Source: Anthostomella pinea (Eukaryota; Ascomycota; Sordariomycetes; Xylariales; Xylariaceae). Taken from it: a DNA stretch of 64,000 bases. The DNA lies in NCBI GenBank assembly GCA_963556695.1, contig CAUWAG010000018.1, positions 4,836,001 to 4,900,000 of the forward strand, in the 5' to 3' direction. This document shows, in pieces, positions 1-64,000 of this stretch. Under the pieces are notes generated by a model that was given only the letters and a program-made list of their open reading frames with translations, was not told the DNA's origin and ran no database searches. Each line of letters starts with the position of its first letter. Position 1 is the stretch's first letter. Made by a program: the position numbers and the translations under genes.

Positions 1-2241
1 TCTGTAGCAAGCACCCCGGGCTTTTCGAGCGCTCAACTATCAGCGAATGTCCAGGCTCAGAAGCGAGCTTACCGTCAGAGGAGGAAGGATCCCAGGTACG
101 TTGCGGCTAGAAGTAAGCTACCTCGTCAATACAGTACTAAGAACCTCTAAAGTTGCGATGCGTGCCGGGAAAGGAAGGTCAAGTGTGATGCCACGGAAAC
201 GACAAGTTGCTCCGAGTGCTCGAGCCGCAATGTTAAATGTCAGTTCACAAAGGAGACGAACCGGCGGATGTCGTCCATCAAACAAGTACAGGACCTGGAA
301 AAACAAGTCGAACGAGTACGGAGGGAAAACAACAACCTACGGCGTACCTTGGCTGATCGCGGTGGCCAAATGGAGGTCGAAGCTGAGGGCGTGGATCAGC
401 TGCCACTCCATCTCCCAGACCCAAGTTCCGAGCCTAGAAAGAGAAAACGAACACCGGCCGTACATGACCATTCCCGAGCAAGAGCGGCATTTCGAAGCAT
501 CTCTAAAGGCATTCTCAAGCCTCCGGCACCACACCGTCAACTAATAGAAGCTGCACCTCTAGACCAGCCCCTACCACAACTACCGCCCAAGGCGACGGCA
601 GAGAAACTACTGCATGCTTACTACGGAGCAGTGCATGTCATGATGCCCATTCTCCACTGGCCGACACTACAACATGAAGTTGACAGGCTATACCAGAGCA
701 GTGATCTCCGACAGGTCCCTACCTCCTGGCTTTCCATGTTCCTCGCCGTCCTCGCGATGGGTAGTCTGTTCAGCGACGATCCGTGTCCCGATCGAACACT
801 GCAAGCGAGCGAGTTCTTAGAAGCTTCGCGAAGTCTGACAGATCCGTGGAACAACGACTTTGTGCTGGACGATATACGCGTGCTGTTCCTGGTCTCCATG
901 GCTTTGAACGAGCTGAACTTGAAATCGGCGGCTTGGACGTGGCTAGGCAAGGCTGTGAGGAGTGCGCAGGATTTGGACCTTCATCTGGAAGTTGGGCTAC
1001 GCTCCAGAGTCGAGGCGGACATGCGCCGGAGGGTCTGGTGGGCGATATACGTACTTGACCGTACCTTGTCATTGGATCTTGGGCGCCCTTTCATGATCGA
1101 CGACGCCGACTGCGATACCGCCCTTCCCGAGCCCTGCGACGACCACTACCTCCATACCGAGGGTCCGATCCACCCTCTTAATGCCAGCCCGCTTACCCAT
1201 TTCCTACACGTCATCATCAATGTGGTACGGTCATTTTCCTCCCTGAGGAAAGCCTTCTCAGCGCCGGTAATCGAGAGACCAAGACTGGCAACATTCGACA
1301 ACCACTTCATTGCTTGCCAGAAGACCTTTCCGCCCGCTTGCGAACCGAACAGCTCACTTGCCATTGCTCCACATATGCTAATGCCTCTCGCATACCTCCT
1401 GAGTGCGCGGCTGCATTTGCATCGACACAATCTGGCTCCAGGGTGCCCTACAGAAGCTCGCGTGGAAGCCATAGAACAGTGCTTGGTGACGGCACTCGAT
1501 ACAGCTCAGCTTATAGGCCGCACCAATGCAAGTCTCGCCGACTCGGCCACGGCACTCCTCGCAACTCACATCTTTCGCTCTACACTCTTCCTTCTGCTAA
1601 CGGGCTACTACGACCAAGCGAGCACCTGCATGCGAGCTCTCAAGTCGATCGATGCTCGAAGGGATGTCGTTGTGCCCTGTGGACGCTACCTATTCTTCTT
1701 CGTTCGCACCCTAGCCACCAAGCAGCAAGAGCTGGCAGTCATGCTCCCACGATCGACACCACCTGGATACGCGCCCGGGTACCCGCCCGCAATCCCGACG
1801 GTCGATCCCCGAGCCATGCAAGACGCTTTGATGCGGGATGAGGAGCTTCTGATATATGTCAGTGCTGACATGCAAGCTGGTGCCGAAACAGCATGGGTGT
1901 GGATAGGGGCAGAACGCGATCCGCCAGTCATCACTCCGCCCCCGGTCAGAGGACTTGCTGCACCCGAAAAGCGGACGGGGCTAAGCGTCGACGAGCGACA
2001 GGATTGGGGAGGTTGGGATAATCTTCTTGAGCTTGCCAGAGGGTTGGGTTCAGGAGTACCCAGCCCTATCGCGAACTACGGACCACAACCTCGAACTCTG
2101 CCGCCCATCAAGATGGATCAAGCAGCCGCCATACCCCGGAGCGGCACTATAGGTCCCGACAGCAACAGGAACAGTCCGACTGCTGGGTCGAGCTCAGGCA
2201 TCCGCAATAGCGAGAGGATCAGCATTGCGAACATCATCTAA
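1..2241 (+). CDS. Zn2Cys6 fungal transcription factor, 5' partial
   Basis: Nuclear DNA-binding regulator whose start lies outside the window. Model: <1..95 joined to 153..2241; the 57-nt intron 96..152 has a GTACGT donor, a TACTAAG branch site and an AAAG acceptor, and splits the zinc cluster. Across the junction the frame gives CDACRERKVKCD, then CSECSSRNVKC, which is the six-cysteine Zn2Cys6 binuclear cluster, preceded by a basic stretch (QKRAYRQRRKDP). A short coiled coil follows (QVQDLEKQVERVRRENNNLR), as is usual for dimeric Gal4-type factors. The middle of the protein (roughly 750-1500) fits the fungal-specific transcription factor domain, including RRRVWWAIYVLDRTLSLDLG. The C-terminus is low-complexity and Ser/Pro rich. 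Target genes cannot be told from sequence. The frame 47..544 is a shadow of this gene. Confidence 0.9.
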
Positions 2242-4783
2242 TCATTCCTCATGCCTTTCTTACAACGATAATCGAGACACGAAAAGCCCCATTGCGCTCC
2301 TCCTGCCCACCGAGACTACGAATGTAACGAGCGAAACGGCGACGTTGATACCTACCTACAGTACCTACCTAGGTACCTTTCTTCTTTCCGGTCTGAAACG
2401 AAATGCACTGGTGGTTTACGTGACACATTTACACGACTGAATTTATATACCCCTTCTTGCATGGCGACGAGCAAAAGCGGTCCGGGGGCACTCTGACGCG
2501 ATAGAACACCCATCGGAGGTTCTTTGATTTACCCAATGTTTTCAAGCTTCTTCCCTTCGCTTTGCCGTTCTTCCGCATCTCCACTTCTCTCCTTGGAGCG
2601 TACTTTTTAACTTAAGACATCGACGATACCATTTTCTTTTCCGAACCTTATGATTCTCTGAGCGGCGCAGCGCGACCGAGCTGCATGGCGACCACCCACT
2701 TTTCACTTGCTTTCACGGGGGTCCTAATGATGAGCTCGATCCCCGAGGGGCGTGCGTGGGGTGCTTGGAGAGCGTACCTATAGCGCGACGTCTTTATGAC
2801 AGCATGCCATGCCTTTCTCGCTCCTCACGATTATTCTCCTTTCAACAACACTAGACGTGGACGACGACGAATCTGACTGTGAAGACTTTCTCCATACTTG
2901 TTCTGCATAGGTGGCAATGCGCCAGCTCAGGCTGGTTGCTTGACATTTGTCGGAGGGTCCATGTACGCGGAGCGTTTTCAATGGACATATTTGCAGCCAG
3001 CCAGCGCTCGCATCAAGTAACTAGACCTAATGCCATTCATTTCCTCAATAACTACCAAATTACCATTGGAGTGGATTGCAGTGCGTGTTATGCATTCAAC
3101 GCGCGTGACACATGTGCGCTTCGTTGCCGCCTAATTCTGTGCAGCCTCTGCAGTGCAGGGGTTTCCCTTGGGAAAGGGGTTAGAGACGAGGTTGGGTGGG
3201 TACCTTACCCAGACGTCAACACTGATTGATCTCTGCCAGACAACAACCTAGGGATATTGCCTGAGTTGACATGACTGAACACACTTTGACTGCTACCCCT
3301 TTCCACCAGAAAGTCAGAAGTGAGAAGTACCTATGGAAGGCGAAACGATCCCATGCATGCACCTCAAGCTCTACTGCCAGTGAATCCACCCGTCTCCGTG
3401 ACCGAAAACACGTACAGTAGCTCTCCGACCAATCATTCTAGCGACAACGGACGCCCCTGAAGCACATCAGTACGACAAGCCCAAACATCCTCATCCTCCT
3501 CCACCTATGTACCAACAGCCACGGCACTCTTGCTCTGCAGGCTGGGAGTCCGCGCTCTCGCGGCCGGCGATCCACGGATACTGTGGTATGATGAAACTGA
3601 AGGCGTCAGTCCACGACACCTGGTTGGCAAATCTCCTCACGCTTCAATTCATGAACACGGGACTCCCTACCGGCCGCTTGGAGCCGCCGCCGCCGCCGCC
3701 GCATGAGCACCCAGCGCACACCCCAAGATAAGCGGGAGTAACTACAGAAGAGAACTTCCTCCCAGCTGTGTACATAGGCGCCTCGCTGACGGTGTCCGTG
3801 TCGGATATCCATCCCAACCGTACGTGCCTACGGAGTCGCAGCTTACTTATAACATGGTGATAACCACGATGCCACCCACTGCAAGCAACCGCGTTCGTAT
3901 GTACGACGTGATGACTGGCGATGGGAGTGAGTACCCAGTGACCGCATCAGCTCTACGAATATCGTGAAAACCTAATTCACCATCCAACCATCCCACCAGT
4001 TCCGTAGACCAACACACTTCCACCAGTACGCCTCCATCCCGCCCCGACTCCCACGGCAGAGCGACCCCGAGCCAGCCCACCCACCAACCCACCCGTAAAG
4101 CGCTCCCGATGTATCTATATTCACGCCGCGTTCAAGCGTCGCCGACCTCGGCACGTATGGTAACTGTCCCTCCACGCGACTACGCGAACCGGGACTACGG
4201 ACCTCAAAGGCGATTGATTACTTGAGGCAGCGAATCTCCACGACTGGCGCGCCCGTCTCTTAGTAGTGGATGATTGATGTGGTCCAGAATAGGGGGGTGA
4301 TGCTGATCCTGTATTGTCTTTAGGGCACAGCGCGTGTTGGGGATAGGCTTCGTATCCTCAGATCCGGCTTCTCTGAGTACGATGACCTATTGCACTACTT
4401 ATTAGGGCTGCAGCCTGATTAAGGGGGTAGCTACGAGTTGGCATTCAATCTTGGGTCCCATGTCGAGGGATCAGCACCCAAGTCAGCTAGCATAGCTGGG
4501 CTGGACACTTGAAGAAGCCGATATGGTGACTGCTGGGCAGCGAGGTTCGCGTAGTTCAGAGGGAGAAGTCTAAAGCATAGCAGGACTTGCAATTAATCTT
4601 CTCGATTGTGTGCACATCATCAATGAAACATCGACAGCTTACTGAACAAGGACACAAGTACACACCACTAATGTGTAGAGGAGGTCAAATAACAGCACAA
4701 CCGTGGTTCAGTCTAGTCCTGCATCCAGTTCTGTGTAACCTGCAACATTGTAAAGCAACAAGGCAGCCGAGGTACGGTGCCGC
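2242..4783. other. 2.5-kb convergent intergenic region
   Basis: Lies between the 3' ends of the Zn2Cys6 gene and glutamate decarboxylase, so it should hold both transcript ends. I see no credible coding region; short open frames here lack domains and composition typical of genes. It contains a near-palindromic GTACCTACCTAGGTAC motif at 2361-2376 and a GCC trinucleotide run at about 3683-3702. Confidence 0.6.
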
Positions 4784-6554
4784 TTAGCAGGCCGCGTGGG
4801 TCTTGCCGTGCTTGCCTTGCAACGAATGCTTTTCATTCTGCGGGGGAGGATCAGTATCATGTCATGAATACATGCGTCCACGGGATGACTTACTCGATAC
4901 TTGGGGTGGTTGTTCTTGTTGTGATGGCTGTGCACGTTGTGCGTTTTGATGAAGTCCATATGCCTCTTGACCTCGTCCTTGTCCATATCCTGCAAGAGTC
5001 CCTGGCAGAGTTTGATATCGTTGATCAGCATATCACATCGGTTCTTCGTAAAGTCCTCCCGTACAACGACGCGAAGCATCTTGAGGTTCTCGGTATGAGG
5101 AGCCATGGTGTAGGCAGGTACGACCCAACTGCGGGCGCGCAACTTATGCGCCAAAGCAAATTCGTCGTAGTGCCGGTCCTTATCTTCAGGCAGTCGGAAG
5201 GCAACTAGCGGTAAGCCTTCGCCCGACTTTTTGCTCATGATGATGAACCCTAGGGCTTCGAGGGACTCGGATAGGTAGTCGGCAGTGCGGGTCAGGTTGG
5301 ACATGATGGCGCGGTAACCCTTCTTTCCCAGTCGGATGAGCTGGTAGTACTGGCCGATGACCTGCGAAGCGCCCTTGGAGAAGTTCAATGTGAATGATGA
5401 CTGATCAGCGCCTAGATAGTTGATGTTGAATACCAGCTCTTGGGGCAAGAATTCGGCAGCCCGCCAGACGACCCAGCCAACACCAGGGTAAACGAGACCG
5501 TACTGGGAAAGTGTCAGTCCAGTTACGCAGCACAGCAGATCTGGTCGCGTACCTTGTGGCCTGACACATTGATGGAAACCACCTTCTCAAGGCGGAAGTC
5601 CCACTCCAGATCAGGCACCACGAAGGGGGCGACAAATCCTCCGCTGGCAGCGTCAACGTGGATCGGGCAGTCGATGCCCCTTTTCACAAGCAGGTCATTC
5701 ACTGCCTTAACATCCTCGTACTCGCCAGTGTAGGTCGTTCCCAGGATCGCACAGATACCAATTGTGTTCTCGTCGACCAAGTTTACGGTCTCCTCGGGAT
5801 CGATAACGTATCGGTCCGGGGTGCAGTATACGAGCTTCTCGTCGATCTCGAAGTATCTCGTGGCCTTCTCCCAGCACACCTGCACGGCCGAGCTCATGAC
5901 GATGTTGGGGTTCTCGGTGGACTTGCCCTCGGCCTTTCTCTTGAGCTTCCAGCGCTTCTTCATAGCCAATACGCCAAGCATGATAGCCTCGGAGCTGCCA
6001 ATGCACGAGGTGCCAATCGCGTCCCCGCCGTCGTCTGTGGGCACGTGGAAGAGGCGACCAATCATGGACACGCATCGGTTCTGGATATCGGCGGACTGTG
6101 GGTATTCCTCGTAATCGATGAAGTTCTTGGAGAAGGCTTCGGTCATGAGTTTCTCGGCTTCGTCTTCCTGCAAGATGGTGTTAGGGTCTGGTGACTTGAC
6201 GCAAGGACCAGCACATCACTTACCATGTAGGTGGTGACGAACGAGGCCAAACTGTGCAAGGGTGGTTTTGTCAGCCAGCCCATCAACTCAAGACATGAAC
6301 AGGAGAGCTTACTTGAGCATGGGGTTGCCGTCCAGGCTGAGGTCGTCCTTGATCATGCGGTACGCCACCTCCTTGGGCATCTCGCCTTCGGGCATCTCGT
6401 GCTTGGGGAGGTCCTCGGCAGCGAACTTGGAGCCGTAGATGCTCGTTGTGAAGCGGTCCTCGTCATTGCTAAGCTGCAGACTGATCTTCTTGACAGCCTC
6501 GGGGAGGTCAGGGCCCGTCTGGCTGTCGCCGGCGATCTTGCTCAAGTGAACCAT
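4784..6554 (-). CDS. gad1: glutamate decarboxylase
   Basis: PLP-dependent cytosolic enzyme converting L-glutamate to GABA and CO2 (GABA shunt, stress and conidiation roles in fungi). Model: complement(4784..4837, 4894..5502, 5553..6167, 6224..6251, 6313..6554), 515 aa, in frame throughout. The start at 6554 is MVHLSK in an ACCATGG context; an upstream in-frame ATG at 6575 is less likely. The PLP lysine lies in SINVSGHK at about residue 295, exactly at an exon end, and the next exon opens with YGLVYPGVGWVVWR. A 28-nt exon encodes LASFVTTYM and rebuilds the conserved NPMLNLASFVTTYMEDEAEK block. The last 54-nt exon gives the family's C-terminus, HGKTHAAC. Length matches fungal GADs. It converges with the Zn2Cys6 gene. 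The symbol follows the yeast orthologue family. Confidence 0.95.
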
Positions 6555-9024
6555 GGTGGCAGATAGAGGCAGCAAGCACCTCGAGGAAGCTGTGTGGTAT
6601 GGAGAAGAGGCAGAGGTGCAGAAACCGGAGTAAAAACAGAGTCTGGGAAAGGAGGAAGACGAAGAGGACCAAGAGGACCAAGTTCTTGGCAGAAAGGCCT
6701 GGTATATATGTGTGTACCTAAGTGTTACCTATGAAGGTGATGTCAGGGCAGCTCCGTACATTCCAGGATGCATTGGATGCATGTAGCACAGGACATTCAA
6801 CAGCCAACCAACCCCACGTCCCAGGGCATTGCAGTGACTGCACGTCCAGTTGTGCGTGTCAGGTGCGGGGTAGCTATCCAGAGGGTCGGGGCCCCTGGCA
6901 GCCCTGGTGTTACCTCCGGCTCATGCGATAGATCATAGTAGGTATCCATGATGGCGGTGAAGCCAGTCGCTTCGCTGGGGGTGTGACGGGTGTCTCGTAG
7001 GTTGCCGGCCCACCATGGTGATTCCTTAGAAGGATGAGCTGTTGTCCACGTCGAGACATTCACCGAATGCCTCTCGTCATCAGTATCATTCTTACTCAAG
7101 CTTGACGTATGTGCGCAATTGGAAGTTTGACTTCAGATGACAGATGAAGGTACCTTAAGTTAAGGGATGGGATTTTAGGATTTCGACATGCAGAAATCCA
7201 AAACGCGCCGGATCTCATGCCGCCGGGTTGGCAATTGGCGAGAAAGCTTGGCACAGATTGGCAGCTAGCAGCGTCCGCTAGCAGGGATGCTGCATTCACT
7301 ACCTACGTGGCCAGCTCAACGCTTTCAAGAAAAAGGGGTGGAAAGAAGCAAATCTTGGGTACAAGTCGCAACTGAGGGACTTGCCAGGCTGTCACAGCCC
7401 CTCACTTCACGAGAGGGCAGCTACCAACGCACAGGCTGCTCATCGTCAGAGGTAAGCATTCTGACATCGATTATTAGTAGATCCTGATCGCCGGGAACAA
7501 CATGGCCGCATGCGGATACCATCGAGATCTGCTAGAATAGGATGGTACTAGCAAACTACGGGTCCACCCGAGTCTGATGAGTCTCCGAGATGCATGAATC
7601 GCGCAGCTTGGCTCCAGTCACACGGGTTCAATGTTGTAATACAGACCCTACGTTGAACCTCCTCTCTTCGGTATCGAATGCCGACCTTCATACCCAACGC
7701 GCAACTTTACCCCTGACTGCACAGCACCGGTTCTCCAGCTGCCGGTAGAGCCATGTTCCATAAGGTTCTCGCTAGCAACGGCCTTCAAGGAACCGAACGA
7801 CGTGGCTGATGTGTACTACTACCTTATGTCGAAGACTTCCACTAAGCACAGCCAATCAGAACTTCGGATGTGCCCAATTCGGTAGTCGACCATTACGGAA
7901 GAGCCTCGAGTACAGATTCCTGCCATCTCGTATGTGCTGGAGATGATTGCCATTCAAAAAATTCTACATCAGGCACGATTGCGATATCATGCTCACCTGC
8001 AAGACGTCCGACAACGTCGGTGCTGGCAGAGTTTTGAAAAGAGACCAGGCTGTTTGTTTTCTGACTGCCCCTCTGGCGCCGACGACATGGTCTGTAGCTC
8101 TTACTACCTACAAGTGCCCGAGGGTCTCTCAGGCTTCTACTGGCATATGATGTAGACATCTTTGCAATTACCTGCGGCAATTACTTACCGGCGCTAGTAT
8201 TTCCGTTGCATCTAAACTGGTTCCTTCTGTCGCAAGTACGCACCACTATTGTGGAACGTGGGTAGTGCCCTCTTGAGCGGTAGGTACCTACAGAAGACAG
8301 AAAAGGGGTACAGGGTGGGCCATGACCGACGACACACACGGGAAGTAAAGTGTAAGAACGACACTCTACCACCTTACAACGCGAGCCATGTTCCCGTCTG
8401 GTGTGAGCCCGCCATCCCCTGCTTTCTTCTGGTCAACATAGCGGTCCTTGCTCATGGCTCTCCCAGAGTCAGGCAGGTATACACATGTCATATGTATACA
8501 TTTGCGTGTATTTGCTGCCACCGCCAGAAAGGGCTTGACGGCGAGGGCGTCTTGTGAGAGTGATTGAGAGAGTTAGAGCTTTTTTCTTGGACTTGGTTCC
8601 GAGTGGTTTGCCCTACCGACACCTTGAGGGCACTTTGAGTTCCAAACCACGAGTCTTTCGATGGATTTCGCACCTATTAGAGGGACGCCGTCTCTCGAAA
8701 GAGCACAAACCTCTGTACTTGCTTCCACCCCTCACAAGTCCTCGTTGGCGCACCTGCAATTCTTTCGAAAACAGCAGGTGGCCCACAGGAAGGAGAATTC
8801 AGACACGGGAGGAAGCAACGCCCTTGGCTCCAAGTCAGGTCTCCGATGCACCCACATCAGCTTCCCCATCACATCATCTTTCCGACAACCATCTACCAGC
8901 TGCCCAACAACCATCCACCAGCTTTTGGCTATTGTTCCAGCATTTCACACCACAGTCGTTATCGATCACAGTACAATACTTTCGCTAGCACAACCTACGG
9001 CAGCGTTCCGTCATCCGCCTCGAC
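6555..9024. other. 2.5-kb divergent intergenic region
   Basis: Holds the promoters of glutamate decarboxylase (minus) and of the coiled-coil gene (plus). The stretch 8550-9024 just before the plus-strand gene is C/A-rich with pyrimidine tracts and is probably its promoter and 5' leader; open frames there overlap the gene in another phase and were not called. Nothing else recognised. Confidence 0.55.
6703..6708 (-). promoter_or_regulatory. possible TATA box of glutamate decarboxylase
   Basis: TATATA about 150 bp upstream of the chosen ATG on the minus strand, in an otherwise GC-balanced region. Position is compatible with a core promoter, but no start site can be seen. Confidence 0.35.
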
Positions 9025-10263
9025 ATGTCGACTGTTCCGTCTGGCGGGAGCAACCCTGCGGAAGGAAGTTCGAGCCCTCCGCAGCCCAACCAAGACGAAG
9101 ACACGATGATAGCCGCACTCGACCCATTGAGTCTCTCCCAGCCACCAGCACCGAGTCAAGCAAAGAAGAACAACGCCGCCAAGAATCAACTGGAGCTCGA
9201 ACCAACCATCAATCTCATGAAGGATGACGCGGATAAAGACAAAGCCAAGTTGGACAGCACGCAGTCGAGGACAGACAGCACCGAGAGGAACATGCAGGTG
9301 CTCAAGTCAACCAACCAGCGTTTGAAGGTTGCTATGCCGGACAAGAAGGCCCAGCTAGAAAGCGCTGCCAAGAAGCAACGGGAGCTCGAGTCGACCATCC
9401 AGCGTATGAAGGCTGACGCGGACAAAGACAAAGCCGAGTTGGACAGTACGCAGTCGAAGCTAAACACCGCCCAAGGGATTATCCAGGAGCTCCAATTAAC
9501 GATGGATCGCATGACGGATGACGCGAAGGCAGTCAAAGCCATAGAAAAAACTCAGCCCAATATTGTTGAGGCTAATAACCAGGAGATCAAGACTGAGTGT
9601 GATAGCCTTGCTGCTGCTCTCGAAAAGGCTCAAATGGAACTCAAAAAGGCTCTAGGGAAGCTCAGAAAGACTCAAGGGGAGCTCAAATCAACCACAGATG
9701 AGCGTGATAAAGTTGCTGGTCTTCTCAAAAAGGCTGACGGGTATTTCAAGCTATCCGAAAGCAAGTTACGCGGAGCTAAGGACAAGTTGCGCGTAGCTAA
9801 GGTCAAGTTGCGCATAGCTAAGGTCAAGTTGCGCATAGCTAAGGACGAGTTGCGTATAGCTAAGGACGAGCGAGACAAGCTCAAGGCCAAGCTGCACGAT
9901 ATGGAGTCGGCGTCGAGCAACGCCACGGGTGGAGAAGACAACCGCGACTCTCAAGGCCCTGATTCCGCCTACTTCTGGGCCATCTCATCCGCTGATGGAA
10001 AGCCTTACCAGTTCCATTACGACCCAGACGGACAAATCCAAGGAGAAGTGCGGATACATGCCGATACAAGCACATTCCGTCGTGTCTGTGTAGGAGCATC
10101 TTATACGCATGCAACCCCCTCTGGCGGCATGTACCGTCTTACCCATGGAGGAAGCCACCCTGATGATCGCTACTACGTATCAGGTCGCGAACTGGGAACT
10201 ATCGCGCTCGGGGATTTCATTACCACTGACGGGGAAGGCCGGGCCTCCGCCTTTCAAATCTAG
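9025..10263 (+). CDS. coiled-coil hypothetical protein with repeats
   Basis: Unrecognised 412-aa protein from a single exon. The N-terminal 50 residues are Ser/Pro rich. Residues 55-290 are almost entirely charged heptad-like sequence: an internal duplication (ADADKDKAELDSTQSKLNTA and a diverged copy about 70 residues earlier) and then five units of KLRIAKD type made by a 21-bp tandem repeat at 9763-9867. A globular C-terminus (about residues 310-412) contains the motifs AYFWAISSADGKPYQFHYD and MYRLTHGGSHPDDRYY, which look folded but match no family I know. It has no signal peptide or membrane segment. A structural or scaffold role is possible; no function is assigned. Confidence 0.7.
   Translation: MSTVPSGGSNPAEGSSSPPQPNQDEDTMIAALDPLSLSQPPAPSQAKKNNAAKNQLELEPTINLMKDDADKDKAKLDSTQSRTDSTERNMQVLKSTNQRLKVAMPDKKAQLESAAKKQRELESTIQRMKADADKDKAELDSTQSKLNTAQGIIQELQLTMDRMTDDAKAVKAIEKTQPNIVEANNQEIKTECDSLAAALEKAQMELKKALGKLRKTQGELKSTTDERDKVAGLLKKADGYFKLSESKLRGAKDKLRVAKVKLRIAKVKLRIAKDELRIAKDERDKLKAKLHDMESASSNATGGEDNRDSQGPDSAYFWAISSADGKPYQFHYDPDGQIQGEVRIHADTSTFRRVCVGASYTHATPSGGMYRLTHGGSHPDDRYYVSGRELGTIALGDFITTDGEGRASAFQI
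9763..9867 (+). repeat. five tandem 21-bp units inside a coding region
   Basis: Units of the form AAGTTGCGCATAGCTAAGGAC repeat five times without a break (9763, 9784, 9805, 9826, 9847), differing at 1-4 positions. Each encodes seven residues (KLRIAKD-like), one heptad, so copy-number change keeps both frame and coiled-coil register. Confidence 0.95.
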
Positions 10264-11689
10264 TTGGTCCCCGTGCAGGGAGATCCTTTCCCGGTCGCTG
10301 GCGGTGTTGGACAGGAGGACTGATCAGTTCTGATGCAACCAGCGAAAATGTACTGCTTTGTGATGCATTTGATTTGTTGTATGAAGGTAGATTAGCCATA
10401 CATAACTACTGCTAGCGATTAAATGACAGGATTTCCAAATTACTGGTCCCAAACTTGTGGCCGGATGCATGCCCTCTGTGGGCTGCCTGAAGTCTCCGTA
10501 CATCAGACCACCCGTCCAGCAGACGACGTATATTTATTGATTCGAAATAAACACAGTGGAATTGCCATTGGAAGTGCCGTTTAAACAAGAGCTGCTTATT
10601 TCTGTCTGCTTATTCTAGCATTACCAACTTTTCGTTGGACGGCTATGCATGGTCGTTCCACCGCTACCATCATAACTGGTGATCACGCCCGAACCGGTGG
10701 ATAGGTTGGTTACACTCCTTTTGCGCCGGTTATTCTATTCAAGGGGTTATTTAGAGACGACTAGATGCCCTCATCTTGTTATTCATCCAAGGGGTCGTTT
10801 AGTGACGCCAGAGCACCCTCGTGTTCTTTCTATCATCCAAAGCCCAGCATCTGGCATGCTGGCAGCACTCTCTTTCAACGCCAACGTTCAACACTAACGG
10901 AAGCATCCGTCAAGCACTTAGTCCTCAGCAAATAAAACCACTTCAACAGCCGATAGCCACGTTCAGATACGGAAACCAACAACGAACGATTCAGCAGCCA
11001 AGCAGTCACAGCAACACGATCACTAACACGAAGCATATCACGGGGGTCAAACATGCGTAGCCATATTACGAAGCCAGGAAAGCACTCGAAGAGGGTTGAA
11101 AATTGAACCCAAATAGGGCAAGATGCCAACACTCAGGATTGCATTTCCAACGCAGACAGCCGTACCGCACACAGAACACACATACAAAGATCACATACAC
11201 GAACACCACGAATCACGATCATGTTGAGAAACAATACGTCTGGAGGCATTTACATATTCACAACCATCACATCTAGAGGCACCATCACACACATCACTTC
11301 CCACGTTGAGAATCAGGGGACCAAACGCACAGTCAAACAAGCAGTCATCGAACGGCAGCAACACCACATCACCACCCCCTTTCCAAATGGACCATTCACA
11401 GCGCAGCATTCAATCAACAGCACGTCACTTGCAGGGAATTCAGCAAACGGCTCCTTTCGAGTTTGAGCTCTGTTCGAGCGTTTGGTGGAGGAAGAGCCGA
11501 GAGAGCGCGGTTCTTCTGTTTCCGACATGACGGACGGTTCTGCATAGCCAGGCGTCCCAGTTCTGGGCACGTGCTATACAATTCCAGAGACAAATGGACA
11601 ATCTAGCAGGCAGTAGACCACGATCGATCCCATGCGACCTTCCACTGCTACCATCCTATCTCTTTCTACGTATGATCTGGAACTCTCCC

Positions 11690-11725
11690 ACCATGGCGCG
11701 CACGGAGACTTGTGAGGGATGAGTG
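11690..11725 (+). repeat. fragment of dispersed repeat (CACGGAGACTTGTG module)
   Basis: Contains GCGCACGGAGACTTGTGAGGG, closely matching a stretch 240 bp downstream (GCGCGGACGGAGACTTGTGG at 11927-11946) and related to TGTACGGAGACTTTCGAGGG at 44781-44800. Confidence 0.5.
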
Positions 11726-11826
11726 TACCGTCACGATCAGCAAAATATAGCATGTGCTGATAGGAAGACTGAGAGTAGCCCCCGTCGTCAAGGTCTTGAA
11801 TATCCAGGGGTATTTTTGATGTGTCC

Positions 11827-11950
11827 CTCTGGAATGAGCGTTGAGGATGGCTTATGAAGATACAACTGCTTGTTCCATGGTGCTTATTCTGCTGTCGTTA
11901 TCCTGTCGGGAAAAGAACTCTCGGGTGCGCGGACGGAGACTTGTGGGGGG
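11827..11950 (+). repeat. dispersed repeat copy A (MITE-like relic)
   Basis: Begins CTCTGGAATGAGCG, has GATGGCTT, then TTCCATGGTGCTTATTC, and ends with the CGGACGGAGACTTG module. The same modules occur in the same order and similar spacing at 44672-44800. Differences include many C/T and A/G changes, as expected of an old copy. Confidence 0.55.
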
Positions 11951-12813
11951 TTACTGTATTACATATGGTCGGGTCTAATGTCGACTCCAGCCCACGCAAC
12001 ACGGGACGTTCCCCCAGACCCTTCATTAGTCTGATGGTGGCTATCACACCCAATTGAGGACGGAGACATTTGGGACTTCAGAAATACCATGATACGAGGT
12101 AAGTAAGGCAGATCTCAAGAAAAAGCTAGAAAGGAGAGGGGAAGGGGAGAAAAGGGGTTAATCCAGCTACGTAGTCCTGCCAAGATATGAAGAAAGGAGC
12201 AATGGCGGCTAAACGTCGGCAGCTTTGGCGGTAACGGACACGTCACAGCGCACGCGGAATAGGTACATGTGGCTTGCTGGCCCAAGCTCCCGCCTAGGGA
12301 CTAATAATGCAACCATGGATGTAATGTGCAGTAGAAGAAGCAGGGATAACTGCTTATGCGAGCTATTTGTGCAAATTATCATTTTAACCGCTTGCGCCGC
12401 AGCTGGGTTCCTGGAGGCAATCTGGATCCTGGCGCGTGGATGGGCGCTGGAATCTGGCAGGCAGTGGGTACAGGTTACAGGCTACAGTACAGGGAGGCAG
12501 ACGCGGGAAGACCGAAGGGGTGTTGTTTTATTTCTGGAAACTGGAAAGTAAATAATGTTAATGCGTGCAACCTTGCATCGCATGCATGAACCATATCATC
12601 ATCGTCACTCCTCGTCACTCCCACCATCGCTCATGCATCATTGATGCTGATTGACACACCCGCCAGTCTGCCAGTCTTGTGTGCATTTCTCAAAGCTGTG
12701 TTGTGTACAAGATTCCTTCTCCTCCTCTTGCACTTGGTCCAACCCAACGACAGCACGCCCTGCGAACGGGAATAAGGAGAAGTGGGTGCCGAGATGCTTT
12801 CTTGTGATGCGGT

Positions 12814-15800
12814 ATGGAGCCCGAGTCAGCTGCGTCCCTGGAACGGTCTACGTCGCAGCTATCAACGCTGTCAACAAAGAGCATCAGAGGCAATACCCAC
12901 TCGGTCCGTGCCAAGTCCAAGTCTAGGAAACTGACCTCGCACCCCTCGAGCTCGGCCTCGTCCATCGCCGCCTCTGACAAGTCCCTGACCTCATTCCCTT
13001 CTTTCTCGCCCGAGTCGCCGCGATACGAGCACCCTTATACTGTCGACAGCCCAAAAGAGCCCTCGAACCCCCAGAACATAGTGGACAATTTGACCACGTC
13101 CGATGCCCCCAAGACTCCGCGCAACGCCCTATTCGAAGATACCCCGCTAGCCTCCCGAAAGATCCCCGGCGCTCTGCACCTGGCAGACGATGAGCACATC
13201 GAGCGGCTTGTCGCGCGCCACGGCTCCGTCAACCTGGTGCGCCAGATCGCCGAGGATCTGGCACAGCGAGATGTCCAAATCGCAGGTCTCAGGAGGCGAG
13301 CTGACGAAAGGGAGAGGGCGCTGAGGAAGATCATACTGGAGTGTGGACTATCAAATCTGGACCTCGAAACGAAGCTTCGCACCGTTGAACAGGATCTAAG
13401 AGCACAGGACCAAACAAAGCGAGGCCAGGATGGACTGTCCAATATGATGAATGATGCCATGCACGACTCGATGTCCTATGGTGGACTTGGTGCCGATGAT
13501 GGAAGAGATGCCAAGGAGGGCACGCTCAAAGCCGCCGCGCTACTCACATCGAAGGCAAATAACAATAACAATGGCGGCAGAGGGACAGTCAAGGCCTGGA
13601 AAGACTATTTCTGGGGCACTGGCACGAGCAGGAAGAACAGCAGAGCCGCCAGTGTCAATGGGGACGGGTCGAAGACCGCCGTACGTGCGGCGGCATCAGG
13701 AGATCGCCGACCCCCTATTCAGGAGGACCTGTTCACACCGCCCGATGCAGTATCCGTGAGGAGCTCCAGTCGCGCCTCAAGCATCTACTCCGGCCACGGT
13801 TCCAGAAAGCCATCCACATCCCTTGCTAGCATGGCTCTACAGTTGGTTGCTGGGAAGGTTCCTACCAACCGCGATGCCGACTCGCTTAGAGGGCGATCAG
13901 ACTCGGCAGGATATGGTGGATCACTGAGGACCTCGTCTGCTGCGAGCACAAAGACCCGCGCCTCAAGCAGGACAGTCTCATCGCAGGTTGGACCCAAGGC
14001 CCTGATGGCAATGCGACGAGCGACGCCGGCGCCCGTGAATATTGCTCAGCGTACACAGCCCCACGAACGGTGGGAAGGCATGGCAGCATCTCTCGATAGC
14101 CCCTCAGCTATAAGAACAGACAACTCTGGCCCTGTCGAGATGGATACCATCTTTTCGCCCGAGGGACAGCCCCCAACTTTGACCCATATCTACAACAACT
14201 ATCGCGGATCGGAATACCTGACTGATCGGTTCGGATTCATCTACGACCAGCGCCGCAAGAAAAGGCAGCGTGAAGCTGCCCAGGTCGCTCAGCAGATCAA
14301 GCAGGGCAGCCGTGCTGAAATGTTGTCAGGGGGACGGTCGAGCATTTCACCCAACCTACTGGATGATGACAATGCGAGCTCAACCCGGACAACTGTAAGC
14401 GACGACAGACCAGACACGCCCGCGTCCCTCGAAGACATGAGTGAGCAAGGCAAGCCAAAGAGGTGGCAAGACTATCTGAAGATTGCTACGTTTCCCACAG
14501 AACTCCTGTCACATACGCCGATTACCTTCTCAGCCCTGGAGGTCCTCGAAGGCAATCAAGCGCCCAGATCACCCAATCTCATCACGTCAGATGACCGTGG
14601 CTTTGTCCCGCCGGCCAGTACCACCTCGGCCTTGAATAGCGAGCCAACCACCAAGTCGGACGAGGACCCTGCTGTGACCCTCGTTCACGAAGATGCAGAG
14701 CCGGTCAAGCTGTTACTAAAGCAATTGAGTGATGTCCACGACGCGTTGCAGAGGGAGAAGTCTGTTCGGTGGAACGAATTCCTGCGCAAGGTGAGAGCCG
14801 AGCGAAGACGTGAATCAGAGGCGGCTGCGGCGGCTGCTGCAGCGGCCGCCGGGGCTCGATACCAACGGGCACCAGTGATGATTCCTGAAGCCAAGTTGAC
14901 CGACGGTGAGATCATCGGTGTCGCAGACCTCGGTGTCAAAGGCAAAGTCGGACGAGCAAAGTGGAATGAGTTCAGGACGCTGGTGCTTGGTGGTATCCCA
15001 GTTGCCAATCGGCCCAAGATCTGGGCTGAGTGCTCCGGTGCCCTGTACAAGCGTGACCCAGGCTACTATGAAGACCTCGTCGCCAAGTCCGGCGAAGATG
15101 ACGACCCGGCAGTGGTCTCCCAGATCGATATGGATATCAACCGGACGCTCACGGACAACATCTTCTTCCGTCGTGGACCAGGTGTTGCCAAGCTCAGTGA
15201 GGTGTTGAAGGCCTATGCGAGACGCAATCCAGAGGTTGGCTACTGCCAAGGCATGAACCTCATCACAGCAAATTTGTTGCTCATCATGCCGTCTGCTGAA
15301 GAGACGTTCTGGATTCTTGTATCCATCATCGAGCAGATCCTGCCCCGGGGCTATTATGACCATAGTCTAATGGCGTCCCGCGCCGATCAGCAGGTCTTGC
15401 GGCAATACGTCACAGCGGTCCTACCAAAGCTCTCGCAACATCTCGAGAATCTCTTCATCGAGCTTGAGGCTTTGACGTTCCAGTGGTTTCTGAGTGTTTT
15501 CACCGACTGCCTCTCCGCCGAAGCTCTATTCCGGGTCTGGGATGTGGTGCTCTGCACGAATGATGGCAGCACCTTTTTGTTCCAGGTCGCCCTGGCGCTT
15601 CTCAAGCTCAACGAACAGCAATTACTGCAATGTGATAGCCCCGCCGCCATATACACTTATATCAATCACCAGATGACGAACCACGCTATCAGTATAGACG
15701 GCTTGATACAGGCGTCCGAGGGACTGAGGAGAGTTGTCAGAAGGGAAGAAGTCGAAGACAGGAGGAATAAGGCCATTGATGCTGAGAAACAGCTGATGAA

Positions 15801-16041
15801 GGAGCGTGAGGAGCGCGATCAGGCCCGACGCACGCAAAAGGCACCATCCGCTCCAGCATTAGTTACCGAAACGAGCGCATCGGCCACACCAAGCCCAGCT
15901 CCAACCCCGGTGCGTTTGAACAGTGAGAGTGGAAGTATCGCGAGTCTCAGCGCCTTGGATGGAGAAGATGGAGAAGAGGTAAGCTTGCATGTGCGCACGC
16001 CGATACCCGTGGAGGAGGAGGCAGCATTCGGTCTTGGATGA
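12814..16041 (+). CDS. TBC-domain Rab GTPase-activating protein
   Basis: A 1075-aa single-exon protein predicted to stimulate GTP hydrolysis by a Rab GTPase in membrane traffic. The first 540 residues are Ser-rich and mostly disordered with a short helix near residue 140. A conserved block RWQDYLKIATFPTELL lies near residue 550, then a poly-Ala run (about 670-681), and the TBC domain spans about 720-960. Both catalytic fingers are present: the arginine finger in IDMDINR (about residue 770) and the glutamine finger in GYCQGMN (about 809), so the enzyme should be active. A charged helix follows the domain. The arrangement resembles fungal Msb3/Msb4- or Gyp-type proteins, but the substrate Rab cannot be told. 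Start chosen at the first ATG of the open frame. Confidence 0.9.
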   Translation: MEPESAASLERSTSQLSTLSTKSIRGNTHSVRAKSKSRKLTSHPSSSASSIAASDKSLTSFPSFSPESPRYEHPYTVDSPKEPSNPQNIVDNLTTSDAPKTPRNALFEDTPLASRKIPGALHLADDEHIERLVARHGSVNLVRQIAEDLAQRDVQIAGLRRRADERERALRKIILECGLSNLDLETKLRTVEQDLRAQDQTKRGQDGLSNMMNDAMHDSMSYGGLGADDGRDAKEGTLKAAALLTSKANNNNNGGRGTVKAWKDYFWGTGTSRKNSRAASVNGDGSKTAVRAAASGDRRPPIQEDLFTPPDAVSVRSSSRASSIYSGHGSRKPSTSLASMALQLVAGKVPTNRDADSLRGRSDSAGYGGSLRTSSAASTKTRASSRTVSSQVGPKALMAMRRATPAPVNIAQRTQPHERWEGMAASLDSPSAIRTDNSGPVEMDTIFSPEGQPPTLTHIYNNYRGSEYLTDRFGFIYDQRRKKRQREAAQVAQQIKQGSRAEMLSGGRSSISPNLLDDDNASSTRTTVSDDRPDTPASLEDMSEQGKPKRWQDYLKIATFPTELLSHTPITFSALEVLEGNQAPRSPNLITSDDRGFVPPASTTSALNSEPTTKSDEDPAVTLVHEDAEPVKLLLKQLSDVHDALQREKSVRWNEFLRKVRAERRRESEAAAAAAAAAAGARYQRAPVMIPEAKLTDGEIIGVADLGVKGKVGRAKWNEFRTLVLGGIPVANRPKIWAECSGALYKRDPGYYEDLVAKSGEDDDPAVVSQIDMDINRTLTDNIFFRRGPGVAKLSEVLKAYARRNPEVGYCQGMNLITANLLLIMPSAEETFWILVSIIEQILPRGYYDHSLMASRADQQVLRQYVTAVLPKLSQHLENLFIELEALTFQWFLSVFTDCLSAEALFRVWDVVLCTNDGSTFLFQVALALLKLNEQQLLQCDSPAAIYTYINHQMTNHAISIDGLIQASEGLRRVVRREEVEDRRNKAIDAEKQLMKEREERDQARRTQKAPSAPALVTETSASATPSPAPTPVRLNSESGSIASLSALDGEDGEEVSLHVRTPIPVEEEAAFGLG

Positions 16042-16941
16042 GATAGGAGGCGATCATCAGGGAGGAGTGCCAGTGAGATTTCCAACTTGTTCGGCTTGCA
16101 TGATTATCGCTGGCGGGCTTAGTGTTTCTAGATTGGGTCGTGCCGTGATACCCCCTACCGATTTTCCTTATGGTTTTGGTCTGGACCTTGGTCTAGAGGC
16201 GTGGATGTCATTCTTGTTACTACAATCAGCATTGCGATTCGGCATGGCGGGAACCAGGGTGTTTGCGCTTTTACGTTGGCTGTACGAGAGTGAAGGGCTG
16301 GGGACTCTGTAGTCTCTAGCACCGCAATATATATGCCATTTCGCAGCGTTCTTTTGCCGATAGGCCTGGCCACCGCCAGATTGTGGTAGGTGGACTGGGC
16401 TTACTTCGATGGTCTCGCTTGAGTGAAAGGAGTGGGATGAATGAAAAGAATCAGGGGAGAAGCATCAATACTCGAGGGACGTATGGTGTTTTGTCGGGGC
16501 CAACGTGGTGGTCGTGTATAACTTTCCTCCGACACCTACATACTCCGCCTTCCCTGATGGATCCCGCAACTGGTCTATCCATCACTCATTTGAGTAGGAT
16601 TCATAGGCCATCTTGTTGCCATGAACAAGGGAAAGCCAGTCCACCCCCTCGATTGCAAGATGCCAAGAACAAAGAAACTCCATGCAGCCTGTCCTTGATT
16701 GGTTCGCCAGTAACATCAGGCCCAGGGGTGATCGGTGGGGTTCGTAGGGGTGGTTGTATTGCTTGGCTTGACCCCCCACGGATCACATCGTATTCATGTT
16801 CCCTGCACTCTCAATGCTTTTGAAGTTCATGTCGTACTCGATAGAGACCATGTATCTCTTAAACCGTCTCATGCGAAGCCATCGTCCAATTCCATGACCC
16901 TGATCACCTAGCACAGCCTCATCGCTCACCGCTCGACTAAG
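16042..16941. other. 900-bp intergenic region
   Basis: 3' region of the TBC gene and promoter of the DUF3632-like gene. No further feature seen. Confidence 0.5.
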
Positions 16942-17921
16942 ATGGCAGCGAGACTTGAGTTCAGCATCGACGCATTGAGGTACCCGGTCGACGTCGACCA
17001 ACAGGCGAATGATACACAATCGGAGGTGACAACAGCACTCCCTACCGCGGACACAGACACGGATGTCCCGGAGGGTTATCTCCCCGAGGACTACAAGATC
17101 TTCGCAGTATTGCGCGACTTCCTACAACCAGAAACCGGCATCACCCTCCAAAAAGCCGTCGAGACAACCCTCCACATCTTCCCGGACGGGCAGACGGACC
17201 ACATGAGGCCCGTCAACACGGTGTGTCTGGAACTCGGCCGGCAGATCCCCTACCATCACCCGTCGCAGCTCAAGCTGGCGCGGTTCCTGTGGCTCTTTTG
17301 TCGGATCAGCGATCGGCTGAAGAAGTCTTCGCATGAGGTATGTACATACATTCGCGGGTTGCTTCTGACAAGATATTAAGTCAGCCGTCGTATTTCAATG
17401 TTTGTCTTTCGTCCATGAAGTCAGTAAGTTATTAATGAGTCTCAAACAAGGATCCGGCCGTGGCGCATCACACGTTCTATCAACACCTCCAGGAAGATCT
17501 CGCCGACAACGAGTTTGAGCCCGGGGACGACGGCAGCGCGCTGGCGGAATACGTCAACTACCAGGCTTTCCTGGCCAATCTCACTGATATGACGCTGTAC
17601 CTACCCAGGTCGTGCTTTGCTACGCGGCCCCTGCGCGACGCGTTCGCGGGGGACCACGGGGAGGGTGTGAGTGTTCATGAGGCGTGGATCATGGGTGCGG
17701 CGATGTGGATTCTGTATTGTGGTCAGGCTCTGTTCAAGCAGATCTTGTACCCGGAGAATGTGGACGACGGTGAGATTACGGGGGATGAGTGGCGCAGCTG
17801 GAAAGAGGGCTTTGAGAGGGTTGCGGATGGGGATGGGGAAGGGGTTGGGAGGGAGTGTCGGGGGCTGGCTGAGAGGGCGGCGGTTATGATGGATGGGATT
17901 GAACGAGGCATGTCGTTTTGA
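16942..17921 (+). CDS. DUF3632-like fungal protein
   Basis: Two exons, 16942..17337 and 17451..17921, 288 aa. The 113-nt intron has a GTATGT donor and an ACAAG acceptor; exon 2 starts with DPAVAHHTFYQHLQED. The protein is soluble and helical, with two features I associate with the fungal DUF3632 group: an N-terminal half with LARFLWLFCRISDRLKKS, and a C-terminal AWIMGAAMWILYCGQALFKQ segment, where the family usually has a W-x-x-x-GQ helix. No catalytic motif is visible and the function of the family is unknown. The family assignment is from pattern memory and is less certain than the gene model. Confidence 0.75.
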
Positions 17922-18438
17922 ATTCATCGTAAGGTGGAGGTGGTCGAGTGACTCTTCGATGTCTGGCCATCCGGCAGCGACTTGTAGATACCCAACCATG
18001 ATGGTGCTATAATGGTAGCAATGTCGCCGCTGCAAGTATCTTACCACCTTGTGCTATGCTTCTGCGCCGTCCAGACCAGGAACCAGGTGTGAGCTTTGTT
18101 CACGAGCGCATAACTACAAAGCCTCGACACTACAATGCTGCAATAACAATGAAGAGTCAGTACAATGACATTCTGAGATGTCTTTATGCTCCTGTCTTTC
18201 GGCATAACATACTGCTCAGTCTCAAAGGCATTATTGCATTGTGCTTGGTAAGTGCACGGGTGCCATCCCCAGAAAGGGGCGGACGGTACAAATGTAACAA
18301 ACACCCTGTTTCTTCCCTTCCCTAACCAAAGCACCATACACATTGGAAAACAGAAGCCGCCAACTCGCAAGAACATAACGAAAGAAGCCAGTCTGGTCAC
18401 CATCAACGAGACATCATTATCCTCGTAATCTTTCAAGC
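17922..18438. other. 517-bp intergenic region
   Basis: Probable terminator and promoter between two plus-strand genes. Nothing recognised. Confidence 0.5.
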
Positions 18439-19508
18439 ATGGCCATGACGCAGAAGCTCCCGTTCGACATCCTCTACGAGATCTCCAAGCACCTCCCCTA
18501 CCAAGACCAAGCCAGCCTCGACCGCGCCGACCGGGACCTCCACGAGGTCCTCACCCCGCGCCTCCTCCCCAACGCCCTCTCCGACACGGACTGGAACAAA
18601 GCCCGTCGGCCCCTAGACCACGCCATCACGTACGGTAAGATTCCCCTGATGGCGTCCATCTTTGACCTGATGAAGGACACCGACCGCTGCACGGTGGCGA
18701 ACTGGCAGCGGCGCTGCGCGGAACGGACCTGGGACTGGATCCGGCACCCCGACTTCGACGTCAGCCTCTCGCCCGACATAGCCGTCCTGCTGCAGATGGC
18801 CGCAGCGACCAACAGCGACAGTCTAGCCTACCTGATGCAAAAGGCGGACCTCGAGGGTAACGGGATGACGTTCGACTATGTCTTCCCCGAGTGGCACCGC
18901 TGGGTGTGGATTCCCGCCTCCGCCCAGAAGAAGACGTCAGCATGATGAACCGGATGCGGGGCGACGAGTTGGTGCTGCGGTACCTCCGCGCAAGTGAGTC
19001 GATCCTAGGCCGTGTCGTCTCAGAGCACGACGTGAGTATCTTCCGCCAGTACACCGAGGGGGACTCGCGCCACCGGAAGCTGCTGCTCTGGGTGCGGCGA
19101 CAGGCCATGAACGAGGTGTTCCAGAAATACGAGTTTGAGGTCCCGGTGACTATCGTGTATAACATGAACTTCTGGACCCTGGTGACGCCGGAGGCGTTCC
19201 GGAGCTTGGTGTGGAAGAAGAATCACCAGCGGGTTACCTGCGAGGGCATGTATGCTTGGCTTTCGCTTTCGCGCGTTTGTGCTGTTACTAATCGGGTGTT
19301 TCTTGATGCCCTTCGGGACTTGGGCGCGAGCGTCGAGTTTGTTGGGGCTTTGGAGCGGCTTTGTCCTACGGACCCGTCTCTGCTGGAGGCTGAGGCGAGT
19401 GAAATAAAAAAACATACATTGGTGGGGATGGCGTCGAGAGATGAGCTGCCAGACATCCCGGACGAGGGGCCAATGTGGCCAATGTCCATCGACGAATTGC
19501 CGTACTAG
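18439..19508 (+). CDS. F-box-like protein
   Basis: Two open frames (to 18945 and from about 18891) join cleanly if 18857..18927 (71 nt, GTAACG donor, CCCAG acceptor) is an intron: 418 + 581 nt give 332 aa with no stop, and the junction reads ADLEEEDVSMMNRM. The N-terminus (KLPFDILYEISKHLPYQDQA, residues 5-24) is an F-box-like helix pair; such proteins usually recruit targets to SCF ubiquitin ligases through Skp1. The next 100 residues have ankyrin-like helical spacing (DHAITYGKIPLMASIFDLM). The C-terminal part is unrecognised. If the intron is not spliced, the gene would be broken at 18945. Confidence 0.7.
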
Positions 19509-19851
19509 AGGATGCCCGGGCTAAGAAGCAAGGTGGTCATCGAGGAGATCAGACAGGCAATTAAAGTCCATCGATGGGTTACCGCGTGTCTTCAAACGGA
19601 TATGCGAAAACAGGTAAGTGATTTTCTTGTGTATTTTGTCGAGTAGATGGAAGGGCCAGGTTTGGGCCTACTGGTGGGTAAATGACCAGAGTATGCACTA
19701 CTGTGCTGTGTTATTGAGGAGCTAGCTATCTTTTGAATTCACAAATCATTCCATTTGCTGAGTCCGAATATGTATCTCTAGAAACTCAAACGAGGTCGTG
19801 ATGCTTGTTTATTGCCCATGGCGGCCCCCATTCACAGCTATATCGTTGCCC
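19509..19851. other. 343-bp convergent intergenic region
   Basis: Between the 3' ends of the F-box-like and UstYa-like genes. Nothing recognised beyond the expected transcript ends. Confidence 0.5.
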
Positions 19852-20882
19852 CTAGTAGATCTGCTGGTCATCATATGCTCGCACACTCTCTAAGTATGAT
19901 TTGACCTGGTTCCAGTCCCGGCATACTGTGCACCTCGTCAGTAATCAAAAGTAAATCCAGAGGGTGATAGGCAGCGATTCACATACCATGCTTAGAGTCC
20001 CAGCCGTCGGAGCCTCCATTGTGGTCCGGAAACGTAGTTTCGAGTCCCTCGAGCGCCATGTCCGCACTGCACATGATTGCCTGACGCATGTAATCAAAGC
20101 AGTGGATCATGTGCCAGTGGTGGTCATCGGGTATCTCATGGCCGGACGTCAGGCCGGAGTATGTCTGGACGATGGCAAACTGACTAAGTGTCAGCAACGG
20201 CATCGGTGGTAGGACTGGGAGGGTGGACATACGAGGCAGTGCAATTGATGTGTTGCCGATGTGGTGAACACCGTCTTGTCCGGCCACTCGATGGGCGTGG
20301 GGAGATCGTGGTACTTATGCGTGTCGTTGACCCATTGGAATCCCATACCAACTGTCAAACAGTTAGTACTCAGTGCTTTCTTATAGGGTGCGTATTCATA
20401 CTCGGCATCAGGTCGTTCCATCTGTTTAGGGTTTCGTTTGTGAAGAAGTCGGCGGTGTTGTTCGGCCCGTAGGACTCGTCTCTCACGAACGTGGTGACCT
20501 TCTGGGACACTGTTATACCACGTTAGTCGACCGATGCCTTGAGGTTCTGTGTATGCTTTGGCGACAAACTTCTTGGACCAAATCCCGTCATGTCCTGGCC
20601 GAACTGCCAGGTGTCGGTCTCCTCCACCGCAGGCTTCCTCCACTGATCTCGAACCAGCAAGGCCAGTATGATGAGCAAAAGCGATGTATCGATCATCCAC
20701 CGTGACGACTTCAGCGCGGCCACAAATTTGCCGCGTTTCGTTTGTCTTGTCGGTCTGTTCAACTCCACATCATGCCACTGCTTCTCATCGCCCATCAGAG
20801 ACTCCTCGACGTCGGTGCTGGAGCTCGAGTCATCGCGATCGTCGACATGGACGCCTTGGTACTTGAGCTTTTGTGAGTCCAT
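19852..20882 (-). CDS. UstYa-like (DUF3328) oxidase family protein
   Basis: Five exons: complement(19852..19925, 19987..20179, 20233..20351, 20402..20509, 20570..20882), 268 aa, every intron 50-61 nt and in frame. Branch sites GACTAAC and TACTAAC are visible in introns 1 and 2; the first donor is a weak GTTTGT. A single membrane anchor (SLLLIILALLV) follows a charged cytosolic tail. Both family motifs are present: HQLHC at the end of exon 3 and HWHMIHCFDYMRQAIMCSAD in exon 4, with a C-terminal HVCRDW. UstYa proteins act in fungal RiPP and other secondary-metabolite pathways, where they cyclise or oxidise precursors. No precursor with Kex2-spaced repeats and no tailoring enzymes are seen beside it, so the product is unknown. 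Confidence 0.9.
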
Positions 20883-21761
20883 TGTGATCTACACGGGAAG
20901 CGGCTATTCGGTGATGATGGTGGAAGTGATGGCCAACTTGGGTGAGCGCAGATGATGCGCGAAGATGATATGAGAGAGAAAGCCAAGTGTTAATGATCAC
21001 TGATCAAAGAGCAATGCAGCACAAGGCCCAGATTTTATTTGATCCGTGGAATCCAAACAGCTGGTCGGTTGCAGCATCTCGTTGAGGCGAGTTTTGGGAC
21101 GCGGGTGAGTCTGGGGTAGCTGTGACAGTGCCTGTTTCATCACAAGCCTGAGGTTTTGACGCCGACAGGGGTCTATCGCGACATCGCGGCATAGCAGCCC
21201 TGGTTCAAACATGGGCGAGACAGAACTTCAGACAGTCAGACCAAAAGTTCCAAAAAGCTCCAAAACGTTGCTATTGGATACTTCTAGTCTTCCACAGCAT
21301 CATTGTTGGACGCTGAACCGACTGGCATTCATCGTGCAAAGACTGCGAAAGTGGCTAAAGATGATAGTGCCATGCCTGGTCGTACTCTGCATTCCCCTAC
21401 CCGTATTGTATCAGAGTAGCCTGTGGAATCTACCATGTGAGTGTTATCAGACTGCAATGTGAGAGTTGCTTAGGTGGATGTTCGAATGCTGGAGGCAGGG
21501 CTGTTCTCAAAACCATCCCAGACGACGCGACATGCGACCAGTTACTCCGCAGTTCTACAGAGGGACACTGCATTGAATCGAGGCCATTCTGAAGATCACG
21601 AGATCCCAGGCCAGATCCCTGACCATCACGTATCGTCTTCCTCGCGGCTCGGCTTATTATCGTGCAAGCGTTCTAGCGCTGTCAACATACCGACGGCCAG
21701 TTGGTAGGAAGGCAAAGCGAATTGGCATTCCACTAGGCTCGGTCGTATCAGAGTCGCCCCT
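20883..21761. other. 879-bp intergenic region
   Basis: Promoter of the UstYa-like gene and 3' side of the SGNH hydrolase gene. A small plus-strand frame at 21211-21462 encodes one hydrophobic helix but has no other support and is not called. Confidence 0.4.
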
Positions 21762-22828
21762 TCACCTCTTTGCTGGAATGGTGCTCGTAGCACTGCTGCT
21801 GGGCAGACTGGTAGTCATCGGTGGCAGCTCCGTGGTCGAGACAGTCGCATCGGCTCGTCCAGCCTCGCCGTCGTACTCAAGGCCATTAACATCTGGCCAT
21901 CGCAGATAGCCTTTCCCGTCCGCCTCCTTGATACTTTCCGCGAATATGTGCCCCATAAGCTCATACCCATAGTTAGTGGGATGAGAGCCGTCGGGCCCAA
22001 TATCACCTATCTCTGGGCGATCAGGGTAGCCCTCGCTGGGATGCATCTCCGCCAACAAGACCGCTTTGTTCTCAAACTTGGACACTAGGTCTCGGTACTG
22101 CTTGTTGACGTCCATTATCTTCGGCTCGCAATTGGGCACCGTGTTGTCAGACAAGTGCTGAACACGACGGTCGACAGCGGTGACGTATCTAGCAGGTAGT
22201 TGATGAAATCCTCTATGTGCTCCCCGGCCTTGTCGACATCTAGATCTTGCAGGACGTTGTTCGTGCCGACTTGGATGATGAACATGTTCGGCTGCAGCTG
22301 CGGCACGATGTGCGTCGCGTGCTCGTGGATCTGGCTGACGCGGTTGCCGCCGTACGCTTCGAGGTCGTTGTCGAGCATGTCGCCGAACCGCTGCGACCCG
22401 ACCATGTTCACGGGGACGCCGAGCGCGACCAGCTCGTCGCGCATGGTTCTGCGGAAGCCGGTGAGGTCTGTTGACTGCTCGCCGCGGACTAGCGAGGCGC
22501 CGAGGGCCATGATGCGCGCCGGCGGCGAGGGTGCTCGACTTCTCCGGCTTCCAGTTGCCGCCTGGTGCCATCGTGACGCCATCGTCTGGGCTGTTGGTCG
22601 ACTGCGCATCGTCGCCGCCTCCGCTGTGAGGATCGATCGTGTTGGTTGCACCGAGAGCTGAGGTGCGGCATTGGTGTTAGGCATTCCGCTTTACTACTTG
22701 CGCTGGACTTCCGACTTACCGATCAAGACAACCGCGACGACTACCAAGATAGATAAGCCGGCGATGGCACGTTTGGTGCGCAGGAATGCGAGGCGCGAGC
22801 TTCCCGGCCCCCGTTCACTGACTGTCAT
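21762..22828 (-). pseudogene. SGNH/GDSL-type hydrolase with two frameshifts
   Basis: Serine hydrolase of the SGNH fold (acyl ester or carbohydrate esterase). Exon 1 is complement(22720..22828), encoding a basic stretch and one hydrophobic helix (AIAGLSILVVVAVVLI), a signal anchor; the 62-nt intron 22658..22719 has GTAAGT and CTCAG. Exon 2 starts with a Gly/Ser/Asp-rich linker. Block I is IMALGASLVRGEQS, block III is IIQVGTNN, and block V is DGSHPTNYGYELMG, so Ser, Asn, Asp and His are all encoded. However, blocks I and III lie in a different frame from both the linker and block V: a shift at about 22513-22524 (GC-rich run) and a compensating shift at about 22150-22160. A 47-nt intron could replace the second shift but would remove conserved sequence. 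This is either a damaged gene or base-calling error. Confidence 0.75.
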
Positions 22829-23635
22829 CGTTTAAGTTTACTGTTTGCGCACGTGCAAGGTACTGCAGAAGGAGCAGACGGCTCTTGATGCTTCATGTTT
22901 TTCTACATTACCGAAAGGAAAGAACCCACGGATGATGCCTTCTCTATACGACCTTTTCGCCAAGAGCTGACTTCAATGTTGCATCCTGCCAGCTTGCCAA
23001 GGCTTGCCAAGTCGATTGTACGGTTGCCGATTGCCGGCACGGAAAAGGGGCTGAGGTGTCGACGGCCCTGCCATCAAGAAGAGCATCTAGTTATATAGAG
23101 TTGTTTTGTGTTGTGACCATAGGTCATTCAGTTATGGTGGGACCAGAGGTCTTGTACAAGTAGGAATAGTAACCAGTTGAAAGGCCACACCCCCAAGCCT
23201 GAAACAGTGACTGGGAATGGACTTGCTGATACAGCCTTCAGCGTCATCAAGAAGAGCATAGTGTCCCAACAATCCTCCATCGGGAGTTGGGGCACATAGT
23301 GAAAATTAGCATTTGACTCTCTACGAAGCAACAGGATTGTGGCGCGCTGAGGGCTGTTTGGTTGGTTGAATACAAATAAAGTCCCCCTTGAAGCATCAAA
23401 TGGATAGCTTTTGGAGTATGTGAGCATGAAATCCGAAGCTAGTCGAAACTTTGTATTTAACTAACTCTCAGAGAAAGGTATACATTTTAATACAAAAGGG
23501 CAGTCAGGTCTTGCCATGAAAGCATTCTGTCCCTGAATTCTAATCCTCGGTAGACCAGACAACCCCCATACACACAATTCCCATACACACACTGAATCTT
23601 CAAGCTTCCCATTACACCTTGGAACACCACACATC
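22829..23635. other. 807-bp divergent intergenic region
   Basis: Promoters of the SGNH hydrolase (minus) and the coiled-coil gene (plus). Nothing recognised; short open frames look incidental. Confidence 0.5.
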
Positions 23636-24454
23636 ATGGCGCCCGACACTGGCGTAGTACGGCGGTCAAACCGGGCGAGACAGCCGACTGCAAAGAAGCT
23701 CGCCCAGACCCAATGTGCAGCAGAAGTTGCGAAAGCCGAACAGGAAACCATCCCGCTGTCCCAACTCTCGATGGCATCGCTCCGCGACCAGTTTCGGATC
23801 GCGGTGCACAAGTACGATACTGCCGAGAAACGCTTCATTGGCCTTAACTGTACGAAACGGGCCACTCTGGAGAAAAGCCAGGAGAACCATAGGGAATGGC
23901 AGGAGCTGCGAGTGAAGGTCGACGAACTCCGCGAAGAGCTGCGGGTCCGTCGTCAACGTAAACGCGATGCGACACGAATGGCCAATATCAGCCACGGGAT
24001 CCTGCGCGAGGACTTGTCCCCGCGTCGTGGGCCTGCGGAGATTGGTGTAGAGCATCATGTCGAGCCTTCGTTTCCCGTCGAGCCTTCGTCTCCCGTCGAG
24101 CCTTCGTCTCCCGTCGATACTGCGTCTCCCGTCGATACTGGTGTCCCGTCGACACTTGTTTCGGCTCCTCCCAATCTGGTGACATATCGCAATATCAACA
24201 CAGGCGCCATATTTCGATTCGTTCCCGACGAAAGAGGGCATTTGTCACTGATGTCGCAGTGGTTCATTGGCACTCATCGTCTACGTCGCGAACCTGAATC
24301 GCCCACCTCGCCTCAACTTTGTCCTCCGAATCCCGGTGGTCAGTCCGAAGAATCGGCATATCTGTCATTAATTGCGTCTGTATCGAAGCCAGTTTCTCCC
24401 GGGTCGTCCTGCCAGCCTCCTTCCACCCATAGTACGCCGCAAGCTTGCCAATAG
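23636..24454 (+). CDS. coiled-coil hypothetical protein
   Basis: Unrecognised 272-aa frame. A basic N-terminus (RRSNRARQPTAKK) is followed by a helical, charged coiled coil (about residues 45-125, VDELREELRVRRQRKRD). A proline-rich linker is built from repeated PSSPVE units (about residues 142-165), and a short globular segment contains LVTYRNINTGAIFRFVPDERG. The last 191 bp overlap the 3' end of the CYTH gene on the other strand; an unrecognised intron near 24330 could end it earlier. The architecture (coiled coil, repeats, small C-terminal domain) loosely parallels the protein at 9025-10263, without evident homology. Function unknown. Confidence 0.55.
   Translation: MAPDTGVVRRSNRARQPTAKKLAQTQCAAEVAKAEQETIPLSQLSMASLRDQFRIAVHKYDTAEKRFIGLNCTKRATLEKSQENHREWQELRVKVDELREELRVRRQRKRDATRMANISHGILREDLSPRRGPAEIGVEHHVEPSFPVEPSSPVEPSSPVDTASPVDTGVPSTLVSAPPNLVTYRNINTGAIFRFVPDERGHLSLMSQWFIGTHRLRREPESPTSPQLCPPNPGGQSEESAYLSLIASVSKPVSPGSSCQPPSTHSTPQACQ
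24059..24150 (+). repeat. short tandem repeats in coding sequence
   Basis: 18-bp units around CCTTCGTCTCCCGTCGAG, then variants with GTCGATACTG, each keeping frame and encoding a PSSPVE/TASPVD linker. Confidence 0.85.
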
Positions 24455-25367
24455 GCAACGGACTCGTCTCGAACAATTCCGCATGCGCCAGCATGAACGC
24501 CTCCAGCTCCTCCATTCTCCGCGTCGCGATCTCCTTCCTGTACACCTTATGTTCCTCGGCATCCATCCCCTCCGTCACGACGGGCTGGAAGAGTTCAACC
24601 TCACCGACGGAATGACCAAAAGCAGGAGGATCTTCGCATATGCCATCCACATCCTCGCTGCTGGTCTCGACGACCTCGACCTCAGCCTCGCTGACCGCAT
24701 CAACCACAATCGTCATCTTCGCCACAGGCGCCGTCCCGTCCGCCAGCTTTATCACGTCCCACGACGCCCGCCGCGTCACTAGGTCCGCGACAACCCCTAA
24801 GTCCCTTAGCGTCGTCCCCGTCCCGGCGACGACGCGCAGCACCTCCCGCACGACGCTCTTCCTGCCGTCGATCTCGATAAACTGCGAGTTAACGAAGTCG
24901 CCATCGCCGACGCGGAGCTTGGCGTTCCATTCTACCTTGCCGTTATCGTCTTCGCCCGCAACAATCTCGCGACCTTTGTATTTCTCTTTCTCTTCTGCTC
25001 GCGCGACGTTGCCCGGAGGCAGGATGATGCGGGAGTGGCGTTGTCGTACCCATAGGCCCAGCTTGCTGAGGTGGCCGTCCTTGGTGTCGTAGTACGTGTC
25101 GCGGATGAGCTCGGACGGCTGGCCTCGCACGGTCAAGGCGCCTTGACTTCCCCGTTGGCCGGGTGTGAAGGATGCGCGGGTCTGGGCTCGCGTTTGGGCT
25201 CGTAGACGCGATGCGAACTTCGGACCCGGGTTGAACTTGCGCTCGACCTCGACATTGGAGACTATGCGCTTGAGTGGTAGAGAGGCGGGTTTAGATGCCG
25301 TCGGTGTCCTCATTGCGGGATTGCTCGGATGCGTTGGAGGAAGTTGCAGCACGGAAAACATGCACAT
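24264..25367 (-). CDS. CYTH-domain protein (thiamine-triphosphatase-like)
   Basis: Single exon, 367 aa. CYTH proteins are triphosphate tunnel metalloenzymes that bind and hydrolyse triphosphorylated substrates with a divalent metal. The signature ExExK is present as EVERKF (about residue 42), followed by alternating strands including RDTYYDTKDGHLSKLGLWVRQR, VEWNAKLRVGD and KMTIVVD with a regular charged pattern, as in thiamine-triphosphatases. The start may be at 25367 or at an internal ATG at 25313. It lies 140 bp downstream of the viperin-like gene on the same strand. Thiamine triphosphate is the usual annotation for fungal members, but a nucleotide or polyphosphate substrate cannot be excluded. 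Confidence 0.85.
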   Translation of the reverse strand: MCMFSVLQLPPTHPSNPAMRTPTASKPASLPLKRIVSNVEVERKFNPGPKFASRLRAQTRAQTRASFTPGQRGSQGALTVRGQPSELIRDTYYDTKDGHLSKLGLWVRQRHSRIILPPGNVARAEEKEKYKGREIVAGEDDNGKVEWNAKLRVGDGDFVNSQFIEIDGRKSVVREVLRVVAGTGTTLRDLGVVADLVTRRASWDVIKLADGTAPVAKMTIVVDAVSEAEVEVVETSSEDVDGICEDPPAFGHSVGEVELFQPVVTEGMDAEEHKVYRKEIATRRMEELEAFMLAHAELFETSPLPIGKLAAYYGWKEAGRTTREKLASIQTQLMTDMPILRTDHRDSEDKVEARWAIQVRDVDDECQ

Positions 25368-25507
25368 TACTGTACTGTCCTGTCCTAATCTTCAGGCAAG
25401 CATAGCATACATGTAGCACTAAAGTCCATTGCATCCATCTCAAAAGCTCAAGCCAACGTAAGAAATCCTGGTGTCAGTTCGCGACTCTGACATGCAACAA
25501 CCCCTAT

Positions 25508-26568
25508 CTACCAATCCAACGACTCCTTGCCCGCAGGTCCGCAGCCGCCCTCTGCATCCCCGTCTCCATCTCCAAGAACCTCATCTGCATCCTTCGTCCA
25601 GTCGTACACGCCTCCACGCTCACCAAACGCCTTCTTATCCCAGCGCACCTCGCTCAGCGCCGTCTCCACCCCGACCTCCAAGATCGACCGCGACTGCTTC
25701 TCGACGCCGCCGCCCTTATCCAGAAAGCAGAAGAACTCATCAACCAGCAGGTAGCTCGCGGCCATGACCGAGTTCGGCTCGGGCACGATGCACGCGAGCT
25801 CCTTGTGCCTATCGCAGAAGGCCTCGAACTGCGCGTCCGAGATGAGCAGCTTCTTCGCGTTGCGCTTCCGCTTGCTCATGCGCAGGTCCTTCTCGTCGGC
25901 GTCGTTCTTGCCCTCGACGTACAGCACCTGAAACGCCTTCCAGCGGAACGGGTCGAGCCGGCGCACCGTGTCGACCATGTCCTCGTGCCAGTTGTGCGTG
26001 CACACGACCGTGTTGAGCTAAAACTTGATGCCGGCCTCGCGGCACCAAGCGCGGACCCGGAAAAGCTGCGCCACGTTGTCGCCCGTGCCGCGGCCGATAG
26101 CCGTGTTGGTCGCCTCGTCGAAGCTGTCGCAGCTCACGCCCAGCATGTCGACCCAGCGGCCATGCTTCTCGATCCAGCTGCGCGTCACCTTGGTGCCGTT
26201 GGTGATGATGCTGACGCTCTCGAGGCCGAGGTCCTCCTTGTAGAAGCGGCAGAGCATCGCCAGCTTGTCCGGGTAGAGGAACGGCTCGCCGCCGGCGAAG
26301 TTTATCTTGAGCATGCCGGCTTCTTTGAGCAGGCGCAGTCCGCGCTTCATGTCGTGCTCGGGGCGACGTAGGAGGTCTTCTCGGTGTGGAAGCAGAAGGC
26401 GCACTCTTTGTTGCATTTTCGCGTGAAGAAGTAGTTGACAGAGACCGGCTTGACGCCATTGTCGTCGCGATGCTTCCGGTAGATAGAGTAAGCTCCCATG
26501 CCGATGGCAACGGCACCTAAGACCGCTGCCACTAGGGTCCAGCTCCAGGGAATGAGATCTATCAGCAT
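25508..26568 (-). pseudogene. viperin (RSAD2) homologue, frameshift plus nonsense codon
   Basis: Radical SAM enzyme family that dehydrates CTP or UTP to 3'-deoxy-3',4'-didehydro nucleotides, which terminate viral RNA synthesis. Encoded in one exon equivalent to about 353 residues; human viperin has 361. An N-terminal hydrophobic helix ([19 protein letters not shown]) serves as membrane anchor. The 4Fe-4S motif is CNKECAFC (residues 52-59), then KINFAGGEPF, SIITNGT, DMLGVSCDSFDE and IGRG, all viperin-diagnostic. The C-terminus keeps SRSILEVGVETAL, ERGGVYDW and ends in LDW, but contains an acidic/Gly-rich insertion. Two lesions: a one-base loss in a run at 26360-26363 after EKTSYVAP, and a TAG codon at 26018-26020 (about residue 184) between GIKF and LNTVV. 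Conserved residues flank both, so an intron is unlikely. Confidence 0.88.
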
Positions 26569-27185
26569 GGTTGATGATGTCCCGACCTGCTGTCCTTTCG
26601 TCCTGAAAGGTTGGGGGTCAAAGAGACGAGATGGATGGTTTTTCTAAGCTGGGGGAGTCCGGTGCCTTATAGCCGTGGGCCATACCCACGGGCCACCGCA
26701 GCAAACGGGAATGCAGAATGAGTCCTCAACAAACACCAAAGAAAACACAGAAACGGTTCTGGTTGCCTCGATTAGTCAAACTCTGTGGTAAACCAAGGAG
26801 GTTGCTAGCATAGTTAGCATACAAACCACGCAGATAAGTAATACCATGGGCGGTGGGGCGGCACGATTTTTCTGCCCGAAGAAGCGACTAACCCGCCCCC
26901 GCCCACGTTGCTAGGAAGGCCCGTTTGAGCAAACGGTCACTGGGGAAACCCTCACCGGATACCTCTGCCTTGTCACTCTCGTACGGCAATCACCAGGTTG
27001 GGGATTCTGCCTACAGGACGGATATAGCCAGAGCCCACCTTTCCTACAGCTCTATAGCTGGGGACATTTCACTCTGATCTGTGGTCTTGCATGATCTTTC
27101 ATCCCGCAGGGGTTATCACGACCAGCTGCCATCACAGAATCTTCCTCCACCTCTTGACTACTTGGGCGCCCTGCAGATCCCTACC
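26569..27185. promoter_or_regulatory. bidirectional promoter between viperin and kinase genes
   Basis: 617 bp between the two divergent start codons. It contains a perfect 7-bp inverted repeat CCGTGGG / CCCACGG with 5-bp spacer (26673-26691), a short direct repeat TAGCATA (two copies near 26808-26821) and a GC-rich CCCGCCCCCGCCCAC tract near 26890. No TATA box stands out. Confidence 0.6.
26673..26691. repeat. inverted repeat in the viperin/kinase promoter
   Basis: CCGTGGG, five bases, then CCCACGG: a perfect dyad about 105 bp before the viperin ATG. It could be a dimeric regulator site or a hairpin in the viperin 5' leader. Confidence 0.6.
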
Positions 27186-27970
27186 ATGGTATGCAAGACA
27201 GAAAGCAACACCCCGCCAAGCGGCTGCACCATCATCTTCGTCCTCGGCCCCCAGGCAGCGGCAAGGGCACACTCTGCAAGCGCATCACCGAGACGCCCGA
27301 CCTGTCCAGCCACGGCTTCCGCCACCTCTCAGTCGGGGACTGCCTGCGCGAGCTTGCCGGGCTCGAGGCGCTCTGCGAAGCCCAGAGCTTCGACCACGAG
27401 AGAATCCTGGAGAGCGTGACGAAGAACAAGCTGCTTCCCTCCGAGGTGCTCATCCCCGTGCTCGAGCACAAGATCGCCTCGACGACGCCGAGCGGCGATA
27501 GCGGTGCTACTGCGTGGCTGATCGATGGGTTTCCGCGCAGCCTTGAGACTGCGTTGACGTTCGAGGAGAAGGTAGGTTGACGTCTTGGGCATCAGCATTG
27601 CTGGGATTCCGAAGACTCTGAATGTTACTGATGTATCATCTACTTCAGATCGGCCGGCCGGTGAGGATCGTGACTCTCGAGTGTGCGCGCGAAAATGCGC
27701 GCAGTCGGTTCCTGAATCGCGGTAGGGAGAAGGCCGACGATCGCGAACGCTTTGATAGGCGGTTCGATGAGTACGTCGTGAACATGGAGGCCATTCGTGA
27801 GCACTACGGAGGCATCACCGATGCGGTGCGTATTCCCCCCTTACGTGCTGCTGCTATTTTTGCCATTCCTGTTCCTGACTGAGTGTACGTAGATTAGCGT
27901 GGATGGAACCCGTGAGGAATGCTTCGAAGAGTTCGTGCATTTGTTGACGGCGAAGCCAAAGGACGGCTAG
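27186..27970 (+). pseudogene. UMP/CMP-kinase-like nucleotide kinase, frameshift at P-loop
   Basis: Phosphorylates nucleoside monophosphates with ATP. Exons 27186..27571, 27649..27825, 27893..27970; introns 77 and 67 nt. The N-terminus (MVCKTESNTPP...CTIIFVLG) is in one frame; the P-loop PPGSGKGTLCKR and the rest are in another. The C run at 27248-27252 has five bases where six would restore frame and the GPPGSGKGT loop; adding one base makes the model exactly divisible by three (about 214 aa). Further motifs: RHLSVGDCLREL (NMP binding), DGFPRSLETA, and a short LID RGREKADDRERFDRRFDEY, which is the UMP/CMP-kinase type rather than the long adenylate-kinase LID. An alternative start at 27191 stays in the second frame but loses the first beta strand. 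It diverges from viperin. Confidence 0.8.
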
Positions 27971-28478
27971 GGAGGTAGGAAGGCGATGGGATGACGGCTC
28001 ACAACGTTGGAGAGGATCGTTTGTGGTATCGCACGATAATGAGTTAATCAAGCTTCGGCTCAGAAGCACAGCGACTGCGAAATCGGGGAAATTCCGATGG
28101 CTTGTTGGATATAAAAGACCAATGCGAGCGATACTTGGCATTGATGGTTACGAGTAGAAAGCGGATCAGATAAGATGCGGATCAGATAAGATGTCTTGGC
28201 CGGCATTGGAACCCCGGTCGGCCGCGTGCGGTCTCGGATCAGATAAAGTGGCTCCGCTCATATAAAAAGCTGGTGCTGCTCCAAGTACCACCTGTCTGTG
28301 TTTTTATCCCCGTGCCGAAGATCCGGAAAGCTCAACAACTTGGAAGACATCCTCAGCGAAGCCAATCTGCGCCCACAACAATCTTCAGCAGAACGGACCG
28401 TTGTGCAGCGACTTCTCCTCAGACCACTCGGAATCATCGTCCTGTTGGGGTTTCGCGCAGGTTGCATCCACAGCCAAC
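27971..28478. other. 508-bp intergenic region
   Basis: Kinase 3' end and acetyltransferase promoter. It contains the tandem GATA-containing repeats annotated at 28161-28246. Confidence 0.55.
28161..28246 (+). promoter_or_regulatory. tandem GATA-factor sites
   Basis: GCGGATCAGATAAGAT occurs twice back to back (28161-28176, 28177-28192), and CGGATCAGATAA again at 28235-28246. Each carries AGATAA, the HGATAR core bound by fungal GATA factors such as the nitrogen regulator AreA/NIT2. They lie 230-320 bp before the acetyltransferase ATG. Confidence 0.55.
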
Positions 28479-29214
28479 ATGCCTTTCGCCGTGCTTCCAG
28501 CGCAAATCTGCGACGTCGAGCCCGTCTATGACGTCTATTTCGCGGCATTCAAGAACGAGCCAATCATAGAATTCCTGTTCCCGGGCGGAGGGGATCGCAA
28601 GGCCCATACGGCAGGGACGGTCCAATGGTGGAACCATGATCGGAACGGATATACCGTCAAGTGCGTCGATACCGACACGGGCAAGATCGTGGGCATGGCA
28701 AGCTGGGACATCTTCTGGAGGCCGGGAGAGGAGGGTGCCTGGCCCAAACCCGATGGCGCGGTTTGGCTGGAGGGCGAGCAGAGGACGAAGGCAGAGGGTG
28801 TCTTGGTCCCGCTCTGGGAGATGCACGAGAAGCTGTTCGGCAAAAACAGACATGTTTGTGAGTGGACATTGAGACATGGATGATCAAGAACAGGAAATGA
28901 AGCTGATTCGCGTAGATCTTCCCACAATGGCAGTTGACCCGGACTGTCAACGCCGAGGCGCAGGTCGCTTACTCATGCAATGGGGTATCGACATAGCTGA
29001 GAAACTCGGGCTTGCGATATATCTGGAGTCAACGGAGGCCGGACTACCGCTCTACAGCCGTATGGGTTTCGAGAGACTGACCTATGTCCACATGATTCAC
29101 AAGGCGGAAGTTGCTGGGACGGAGGAGGATGTCGAGGTTCCATTGATGGTGAAGATGCCGAGCAAAGCGAAAGGGATGGCTTTCGAGGACTGGGCCAAGA
29201 GAGGCTACCCCTAA
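28479..29214 (+). CDS. GNAT-family N-acetyltransferase
   Basis: Transfers an acetyl group from acetyl-CoA to an amine. Two exons, 28479..28857 and 28916..29214, 225 aa; the 58-nt intron uses GTGAGT and CGTAG. The junction gives RHVYLPTMAVDPDCQRRGAG, where the acetyl-CoA pyrophosphate loop Q-R-R-G-A-G (motif A) is intact. Motif B follows as YLESTEAGLPLYSRMGF. The N-terminal half (DVEPVYDVYFAAFKNEPIIEFLFPGG) is typical of the fungal GNAT group with unknown small-molecule substrates. It lies 508 bp downstream of the kinase on the same strand but has its own promoter with GATA sites. Substrate not predictable. Confidence 0.88.
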
Positions 29215-31369
29215 GACTATACTTCGTAGCAGTACCTGGAAGATCGCAAGTAAGAATCGAAACCTAGAACTGTGTCAGCACCTGTATCAGCGATTCGAAG
29301 ATCAGTGTAACTTATCCCTCGAAAAGGGGGCTGCCACCGCCTACGAGAGACGAGGACAGCCTAGGACTACCTCCCACCAAGTCTGTCCTTGAAACCAAAA
29401 CCCAAAGATTGCCAGCAAGGCTGCTCGGGCTCGGTGCCGCTCACTCACAGTTCTCCAAAACCGGATAAGCACTAAGCTTTGACTCCAACTCGAGATGGGT
29501 CCCGGTTTTATTCTCCTGCGAGGGGCGACACCTCACCCAGTGCCCATCAACGCCGCAGCACCATACGTCAGCACCCAAACAGATAAGGTCCGTCTTCGAC
29601 GAGTCTGTCATTGAAATCGGCGAGTCGCAGCATGACGATACCAATGGTCCCACCCACGAGAAGCTCTTTCTGTTGAACGCACTGCCAACGAGGACTAGTT
29701 TTTGAATCGCTTCCATCGAGCTTGTAAAAGCAGCAAGGAAGGCATTTACGTACGGCCAAAAGACGTCCATAAAAGCCGCACTGTCGTCTCTTTCTCAGCC
29801 CATTTCTGGTAGAGTCGAGGAAGTTCGTCAACTGCCGCAAGAGCAGCCGACAAGAGGGTTGGCGTCCTCCATCACCGTGGGGCGGAACCCACGAGAGGAA
29901 GTTAATGCGCCTGGTCGGATCTCACATGTGACACATCGGTGGCTGTTGCCGTGATGTGGTGCTGGGAGCTGGTAGAGCTCAGGGGTAGGTTGGATGTTTT
30001 CATGACAACTCTGGTAAAGTGCCAGGTTTTACACCGACAACTGCAAAAGGTTGGATGTGACAAGAGAATGGAGGGTGCCGAGGGCACATGACGTGGCTGT
30101 ACACGTGTGTATCAAAAGACTAGGCAATTCTGTTGAAGCCGAAATGATCCTCGCTCACCCGACCCAGCCAAGGGATACGATTACGGGTGGTTCCTGCGAC
30201 ATCGATCATCGGTGAGAATATTGAACTGCCAGTGCTTTGACGGTATGAAGCCAACGTCACGCCCTACCCGGTTATCCTCAGACGCACGGATAAGACTCAA
30301 AGGCCAGTATCATGTCCAGTCGAAAGCAGTAAGTTGCACCGAACGCATCTCCCAGCCACCGAGCGGTACGAAGCATCACCGGCACTACCCATAATGACCA
30401 GAGTACGAGTTCCAGCGGCACAAAGCTGACGAGCGACTCCAGACCAGGAGTTCTTCCCCAAAAGACTCATAGCAGAGGCCCTCGCGCGCCAAAGGCGACT
30501 GGAGTGTCCAATCACCGCCCTTCCACCGCCAGAAGACCGCTCGACCACCCCTGCTTTTCAGCAAGAGCGGCGTCGCGGCACAACCTTAGGTCTATAAGGC
30601 GGATCTAGACGACTATAAACACAAGACTTTCGCACCAAATGAATGCTTAGGGTTAAGTTCCGAGACGCCATTCCCTGCAGCCGGTCCACAGCCAGTCCAG
30701 CTGGCCCACCCTCGCACGACGGACCACACGCGGCAGGCACATCAGGTCCCATTGACCCCGAGCTGCGACGTGTCGTGCGGGTTGCAAAGACCGGCTGAGG
30801 GGTCAGAAGACATTCCTTGCGGAAAACGGGAATCGGAGAACTGTGGGGGAGGCGACGTGCGAGAGATGTAGGTTGCTCGGTCCGGATCCTGCCAGAGGGA
30901 GGACGAGCGAAAGAGCTTCAACTTGATTGGGGTGGCAATGGTATCGAACATGACGAAACTCGTATCTCGATTGGGCATCGACGACAGACTCATCTCCGGT
31001 ACCGAATCAGGATGCTGGCGATAATTGGTGTTGCAGTGTGTTGGTAGTACTGCGGAGGGAGTGAAGTAAATAAATCCAGCTGAGACGCGTAAATAATGCA
31101 GAGCGCGTCAAGCAGCTGGCGGAAGCTCTGCCAACTGCCAGAGCCTGTCACTGCGAGACCATGAGCACGGACCAACGTGGGTAGTGGCCGCATTTCATTA
31201 CTCATCTTCGACCATTCCAATTCAAACCTTTGTCAGCCACACCATCCCGTCAAGGTTAGGGTGCGTTCAACAGCCCATATCCGCCAACGCGAGATTTTCT
31301 TGGCGTACCCCTTAGCGTATGCGCGCACCAGATATCCACCAGGTCAGAGATTCAGGTCTTATTATAGCT

Positions 31370-31520
31370 TGGAGGTTTTATCCTTTTAAAGCGATCGACG
31401 GCTGTATAATTCGTTATATAAAGTATAAAAAGTCGTATTTATAAACGTAAAATTATATAATAGTAAGATGTACTTTTAATAAGCTAGCCTAGTTAAATTA
31501 AAGTTAAACTTTAAATAAGT
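31370..31520. repeat. AT-rich island, left (RIP-like relic)
   Basis: Very AT-rich and dense in TpA, unlike the roughly even composition around it. It shares words with the right island: CGGCTGTATA and TTATAAACGTAAAA. Confidence 0.55.
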
Positions 31521-31780
31521 TGCACCAAATGTGATAGTGGTTCTGGTGTGTGGTTTGACGTGGTCCGTGCGTTACTATAGGATGTATGACAGCAATCAGG
31601 TATTGTGTGACAACCAAACAGCCACCTGTCTTGGAAACGGTTGGTCAGGGCGCCAGGCCACCTATTTAGATAGCGAATCGTCCTTTCTGGACCATTGACC
31701 CGACATAACAAAGAAATCAACCCGATCCTGATCCATCTCCTGTCTTAACCTCTGTGTGACTTCTCATAAGTTGTTATATA

Positions 31781-31844
31781 TTCGTGATTACTAGTTAGTT
31801 AACGTCTTTTCTTTCTTCGTTAACTAACTTATAATTGTCACGAA
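31781..31844. repeat. long inverted repeat (hairpin)
   Basis: Arm 31781-31804 (ending CTAGTTAGTTAACG) pairs with 31818-31844 (starting CGTTAACTAACTTA) across a 13-bp pyrimidine-rich loop. The inner 12 bp are perfect, and the outer ends TTCGTGA / TCACGAA also match. Confidence 0.75.
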
Positions 31845-32087
31845 GCGTAAATAGGATGAGGACATAAAAGTCCTGATTGCACTACCTACGTGTAAGAATC
31901 TCTTGGTGGGGAGGGAAAGAAGGATCTGACCCGCCAGCTAATTCTGGTGGGATTAATGATCCTTCCATCCGCCCCACTATTACCTAGCCTAGTACAGTTG
32001 TGGCCACACGTCTTGTGCGCCAGGTCATGTGATGCTGCGCACAGGCCACCCTGATGGGTTGACAGACTTCCGGGAGGTCAGACCGTC

Positions 32088-32372
32088 ACAATAATAGTAA
32101 ATATAAAGCCATATAACTTAATTAATCGGCTGTATACTTTTTAAAGCTTATATTAAACGTTATAACCCCGTTTAAAGATATAAATTTAAATGAATTTAAT
32201 AAGATTAAAAGTCAAATTTTTATAAACTTATAAACGTAAAAAATCTTAATAAACACGCCTTTATTACGTATAATTGAAGGATTTAAAAAAAAAAGCACTT
32301 CATCGTTTATTTTTAAAAGTGAAGTTTTAAAACGAAGTAAAAGAACGAAACGGCACTTAACTTTCTTCTTGC
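32088..32372. repeat. AT-rich island, right (RIP-like relic)
   Basis: AT-rich and TpA-dense with poly-A/T runs, sharing CGGCTGTATA and CTTATAAACGTAAAA with the left island. Likely a transposon copy mutated by repeat-induced point mutation; no coding frame survives. Confidence 0.55.
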
Positions 32373-32722
32373 GTTAAGCCTTGCGATCTAATCGGTGCGA
32401 AGGCTCTAGATCCCGCTCCGGCGCTAGGCTCTGTATGGCTAGAATGCCTGGCTCCTGGCTGGCTCCCGTCTCCTGGCTGGCTCCCTCGACGCACGGACCA
32501 GGCTTAATGCGGAGCACCCCCAAGGCCAGGGCATTCGCGAAAGGAGCTTATCTTACCTCTCCGGGGTGCGCCGCCATTTATATTATCTCTCCGTGGATAA
32601 CGTACTATTGAGATGCTGGTCTTTCCGTTCACCGAAACACAGTGAATACCAGACTGCGACACAGGCGAACCAAGCTTTTTCGATACCTGCACAGGCGAAA
32701 TAGAACCACCTGCTCGTCGAAG

Positions 32723-35591
32723 ATGGAGCCTCCAAGAACTGGCAGCAATGGCGACACCCTGGTTTCAGCCATCGAAAAGGCAGCGACCAAGGCGTTCCAG
32801 CCTACAGCTGACCCGGTGTCACGATCGGAAGGGCAACATGAATTTGGTGCTCTTATCTCAAGGTAGGCAGATGCGGAGTCGTCCAACATCAACTTTCCTT
32901 TCTTTCGTTCTGAACTCTCCGAAGGACAGGTACTTCGGCTCTGATAACTACGTTGAACGTCCTTATGAAGCCGGATCGGGTCCCGGGATGGCTTCGAATC
33001 CACCTGATGGATGTCCTCACCCTGCTCCCTCAGCGCCCAGATGGCATCCGGGCCACGCTTGAGTTCGTGTTCTCTGTGCACCCATCGAGCACTTTGAGAG
33101 CGTCTGAGGCTGCAACCACTCAAAAACAGGGTGCGAACATCACGATGGAAGCCCTGAAGATGGCCTCGATCCTACTGTCTGTACCACCTGCTTCCGTGAG
33201 CCCCGCGGACTGGTTCCCTGGTATTGCGCCACAGCTGTTGCGTCTGTTGGATGGGAACGATGGTGCAGACCTTGTCAAAGTTGCTTCCTATGTGATAGGC
33301 TTTGGCATACTAGGAAGGAAACAGTTTGGTGCACCTGGTAAGACCATGAAATACAGCTATCTCCAATCTCTATATATACTGATTACGATCCACCAGGGAC
33401 ACCCGGCTGGAAAGCATTCGCCGAAACCATGCTGGCGGGTATTGACCCATCGTTGTCCACTGAGGCATCTACTACCGAGCCTTTGGTCTTCAGTGCCGGC
33501 CCGGATGAGGTGGTTGACCTCCGGAAGCAGGCTGTCCTCGTTAAAGAAGACGACTTGCATGCTGCATTAACACGCCTTGCTGCGCTGCTAAACTCTCATC
33601 CCAATCCAGGTTTGACCAAGAGACTACTCGCCCCATTGATGCTACCGTTGTGGGCACTGTCATCGTGGACTTCTAAGGATGAGGGTCTCAAACAACGATA
33701 CTCTCGTCCCGCTCAAATCCTTCTAGAAATCTTCCTGAAGCTTGCTGGATCTCCTGAGAAATTCCAGGAGCTCTTAGAAAACCTCCTCTTCAACGGTGCT
33801 GTCGGTTCTTCCAAGATCCAATGGGCCTATGAACTAGTTGGGGAGTCTGGTCTTCAGGTCAAACGCGTATGGGACAGCACAGATGCAGGCAATGCAGAGC
33901 TGGACCTGCCAGCCATCGAGTCCAAGACGGATGCCTTTGTAGACCTTCTGCGCCGGCTAGGTTCTGATTTGGACATATCGACATTATTCTTGGACCTCTT
34001 TCAGAGCTCGTTAGCCCCTCAAGGAGACGCAGACAAGATCAAGATCGTCGATGATGATGGCCACGATGCAGACCCAGTAGCGCAGCTGATCAAAGCGCGA
34101 GTACTTCAACAGATGATAGAAACCCTACCTGATCGATTGATCTCGGATTCGAAGCACCTACTAGAACTTGTGAGCAAGATACTGGGCGAGTTAAAAGAGT
34201 CATCACTTGGTGACGATGCCACCGCTATCGCTCTAAGTCTGCTAAACATAGTCGTCACAACACCAAACTTCCAGAGGTCAGACGCCGATGCGAGTGTCCT
34301 GACCTCTATAGAATCGTCTCTCGATAAGATCAGCAAGGCGGAGAACCCCGAAACCTCCCAAACTGCTCATAACCTGTCTCTACTCCTGAAGTATCGAGAC
34401 GCTATGGATGACCCAGCAGACCGCCCAATTACACCGAGTGCGCGCCAAGTGGAGGATCGCAAGACCTACCAACTGGCCATATCCTACATCACACAAGCAG
34501 ACTCGCCGCCGCCTGTGCGCTCCGAGGGCCTCAACCTCCTCGCAACGCTCATCAAGGCCAACAGCGCCATCCTCGACATTCCGGCCACGCTGGTCCTGCT
34601 CTCATCCCTCCTCAACGAGGACGACGACTACATCAACCTGCGCGTCATGCAGACCCTGACACTCATGGCCACCAGACACCCCAAATCCACAACCAAAGAG
34701 ATCCTCGAGCACTACGTCGATGCCGACGAGCACGAAAAGACGGACACGCGCCTCCGCTTCGGCGAGGCCCTCCTGCAAGTAATCCAGCGCCTCGGCGAGA
34801 CCTTCGCCGGCAAAACCGCCACCCAAGTCGGCGAAGCCCTCCTCGCCGTCGCCAGCCGACGCGGCCACCGGCCCAAGACCGAAGTCAAGCAGGAGCGCGC
34901 CGCGCGCCTCGAAGCACACAAACACAACGCCGCCAAAGCAGCCTGGGACGACGCCCTGCCCGACCTAAGCGAGGATCTCGCGGACGAGCTCCCCAACGAG
35001 CACGACCGCGCGCGCAACGAGATCCTGGCGCAGATCGTCAGCGGCTGGGAGAGCAAGCGCGGCAGCGTGGACGTGCGCGTGCGCGCCTCGGCGCTCTCCC
35101 TCTTCGCCGCCGGCATCGACACCAACGTGGCCGGCTACGGCGCCACGCTCGTCGAGGGCGCCGTGGACCTGTGCGTCGGGATCCTGACGCTAGAAACGGG
35201 GCCCGAGACGGCCATCCTGCGGCGCGCTGCTATACTACTAATCCTCGCGTTCGTGCGCGCGCTCGCGTCGGCGCGGGAGCAGGGGCGAAGCCTGGGGTTT
35301 GGGTTGCTGGAGGGGAGTCGCGTCGAGATTGTTAGGGTGCTGGAGTACGTGGCGCAGACGGACGGCGATGGGCTGGTGCAGGAGCATGCGCGGGATGTGG
35401 TCGAGAGTCTGGAGAATTGGCGGTTGATGGAGGTCTTGCCGACGGCGGCGGAGCGTGGTGGTCTGGGTGAGGGACCTGCGTTGACGAGGCTCGCGGGCTT
35501 GGATATTGGGATCGGTAGCAGGCCGAGCCTGCCGGCGTTGGCGACACCTGGGCAGGAACAAGCTCGGCCTAGGATTGAGGAGATTGAATAG
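32723..35591 (+). CDS. RTP1: Rtp1/TANGO6-type RNA polymerase II assembly factor
   Basis: HEAT-repeat protein needed for assembly and nuclear import of RNA polymerase II in yeast (Rtp1; TANGO6 in animals). Exons 32723..32862, 32925..33337, 33397..35591, 915 aa in frame; introns are 62 and 59 nt. The whole length is regular amphipathic helix pairs. The block VEDRKTYQLAISYITQADSP followed by RSEGLNLLATLIK and YINLRVMQTLTLMATRHP (about residues 660-750) matches the first conserved RTP1 C-terminal domain, and VRASALSLFAAGIDTNVAGY (about 870-885 before the tail) the second. Codon use shifts to higher GC in the last third. The assignment rests on these motifs from memory, so the family is fairly sure and the symbol slightly less so. 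Confidence 0.82.
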
Positions 35592-35818
35592 GAAAATCTG
35601 ACAGGCATCTTAACTGTGGACAGTCGCAGCGCGTACATAACCTAGAAAGACATCTTGGGTATATTGCTATCTCGCGGGTGGTTACAGCATGCGTGGCTGT
35701 GCTATCGACTCTATCGTCCACAGCCAAGTACGCTTCGAAAATTCATGCCTAAGGTGGCCAGGGCCTGGGGCATTCGCTCTATGACCACCTCAATAGGATA
35801 CATTGTACATCTATCCGT

Positions 35819-37705
35819 CTATTCGCTCTCAAGCTCCTTCGGCCATAGCAGCTGTCTCTTCCAGAGACATTTGACCATAGTGATAAAGACGAGGGTCCAG
35901 ACAATAATCAACGCTGCAGCCATAACGCAGCCGAATATCTTAAGCCCATCGCTGTTCAAGGCCTGTGCCAGTGCTTCGGTAGCAGTGATTAAAGCTGTGT
36001 TCGGGAATACGAACGACCACCAAGTCATCTGAAAGGGCATCTTGTGCTTGACTCCGCAAGGCCGGACGTACTTCCAGAGAGACCCGACCGATACCAGGAA
36101 GAACCATATGCTCAGTCCCCAAAGCCAAAGCCCGATGAGGATGGAGAGTACCTGCAGGATGAATATGAAGTGTGGTTCACCCTGAAGATTGGCGGGGAGG
36201 ATGATGTCCGCTTGTTGGCCGAGGGCAACTTGACAGATATTAGTTACGATCGACCAAGGATCAATGGCCGTCTTGCGAATGAGAAGCTGGAAACAGAGCG
36301 GCAATGCTGGTCAAAGAAACATCCGGATGACATACCAAATCCAGCTACAGTAAACGCAGGAGGTCCAATAGATATGAACTTTTCGGCATCAACAAGAAGG
36401 CTCGCTGGATTAGTGAAGAACGTATACTTACCACACCAGGACGTTGCATGTCGCGAGGCAGCTTCTGGGTCATCAGACGGTAGATAAATGCAGCGCATAT
36501 CATGAAGCTGATAAGAAACCCTGTGCCTTGCACAGTGACAGCACATACCGCAATCGCCAGTCTGTTGATTTCCGGATCACCCGACCCTACTCGATCGGCC
36601 GCGATGAGGTTGGTCGCGAAAGGTGCAGTCAACAGTAACGGGTATGCCGGGAACACCCACACCGGAGTCATAGTGTGGATTGGAAAGACTCTACAGCCCC
36701 ATTAGATTGTGCGTCTCGAACCGAAGTTGAAGCTGAATCTACTCACTGGGTTGACCACAAGATCAGATACATCCCTGCGCTCGCTGAAACGCTGACGATG
36801 ACGTAGACCCAGAATAACCACTCCATAACATGTTGAAGCCATGGGCCAGTGTAAGGTATGCCGTATTCACATATGTTGATCATGATGGTAGCGACCCTAG
36901 CCCGATATCAGAAGGGTGCTTGATCAAGGGACGATTGAGGTAAGAATTACGATACTACCTATTCAAGGTCAGCATGTGTGTACGGGATACTGCTCGCGAA
37001 TAAGACTTACCACAGCTGGGATGAAGAGGGACTCCATCTGGTCCAAAAAGGAGTGCATGAAACTTCCGGGGACCATCGCGAATCTCATCGCAATCAAGAT
37101 ACAGCTCATAACGAAGAGGACCAAGTTGAGTATGAAAAACACAAGACCGATATACCAGAGCCATTCGGCTTTGTAAACATTTGATACTAGGGTCAGGTTA
37201 GGATCGTCAGGACGAGTCACACTGGCGATGGTCGCTCACTAGTATACAGGACGTTGGCAATCCCACCAGTTGCCTAGGTAAATGACGGGAGTGAATAACT
37301 GAGCATGGTGGTGTGATCGCCCTCGGTGCCCCTCTTAGCTTACCATTGTCTGGCAACCAGTTAGCAGAGTGGCTCAAGCCGTGAGACGGGTTGGCCTCAG
37401 CATACCATCGTAAACCAGGTCCATTGAAAACAACAGATACGATCTCGAAGTCCAATCTTGCTGCCGCGCTTTTCCTTTCTCGCGTTGGAGATCATTCGAG
37501 CCAGGCTCTCAGCGTTTGGCTGGTTTGGGCGGGTCACAGAGGCGTCTTGAAATGGGTTTGAAGGGTTCTCCTCGTGGTCCTGACTGTGACCCTTGACGCG
37601 GTTGTTTGGTGATTGTGTCCTTCGAGTGAAGAAGTCCTCCCTCGGGGTCATATAGCCATTTTCGGCGACGTCCAGGTCGACCTGGGAGCTCACAGCTCTG
37701 GGCAT
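35819..37705 (-). CDS. TDT/malic-acid-type transporter with two micro-exons
   Basis: Plasma-membrane carrier of the tellurite-resistance/dicarboxylate (Mae1, Ssu1, SLAC1-related) family with about ten helices; substrate malate, sulfite or another anion. Nine exons: complement(35819..36228, 36336..36378, 36432..36690, 36747..36896, 36951..36958, 37011..37186, 37240..37273, 37344..37349, 37406..37705), 461 aa. The start is the ATG at 37705. Exon 2 is six bases (ACAATG, residues TM) and completes FQWTWFTMTMATGGIANVLY; exon 5 is eight bases and completes FIPAVVVSVATIMINI, both strongly conserved blocks. Each flanking intron is 50-70 nt with good splice sites; intron 8 (107 nt) ends after GTAACTAATATCTGTCAAG. 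Conserved GLWLWGLSIWFFLVS and MPFQMTWWSFVFPNTAL are in the last exon. Start lies after a charged cytosolic tail of about 90 residues. Confidence 0.88.
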
Positions 37706-39348
37706 TTCAACATGCAAAAGTCGTCAGGGGTCCTCGCAAAGAGGCGAGAAGCGATGTAGATGCCGATGAGAAACACAGGTTCCACTTGTGCCAGTGCTGA
37801 GTGGAAGTTGACCAGAGTTGTCAGGAACACGACGAGATGCAATACGACGGATCCTACGTTGGTGATAGACATAGTCCCAGACGTGACGATTTGAAGTGGC
37901 AGAAGAAGTGCGGGATAATTCAGAGAAGAAGCCGGGTCGCCGGCTCCGCGCAGGGGATGGTAGCGTAGCGTAGCTGTCGATGGAGGCCGACGTGAGGACT
38001 GTAGCCCTGCCGTTTGCCGAGAGTCACGCGACTTATCAGTGCGGCCCGGATCTTGCTCAACTCTACGTGGAGTTGAACAGCAAGGACAGAAGATCGACGT
38101 CGTACTCGGATTCCCTGATGCAACCAAGACCTGGGACAGCAGCATGTGAACGAAGGTGGACGCAGTTGGAGATGAAGGCTGACCAGTGAACAGCTTCAAC
38201 GTTTGTGATGACTTACAGGTTGCAGTCGATGCGATGCAGCATCCAAAGGGTCGTGGTTGCTGTTGGCGGTCCAATGATCAGAGGTCAGCACGGGTGCTGG
38301 TGGACATCCGACGCTTATGACGTACCCCTATAGGCGGCTTCAGGCGGGTGCGTGCTGTAAAGGCTCCCACGACACCGCCCAAGGGCAGCGTTACAGTGGA
38401 CTGTCACCAATCCAATGGCCCGGGGAAGGCGGGCTCGGTGGTCGTCGTGGATATCAAGAGCTTAGGTACCAATCCAGTCCCAGGCGTGCCAGGTTGCTGG
38501 GAAAGAGGACATGGAAGCCACATGAGCCACACCTACGCCATTGGATTCAACTTTCTTGTGATGTGGGATTATTCCCGATGCCCGCTCACGCTCCTAACAA
38601 GCCACTTCCTAACGACACCTTCGTTGGCCAGATCAAATACCGCCGGTCCTACTGGTCCTACCCAGTATGCGCGACAAAACTACATTACCCCAGTTTCCTT
38701 TTCATCACTCTCGTGTACCAGTATACGGCGAAGTCAATTGACACATTATCCCTTTACCAGCTCTGCTCCGTGTTGCCAGTTGATCTCGTGTCGTGTTATC
38801 CTGCGAGTCGGGCCAACATCTATAATACGCTCAACACTGCTTTAGCCAACCAGACACTCGACAATAAGTCTCACGATTGACTGCATTCTGCTCCTGCAGC
38901 CTGCAACTGATGGGTAGTCTCGTCTTCCGTGCAACTCTACACAGCTAGCCCTCCGCCCTGGGGTGCTGGGGTTGCCTCTCGTACGATGAGCTTGGGTCGA
39001 GGCCCGCCGAAAAGGTGGTCTCTGAGGGACACATACAGTCGGTTGCAACATACGGACCACACTCTGGGAGCCCATCCTAACTGACCAAATCGTCTCGTAG
39101 ACTTTATCGCCGCCTTCTGCGAACCCCAGATAACTACCAGAAGCCCAGGCCACCCACGAGCTCGAGCCTTTCGGTCTCTTTCTGCGTCCAGACAGGCGAC
39201 GCAAGACACGAAAACCACGACCGCAACGCATACCGCCGAGTGCCAACCCGGCCATGTTCATCAGTCTGCGCCACACACAGTCCGGCGTGGCTTCCACACA
39301 TACTTCGTCACACATCTCCCGTCGTCTTCGCTGCATCCAGACTCGCGC
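37706..39348. other. 1.6-kb divergent intergenic region
   Basis: Promoters of the transporter (minus) and PP2C (plus). A long minus-strand frame (37690-38274) overlaps the transporter start in another phase and looks like leader sequence. At 39254 an ATG opens a frame with a basic, Ser-rich N-terminus resembling a mitochondrial presequence, out of frame with PP2C. Confidence 0.5.
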
Positions 39349-40977
39349 ATGGCCGCTGGCCCTCACCACAAGCTACCGAGATCAGCCGCCGCACCCCATA
39401 GCGAAGTATCAGGGGCGGCGCCAGTCACTCCACCGCACTTGCCCTTGAATCGGGATCTGACGGTGGTCCGTATACCACTGCGGAGCGCGAAGCACCACTT
39501 CGGGGTGGCAGAGTCCCGTGGCTCTCGCCCGTACAACGAGGATGCCAATCAGGCCGGTACGGTCGACATGCCTGCGTTCGCCAAGCGTGCGCCTATTAGT
39601 CTCGTGAGAAGTGCCATGAAGAAAAGTGGCGAGGGCACATCGGCGGACAGCGCATATGGTGACCCCCAGATCTTCTATTTCGGGGTCTTTGATGGCCACG
39701 GCGGTAATCAATGCAGCGAATTTCTGCGAGAAGAGCTTCACGGTTACATCGAAGAAGCCGCGGAAGAATTTGGGTTAAAGAGCAGTCTTCGAGCTATGAG
39801 GAAGAGTGATAAGATCAAGCTACTCACAGCAAGTACTGCGCCAACGCCAATTCTGAGCGATGCCGAGGCTGGGGGGCGAAAGAAGCTCGACCAACTCGAC
39901 ATCAAGGGTTCCAAGGAAGTGGAGTCCATAGCTGAGATCCCGGAAACGAACGAGCATGGCGCCATCATAGATCTTGATAATGCTGATGCTATCCCCGGGG
40001 ATGATCCTGTGCCAGCCAAGGTCTGCCACTCCAAGGCTTTGAAGCTGCAAAAGGACCTCGTGGACGAGTACAAGAGGACCATAGGAGGATACTATCGACG
40101 CTTTAGTCCACCATACTTTCACCTGAGACTGGACGCAAATGCCCCCGCGCCACCGATCAGCATCGAATCTGTTTTGACCTACGCATTTCTTCGTGCAGAT
40201 CTTGACTTTGTCTCCGCTCAGGCCAGGAAACCAGATCCGGATGATCCTTATGTGTCAGATGCCGCGCTCAACTTTGACGAGGTGCTGGGAAAGCCGCATC
40301 ACCGGCCACCCTCCGGCCATGGCATAGGTGGACGAACCCGGTTTAAGGGAGGTTCCACGGCCTCGGTAGCGCTGATTTCCACACCAACACCTGCGCCCTT
40401 TTGGCATCCAGCAGCTACTTCCACCTTGCTGGTTGGGCATGTTGGCGATACGCGAATCCTCCTTTGTGAGACTGCCACGGGTCTTGCCAAGCCACTGACC
40501 TCAGATCATCACCCAAGCTCCCCCGTGGAATCCCATCGGCTTCGACGATTCGCGGCGTCCTTTGTGGCGGATTCATTCGGCGAGGAGCGGATCCAAGGTC
40601 TCGCCAACTCCCGTGCCTTTGGTGACATGGGTTCCAAGCGATTGGGGGTCTCGGCCGAGCCTGAGATCACCCGCACCGAGCTAGGGCCCGCGCAGTACAG
40701 CTTCCTGGTGCTTATGTCGGACGGAGTGTCTGGCACACTGAGCGACCAGGAGATTGTCGATGTGGTCAAGGAGGCCAAGACACCAGAGCAGGGTTCCAAG
40801 GATGTCGTGGCTTACTCCACCGAAGTCAGCAGCGAGGGTGACAACGCGACGTGTCTCGTCGTTCGGCTGGGCGGGTGGGAGCGCAGGAGCGAGGGTGGCC
40901 TCGGGAGTATGGGTACCAAAGAGATCAGGGACTTTCGAAGGAATGAGGCGCTAGACCCTCGACGAGGACGTAGGTAG
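39349..40977 (+). CDS. PP2C-family protein phosphatase (Ptc6-like)
   Basis: Mn/Mg-dependent Ser/Thr phosphatase, 542 aa, one exon. Motifs in order: SRPYNEDA (about residue 60, metal-binding Asp), FYFGVFDGHGG (about 110), VGHVGDTRILLC, TSDHHPSSPVESHRLR, LANSRAFGDMGSK, and LMSDGVSG (about 454, metal Asp); all catalytic residues are present. A long insert between helices (about residues 150-250) is typical of the fungal mitochondrial Ptc6-like group, as is the block TVVRIPLRSAKHHFGVAESRG. The chosen ATG gives no clear targeting peptide; a presequence-like frame starts upstream at 39254 in another phase, so the true N-terminus may involve an unseen intron. Confidence 0.88.
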   Translation: MAAGPHHKLPRSAAAPHSEVSGAAPVTPPHLPLNRDLTVVRIPLRSAKHHFGVAESRGSRPYNEDANQAGTVDMPAFAKRAPISLVRSAMKKSGEGTSADSAYGDPQIFYFGVFDGHGGNQCSEFLREELHGYIEEAAEEFGLKSSLRAMRKSDKIKLLTASTAPTPILSDAEAGGRKKLDQLDIKGSKEVESIAEIPETNEHGAIIDLDNADAIPGDDPVPAKVCHSKALKLQKDLVDEYKRTIGGYYRRFSPPYFHLRLDANAPAPPISIESVLTYAFLRADLDFVSAQARKPDPDDPYVSDAALNFDEVLGKPHHRPPSGHGIGGRTRFKGGSTASVALISTPTPAPFWHPAATSTLLVGHVGDTRILLCETATGLAKPLTSDHHPSSPVESHRLRRFAASFVADSFGEERIQGLANSRAFGDMGSKRLGVSAEPEITRTELGPAQYSFLVLMSDGVSGTLSDQEIVDVVKEAKTPEQGSKDVVAYSTEVSSEGDNATCLVVRLGGWERRSEGGLGSMGTKEIRDFRRNEALDPRRGRR

Positions 40978-41751
40978 AGGCAAAAACAACATGGTGGAAT
41001 AGGTGCGGTTTCTATGGAGATGGTTGGATAGGATTGCGTTCTGCATACGCAAGCGAAATGGTTGCTGACGATGCCTTGTCTGTCAAGTCAGGCTAGTAGG
41101 TGAATGAGACAATGCATTATCCCACTGCACATGAATCCAGCCCTCATAGTGACCAGCGAGAAAAGGGGCAAATTGAGCATTAGAAGCTTGGGTCCACAAG
41201 GAGGTATCTAAGAAGCTCTACCAACATGAGGCAACCATTCAACAAATCACCAGGATACGTACACCGTGAATGGTTTGTTTGGTTTTCCGTCTATCGACTA
41301 TGCCTTTGTACACGCCTTTCCTCGTCCTAAATCACAGGTACTACTCGTATACCGTATGCTTCATTACGATGATGTAAGCGGCAAATATAGCGGCGCGTTT
41401 GTATTGGAAGAAGCGTCTAGTCCCAACATGCTGCCCTATGCATTGAATTGTGGTACGTAAATAGGGTGGTGATGAGCAAGATTTGGAACATAAACGGCAT
41501 GCCAAATCTCGAGAGTCAACCGCTGCTTATGCCTAGGTTGCTTATGAAAATGCTATACACACAGACCAAAGCGGGGTCAACTAGTCCATGTCCCCTTCCC
41601 CAACGCCTGGCCTCCTTTCGGCTATGACCCCCTTCCTCTATTCCGCCGCCCCGTCGTCGTCCTTGTTCCTCTGACAGTGGGCGAGCACATGGCAAACCAC
41701 TATTCCCTTATGTGGCCCATCTTATGGAAATAAAGACACAGATGGCTAACG
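40978..41751. other. 774-bp convergent intergenic region
   Basis: Between the 3' ends of the PP2C and J-protein genes. Nothing recognised. Confidence 0.5.
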
Positions 41752-42931
41752 TTACCGCGAGACGCCCAGCGAGTCCAGGCGGTGGCACGAGCTCATCTCA
41801 AAGTCGCGGGCGATCTTCATCTTGTCGGGGTCCTGGAAGAACCAGCCGGAGGCCTGGTCGACGAGGTACTGCTTGGTGCGCATCTCGGTGTCGCACTGCC
41901 GCCTTAGCAGGCGCACGAGCCCGACCTCAGCCTCCTTGTCCAGCTGCTTGAACTTGTAGTCGGACCAGCCGGCCACCTCGTGCGGGTCCACGTAGTAGTC
42001 GACGTGGAGCCTGGGCGTCGTGCGGTGGTGCGTCAGCGGGGGCAGCGGCCCGTCGAAGGCCATGTTCGGGACCGCCGGCTGCGACTCGCCGCCCGAGAAG
42101 AGCGATGTGAGAAGCGGGAAGAGGAAGAGGAAGAGGATGGGCAGGAGCCCGACGAGCGTATCCCAGCCTGTCTGTGGTTGTTGCGGATCGCGTGGCCTTC
42201 TTCTGGGCTGGCCGCCGCCGAACTGGTGCACGCGGAAGTTCCTGTTGCCACCGACGTTGAAGACGAACTGCGGTCCTGTGTCGAAGGGCCCTGTGATGCA
42301 GCTCGTTAGCTTCCATAGCGTATGTCACCACCTATTTCATGCACCAGTGTACAGGAAATAGGGGTAGATCAGCCGAGGTCTACTCACCACCACCACGAAA
42401 AGGACCACCAAACGCCCCTCCAAAGAAGCGCTGGAACATCTCCTCAGGGCTGATCTCATCCTCCCACATGCCACCTCCCCCTCCCCCGGCCCCCGGGCCA
42501 CCACCACTCGCCGCCCGTCCGCCACCAAAGCCACTAAACGGATTCGCACCGGCCTGCGCGCGCTGGCTCTCGAACCTCGAGTCCGGATCCGTGCCGAACC
42601 TGTCAAACTTCTCCCTCTTCTCCTTATTACCCAGCACAGAAAAGGCGCGCGACACCATCTTGAAGGCCTCGGCGGCGTGCTCGTGGCCGTTCTTGTCCGG
42701 GTGCGTCAGCAGCGACTGCTTGTGGTAGGCCTTCTTGATGGCGCCGTCGCTGCACTTCGTTTCCAGCTCCAGGATCTCGTAGAAGGCCGTCGCGTTGCAC
42801 TGCCGGATCCGCAGCACCGCCGCCTTCTGGTCTGGTGTGTACTTTCGGTCCTGGTTCCCCTGGTTGTGCTCTCGTGCTCGCGCGGTCCCGCCGCTGCCGG
42901 CGTCGGCGCCTGATGACGTTGCGCTGGGCAT
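41752..42931 (-). CDS. ER J-domain protein (DNAJB12/Hlj1-like)
   Basis: Co-chaperone that stimulates Hsp70 at the ER membrane, in the group linked to ER-associated degradation. Exons complement(41752..42290, 42388..42931), 360 aa; the 97-nt intron has GTGAGT and a CACAG acceptor, and the junction gives FRGGGGPFDTGPQFVFN. The J domain starts near residue 45 (TAFYEILELETKCSDGAIKKAYH) and has the catalytic HPD in LLTHPDKNG. A Gly/Phe-rich region follows (FGGGRAASGGGPGAGGGGGG). One membrane helix (LVGLLPILFLFLFPLLTSLF) and a C-terminal DUF1977-like domain with VDYYVDPHEVAGWSDYKFKQ match DNAJB12/B14 architecture, with the J domain cytosolic. Confidence 0.92.
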
Positions 42932-43834
42932 GGCGTTGGCGAGCGCGGGGGAATGCGCTCTGTGTCCCTGCGTGCGAAATTTGACGTTGAGGGTTTAGGA
43001 GTAGACCCGTAGTCCTTCCTGATGTGGAGTGGGCGAGATTATGGTTTCCTTGGCATGGGCGTCGTGATAGGAGGGTGGCTGTACTGTCGATGTAGTCGGC
43101 TGCAATCTACTGTCGTTGTGTAAAGCAGGTGGATGGATAAGGACGGTATGAAACGGGCGTCGCGGTATTTACAAAGAGACAGTAGGTCTGCCAACAACCG
43201 AAGTCACAAGGAACAGAGAGATGGCATGCGATGCAGGTGTTGAGAAGCGAGGTGGTTGATTAGATAGACAGGTGAGGCTGAGAATAGGTTGAATGGTGCT
43301 CCCGCGTGGTGTTTTCGCCGATCCCATTATCAATGTAATCGACGTCCACGTTGAAAGGTGGCTTCAGTCGGCGGTTGCCGTTGTGTACTGTGGCTGGTGA
43401 GCCGTAACGCTCAGGCCACACCCGCAGGGACCCGTTATCTGCAGCACGAACAACCCCACCACGGGCCATGGTGATGTGGGGACGGGAGCTCTGGCAACTG
43501 ACCAGGGGCTGTAGTGCAATGCTGCAGGGGAGCTCCATCCCTGAGTAAAGCCTCCATCTCAACTTCGAATTCTTCAGACGACGGTAATATCGATACACCC
43601 AAACCGCAAACCACAAACCGCTACCACGATTTACCTAGAGACCTTAGCATTGAGAAGCACTCCCATCGAAGCAGCATACTGCGCAGCAACCTCAAATCAC
43701 AACTCCAGACCTGATATCTCTCTTGCAACTGTCCTGCGCCAACAACAACGTCATTGCCAGGCTCGAGCCTCACGTCGAATTTACCTCTCCTCCATCCGCG
43801 CCAAACGAGCTCCCCTTCCTAAACCACGACAAAG
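42932..43834. other. 903-bp divergent intergenic region
   Basis: Promoters of the J-protein gene (minus) and AIM19-like gene (plus). A 118-codon minus-strand frame (43260-43616) has no supporting motif and is not called. Confidence 0.5.
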
Positions 43835-44307
43835 ATGGCAACACAAGAACCCTCTAGATCTATGCTATCAAACCTTAGCGCATGGGGCAGTACGTCCCCC
43901 TCCTCCCCCTCCAGACCCAACACCAACAACTAACCACCCACTCCCCAGACTCCTCCATGGCACCCACGGGCCTCGCAACCCTAATAACAGCCCTCCACTT
44001 CCGCCCCCTACAAATCCGCCCGTTACTCTTCGCGCCCGTCCTGCTATTCAGCTCCTACGCCAACCTGCAGGGCTTCAAGAAGGACAGCGCGGGCATCACG
44101 GCCGCCGCGAGCGGGACGTACGCGCTGCTGGCGTTCCGGCGGCGGGCCGGCGGGCTGGTGGCGAAGTTCATGAGCGTGCGCGGCGCAGTGAGGGGGGCGG
44201 CTGTGGGGGTTGGGTTGATGAACTGTGTTGCGGGTGGCTGGGTGTATGCGATGGGCGATCGGGAGAGGGAGAGGGCTGAGCGGAGGGATAATCCTAGATG
44301 GGGGTGA
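43835..44307 (+). CDS. AIM19: AIM19-like mitochondrial membrane protein
   Basis: Small protein of 137 aa. Exons 43835..43889 and 43949..44307; the 59-nt intron has GTACGT, a CAACTAACC branch region and a CCCCAG acceptor. The junction gives AWGNSSMAPTGLATLITALH. It has hydrophobic segments at about 30-55 (RPLLFAPVLLFSSYANLQGF) and 95-120 (VGVGLMNCVAGGWVYAMG), and a conserved DSAGITAAASGTYALLAFRR, in line with the fungal altered-inheritance-of-mitochondria 19 family of the mitochondrial membrane. The molecular role of this family is unknown. The assignment is by motif memory. Confidence 0.72.
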
Positions 44308-45444
44308 GGGAGAGCTGGGCCTGCGTTGGTGGGATAGGCGATGTGCTGAGAACGGGAGTGGGAGGTGGTATGCGTCTTGTGCTGGGGAGGTTGGACCTTG
44401 TACGATGGTGTATCAATACGTGTTCGGATACGATGTTCCCTTCAGCAGTACATACGAGACAGCATGGTGCAATGCATACACATATCCGGCGAGACCGGTC
44501 ACGACCTTTGCCGCACACCTACTCGCCTTCAGTCGTATCAAGTGAAAGTTAGCACCAACCCTCGGTCACAGAACAGCAGCCGCTCTTTGCAACCACCACC
44601 CTTAAGTCTCCATCCAGCATGTCTCTATCCGTTCTTGGAAATTGATGCTATTCACCCTAATGGAATAAGCACTCTGGAATAAGCATCCATGATGGCTTGC
44701 CAAATCCAAGCTGTTCATTCCATGGTGCTTATCCCATTCATACCTTATTAAACATACTTCTCGCCTGCTGAACATAGTGGTGTACGGAGACTTTCGAGGG
44801 TTCGGTGTACCAATGGTATTTGTTGACCGCAAGCACCGCAATTATTAGTTGGGCCGGTCTAGAATGAAACGGCCACCATCAGACATACTTACACATTGTA
44901 GGGAAAAGCTGAAGAGCGCTACGATAGTCAAAGCACATTCAAGCCAGATCAATCAGGCCCGAGACCAGACGTTCATATCTTTGGTCAAGCCAGTGCTGGC
45001 TGAGAACCCTGGTTCACCCTGCACATCCTAGCAGATGAGATGTCAAGTGCTCTCTAATCAGAACATGAGGCAAAGGAAATATTTACCGCCAAAGGTGCGA
45101 TACAAAGTCCACTTAACGCCAGGAGACCCTCAGCACTTGATAGTCTCCGTGTCCTATCCGCCTGAAAAAAAGCCTTGTATCCGTGGGAAAAGGGGTGCGC
45201 CACATTGTTGCCGCAAAGATCGCCGTATGGTTGCCACAAAGATTGACAGACCTGATCTCGTTACTGCGCTATATGCTTCTGTCCGAGCCCAGTCTCTGAT
45301 TCGAAGCCAAAGTCCATATCTCCCCAAGCTCGCAAAAGATCTTATCCTGTGACTTCGTCGTCCAAAAGATCACTCTGGCTCTTCTTGATTCGATTCAGGT
45401 TGGTCGTGAGCCTCCTCCGGTCTGTGAGTGCCGACGTCCTTCTG
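44308..45444. other. 1.1-kb convergent intergenic region with repeats
   Basis: No convincing gene. Contains the repeat copy B (44672-44800) and an adjacent TGGAATAAGCAC motif at 44661. Confidence 0.5.
44659..44800 (+). repeat. dispersed repeat copy B with TGGAATAAGCA inverted ends
   Basis: AATGGAATAAGCAC (44659) and TCTGGAATAAGCAT (44673) face GTGCTTATCCCATT (44725-44738) in inverse orientation. Downstream, CTGCTGAACATAGTGGTG and TGTACGGAGAC are shared with copies at 62671-62745 and 11827-11950. Confidence 0.6.
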
Positions 45445-46431
45445 CTACAGGGACGAGGCTTCTCTCGGGCGCCGGGACCAGATTCTCATCTTGCTGAAAG
45501 AGTAGATGAAGAGACAGATGGTGAAGAATGCCATTATCGTCAAATAGCCATATCGGCCGATGGTGTGTGTGAAGTTCTTTGGCTTGAGGTTTGGCCTGCA
45601 TAGTTCGATTAGTATCTGTTCCATGAAGATAGTTTTGTAGGTGAAGGTGTTCCCCCGACCGTGGTTCAATCAAAAGTCCTGTGCAAGCGTGCAGAGCCCG
45701 ACTTGGGCGATATGGGCCGCAAGACAAATCTGAAAGGAAAAACTTTGCGCTGGAGGAAATACTCACAGGCTCGAGATCTTGAAGTTGGTGAGGTACTTGA
45801 GATCGGTCTCTCGAACCTTGGGAGCTGCGAACGTGGTGTACTCTTCTAGTACTCTCTTGGTGTCCCATGAGTTGGTCATGCGGATGACACCAACCACACA
45901 TCCCGTGCGATGCTTTCCCTGATTGCAGTGGATAAGCATCGGGTAGTTCTCCTTGTCGGTAACCACTTTGATGATTGACTGCATCAGTTCGACTGGGATC
46001 TTTTCCTTCTTGGTTCCTCCCATGTCGAAGATCTTGTGCGTGATACCGTTGGCATCCATGAACTGCTGGAAGCCATCTGGCATTTCCTTGCTGACCAAGG
46101 TGACAATGGTCTTCAGCTTCAGGCCTTGGATGAAGGAGTAGTGCTCTGCCTCGGGATAACTGCTTCGGTAGAGACCTTGGAGGACAGTGCCGAAATTCAG
46201 AGGCGGTTTGGAAGAAGATGTAATATGTCGTTCTATCTGGCCGTTGCCATCGGCCTTTTGAGCTGCTTCATACTGTGCCTCGACATTGTCCATGGTCTGT
46301 AGATGCATCGCACCCTCGGTAGAGGCCTTATCCCCAGAGTGGCCTTGGCCGTTTTGCGAGAACTTGCCGTCCATGGTGTGTGAGTGCAAGGCGACCGAAA
46401 GAGATGAGATTTGAGTGGTGAAGGACTGCAT
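45445..46431 (-). CDS. SIW14: Siw14-type dual-specificity phosphatase, membrane-anchored
   Basis: Atypical phosphatase family acting on inositol pyrophosphates (yeast Siw14). Catalytic loop HCNQGKHRTG (C-x5-R) is intact and preceded by conserved PPLNFGTVLQGLYRSSYPEAEHY. Proposed model: complement(45445..45595, 45767..46431), 271 aa, with a 171-nt intron (GTGAGT donor, CAGATACTAATCGAACTATGCAG end with a consensus branch site). This adds KNFTHTIGRYGYLTIMAFFTICLFIYSFSKMRIW, shown here as description of a C-terminal membrane helix with basic end. Without splicing the protein would stop after KISSL at 45763. A 37-nt alternative intron is possible but very short. A start at 46374 is also possible. 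Confidence 0.82.
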
Positions 46432-49061
46432 GCGAGCAAGGTGAATGCAGCTTGCCAACCAAGTTACCGGTCTTTGCCGCGTGGTTGTCGCGTCTGGTGA
46501 GCAGCTGCTGGTGAGATGACAGGGAATTTGAAACGAGTAGCGCAGAGAGGAGAGCGTAGCTAGTAGTTATGGCGCGAGGCAGAGGAAGAGACTGAGTGTT
46601 GGAAGGGTGCAGGTGTGTACTGGTAGGCAGCTTGAGAGTATCAGGCGAGTGGTCGACGTCGTGGTGGTTGCGGCGCGGGTGCTTGATCAGAGCAGGTCAA
46701 GCGAGCAGTGCATATTGGCAAGAGTTCTGAATTCCATCTTGTCGGGTGGGCGGGTGGTTGGATTTTTTCGCGGCAGAGGATGCAACGGAGAAAGGAGTGA
46801 GCAGTTATTCTGACGATCAAGAATTGTGGCGTGCTGTCAAGAGGTGAATGGGTGAACCGGAGAAAGATTTTGATGCCAATGTGGTACATGGAGGGCAGCG
46901 CGAGAGTTGAAAGTCCAAGGTGCATGTGGGAGAGCTGGAGCCAAACCGTCCCATGGACCGCCAACCTCTAGTGGTCTTCTTAGTGAGCCTGGGGGCGCGG
47001 ACTATATCCGCACTGTATTCGTAGTGGCGTAGATAGCATTGTGGCGTATGCTGTTCGCTGAGGAAGCCCCTGAGCAGATTGGTAAGCCAGGTGGCTGTTG
47101 ATGGCGCAACCACCAGAACGCACTGTGTGCCCTTCACGTCACACACAATGGCAGCAGTGATGGAACCTTGGAATGTGGTGAGCTCGTTTGAAAGCCCTGC
47201 TTTCTCCTTTACGCGGAAACTCTAAATGTTCGTCATTCTGCTCATTGACCCTGAACCTACATGAACTGCCTCGTGTATGTCACTGTCGCAAGATTAACCT
47301 TCAATATTCATCGGTCCCGCCCGTCTTAGCAAAGAACATTATATTTCTCGAATTGGAAGACGCACACTGGAATAAACATTGAAAATACTGTATCAAACTA
47401 AACCTCCTTATTTCTATATGCTTATTCCAGTATCTCAAAATTTCCATTCCGGCTGGCAATATGGAATCCTACCTAGGCTGAGAGTACCAAGTATGTAAGT
47501 GAGGTCTTGTGGTACCTACTAAGTACCTTGGGTGTTGTGTTGGCGATGGAAAACAGTGGCGCAGAACAAATTTACCTCACATCAAGCCCAGACAGCCAGA
47601 CTCAAACAGTCTCCACTCCGCGCTTGGTTGTGACTTGTAACTTCAAGTTGCCAGTGGTGTTCTTTGCCTTGTCTCGTCACGTCGCAGTGTGGAAGACCTC
47701 CAAGTTCCTGGGGCAGGTTGTGAGAATGACGCACTTCCGCACCAGGCGCCACATTTCGGCGCGGCCACTAACGCGGCTAAGGTGATGAGCTTAACTCCGG
47801 GCAGTTCCATTATTATTGATTCTTCTTCGGTCTTCAAATGCCCTCCACGCGAAGCGCCTTCAATAAGCCACATGAGAACAACATGTGTCACCACAATAGC
47901 CATTGTTGGCTTTGGCTACCACTGTTACCGAACACGAACAAAGCATGTGTCTATGATGCTTATTCCTTATGCCCTCTTATTCTTGCCAGACGCCTGGCCT
48001 GTAGGCATCCCGGCATCTTGTTCATTTGAGAGGTATGTCTCGGGAGGGCTTTGCAAACTTGACCTCGGGCCAACATTCATGAGACGTGGCCCGAGACGTT
48101 TACGAACTGTACCGAAGCACACACCAGATCAAGGTTCGGGGCGTCCCAACTCTAACTGCTTCAGACCGACACCACCACCAAGGCTAAGGGGGGCGTGAAC
48201 CTTCTTGCGTCTTCAGGTTGCTCACCTGCCCAGCGTCTTGAGGACCGAGGTAGATATCACGCATCAGGAAGCCTGATGTGGCCACGTGCGCCGCAGCGGT
48301 GCGCTGTCGGTGCGTCACCGCACCTGTCGAGTCTGTCTAGTTTCCTCCCTCACAACAAGCAGAGCCGCGATGTAACCTTCGCGGCTGACTGCAGCCTTCT
48401 TCTGCCCGCGCTAGAAAGTTCGAAATGCAGGTCCTGCCTCTTCATGCAGAGGGCTCTGTATTCGTACTACCCACACACCACGAGGCCAAATGCGGCATTT
48501 GGCACCAGAAGGACCGCAGGCCCGGGGTCAACCGTCTGAAGTCGCATCTAGATTCCGCCCTCAGCCCTACAGAGGTACTCCGTGCCTTGTATAAGTCGCC
48601 GAACTCGGACGGCGGGTGTTTCCAGGAACGGTCTTTACCATGGCGGACCATCAGCGCCTCTTTGCTGCAAGGCTTGCAAGTGGGTGGTCAGACATCTGCT
48701 CACTGACCGCTAGATCTGGCCACGATACTCTCTTGAACTTCTCAAGCGCTCTGTTGGCGACCTTGACTCAACACTAATGGAACAACACCGATACTGACGT
48801 GTGTCTTCTCAGGCGAGATACGACAGTTCTATTCATGTTCAGACATGTGGTATAGGTAAGAAAGGTGCCTAGTGATACATCCTCGATACATCCTGTTTGT
48901 CCCCAAACAGAACGAAAGCAGAAGAAGCCGCCCTCTATGCCATGACTCCGATAACTATGTTACTCCACACGTGTACTGCAAAGGAAACAACCCGCCATAT
49001 GCACCTGCACCGTCAAGTGACACCAAATCTCATCTCACCCATCTCAGCAGCCCTGCCAAGC
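46432..49061. other. 2.6-kb intergenic region
   Basis: Siw14 promoter, a short inverted-repeat element at 47366-47431 and the 3' side of the oxidase gene. Open frames here (e.g. 47689-48198) lack any family signature. Confidence 0.5.
47366..47431. mobile_element. 66-bp MITE-like element
   Basis: ACTGGAATAAACAT at 47366-47379 and ATGCTTATTCCAGT at 47418-47431 are inverted repeats matching 13 of 14 positions. The same word occurs at 44673, 62378 (GATGTTTATTCCAATGTG) and 47954 (ATGCTTATTCC). No clear target-site duplication. Confidence 0.5.
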
Positions 49062-50421
49062 TCACGCCCATCTTTTCATGTCCGCCCCTTTCCATTGGGT
49101 CACCGTGTCCTTCATCGGTCTTGCCGGTTCCCCCGCAAGAGTCTCCTCCACCATCATCGCAACGTCTTGCGCACAGCCGAAGGACAGACTCCAGCCAGCA
49201 CCACCGTGGCCGTATGAGTGGATGATTCGGCTACCAGTTCTTCGCAGCTCGCGCTCCACTCTCACGTTGTTGCCTCGGAATGGGCGGAGGCCTTGGGCCA
49301 AGGGGTACTCGGGGTCAAATCGAGCGTCTTTCAAGCCTGGCAGGAACTTGTCGCATCGTTCTCGCATCCTGCGGATGATCGGGCTCTCCAACGTGAGATC
49401 CAAGTCCCACTCATGCGGCTCGGTTATGCCGCCTATCAGGAGTATGTTGTCGTTTCTGGGTACGAGAAAGACAATCTCGTTCGATGAGTGAGCTGCATCG
49501 GCGGTGATAGTCAGAGCCGCTTCCACTTTCGGAAAGTCCTTTCCGTCGTTGATGACTCGAATGAGACCGCCCCTGATGGGGTAGACGCTCTCATCACCCG
49601 CGAGAACATGGCCTTGCAGTCCGGTGCAGTTGATGATGACATCGGCACCGAAGCGCGCTCTCAACGAGTCTTCGATATCAACGAGGTCGTCGTGAATCGT
49701 CTCCGTGACCAAGTTGGCGCCCTTGCTCTCGACAAGTTCTGTCAGCCAGTGCATGGCCTTGTCGGTGTCGATGACAGGTGCCATCAGCTCATAGGCATCG
49801 ACAGCACCATAGGACGGGTCGATGCCCCTCTCGTCGATGATGTCAGCACCACGATAGAAGCCCCTGACACCGCTGGCCATGATCTCTGTCATCTTGGAGT
49901 GTTGGGCTTTGTCACTGTCCACATCATCGAGGAAGAAGAAGTCTGATGGCATCATGCGCACACCCGACTCCTTGCTCAGCGATGGCAGTGCGGCGATGCC
50001 GTCCCATATGTGGTAAGCCGTCATGCACCATCTTTTCGAATGAGCAAGGGAGATGGCGTCCGTGTGCTGCCCGCATACCGCTGGTGGGAACTCCCAGAGT
50101 GCACCAGCAATCTGGGACGTCAAGCGAACCTCGTCGCTGACCCACGCACTGCTGACTACGGTGACGTGGTAACCGCGATCCAAGAGGACCCAAGCCCTAT
50201 AGCAGCAGCTGTCAGTCTGAGTTCTCCATGGACTCTGCGATGGCGACTGGTCCTCCAGAACCAAGTGTGTTTGGGAGGGGGTTTAGGTCGTAGGCGGTAT
50301 CGACTTACGATATGAGACCGGTGACGCCGCCTCCCACGATCAAGACATGAGGAGACCTGCTAGATGGTTGCTGGAGTGGCTGGCCAAGTGGCGTGATGTC
50401 TCTCCATAGTGTAAGTGGCAT
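49062..50421 (-). CDS. D-amino-acid-oxidase-type FAD oxidoreductase
   Basis: Oxidises D-amino acids to imino acids with FAD and O2, making H2O2. Exons complement(49062..50196, 50309..50421), 415 aa; the 112-nt intron has GTAAGT and CTATAG. FAD-binding VLIVGGGVTGLISA spans the intron, then WVLLDRGYHVTVVSS closes the Rossmann fold. Later motifs: GADVIINCTGLQG, GGLIRV, and IHSYGHGGAGWSLSFGCA, the DAO family signature with its HxYGHGGAGW core. The C-terminus ends KRWA, so there is no peroxisomal SKL signal, unlike many fungal DAOs. An in-frame start codon upstream (50508) would add 29 residues. Substrate could be a D-amino acid or D-aspartate. Confidence 0.9.
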
Positions 50422-53400
50422 CTTTCTTGTATCGAGGTTTCTTTCTGTTGCTGGGGTAGATCGTATGATAGGTTTTGGTGAGTCAGAAGAAGACAGTTCT
50501 TTTCTCAAGAGTTGGATGGTTGATGTGATTACACCAAAGGAGGTCTTCTCTGGTTCTTATATCATCGAAGTTGCCCCTACAGGATGCCCTCCTCCGCCTC
50601 GACTGTCGCTTCCAAGAATAGCAGCAGACCAGCAGTCCTTCTGATGACGAAGCTTTCAGGACATGGGATATCTCACCCGCAGGCGAGGAAGGAGTTGATG
50701 ATGTCTTCCTGTGGCCTCGGTCAACCCTTGAGGCGGAGTCGAAAGGTGGACTGATCTCCATGCGGTAAGCACCGCCGAACCACAACTGCACTTGCTTACC
50801 GGAGACTGATCTCGGTTCTAAAACAGGAGTGCAGTAATGCACCATGGTGACTCTCGACGTCAGAGACGCTCATTCGGAAAGAAGTGAGGGGCAGCATACT
50901 ACCACTTTGGGCTACGTGGGAAGCCACGAGCTACCACGTGTGCTGCCCTTTGCTGACGAGGCATTCCTCTTCAGGAAGTTGCTCCAGTCCTCGAATCGGT
51001 CTGCCTAGGGATGTTACACACACGATACCCTGGTACTGACGGCGGTGCTGACGAAACGCCTATTCCATCCCGCCAGTCCGTTCGACTGGGTGTGTGTACC
51101 CCGGAGCATGGCGGTGACGGGTTCTTGACGATTTGCCCTTTGAGGGCACGTGAGGTGACCCATAGGCACCGACGTAGCATCGAGAGGCTCTATGCACTCC
51201 GCCATCCCAAACAGCCTATCACGACCTCTCCTGTTCGGTCACTCGGTACATGTGACTGATCTTACGACGCCCTATTTACGACATCCGTTCCAGCGGACGC
51301 AAACTCAGCCTCATCTGTTCTCCGTGGTGAGAAGTGCCACCTTAAGGTGTATATGCCATGACATCAACTTATATCTCTTCGGGTTATCAACAACTGTTCC
51401 GGGTCCTGATATCCACACTGTTCCAGCCTATAGTTCGTCCAGAGCTTCCTAGTCACCGATGACGAGGTTCTACATGGACGTCCCTGTGCTTCAGAGCGGG
51501 TTCACCCCAGCATGCATTACTTGCTCGTATATGCTCGGTGTGAGACAAAATCACAGCATGCTTCGATGTCTCCCGAAAGCACTGGCAGGATCTCGCTGCA
51601 TCTCGCCTGACAAATATGAGCCAATCGAAGCTGGTTTAGTCTCTGTTAACGTCGGTGGGAGGCCCGAGAGAGGCGGAGCCGCAGCCATCGCAAAGGTCTG
51701 ACTTCACTCCCGAAAACCGCAAGCAAAATGTATTAATGTGTTCCTTCGACCAGGTGCCGGCCCTCTGCTGATTGTCGGGCCCTTGCTTACGACACTCACG
51801 CACGGAACTCGGTGCTCCTGCCGGCTTATGAACCTGTGCTTACTTGGCCATGGATATCACCCCATACTATATCTGGAACATGTCGGCGGCGCCGAGATCT
51901 GGTCAGATCTGCTTGGGAGTCACCTACTGACCTGACAGGGTTCCGCGCTGATCAAGTTGATGAGATACAGGCGTATTTTGAACCACCCACCTTGTCATCT
52001 GCCAACCGGGGAAGTCTCCCGCGCTCCCCCACGATCTGCTTCAATGAGTTGAAAGAGCGGTATCCCTAACACCGCCATGTTGAACCCTTGCTGTCATACG
52101 AGGCACTCTTCCCGCATTGCATGGGTCTTTCTTATTTGTCCAGGTAGTGATCGTTGTCAATAGTCTGCTGTTTTTCTCGCTATGTCTGAGTCAGAACTTA
52201 TTTCCATCCACGGAGCTGGGTCTAGAAGGCTGACGATGCTCCCGCTGACGCCAGGAACGCTGCCAGCGTCCATACTTAGGACCTTGGTCAGAGGACCATC
52301 ATCCGGGGGGGGCCTGAATACAACCACTCTCTCTTCTCTAAATGGTCTGGTCCGGTGGCAAATATCCAAACTCAATACCATGCTAATCGGGCGATGTCCC
52401 CGCGAGGTCATGAGCGTGCCAAGGGCTTGGCCTTTCAGGCTATTCGACGAGCTTCTTACCAGAAAGAGCCTCAAAACGGTCATGGCACATATTCTCCACA
52501 AAGGTCCTAAGGGGGTGTGTGGATCTTTCCCCGTTTCAAGCCGATCAGGTGCCTTCGCGGAGTGGCGGAAGAGCCTCATCCTCAGGTAGGACAGCCGTGT
52601 AACACGCCAATCCCCTTCCCTCAATATAAAGGGTATATTGATTCTTCTCCACACCGATCGTATTCTACATGGTGTGTGTGGGCGTGTGTGACGGCGTCGG
52701 AACAAGAACCGAGTCGATCCTCATTTGAGTAGACTTACCTGAATAGAATCGACTCCCGTCTTGAATGTCGTTCGAATGTGTTACCGGAAGTCGTATCATC
52801 TTTCTTGAAGCCGCATTATGTGACCTTCTTCATCTGTACCCTCCGTACCTGTCACATTCCAAGTCCCTACTGCGAACCCCGATTTGGCACCTTGACCCCA
52901 GATCAACCCCATATTCGGGGTGCTTGCAGAATTCCATCAAATGACCATCCGCACCCGAAGAAGCCTGCAGCTCAGCCCTCAATCTCGTTTCCGTTCCTGC
53001 GTATCCCGCCAGTCCGCGCACCTGCTCAAGCCTTTCTATGCAGCATGGTACACGTCTCGTACACGTCCTAGATCCTTCTCGTATATGCATACCAGTATTC
53101 CCAGCCAGCAGCCGCCAACATGGAAGTCGTCTCTGTCGTACCCGGCTATCAGTGGCATTACCACCAGCCCTCCACCAATGAATCGACGCCCAATCGCCCG
53201 GGATTTGGGGGCCATACGTACTGTGAGGGGCTGACCAACACAGAGAGAGAGAGAGCTGCAAGAGCTTTTTGTCCCCATCGGCCCGTCTGTCCAGATCCCC
53301 AGCAATGGACTCGTACGAGGGCTTTCCAGCTAGCTGGAGAACATGGGGGCCACGAGGCTAGCGGAATGAGCATGGACCTTTCTTGCAGACTCGTAGGGCT

Positions 53401-54095
53401 GGATGCATATGTGGGCGTTCTGCGGCGCTGCGGCGACGACCACATGGATCCCCTACTAAGGTACAGTAAGCTACACCGTCCGCGGGGTCCAGCTTCACTC
53501 AGTAGGTGAGTTCCCTTACTCAGCGGCGGGCGGACCCAGCAGCTTGTCACCTCGCTTGTAGCTTGGTCAGATCTGCCGTGGGGTCTGTGTACTATATATA
53601 ACATTTTCTGATTATGTTATGCTACATCGCACCGTTTTGAGACGGGTCAGCGGTGAAGACTGATGAACCCCGCAACGTGGCTTTCATGTGGAAAGGGCTC
53701 GCCCTTCTTTCTACATAAATGTAATGCTGTCGACGAGGGGCTTTACGTCACAGAGTTGGACTGAACCGGTAGGTAGGTTCCTGGTGTAAGGTCCTATGAC
53801 TCCTCGCTGTCTGAGTCACATTCAAGCGTGAGGTCACGACACGTCCCACATCACTACATCGAACACCACGGTACCGGCCAGGCATTGCTGTATTGTTTCG
53901 ATGACCACTACATCCTTTCGGCTCACCACCTGAGTCAATCGATTTCGACTTGTCTAGTACCCTAGCTCTGGCTGGTCATTCCCTTCAAAGACTGGTCACC
54001 GCAGTGAAGCGGAGTCTATCAAAGTCGGCGAATGTGTCTACGACAAGATTAACGACCAGAAGAGAAGTGCAGACTGAGGCCACTCGCATGGGGCC
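50422..54095. other. 3.7-kb region without recognised genes
   Basis: Frames at 52157-52705, 52182-52589 and 53120-53604 run antiparallel over the same bases and carry no known motif. A GA dinucleotide tract lies near 53242. No tRNA-like structure was recognised. Confidence 0.5.
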
Positions 54096-55465
54096 TCAGA
54101 CCACTGGTCCAATGCCAAACCAGTCCGGGGCGCGATCAAGCACCCATATCTCATTCCCGATCATCTTCGACGTGTACCTTTCACAGCTCGCCCCAATAGC
54201 AAATACGGTCCAACAAAAGCCGACCAACCGCCAGAAGAGCGAGTCCTTCAGTCCGAGTCGCTTGCCGAAGTCAATGACATGATCTTCAACCATGATGATT
54301 ACCGCTTGACCAATGAAAAAGCCAAAGGCAGCGTCGTCCTCGAACGAGCGATGGACAAGCATCGACGCGCCTCCATGAACCAGCGCTGAGATGCCGAACC
54401 CGATGAAGAGCTGCAGGTACTTGGAAGCAAAGGAGCCTCTTGGAAGGCGCAGGACGTCGCGGGCTACGTATATTCCCGGTGCCGAACAAACGCGCCGGCA
54501 ATTCTGGTGCCATACCACTCTATCGCCCGAATCAGCTCCTACTCAAGTCACTTATAGTGCCAGATCGGAAAACTTACGACCACGCATTCCTCACGCTGAC
54601 CAATCGCTTCAAGTCTCCAAAGGCGCTGGGGCAGTCCCTCGGGTTTGCGAGACCGGTAGCCACGCTGATGATTCCGTACCCTGTGCTCCAGAGCTCGAGA
54701 GCGGCGTACGCGAGAACAATATGGAGCCACGCATACGAGAACCTGGACCAGAAGCTCGCGTCGGCGTTGCTGACCGCGGGTCTCAGGTGCGCAATGTCCC
54801 TCCAGGTGCCGTGCGGGGAGGCTGCGGCATATGCGTATATGAAGTCCTTGAGGAAGTAGAAGAACACGGCTCGTAGGGTTTTGCGAGCGATGAAGCGGCT
54901 TCAGGCGGCTGTATTAGATCGTGGTTGTGGGTGATTGTCGTGGTATTAATCAGACTTACATTCGTGAGTACCCGGCATCGACTTCCTTGGGCACATTCTT
55001 GACCTCGCAAGACCAGCCCACGTACCGCGCCGTCGTCGATAATCTCAGACCCCACCACACCCTACCCCAGAACGTCTGTGGCACTGACGCAGCGTTCTTG
55101 CCCTTTCCCTGCTCTTTCACTCCTCCCTTCACACCTCCAACCCCCTTCCCCTTCGCCTTGGAACCCGACCCACCGTACTGAATCTTACGCCATGCCTCCT
55201 TATCCGGACTCTTGAGTAGCACCCAATCGACATAAATGAACGTGCAACTACACACCACGCAATTCAGCGCGTAGTGGTCTCCCCACGGGCCGCGCCATTG
55301 CCGATACAAAGACTGGGCGATGAGAAGGATGTGGACAGGGAGACTGACAGCTACCCTGAGGCCCTGGTGTTGCGGGCCGATGGCGAGAGCGAAGATATTG
55401 TTCAGGTAGAGGAGCGGGATTTGCAGATCAATGAATATCGAGGGGAGTTCGAGGGAGGGCGGCAT
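54096..55465 (-). CDS. wax-synthase-like membrane-bound O-acyltransferase
   Basis: Polytopic MBOAT-superfamily enzyme transferring an acyl or acetyl group to an alcohol; fungal members often act in terpenoid clusters. Exons complement(54096..54519, 54578..54898, 54960..55465), 416 aa in frame; introns 58 and 61 nt. The N-terminus has several helices (IPLLYLNNIFALAIG), then RLSTTARYVGW. The junction of exons 2 and 3 rebuilds SVRNAWSVVWHQN, the wax synthase S-x-R-x-x-W-x3-W-H-Q motif. The putative catalytic His is in GFGISALVHGG in the last exon, as expected. A charged loop with KAKGKGVGGVKGG is low complexity. No neighbouring terpene or polyketide genes are visible, so the substrate is unknown. 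Confidence 0.87.
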
Positions 55466-56422
55466 GTTGACGAGATAGAAGGGCGCAGATGGATGCTAAC
55501 TGACGCTCAGTGAATGAGTGGAAGGAAAGAAAAGGAAAGAAAAGAAAAGAGAGAATGAGTAATAGAAGAGGATGAGTGTGAGTCAGGTCTAGGAGGATAC
55601 GATTCGTATTCGTACCTACCTACTCAGGATCGCATCGTGAAAGAGTATGAGTGGGAGTCGGGGTTTAGCAAAATACGATTCGTATTCGTACTTGGTACCC
55701 GCCCAGACTAATAATATTTGAACGTGGCTAACCTCCGGTTAGCCCAGGTCTTATATTCGCAAAATTCTTAATCGATTCGCGAATTCTGACAGAGGTATGG
55801 ACAGTTGTGCTGGCATAAGGATCTGTTTGGAAATGAGCTGTAACATGGTTGTGGATCCCAGTTCAGGGGCTAACTGGAAAACACACCTGCAGGCAGCTGC
55901 CAGTGCAGCCAGGTACCCCCCGGCACGTGCTGTGATCTAGCCCGAGTTGAGAGGGGGATCTTCTTGGCATTCTCTCGGGGACCTTCTAAGGTTAGTTATG
56001 TACCTAGTGACTTCAACGTCCTAGGATGGGCTTCATTGAATTGAGGACAGTTCAGGAGGGAGGAGGCACATGCAACCAATACAATTACACTTTACATAAT
56101 CAGACTTCAGTCGGTTGAGGCTGAGTCCATTGAGGCCTCATTTGTTGCGTCACCGGGCCACCTGCCAAGCATTCCCGTCCAGAGCTCATTGCCCCTCCTC
56201 TTCCAATCAGATTACCCCGCCATCAGCCCTCAGCCATCATCACGGTCAGCCATTTGTGTATTTGACCAGCCAACATCATCACCTACAATCACCCCTACCC
56301 GCAGCAATATCTGCATCACATCACCGTGGAAAACTAGCTTGAGGGGCTATCCGACGACGACTCTCTGCTTCGCAATAACCCACAGTCATTTCCACCGCGC
56401 GCTCGTCGCTGACAGCTTCGGC
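55466..56422. other. 957-bp divergent intergenic region
   Basis: Promoters of the wax-synthase-like (minus) and HET-C (plus) genes, holding the direct repeat at 55573-55693. Confidence 0.55.
55573..55693. repeat. duplicated 45-bp promoter element
   Basis: ATACGATTCGTATTCGTAC occurs at 55597-55615 and again at 55673-55691, 76 bp apart. The preceding bases (TGAGTGTGAGTC / TGAGTGGGAGTC) also match, so about 45 bp are duplicated, 110-230 bp upstream of the wax-synthase-like gene. Confidence 0.75.
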
Positions 56423-58795
56423 ATGGCTTTCCCCGCGCTCGGTTTCGGCAGCACGTTGCTGATGCTGGGACTCGTGCTGGTCCTGATGCCCACCAAGGTA
56501 GCTGCTTTCGGTGCTGGCAACATTCCCTCCATCGCCCAGGTCGAGGGCACCAACTGGCGCCACGGCGACATCGAGGACATGCTCAAGACCCTCGCCTTCC
56601 TGCACGGCAAGAAGTGGTCCACGCTGATGGTCCAGCGCACTTATTTCGGCAACTGGCTCCGCGACTATTCCCAGGCTGTCGATGTTGGCAGTTTAAAGGG
56701 CGTCAACGCTGCCACCATCCGCGTCCTGGTCTGGGTCCTGTCCTTCCTCGCCAATGGATATGCCACCGAGGAGTTTGAGGTTACCGAAGAGCGCCTCGGA
56801 GTCTACCGTCCCGAGGAGCACATTGACAACCCTCTGGGCTACGCCGACGGCAAGGATGCCAGAACCTTCGATCCGCGGCTCAGAGGGCCTGTCATGCCCG
56901 TCGAGACCGAGATTGACCCCAACACTGGCATGAAGAACTACATCGCCAATGAACACGGCAACTGGGCGACTAGCGCAGGCTACCTCCGATTCAGCCTGGG
57001 ACGCAGCATTCACTTTGGCAGACTCTACACCCACGGCTCCCAGGGCAGTGGCAAGGAGGAGGATCTCTGCGAAGCTTTGAGGTGTCTCGGCCAGTCGCTC
57101 CACTGCATGGAGGATTTCAGTGCTCACAGCAATTACTGCGAGCTAGCACTGCGCGAACTTGGCTACCACGGTGTCTTCCCTCATTGCGGAACTGGCTCCG
57201 AGATCAACCTCCGCGGCCGCCGCGTATACCCTCTCGTAACGGGCACCTTCGGTGGAGTTGACTTTCTACATTCCGTTTTGGGCGAAGCCAACGACCACTT
57301 CACCCAGTCCGAGGTAGACGAGCTAGACATTGCCCTGAAGAACGCGGAGAAGAGTAGCAGCAGCGGCGGTGGTGGTAGTCGAGGATTTGGATTTGGCGGT
57401 AGTGGTGGCACAGACTTCATCGGGCTCGTCAGCAAGCTGCCCGGCATTGGAGGCGGCATGGCTTCAGAAGCGGCGGACCTCAAACGCATGGCAGCGGACC
57501 AGGAACGACAGAACGAGCAGAGTGGTGCCTACTCTGGCGCACGTGGAAATACTAACTTTGTGCCAGGTATGAGTGAGAATTTTGACCCTGTCAAGGTCTC
57601 AAGACAGATCTATCCTATCCTGCAGTTCCGGGACAAAATCGTCAAGTCCATCAACAGAGGCATTGCAAAAATCCCAGGTCTGGAGAGCTTGCTCGAACAT
57701 ATTAGCGAGACGTTGACGGCATTTGTCCTGGGTTTGCTGGCCCCTTTCATTAGGCCAATCATCGACGCCGTCACCAAGGCTCTGAAGGAGGGTTCATCTG
57801 AAGTGATCAATTCCAGCGCGAATTCGCAACTGGAACCGTGGAAGAACCCCCACTGCACCGATCCAACGCACTCAATGCTCTCCAAGGATCACTTTACGAA
57901 TGTCCTTAACTCTTGTGCCGGAAGAGTTGCATCGACCGTTCTCCAATACGCTGTACCGTAGGTCGAAAAGCCTGAGGCCTCTAGATCTCGCGCTAACTAC
58001 ATTCGCAGACGAGTCTTGTATGCTTGGGACAACCCTAGTGTGCCAGTGGATGAGGTGGTTAATGACCTTCTCCGTGCCTTCCATCACCCTGCTATCCGGG
58101 ACGAGCACGTCGAGATTCAGAAGAGCATGTTCAACACGGTACGCCAGTGGGCTGACGAGTACCCGCGCCGTCATGAGATCAACCATATTCTGGGTTCGGA
58201 GTCAGTCAAAAATGGAAAGAACCACCCGACCGCAGGTCAGGGCGACCGCCAAGTGCATTCCCATGGCGGTGGTATCTTTGACGGCGGGATGCTTGAGCAA
58301 CTGGGTCACGGTAGACCGAAGGGCTCGTTATGGTCACAGTGTGCCACACGGGACATGGACGCCATGGGTGCTGGCTCGGGTGCTCAGCCAGGGTCAAATT
58401 ATTCGAGCCGCCCGAGCTCATCCCACATACCTCAGCCGCACCAGGGCGGCTACGGATACCATCAGCATCAGCAGCCACCCCAAGGCGGTGATGGGCACCT
58501 TGCACCGTATTCTGGCTACGGCGGCCAGCCACCTGCGCAATATGAGGCAGGTAGTCAGGGCGGATATCAACAGTACCCACAACAGGGATACGGCGGATCA
58601 CCTGCTCCTCAAGGCGAGGGGGCTGGCTACTATGGCTCGGCACAGCAACAACCACAGCAGGGATACCCGGGTCAGGGCCAAGGCTACTACGGAGGTCCGC
58701 CGCCCCCTCATCAGCCGCAGTATCAGGGAGGCTACCCGCCGTATGGAGGACAGCAAGGAGGTGGGTATGGAAACCCGCCGTACCCGTCATACTAG
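56423..58795 (+). CDS. het-c: HET-C heterokaryon incompatibility protein homologue
   Basis: Secreted or plasma-membrane protein of the Het-C family; in Neurospora different het-c alleles trigger incompatibility after hyphal fusion. Exons 56423..57957 and 58009..58795, 773 aa; the 51-nt intron has GTAGGT, CGCTAAC and CGCAG. A signal peptide (STLLMLGLVLVLMPTKVAA) is followed directly by FGAGNIPSIAQVEGTNWRHGD, the conserved family start. HCMEDFSAHSNYCELALREL and YPLVTGTFGGVDFLHS are further conserved blocks. A Gly/Ser-rich stretch lies near residue 315. The C-terminal 150 residues are rich in Gly, Gln, Tyr and Pro. The upstream in-frame codons before 56423 are leader sequence. Confidence 0.93.
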
Positions 58796-60129
58796 TTGCT
58801 TACGGCATTGGATTCTGGAGGCGGTGAACGGCGTTGATGGTGAGCTGGGCATTGGGATACTCCAGCTACAGCCGATCTGGATACTGGGCGAGTAGGATAT
58901 CGCCCTGTCTTGGAGCGGCTGGGCGACTACTGCGAGAATCGCAGCCGAGATATGGTGTTGTGTTGTTTTTAGATGAATTGACTCGTGTAATTTTACACCT
59001 GAGAGCCCCCGGTGAGGCATCGTGAAGTTTGTTGGGCTATCTTATGAGTGATTCTCTATTGAGTGGCTCAACCATAGTAGGCATCGTGATACTGATTGAT
59101 GAGAACTAGGTGAGCGATTGTGCCAAGTGCGGTAAGGCGACACGCAAGTGGGAGTCAAGCCAAGCTGTGTGCGGTAGGTCGATAACAGGATAACACGCGA
59201 GAGGTACACACTCCCAAACAATACACTCTCGGGAGTGACACTGAGATAGGGGCTTGTCAACTGAGGGAAGACCTATCCAGTGTCGTGCCGGGCCGTGTTT
59301 ATGAGCCCCTGTAGATTTGTTATTGATGTCTTGCTTGCGGGAATAGGCAGGTATCTACTCGCTCGGCGTGAAGCTGGTTTCTTTTGAATGGCTCCTCGCT
59401 AGCTTGAAATCGATCAGCTGCTTCATGGTCGTCACGACCGGGCTTCGTTTGGATGCGGTAGTCGCAGTGTTGGACCACTAATTATGTCGCTCATTGCTAG
59501 ATGCGTTGATTTGCCTAACTAGACGGCCATCGGTCGCTTTCAATGCGACAGTGGCCTCCATGGTTGGGTTCAAGTATTTCCACTTAGTGACGATTTGATA
59601 GTCAGTAGTTGAGTTCGCATGAGTGGAAATGGTCTGGAGAGTCATTGGATCTGCTATACTCTTAGTAGCTTGCCATGGAACCTCAGTCGGAGCGATTAAC
59701 TCCATCTTTGAGAAAGGCCTGTGGTTTTGCTCAGAGTGTCTTATTGTCGTATCTATCTATCTATCTACGGGATGACGTGTTCATCAAGATGTCCCAAGCG
59801 GAATCCTTTCTACTTGGGTTCCTGAGGTCCCACCCCGAAAAAGCTACGCCTCTTTCACGTTTGTACCAGTAGCCTTCCATCAGCTTATTCTCCTGTGGGG
59901 TTTTCGCCTCTTCGAGAGACGGCGTCTCTCTAGTCTCCTGCGAAGGGCTTCTCCGCGTTCTGCTCTCGCCGTCACTTGTTATGGGGACCGGCCGGGAGAG
60001 ACCAGGCTCTCCATAAAAGAATGGTTCTCGGAATGTCTCGGAATTGTCTGCTGCGCGTTTCCCTTTACAATAGCATAAGCCCGCGGGCAAGGTGCCATAC
60101 CTATTGACGTTGATCAAGACTTCGAGTTG
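58796..60129. other. 1.3-kb intergenic region
   Basis: 3' regions of HET-C and of the F-box-like gene (convergent). A short TATC microsatellite (about four units) lies near 59750-59766. Nothing else. Confidence 0.5.
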
Positions 60130-60930
60130 TTACACGCCGGGTACCACCCCAACGCTGTTGAGGGGCCACACGTGCCTGTCCACGATGTCCCTCAAATACT
60201 CAAGGTCTTCTTCGGCCAGCGGCGCATTAACGTCACGAGTGGGTGGATTTACGAGGGCGAGGCGGACCTTGATTGCGAGTCGCTTCAGGTCAAGTAGGTC
60301 TTTGATCTTGTAGACCGATTCTAGCCATGGGCGGTCCAGTGCAGGAACGCGGCTTGGTCCCGGAACAACACTCCAGGTATGGTCTCGAACAGGCATACAT
60401 TCGTACAGCACCCCTATGTCGACTTCCAAGTAGTTGAGGGATCCGGCTCTCGACTCATTCGAAGACAGGGTATCGAAGAACAGCGTGTGAGGCGCGGGCT
60501 GTTTGTGCCGCGGCCTGTTTTTCCTATTCGGGAAATGGATGAGGCCCTCTTGGCGCTCAGGCGTGGTGAGGACTGACAAACGCATGCGAGGGAAGAGGAT
60601 TGCGTCGCAGTGGTCTCGGAACATTCGGCTGACAAGCCATAGGGAAGACGGCGCAATTTTGAATATGAGCGAGCTGTCTAGCGAACAGGAGCAACGATGC
60701 GAGTTGCAGAAACGGCCCGCGGTGGATCGTGCGCAAGGGGACCGGCTGGAATAGAATCCATGGACGCGGCTCCTCCCGCGAATCGGCTTCTTTGACTCTT
60801 GCCTCCATTCAACGTCGTAGTCCGGCATCACATGACCCAAGATCATGAGACGAAGTTCCGGTGGCAAATCCATGAATCGAAATTGTTTAGCCGCAACTCG
60901 AGCCATTCGCTTGGCCGCAATTCGAGCCAT
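60130..60930 (-). CDS. F-box-like hypothetical protein
   Basis: The open frame runs to 61071 but has no ATG before 60930, so 266 aa is taken. Near the N-terminus, a duplicated ARIAAKRMARVAAKQ comes from a 24-bp tandem repeat, and RFMDLPPELRLMILGHVMPD (about residue 17) resembles the F-box-like start common in fungal LPxEIR-type proteins. A Cys/Ser-rich loop follows. Later parts (SLNYLEVDIGVLYECMP, DLLDLKRLAIKVRLAL) suggest a helical repeat. Substrate or partner unknown. An unseen upstream exon is possible. Confidence 0.55.
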   Translation of the reverse strand: MARIAAKRMARVAAKQFRFMDLPPELRLMILGHVMPDYDVEWRQESKKPIRGRSRVHGFYSSRSPCARSTAGRFCNSHRCSCSLDSSLIFKIAPSSLWLVSRMFRDHCDAILFPRMRLSVLTTPERQEGLIHFPNRKNRPRHKQPAPHTLFFDTLSSNESRAGSLNYLEVDIGVLYECMPVRDHTWSVVPGPSRVPALDRPWLESVYKIKDLLDLKRLAIKVRLALVNPPTRDVNAPLAEEDLEYLRDIVDRHVWPLNSVGVVPGV

Positions 60931-63900
60931 TTGCTCGAGACAAGAGTCTGGTCTGTCTCCCAGGTCGTCGAGTACTTCTGGATTTTGGTCAAGAAGTCGC
61001 TCGAGGTTGTCGTGATCTTGAAAAACCGTTGAGCCGTCCGAAGAGTGGTTTTCGTAGCCCCGCCGGATCACGTCGCTGCGTATGATGGAAGCTATTTAAT
61101 GCGTGTGGTGTGTTCTGGGTGAGGTCGGGAAGAGATGATGTGTGTGGTTCGTGGGGAAATGACCGCGAGGTTCCCGTGCGAGGATACGTCCTTATATAAG
61201 GCTCTCGTGACTCACCGGAAAAGCAAGAAGGTTTCGCTGGACCTGTATTGGCGTTGAGGCTGAGGGAGATAATGGATAGGGTTCAGCCATAAACCACCAA
61301 AACATAACAATCGTTAATTTGCTCAAAGTTGCATGTGCGGCAGAGCCTGAATCGATATCAAAATTGATACCATCTCCTAATATGCTGGGTTGGCAACGTG
61401 AAGTCTGTCTCCCAGGCGAATGTGACAGCTGGCGGGTTCGGGAAGCCATTGCAGTGGTACAAGCACAAGACAAAACCGCCTGTGCATCTCCCTTGTAGCA
61501 ATAGCAGACGAGCCGCAGGTGGAGTTGCTTTGGCCTATTAAGTAATGGGGAGCGATTGTGTCCGTGGCCCCCAAACCGCGAAGGACAGCATCGGGGGCTT
61601 CTTACTCGGAACCCAACGGATGCCGCATCGTCGTAACAGCTCCCAGCACAGTTGCTCATATCGACTTCAAGGTGGATGAGAGATTCCACTTCAGTGCGGT
61701 GAGGCTATCGAGGGGTCCAAAGTCACGTGTGACGGTGAGGCTGCGGGAAAGGGTTATGACACTTCAAGGGAGGAACCGATGGACGGCGGTGACCGAGACG
61801 GCGGTCTCCATTGCTCAAGGTCGCCATCGCTGATAATTTGCGTCGGAAGATAGCGGATGCTGGCAATTAACGTTAGTGCTAGACGTACACAACTGTCGAG
61901 GATATTTCGGTTGGTATTGGTAAGGATGCTGGAGAGCAGATTCTCAGGTCTGCCATTGGAGTTCATACAGTAGATTCCCATGCTGCAACGCACCTGCCTA
62001 ACAAGGAGGGTACCTGGTGAGGCTGAGCAAACCGAAGTCTGGACACTGAACGGTATATAAAAACCGAGCGCTGTCAAACTGGACAGCAAACGGCATGTAA
62101 GGCAGCAGCTTGAGAATTCCTTATAGCACTGCGCATGTTGCCATTTCTCAATCTACTTGATTGGTGACCATAAACGCCAAAGCCACAGTAACTTGTACTT
62201 CAACCCAATAAGCTTTTCTGTACTAATTAGTAAGACTGAGGTACGTTCACCATCCATACGTCTCCATCTGGCATGCCGCATCCGGTCATTGGACATCATT
62301 GGCATGTCCGTACCCATAGTCTATAGACTACTCAAACACACAGGAATAGGAGGCTTGTATCTCACAAGTTATATCTGATGTTTATTCCAATGTGTAAGCA
62401 GTCGGGTGGCTCACAGGTGTGCTGTAGCACGCTTCTAGGGGTGACAAGGCTGACAAGGCTGACAGCAGCACTGAAAGGAAGGAACAGCCTGGAAGCGGGC
62501 TTTGAGCCTTAGTGTATCTGGGACAAGGGATCTTTACCCTCCGGATCAAAGGCTGGGCATTGCTTTGAAGTTGGTATGTGTATTTAGTACCTGAACAGGT
62601 CCCAAGACCCAAGGGTAGATCCGCACCCAGAATGTAAGCAACATGATGACCTGAACCACTGAACCGATCTTTTCCATACAATGTGATTATTACAATCATG
62701 ACAGACGTACCTTTCGCTTGCTGAACGAGGGGTGTGCGGAGACACGACTACCATGTCTACTAGAGGTATGTACCCATCGAAGGGACGCCGTCTTCCGAAT
62801 AGGGACTCCAAAACTATGAGCCAAAAAAAAGAAAACTCAAGGAGTGATCCGTATCAATCGAACTGCCCTTCTGGACAAGGCAAGAAAAAGAGAAACCCAT
62901 CAAAGTGTAGGTATCGTTGGATGCTGAGCGACACAGGATGACGAACGAACGTATGCTGCCAATTAGGAAGGTTCAATTCCTGTCAAGTTCCACCGGTGGC
63001 TAGGGGCTTGGCAGCCCATCTGTTATATAATAATAAATAATAATAACGACATATCTCTACCCTTGACCTAGTCGTCGGATCGGGATGTGGGCGGACGGGA
63101 TCTACCAGGATCGACCAGGGCTACCGGCAAATCTTGTTAGTGCAACCCCGGCAGTACCAATGTACTATGTACAGTATCTTCCAAGTTACAACCAAACTTT
63201 CGAGTTGCTGACAGCTGTCTGTAGTCTTTGAGACGACAAGCCGGACTGGACGTTGGATATATCTGAAGAAGTGCTATCTTCATACCCCTTAACCACCTCA
63301 GTCATAGGTTTTCAGTGCAAGAAGATCGGCAACGTGGGCGTAACGTCCGCAGTGACGCGTCTCCCATGTTGGTGGACCATAATGCAAGGGAATGAAGACC
63401 CTGGCACGCCTGGAAGAAACAATGTCCCACAGGCGAATGCAGGCGCAACGCGTAATGCTGCCGCGCATCGGCAAGCCGCCCGTATCGGGAGGGTTCGTCT
63501 CATGTTAACAAATCACGACGTCGGCGTCAACAACGTCCACGACTCCACGGGTATGCCACATGCTGCCCCGTGGCCCCGTCTCCGAGCATCATTACGCTGC
63601 CGACGCCGCCAAGCCGCCAAGCCGCCAACACTGCCACGCTGCCTCCGGGCTATGCCGGGGTGGTAGTGGTAGTAGTGGTGGTGCGGTGCTCAACATGGCA
63701 CATGCAGCACGAAGGGTCGAGAACGTTACGTATGACAATCTGCCGAGTCGCTATTGGGTGGGATGGACGCGACGACGACGATGCCATAGACTACCAACAG
63801 CAAAGTCCTGGGCTCCTGGACTCTTGGCGGAAGGCGGCTCAATCCATAAGAGTAAAAGCGTCCCTCGACACGTCCAGTTATGATTCCGTCTTGGCCATCC

Positions 63901-64000
63901 CAGCACCTCAAGGGCACCGATCCTCTTCCAGTCGTTTCTCGCCAAGCACCTTGCTTATACTCCTCTCGTTCACCATTGGATAATCCCGGACTGCCAGATT
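60931..64000. other. gene-poor right end
   Basis: No gene supported in about 3 kb. It contains a TGGAATAAACATC-type motif at 62378-62395 and repeat copy C at 62671-62745. Two frames near 63250-63980 are low-complexity or shadow sequence. Confidence 0.5.
62671..62745 (+). repeat. dispersed repeat copy C
   Basis: TTTCCATACAATGTGATTAT, then CTTGCTGAACGAGGGGTGTG and CGGAGAC parallel the modules of copy B in the same order and spacing. The upstream half is too diverged to align by eye. Confidence 0.45.

What the first reader, a model, noticed from the sequence alone, without database searches (positions are those of the whole stretch)
25508..27970. Divergent viperin and UMP/CMP-kinase-like gene pair in a fungus
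Viperin-diagnostic motifs ([31 protein letters not shown]-terminal LDW) lie beside a kinase with a short UMP/CMP-type LID, sharing one 617-bp promoter. Established: viperin makes ddhCTP or ddhUTP, vertebrate RSAD2 adjoins the nucleotide kinase gene CMPK2, and many prokaryotic viperins sit near nucleotide kinases. Inference: this is a fungal antiviral nucleotide module in which the kinase feeds pyrimidine nucleotide to viperin. Shared arrangement across kingdoms would be striking.
Basis: partly seen in the sequence, partly recalled or inferred. Interest (0 to 1): 0.9.

Follow-up and report, generated by a model that had tools for sequence, protein, structure and literature searches.

The report
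Fungal viperin paired with nucleotide kinase
In many ascomycete fungi the gene for viperin, an enzyme that makes chain-terminating antiviral nucleotides, lies close to a gene for an unusual nucleotide kinase, a partnership like the one in vertebrates and bacteria but built with a different kind of kinase; the copy read here appears broken.

Summary
The pair is real. The window is Anthostomella pinea (Xylariales). A viperin gene (25508-26568, minus) and an ADK-superfamily nucleotide kinase gene (27186-27970, plus, three exons) are divergent, with 617 bp between their start codons. Both carry frame breaks in this nanopore-only assembly: viperin one frameshift and one in-frame TAG, the kinase one frameshift before its P-loop. 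The arrangement is not a local accident: of 46 species names present in both my kinase and viperin tables, 41 have the two on one contig (about 1 expected by chance), and 7 of 9 pairs with tags in both names have neighbouring tags. The kinase is not a UMP/CMP kinase proper: it falls in a separate clade, has altered base-pocket residues, and lacks the TSGR LID motif (0 of 101 family members, 8 of 9 references). Nor is it of the thymidylate-kinase family found beside bacterial viperins here, the family I recall for vertebrate CMPK2. So viperin and a nucleotide kinase appear to have been joined independently in fungi. Most likely the kinase supplies or recycles the pyrimidine nucleotide used by viperin; substrate and antiviral role are inferred. 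A CYTH triphosphatase gene next to viperin may be a third member (weak evidence).

The parts
25508..26568 (-). Viperin (radical-SAM ddhNTP synthase) gene: N-terminal hydrophobic stretch, CxxxCxxC, C-terminal LDW; broken by one frameshift near 26360 and an in-frame TAG at 26018-26020
26018..26020 (-). in-frame TAG within the viperin gene
26347..26374 (-). stretch in which the viperin reading frame changes, at a run of C on the coding strand
26569..27185 (.). 617-bp intergenic region shared by the two divergent genes; no direct or inverted repeats of 10 bases or more (seed 8) found
27186..27571 (+). kinase exon 1 (P-loop PGSGKGT, SVGD, DGFPRS); frame change at a run of C just before the P-loop
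27649..27825 (+). kinase exon 2 (short LID RFLNRGREKADD)
   Evidence: junctions agree with public protein P0001
27893..27970 (+). kinase exon 3 and stop
24264..25367 (-). CYTH-domain (thiamine-triphosphatase-like, VEVERKF) gene beside viperin, open frame of 367 codons, only CYTH match found in the genome; possible third member

Best explanation
The locus is one copy, damaged in this assembly, of a conserved fungal two-gene module: a viperin that dehydrates a nucleoside triphosphate to its 3'-deoxy-3',4'-didehydro form, and a dedicated nucleoside monophosphate kinase from its own branch of the adenylate/UMP-CMP kinase superfamily. Shown here: family identity of both genes, their divergent layout in the window, conservation of the linkage across Xylariales, Apiospora and three fungi that I recall as Dothideomycetes, and the kinase's separate clade. 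Inferred: the kinase phosphorylates the pyrimidine monophosphate that, after one more phosphorylation, becomes viperin's substrate, so that UTP or CTP is supplied where and when viperin is made; the product terminates viral RNA synthesis. Neither catalysis, nor base preference, nor induction by mycoviruses was tested.
For: Viperin pieces match TIGR04278 and the viperin structures 6b4c and 7n7i. 41 of 46 species names in both tables have kinase and viperin on one contig, about 1 expected at an assumed 45 Mb genome. 7 of 9 pairs with tags in both names have neighbouring tags; one pair lies on a 4,460-base contig. Mirror-tree correlation 0.82 over 44 pairs against at most 0.37 in 500 permutations, though shared species history gives this too. 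The intact kinase P0003 folds as an NMP kinase (pLDDT 91.2). P-loop G and K are invariant in 67 members; the Arg of GD..R and of DGFPR is kept in 45 of 45 linked members. Three other ADK-family genes can cover routine NMP phosphorylation, which argues for a dedicated job.
Against: The position I recall as reading the base is T in 32 of 45 viperin-linked kinases, not N or Q as in the 9 references, so a UMP/CMP substrate cannot be read off the sequence. Five of 46 species names have the two genes on different contigs; Hypoxylon sp. FL0890 has them on contigs of 834,990 and 350,708 bases. 32 of 74 named viperins had no listed kinase on their contig, including all ten from Mycena and Favolaschia, although both lists were cut at 120 (of 1550 viperins and 5145 kinases). 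For Dothistroma, Zasmidium and Polychaeton only a shared contig of 0.5 to 2.8 Mb is shown, not adjacency. Orientation was seen only in the window. The window copy carries three lesions.
Confidence: 0.55

Rival explanations
1. The kinase acts downstream: it re-phosphorylates ddh-nucleoside monophosphate released from terminated RNA, keeping the chain terminator in its active pool.
For: Altered base-pocket residue and shortened LID suit an unusual substrate; the genome already has an ordinary-looking UMP/CMP kinase (best PDB match yeast uridylate kinase).
Against: No biochemical data; an ordinary UMP/CMP kinase might accept ddhCMP too.
Confidence: 0.25
2. Linkage is inherited micro-synteny without functional meaning: the two genes merely stayed neighbours.
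For: Closely related Xylariales dominate the sample; beyond them only shared contigs are shown in most cases.
Against: Linkage is also seen outside Xylariales (Dothistroma, Zasmidium, Polychaeton) and on a 4,460-base contig whose kinase is sister to that of Dothistroma, although these four kinases are only 30-39% identical to P0003.
Confidence: 0.15
3. The three lesions are assembly errors and the A. pinea pair is intact in the cell.
For: Nanopore-only assembly polished with Racon and Medaka (PMC10763133, passages); both frame changes lie at runs of C; no relaxed constraint elsewhere: 2 odd residues in 134 conserved viperin columns (rank 31 of 105 sequences), 1 in 45 for the kinase (rank 28 of 62).
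Against: Four long conserved frames of 1585-1743 codons elsewhere are unbroken, so errors are not common genome-wide; the TAG looks like a substitution, not an indel.
Confidence: 0.5
4. The pair is a recently inactivated module in A. pinea, lost together.
For: Both partners are broken while the neighbouring CYTH frame is open; long frames elsewhere are unbroken.
Against: No sign of relaxed constraint; homopolymer context of both frame changes.
Confidence: 0.45

Closest known systems
Vertebrate RSAD2 (viperin) - CMPK2 pair
   Same: Viperin beside, and inverted with respect to, a nucleotide kinase gene (stated for the human genome in PMC10058120, passage).
   Different: CMPK2 is of the thymidylate-kinase family (recalled); the fungal kinase is ADK family (PF00406), and P0003 scores 18 bits against the PF02223 cut-off of 27.
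Prokaryotic viperins with neighbouring kinases
   Same: Viperin gene next to a small P-loop kinase; PMC11249213 states that 15% of bacterial viperin genes lie next to a CMPK2-like kinase (passage).
   Different: Of 75 prokaryotic loci with viperin relatives, 12 have a P-loop ORF within 600 bases. Eight of these look thymidylate-kinase-like; the 7 scanned all matched PF02223 above its cut-off. The fungal kinase profile found nothing in 6406 ORFs of the 75 loci; a broader kinase profile gave 4 weak matches of 18-20 bits, three of them these thymidylate-like neighbours.
Fungal viperins/SANDs of Thielavia terrestris and Trichoderma virens
   Same: Same enzyme family; the T. terrestris enzyme dehydrates CTP and UTP (PMC9642334, passage); window pieces match PDB 6b4c and 7n7i, which I recall as T. 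virens.
   Different: No kinase partner is mentioned in the passages seen.
Eukaryotic UMP/CMP kinase (URA6, CMPK1)
   Same: Fold, P-loop, GD..R and DGFPR; best NCBIfam model of the four members scanned.
   Different: Separate clade, SVGD instead of SAGD, mostly T instead of N/Q at the base position, LID without TSGR.

Membership tests
Viperin (radical-SAM nucleotide dehydratase) | CxxxCxxC cluster motif and match to viperin profile | tested here: met
   CNKECAFC in the window; TIGR04278 best hit of all three pieces; intact relative P0051 exceeds the NF038283 cut-off, 245 against 180, though not the TIGR04278 cut-off of 450 (339.7)
Viperin (radical-SAM nucleotide dehydratase) | open reading frame | tested here: not met
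   frameshift and TAG in this assembly
Viperin (radical-SAM nucleotide dehydratase) | makes ddhNTP | not testable with these tools
   needs anaerobic enzyme assay
ADK-superfamily NMP kinase (PF00406) | Pfam ADK above gathering score | tested here: met
   window exon 1 52.2 bits, P0003 73.8 bits, cut-off 26.8
UMP/CMP kinase (TIGR01359) | score above curated cut-off | tested here: not met
   99.1, 93.3, 73.1 and 89.1 bits for P0003, P0010, P0025, P0036; cut-off 207.6
UMP/CMP kinase (TIGR01359) | groups with UMP/CMP kinases in a tree | tested here: not met
   tree rooted on the A. pinea AK3-like kinase: 8 other references form one clade (support 0.815), 100 family members another (0.706)
UMP/CMP kinase (TIGR01359) | LID with TSGR-type motif | tested here: not met
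   0 of 101 family members, 8 of 9 references; five members keep a partial GR or DR
UMP/CMP kinase (TIGR01359) | phosphorylates UMP and CMP | not testable with these tools
   no assay
Housekeeping adenylate kinase | groups with AK1-type kinases | tested here: not met
   same tree and supports
CMPK2 / thymidylate kinase (PF02223) | Pfam Thymidylate_kin above gathering score | tested here: not met
   P0003 18 bits against 27
Viperin-kinase gene pair | linkage conserved between species | tested here: met
Viperin-kinase gene pair | divergent orientation conserved | not testable with these tools
   no fungal DNA other than the window's genome was available

The most novel reading that the evidence does not exclude
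Fungi run a three-gene ddh-nucleotide system: viperin makes the chain terminator, a private kinase with a remodelled base pocket keeps ddh-monophosphate or its precursor phosphorylated, and the neighbouring CYTH triphosphatase removes excess ddhNTP. Basis: CYTH lies next to viperin here, is the only CYTH match found in the genome, and in Emydomyces testavorans a public gene model joins a kinase of this family to a CYTH domain.
Probability: 0.13. Interest if true: 0.85.

Novelty: new variant of a known kind. Interest (0 to 1): 0.62.

Why it matters
Viperin beside a nucleotide kinase is known from bacteria and vertebrates, where the kinases are of the thymidylate-kinase type. A conserved fungal pair with a kinase of another family would mean that the partnership arose more than once, which is indirect evidence that viperin profits from a nucleotide kinase of its own. 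It gives fungi, whose viperins have known chemistry but for which the passages I saw show no tested biological role, a second gene to test, and a kinase whose substrate is open.

Full report
What is there. The window lies in Anthostomella pinea: the best kinase hit is an A. pinea protein on a contig of 5,428,629 bases, the length of contig C14 that holds the window. The published A. pinea F5 assembly gives that number as its N50 and 8,924,063 as its largest contig, which is the length of C2 here (PMC10763133, passages); it lists 19 contigs and 53,727,737 bases where the genome held here has 16 and 53,736,082. On the minus strand, 26568 to 25508, three pieces match viperin, and the middle piece matches the solved viperins. 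On the plus strand, 27186 to 27970, a three-exon gene encodes an ADK-superfamily kinase. 617 bases separate the start codons.

Damage. Viperin changes frame once, near 26360, and has an in-frame TAG at 26018-26020; no other viperin was found in the genome. The kinase changes frame just before its P-loop; the public gene model starts in another frame, at a later ATG (P0001). Both frame changes lie at runs of C and the assembly is nanopore only, which suggests error. Against that, four conserved genes elsewhere have unbroken frames of 1585 to 1743 codons, though those frames may not cover whole genes; a further control did not complete. Apart from the breaks both genes look constrained: 2 of 134 conserved viperin columns and 1 of 45 kinase columns depart. 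Recent inactivation and assembly error remain about equally likely.

Is the pair conserved? No fungal DNA beyond this genome could be fetched, so I used the contig length printed for each protein as a fingerprint. Of 50 kinases of the first search, 23 share a contig length with one of 120 listed viperins; with the profile search added, 47 of 121, and whenever both members are named the species agree. By species name, 46 occur in both tables and 41 of them have a shared contig, against about 1 expected if contig length over an assumed 45 Mb gave the chance. The five exceptions are Apiospora arundinis, Hypoxylon sp. FL0890, Jackrogersella minutella, Meristemomyces frigidus and Ustulina deusta; some may be different isolates under one name. 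Seven pairs have neighbouring tags (NUW58_g802/803, O1611_g450/451, E0Z10_g4920/4921, RRF57_012443/012444, ANO14919_043260/043270, PG986_000199/000200, ABKA04_005871/005872), out of nine pairs with tags in both names; the other two (Dothistroma, Zasmidium) carry DRAFT numbers that are not neighbours and that I recall are not positional. One pair shares a contig of only 4,460 bases, and its kinase is sister to that of Dothistroma. Dothistroma, Zasmidium and Polychaeton, which I recall as Dothideomycetes, share only the contig (0.5 to 2.8 Mb). Of 74 named viperins, 32 had no listed kinase on their contig, including all ten of Mycena and Favolaschia, but both lists were cut at 120 and each hit stands for a cluster at 90% identity.

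What the kinase is. Four members scanned score best against the UMP/CMP kinase subfamily but far below its cut-off. In a tree with nine references (yeast, human and Dictyostelium UMP/CMP kinases, AK1-type kinases, two A. pinea housekeeping kinases and two metagenome UMP/CMP kinases), rooted on the AK3-like one, 100 family members stand apart from a clade of the 8 other references; supports are moderate (0.706 and 0.815). At the SxGD position 42 of 45 viperin-linked kinases have V, where references have A, T or S; at the fourth residue after DGFPR 32 of 45 have T and 7 S, where references have N or Q. The TSGR-type LID motif is in 8 of 9 references and 0 of 101 family members; five members keep a partial GR or DR. 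That these positions read the base is recalled from work on UMP/CMP and adenylate kinases. The AlphaFold model of P0003 (pLDDT 91.2) is an NMP kinase but cannot tell adenylate from uridylate kinase.

Comparison with known pairs. Among 75 prokaryotic loci with viperin relatives, 12 have a P-loop ORF within 600 bases; eight of these look thymidylate-kinase-like, and the seven scanned all matched PF02223. The fungal kinase profile found nothing in these loci. [quoted passage not shown] The fungal kinase is of another family, so this looks like an independent joining of viperin with a nucleotide kinase.

How it most likely works. A Thielavia terrestris viperin dehydrates CTP and UTP (PMC9642334, passage). 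The genome has its own ordinary-looking UMP/CMP kinase, so a second, remodelled kinase linked to viperin is best explained by a dedicated job: local supply of pyrimidine nucleotide, or recycling of ddh-monophosphate. The antiviral role is by family; no call tested it.

A possible third gene. A CYTH gene (24264-25367) adjoins viperin and is the only CYTH match found in the genome. In Emydomyces testavorans a public gene model joins a kinase of this family with a CYTH domain (P0210), and the two CYTH parts match at 4e-14, 26% identity, in a pairwise comparison. One joined model is weak evidence, and no CYTH was found near prokaryotic viperins.

Noticed in passing
window 24264-25367 and P0210 (Emydomyces testavorans): CYTH triphosphatase gene beside viperin here, and kinase plus CYTH in one public gene model: possible wider conserved neighbourhood.
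   Followed up: partly
P0104, P0105, P0107, P0112-P0114, P0117, P0125, P0139, P0146: Mycena and Favolaschia (Basidiomycota, recalled) viperins are 64-72% identical to this ascomycete viperin, against 60-65% for nine from fungi I recall as Dothideomycetes, and form one clade of 10 (support 0.98; its placement is unsupported, 0.217): possible horizontal transfer.
   Followed up: partly
P0015 and P0095 (record named Lasiodiplodia mahajangana): The kinase of this record groups with Nemania kinases and its viperin lies among Xylariales viperins; the record may be mislabelled.
   Followed up: no
window 56189-57961: Het-C heterokaryon incompatibility gene (Pfam 828 bits), about 28 kb from the pair.
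   Followed up: no
window 23636-24454 against 24264-25367: An open frame on the plus strand with a short serine-proline-valine repeat overlaps the end of the CYTH frame on the other strand.
   Followed up: no
L092 (G000:C7:2909900-2910196): The genome's thymidylate kinase match contains one in-frame TAA; intron or damage not resolved.
   Followed up: no
   Followed up: no
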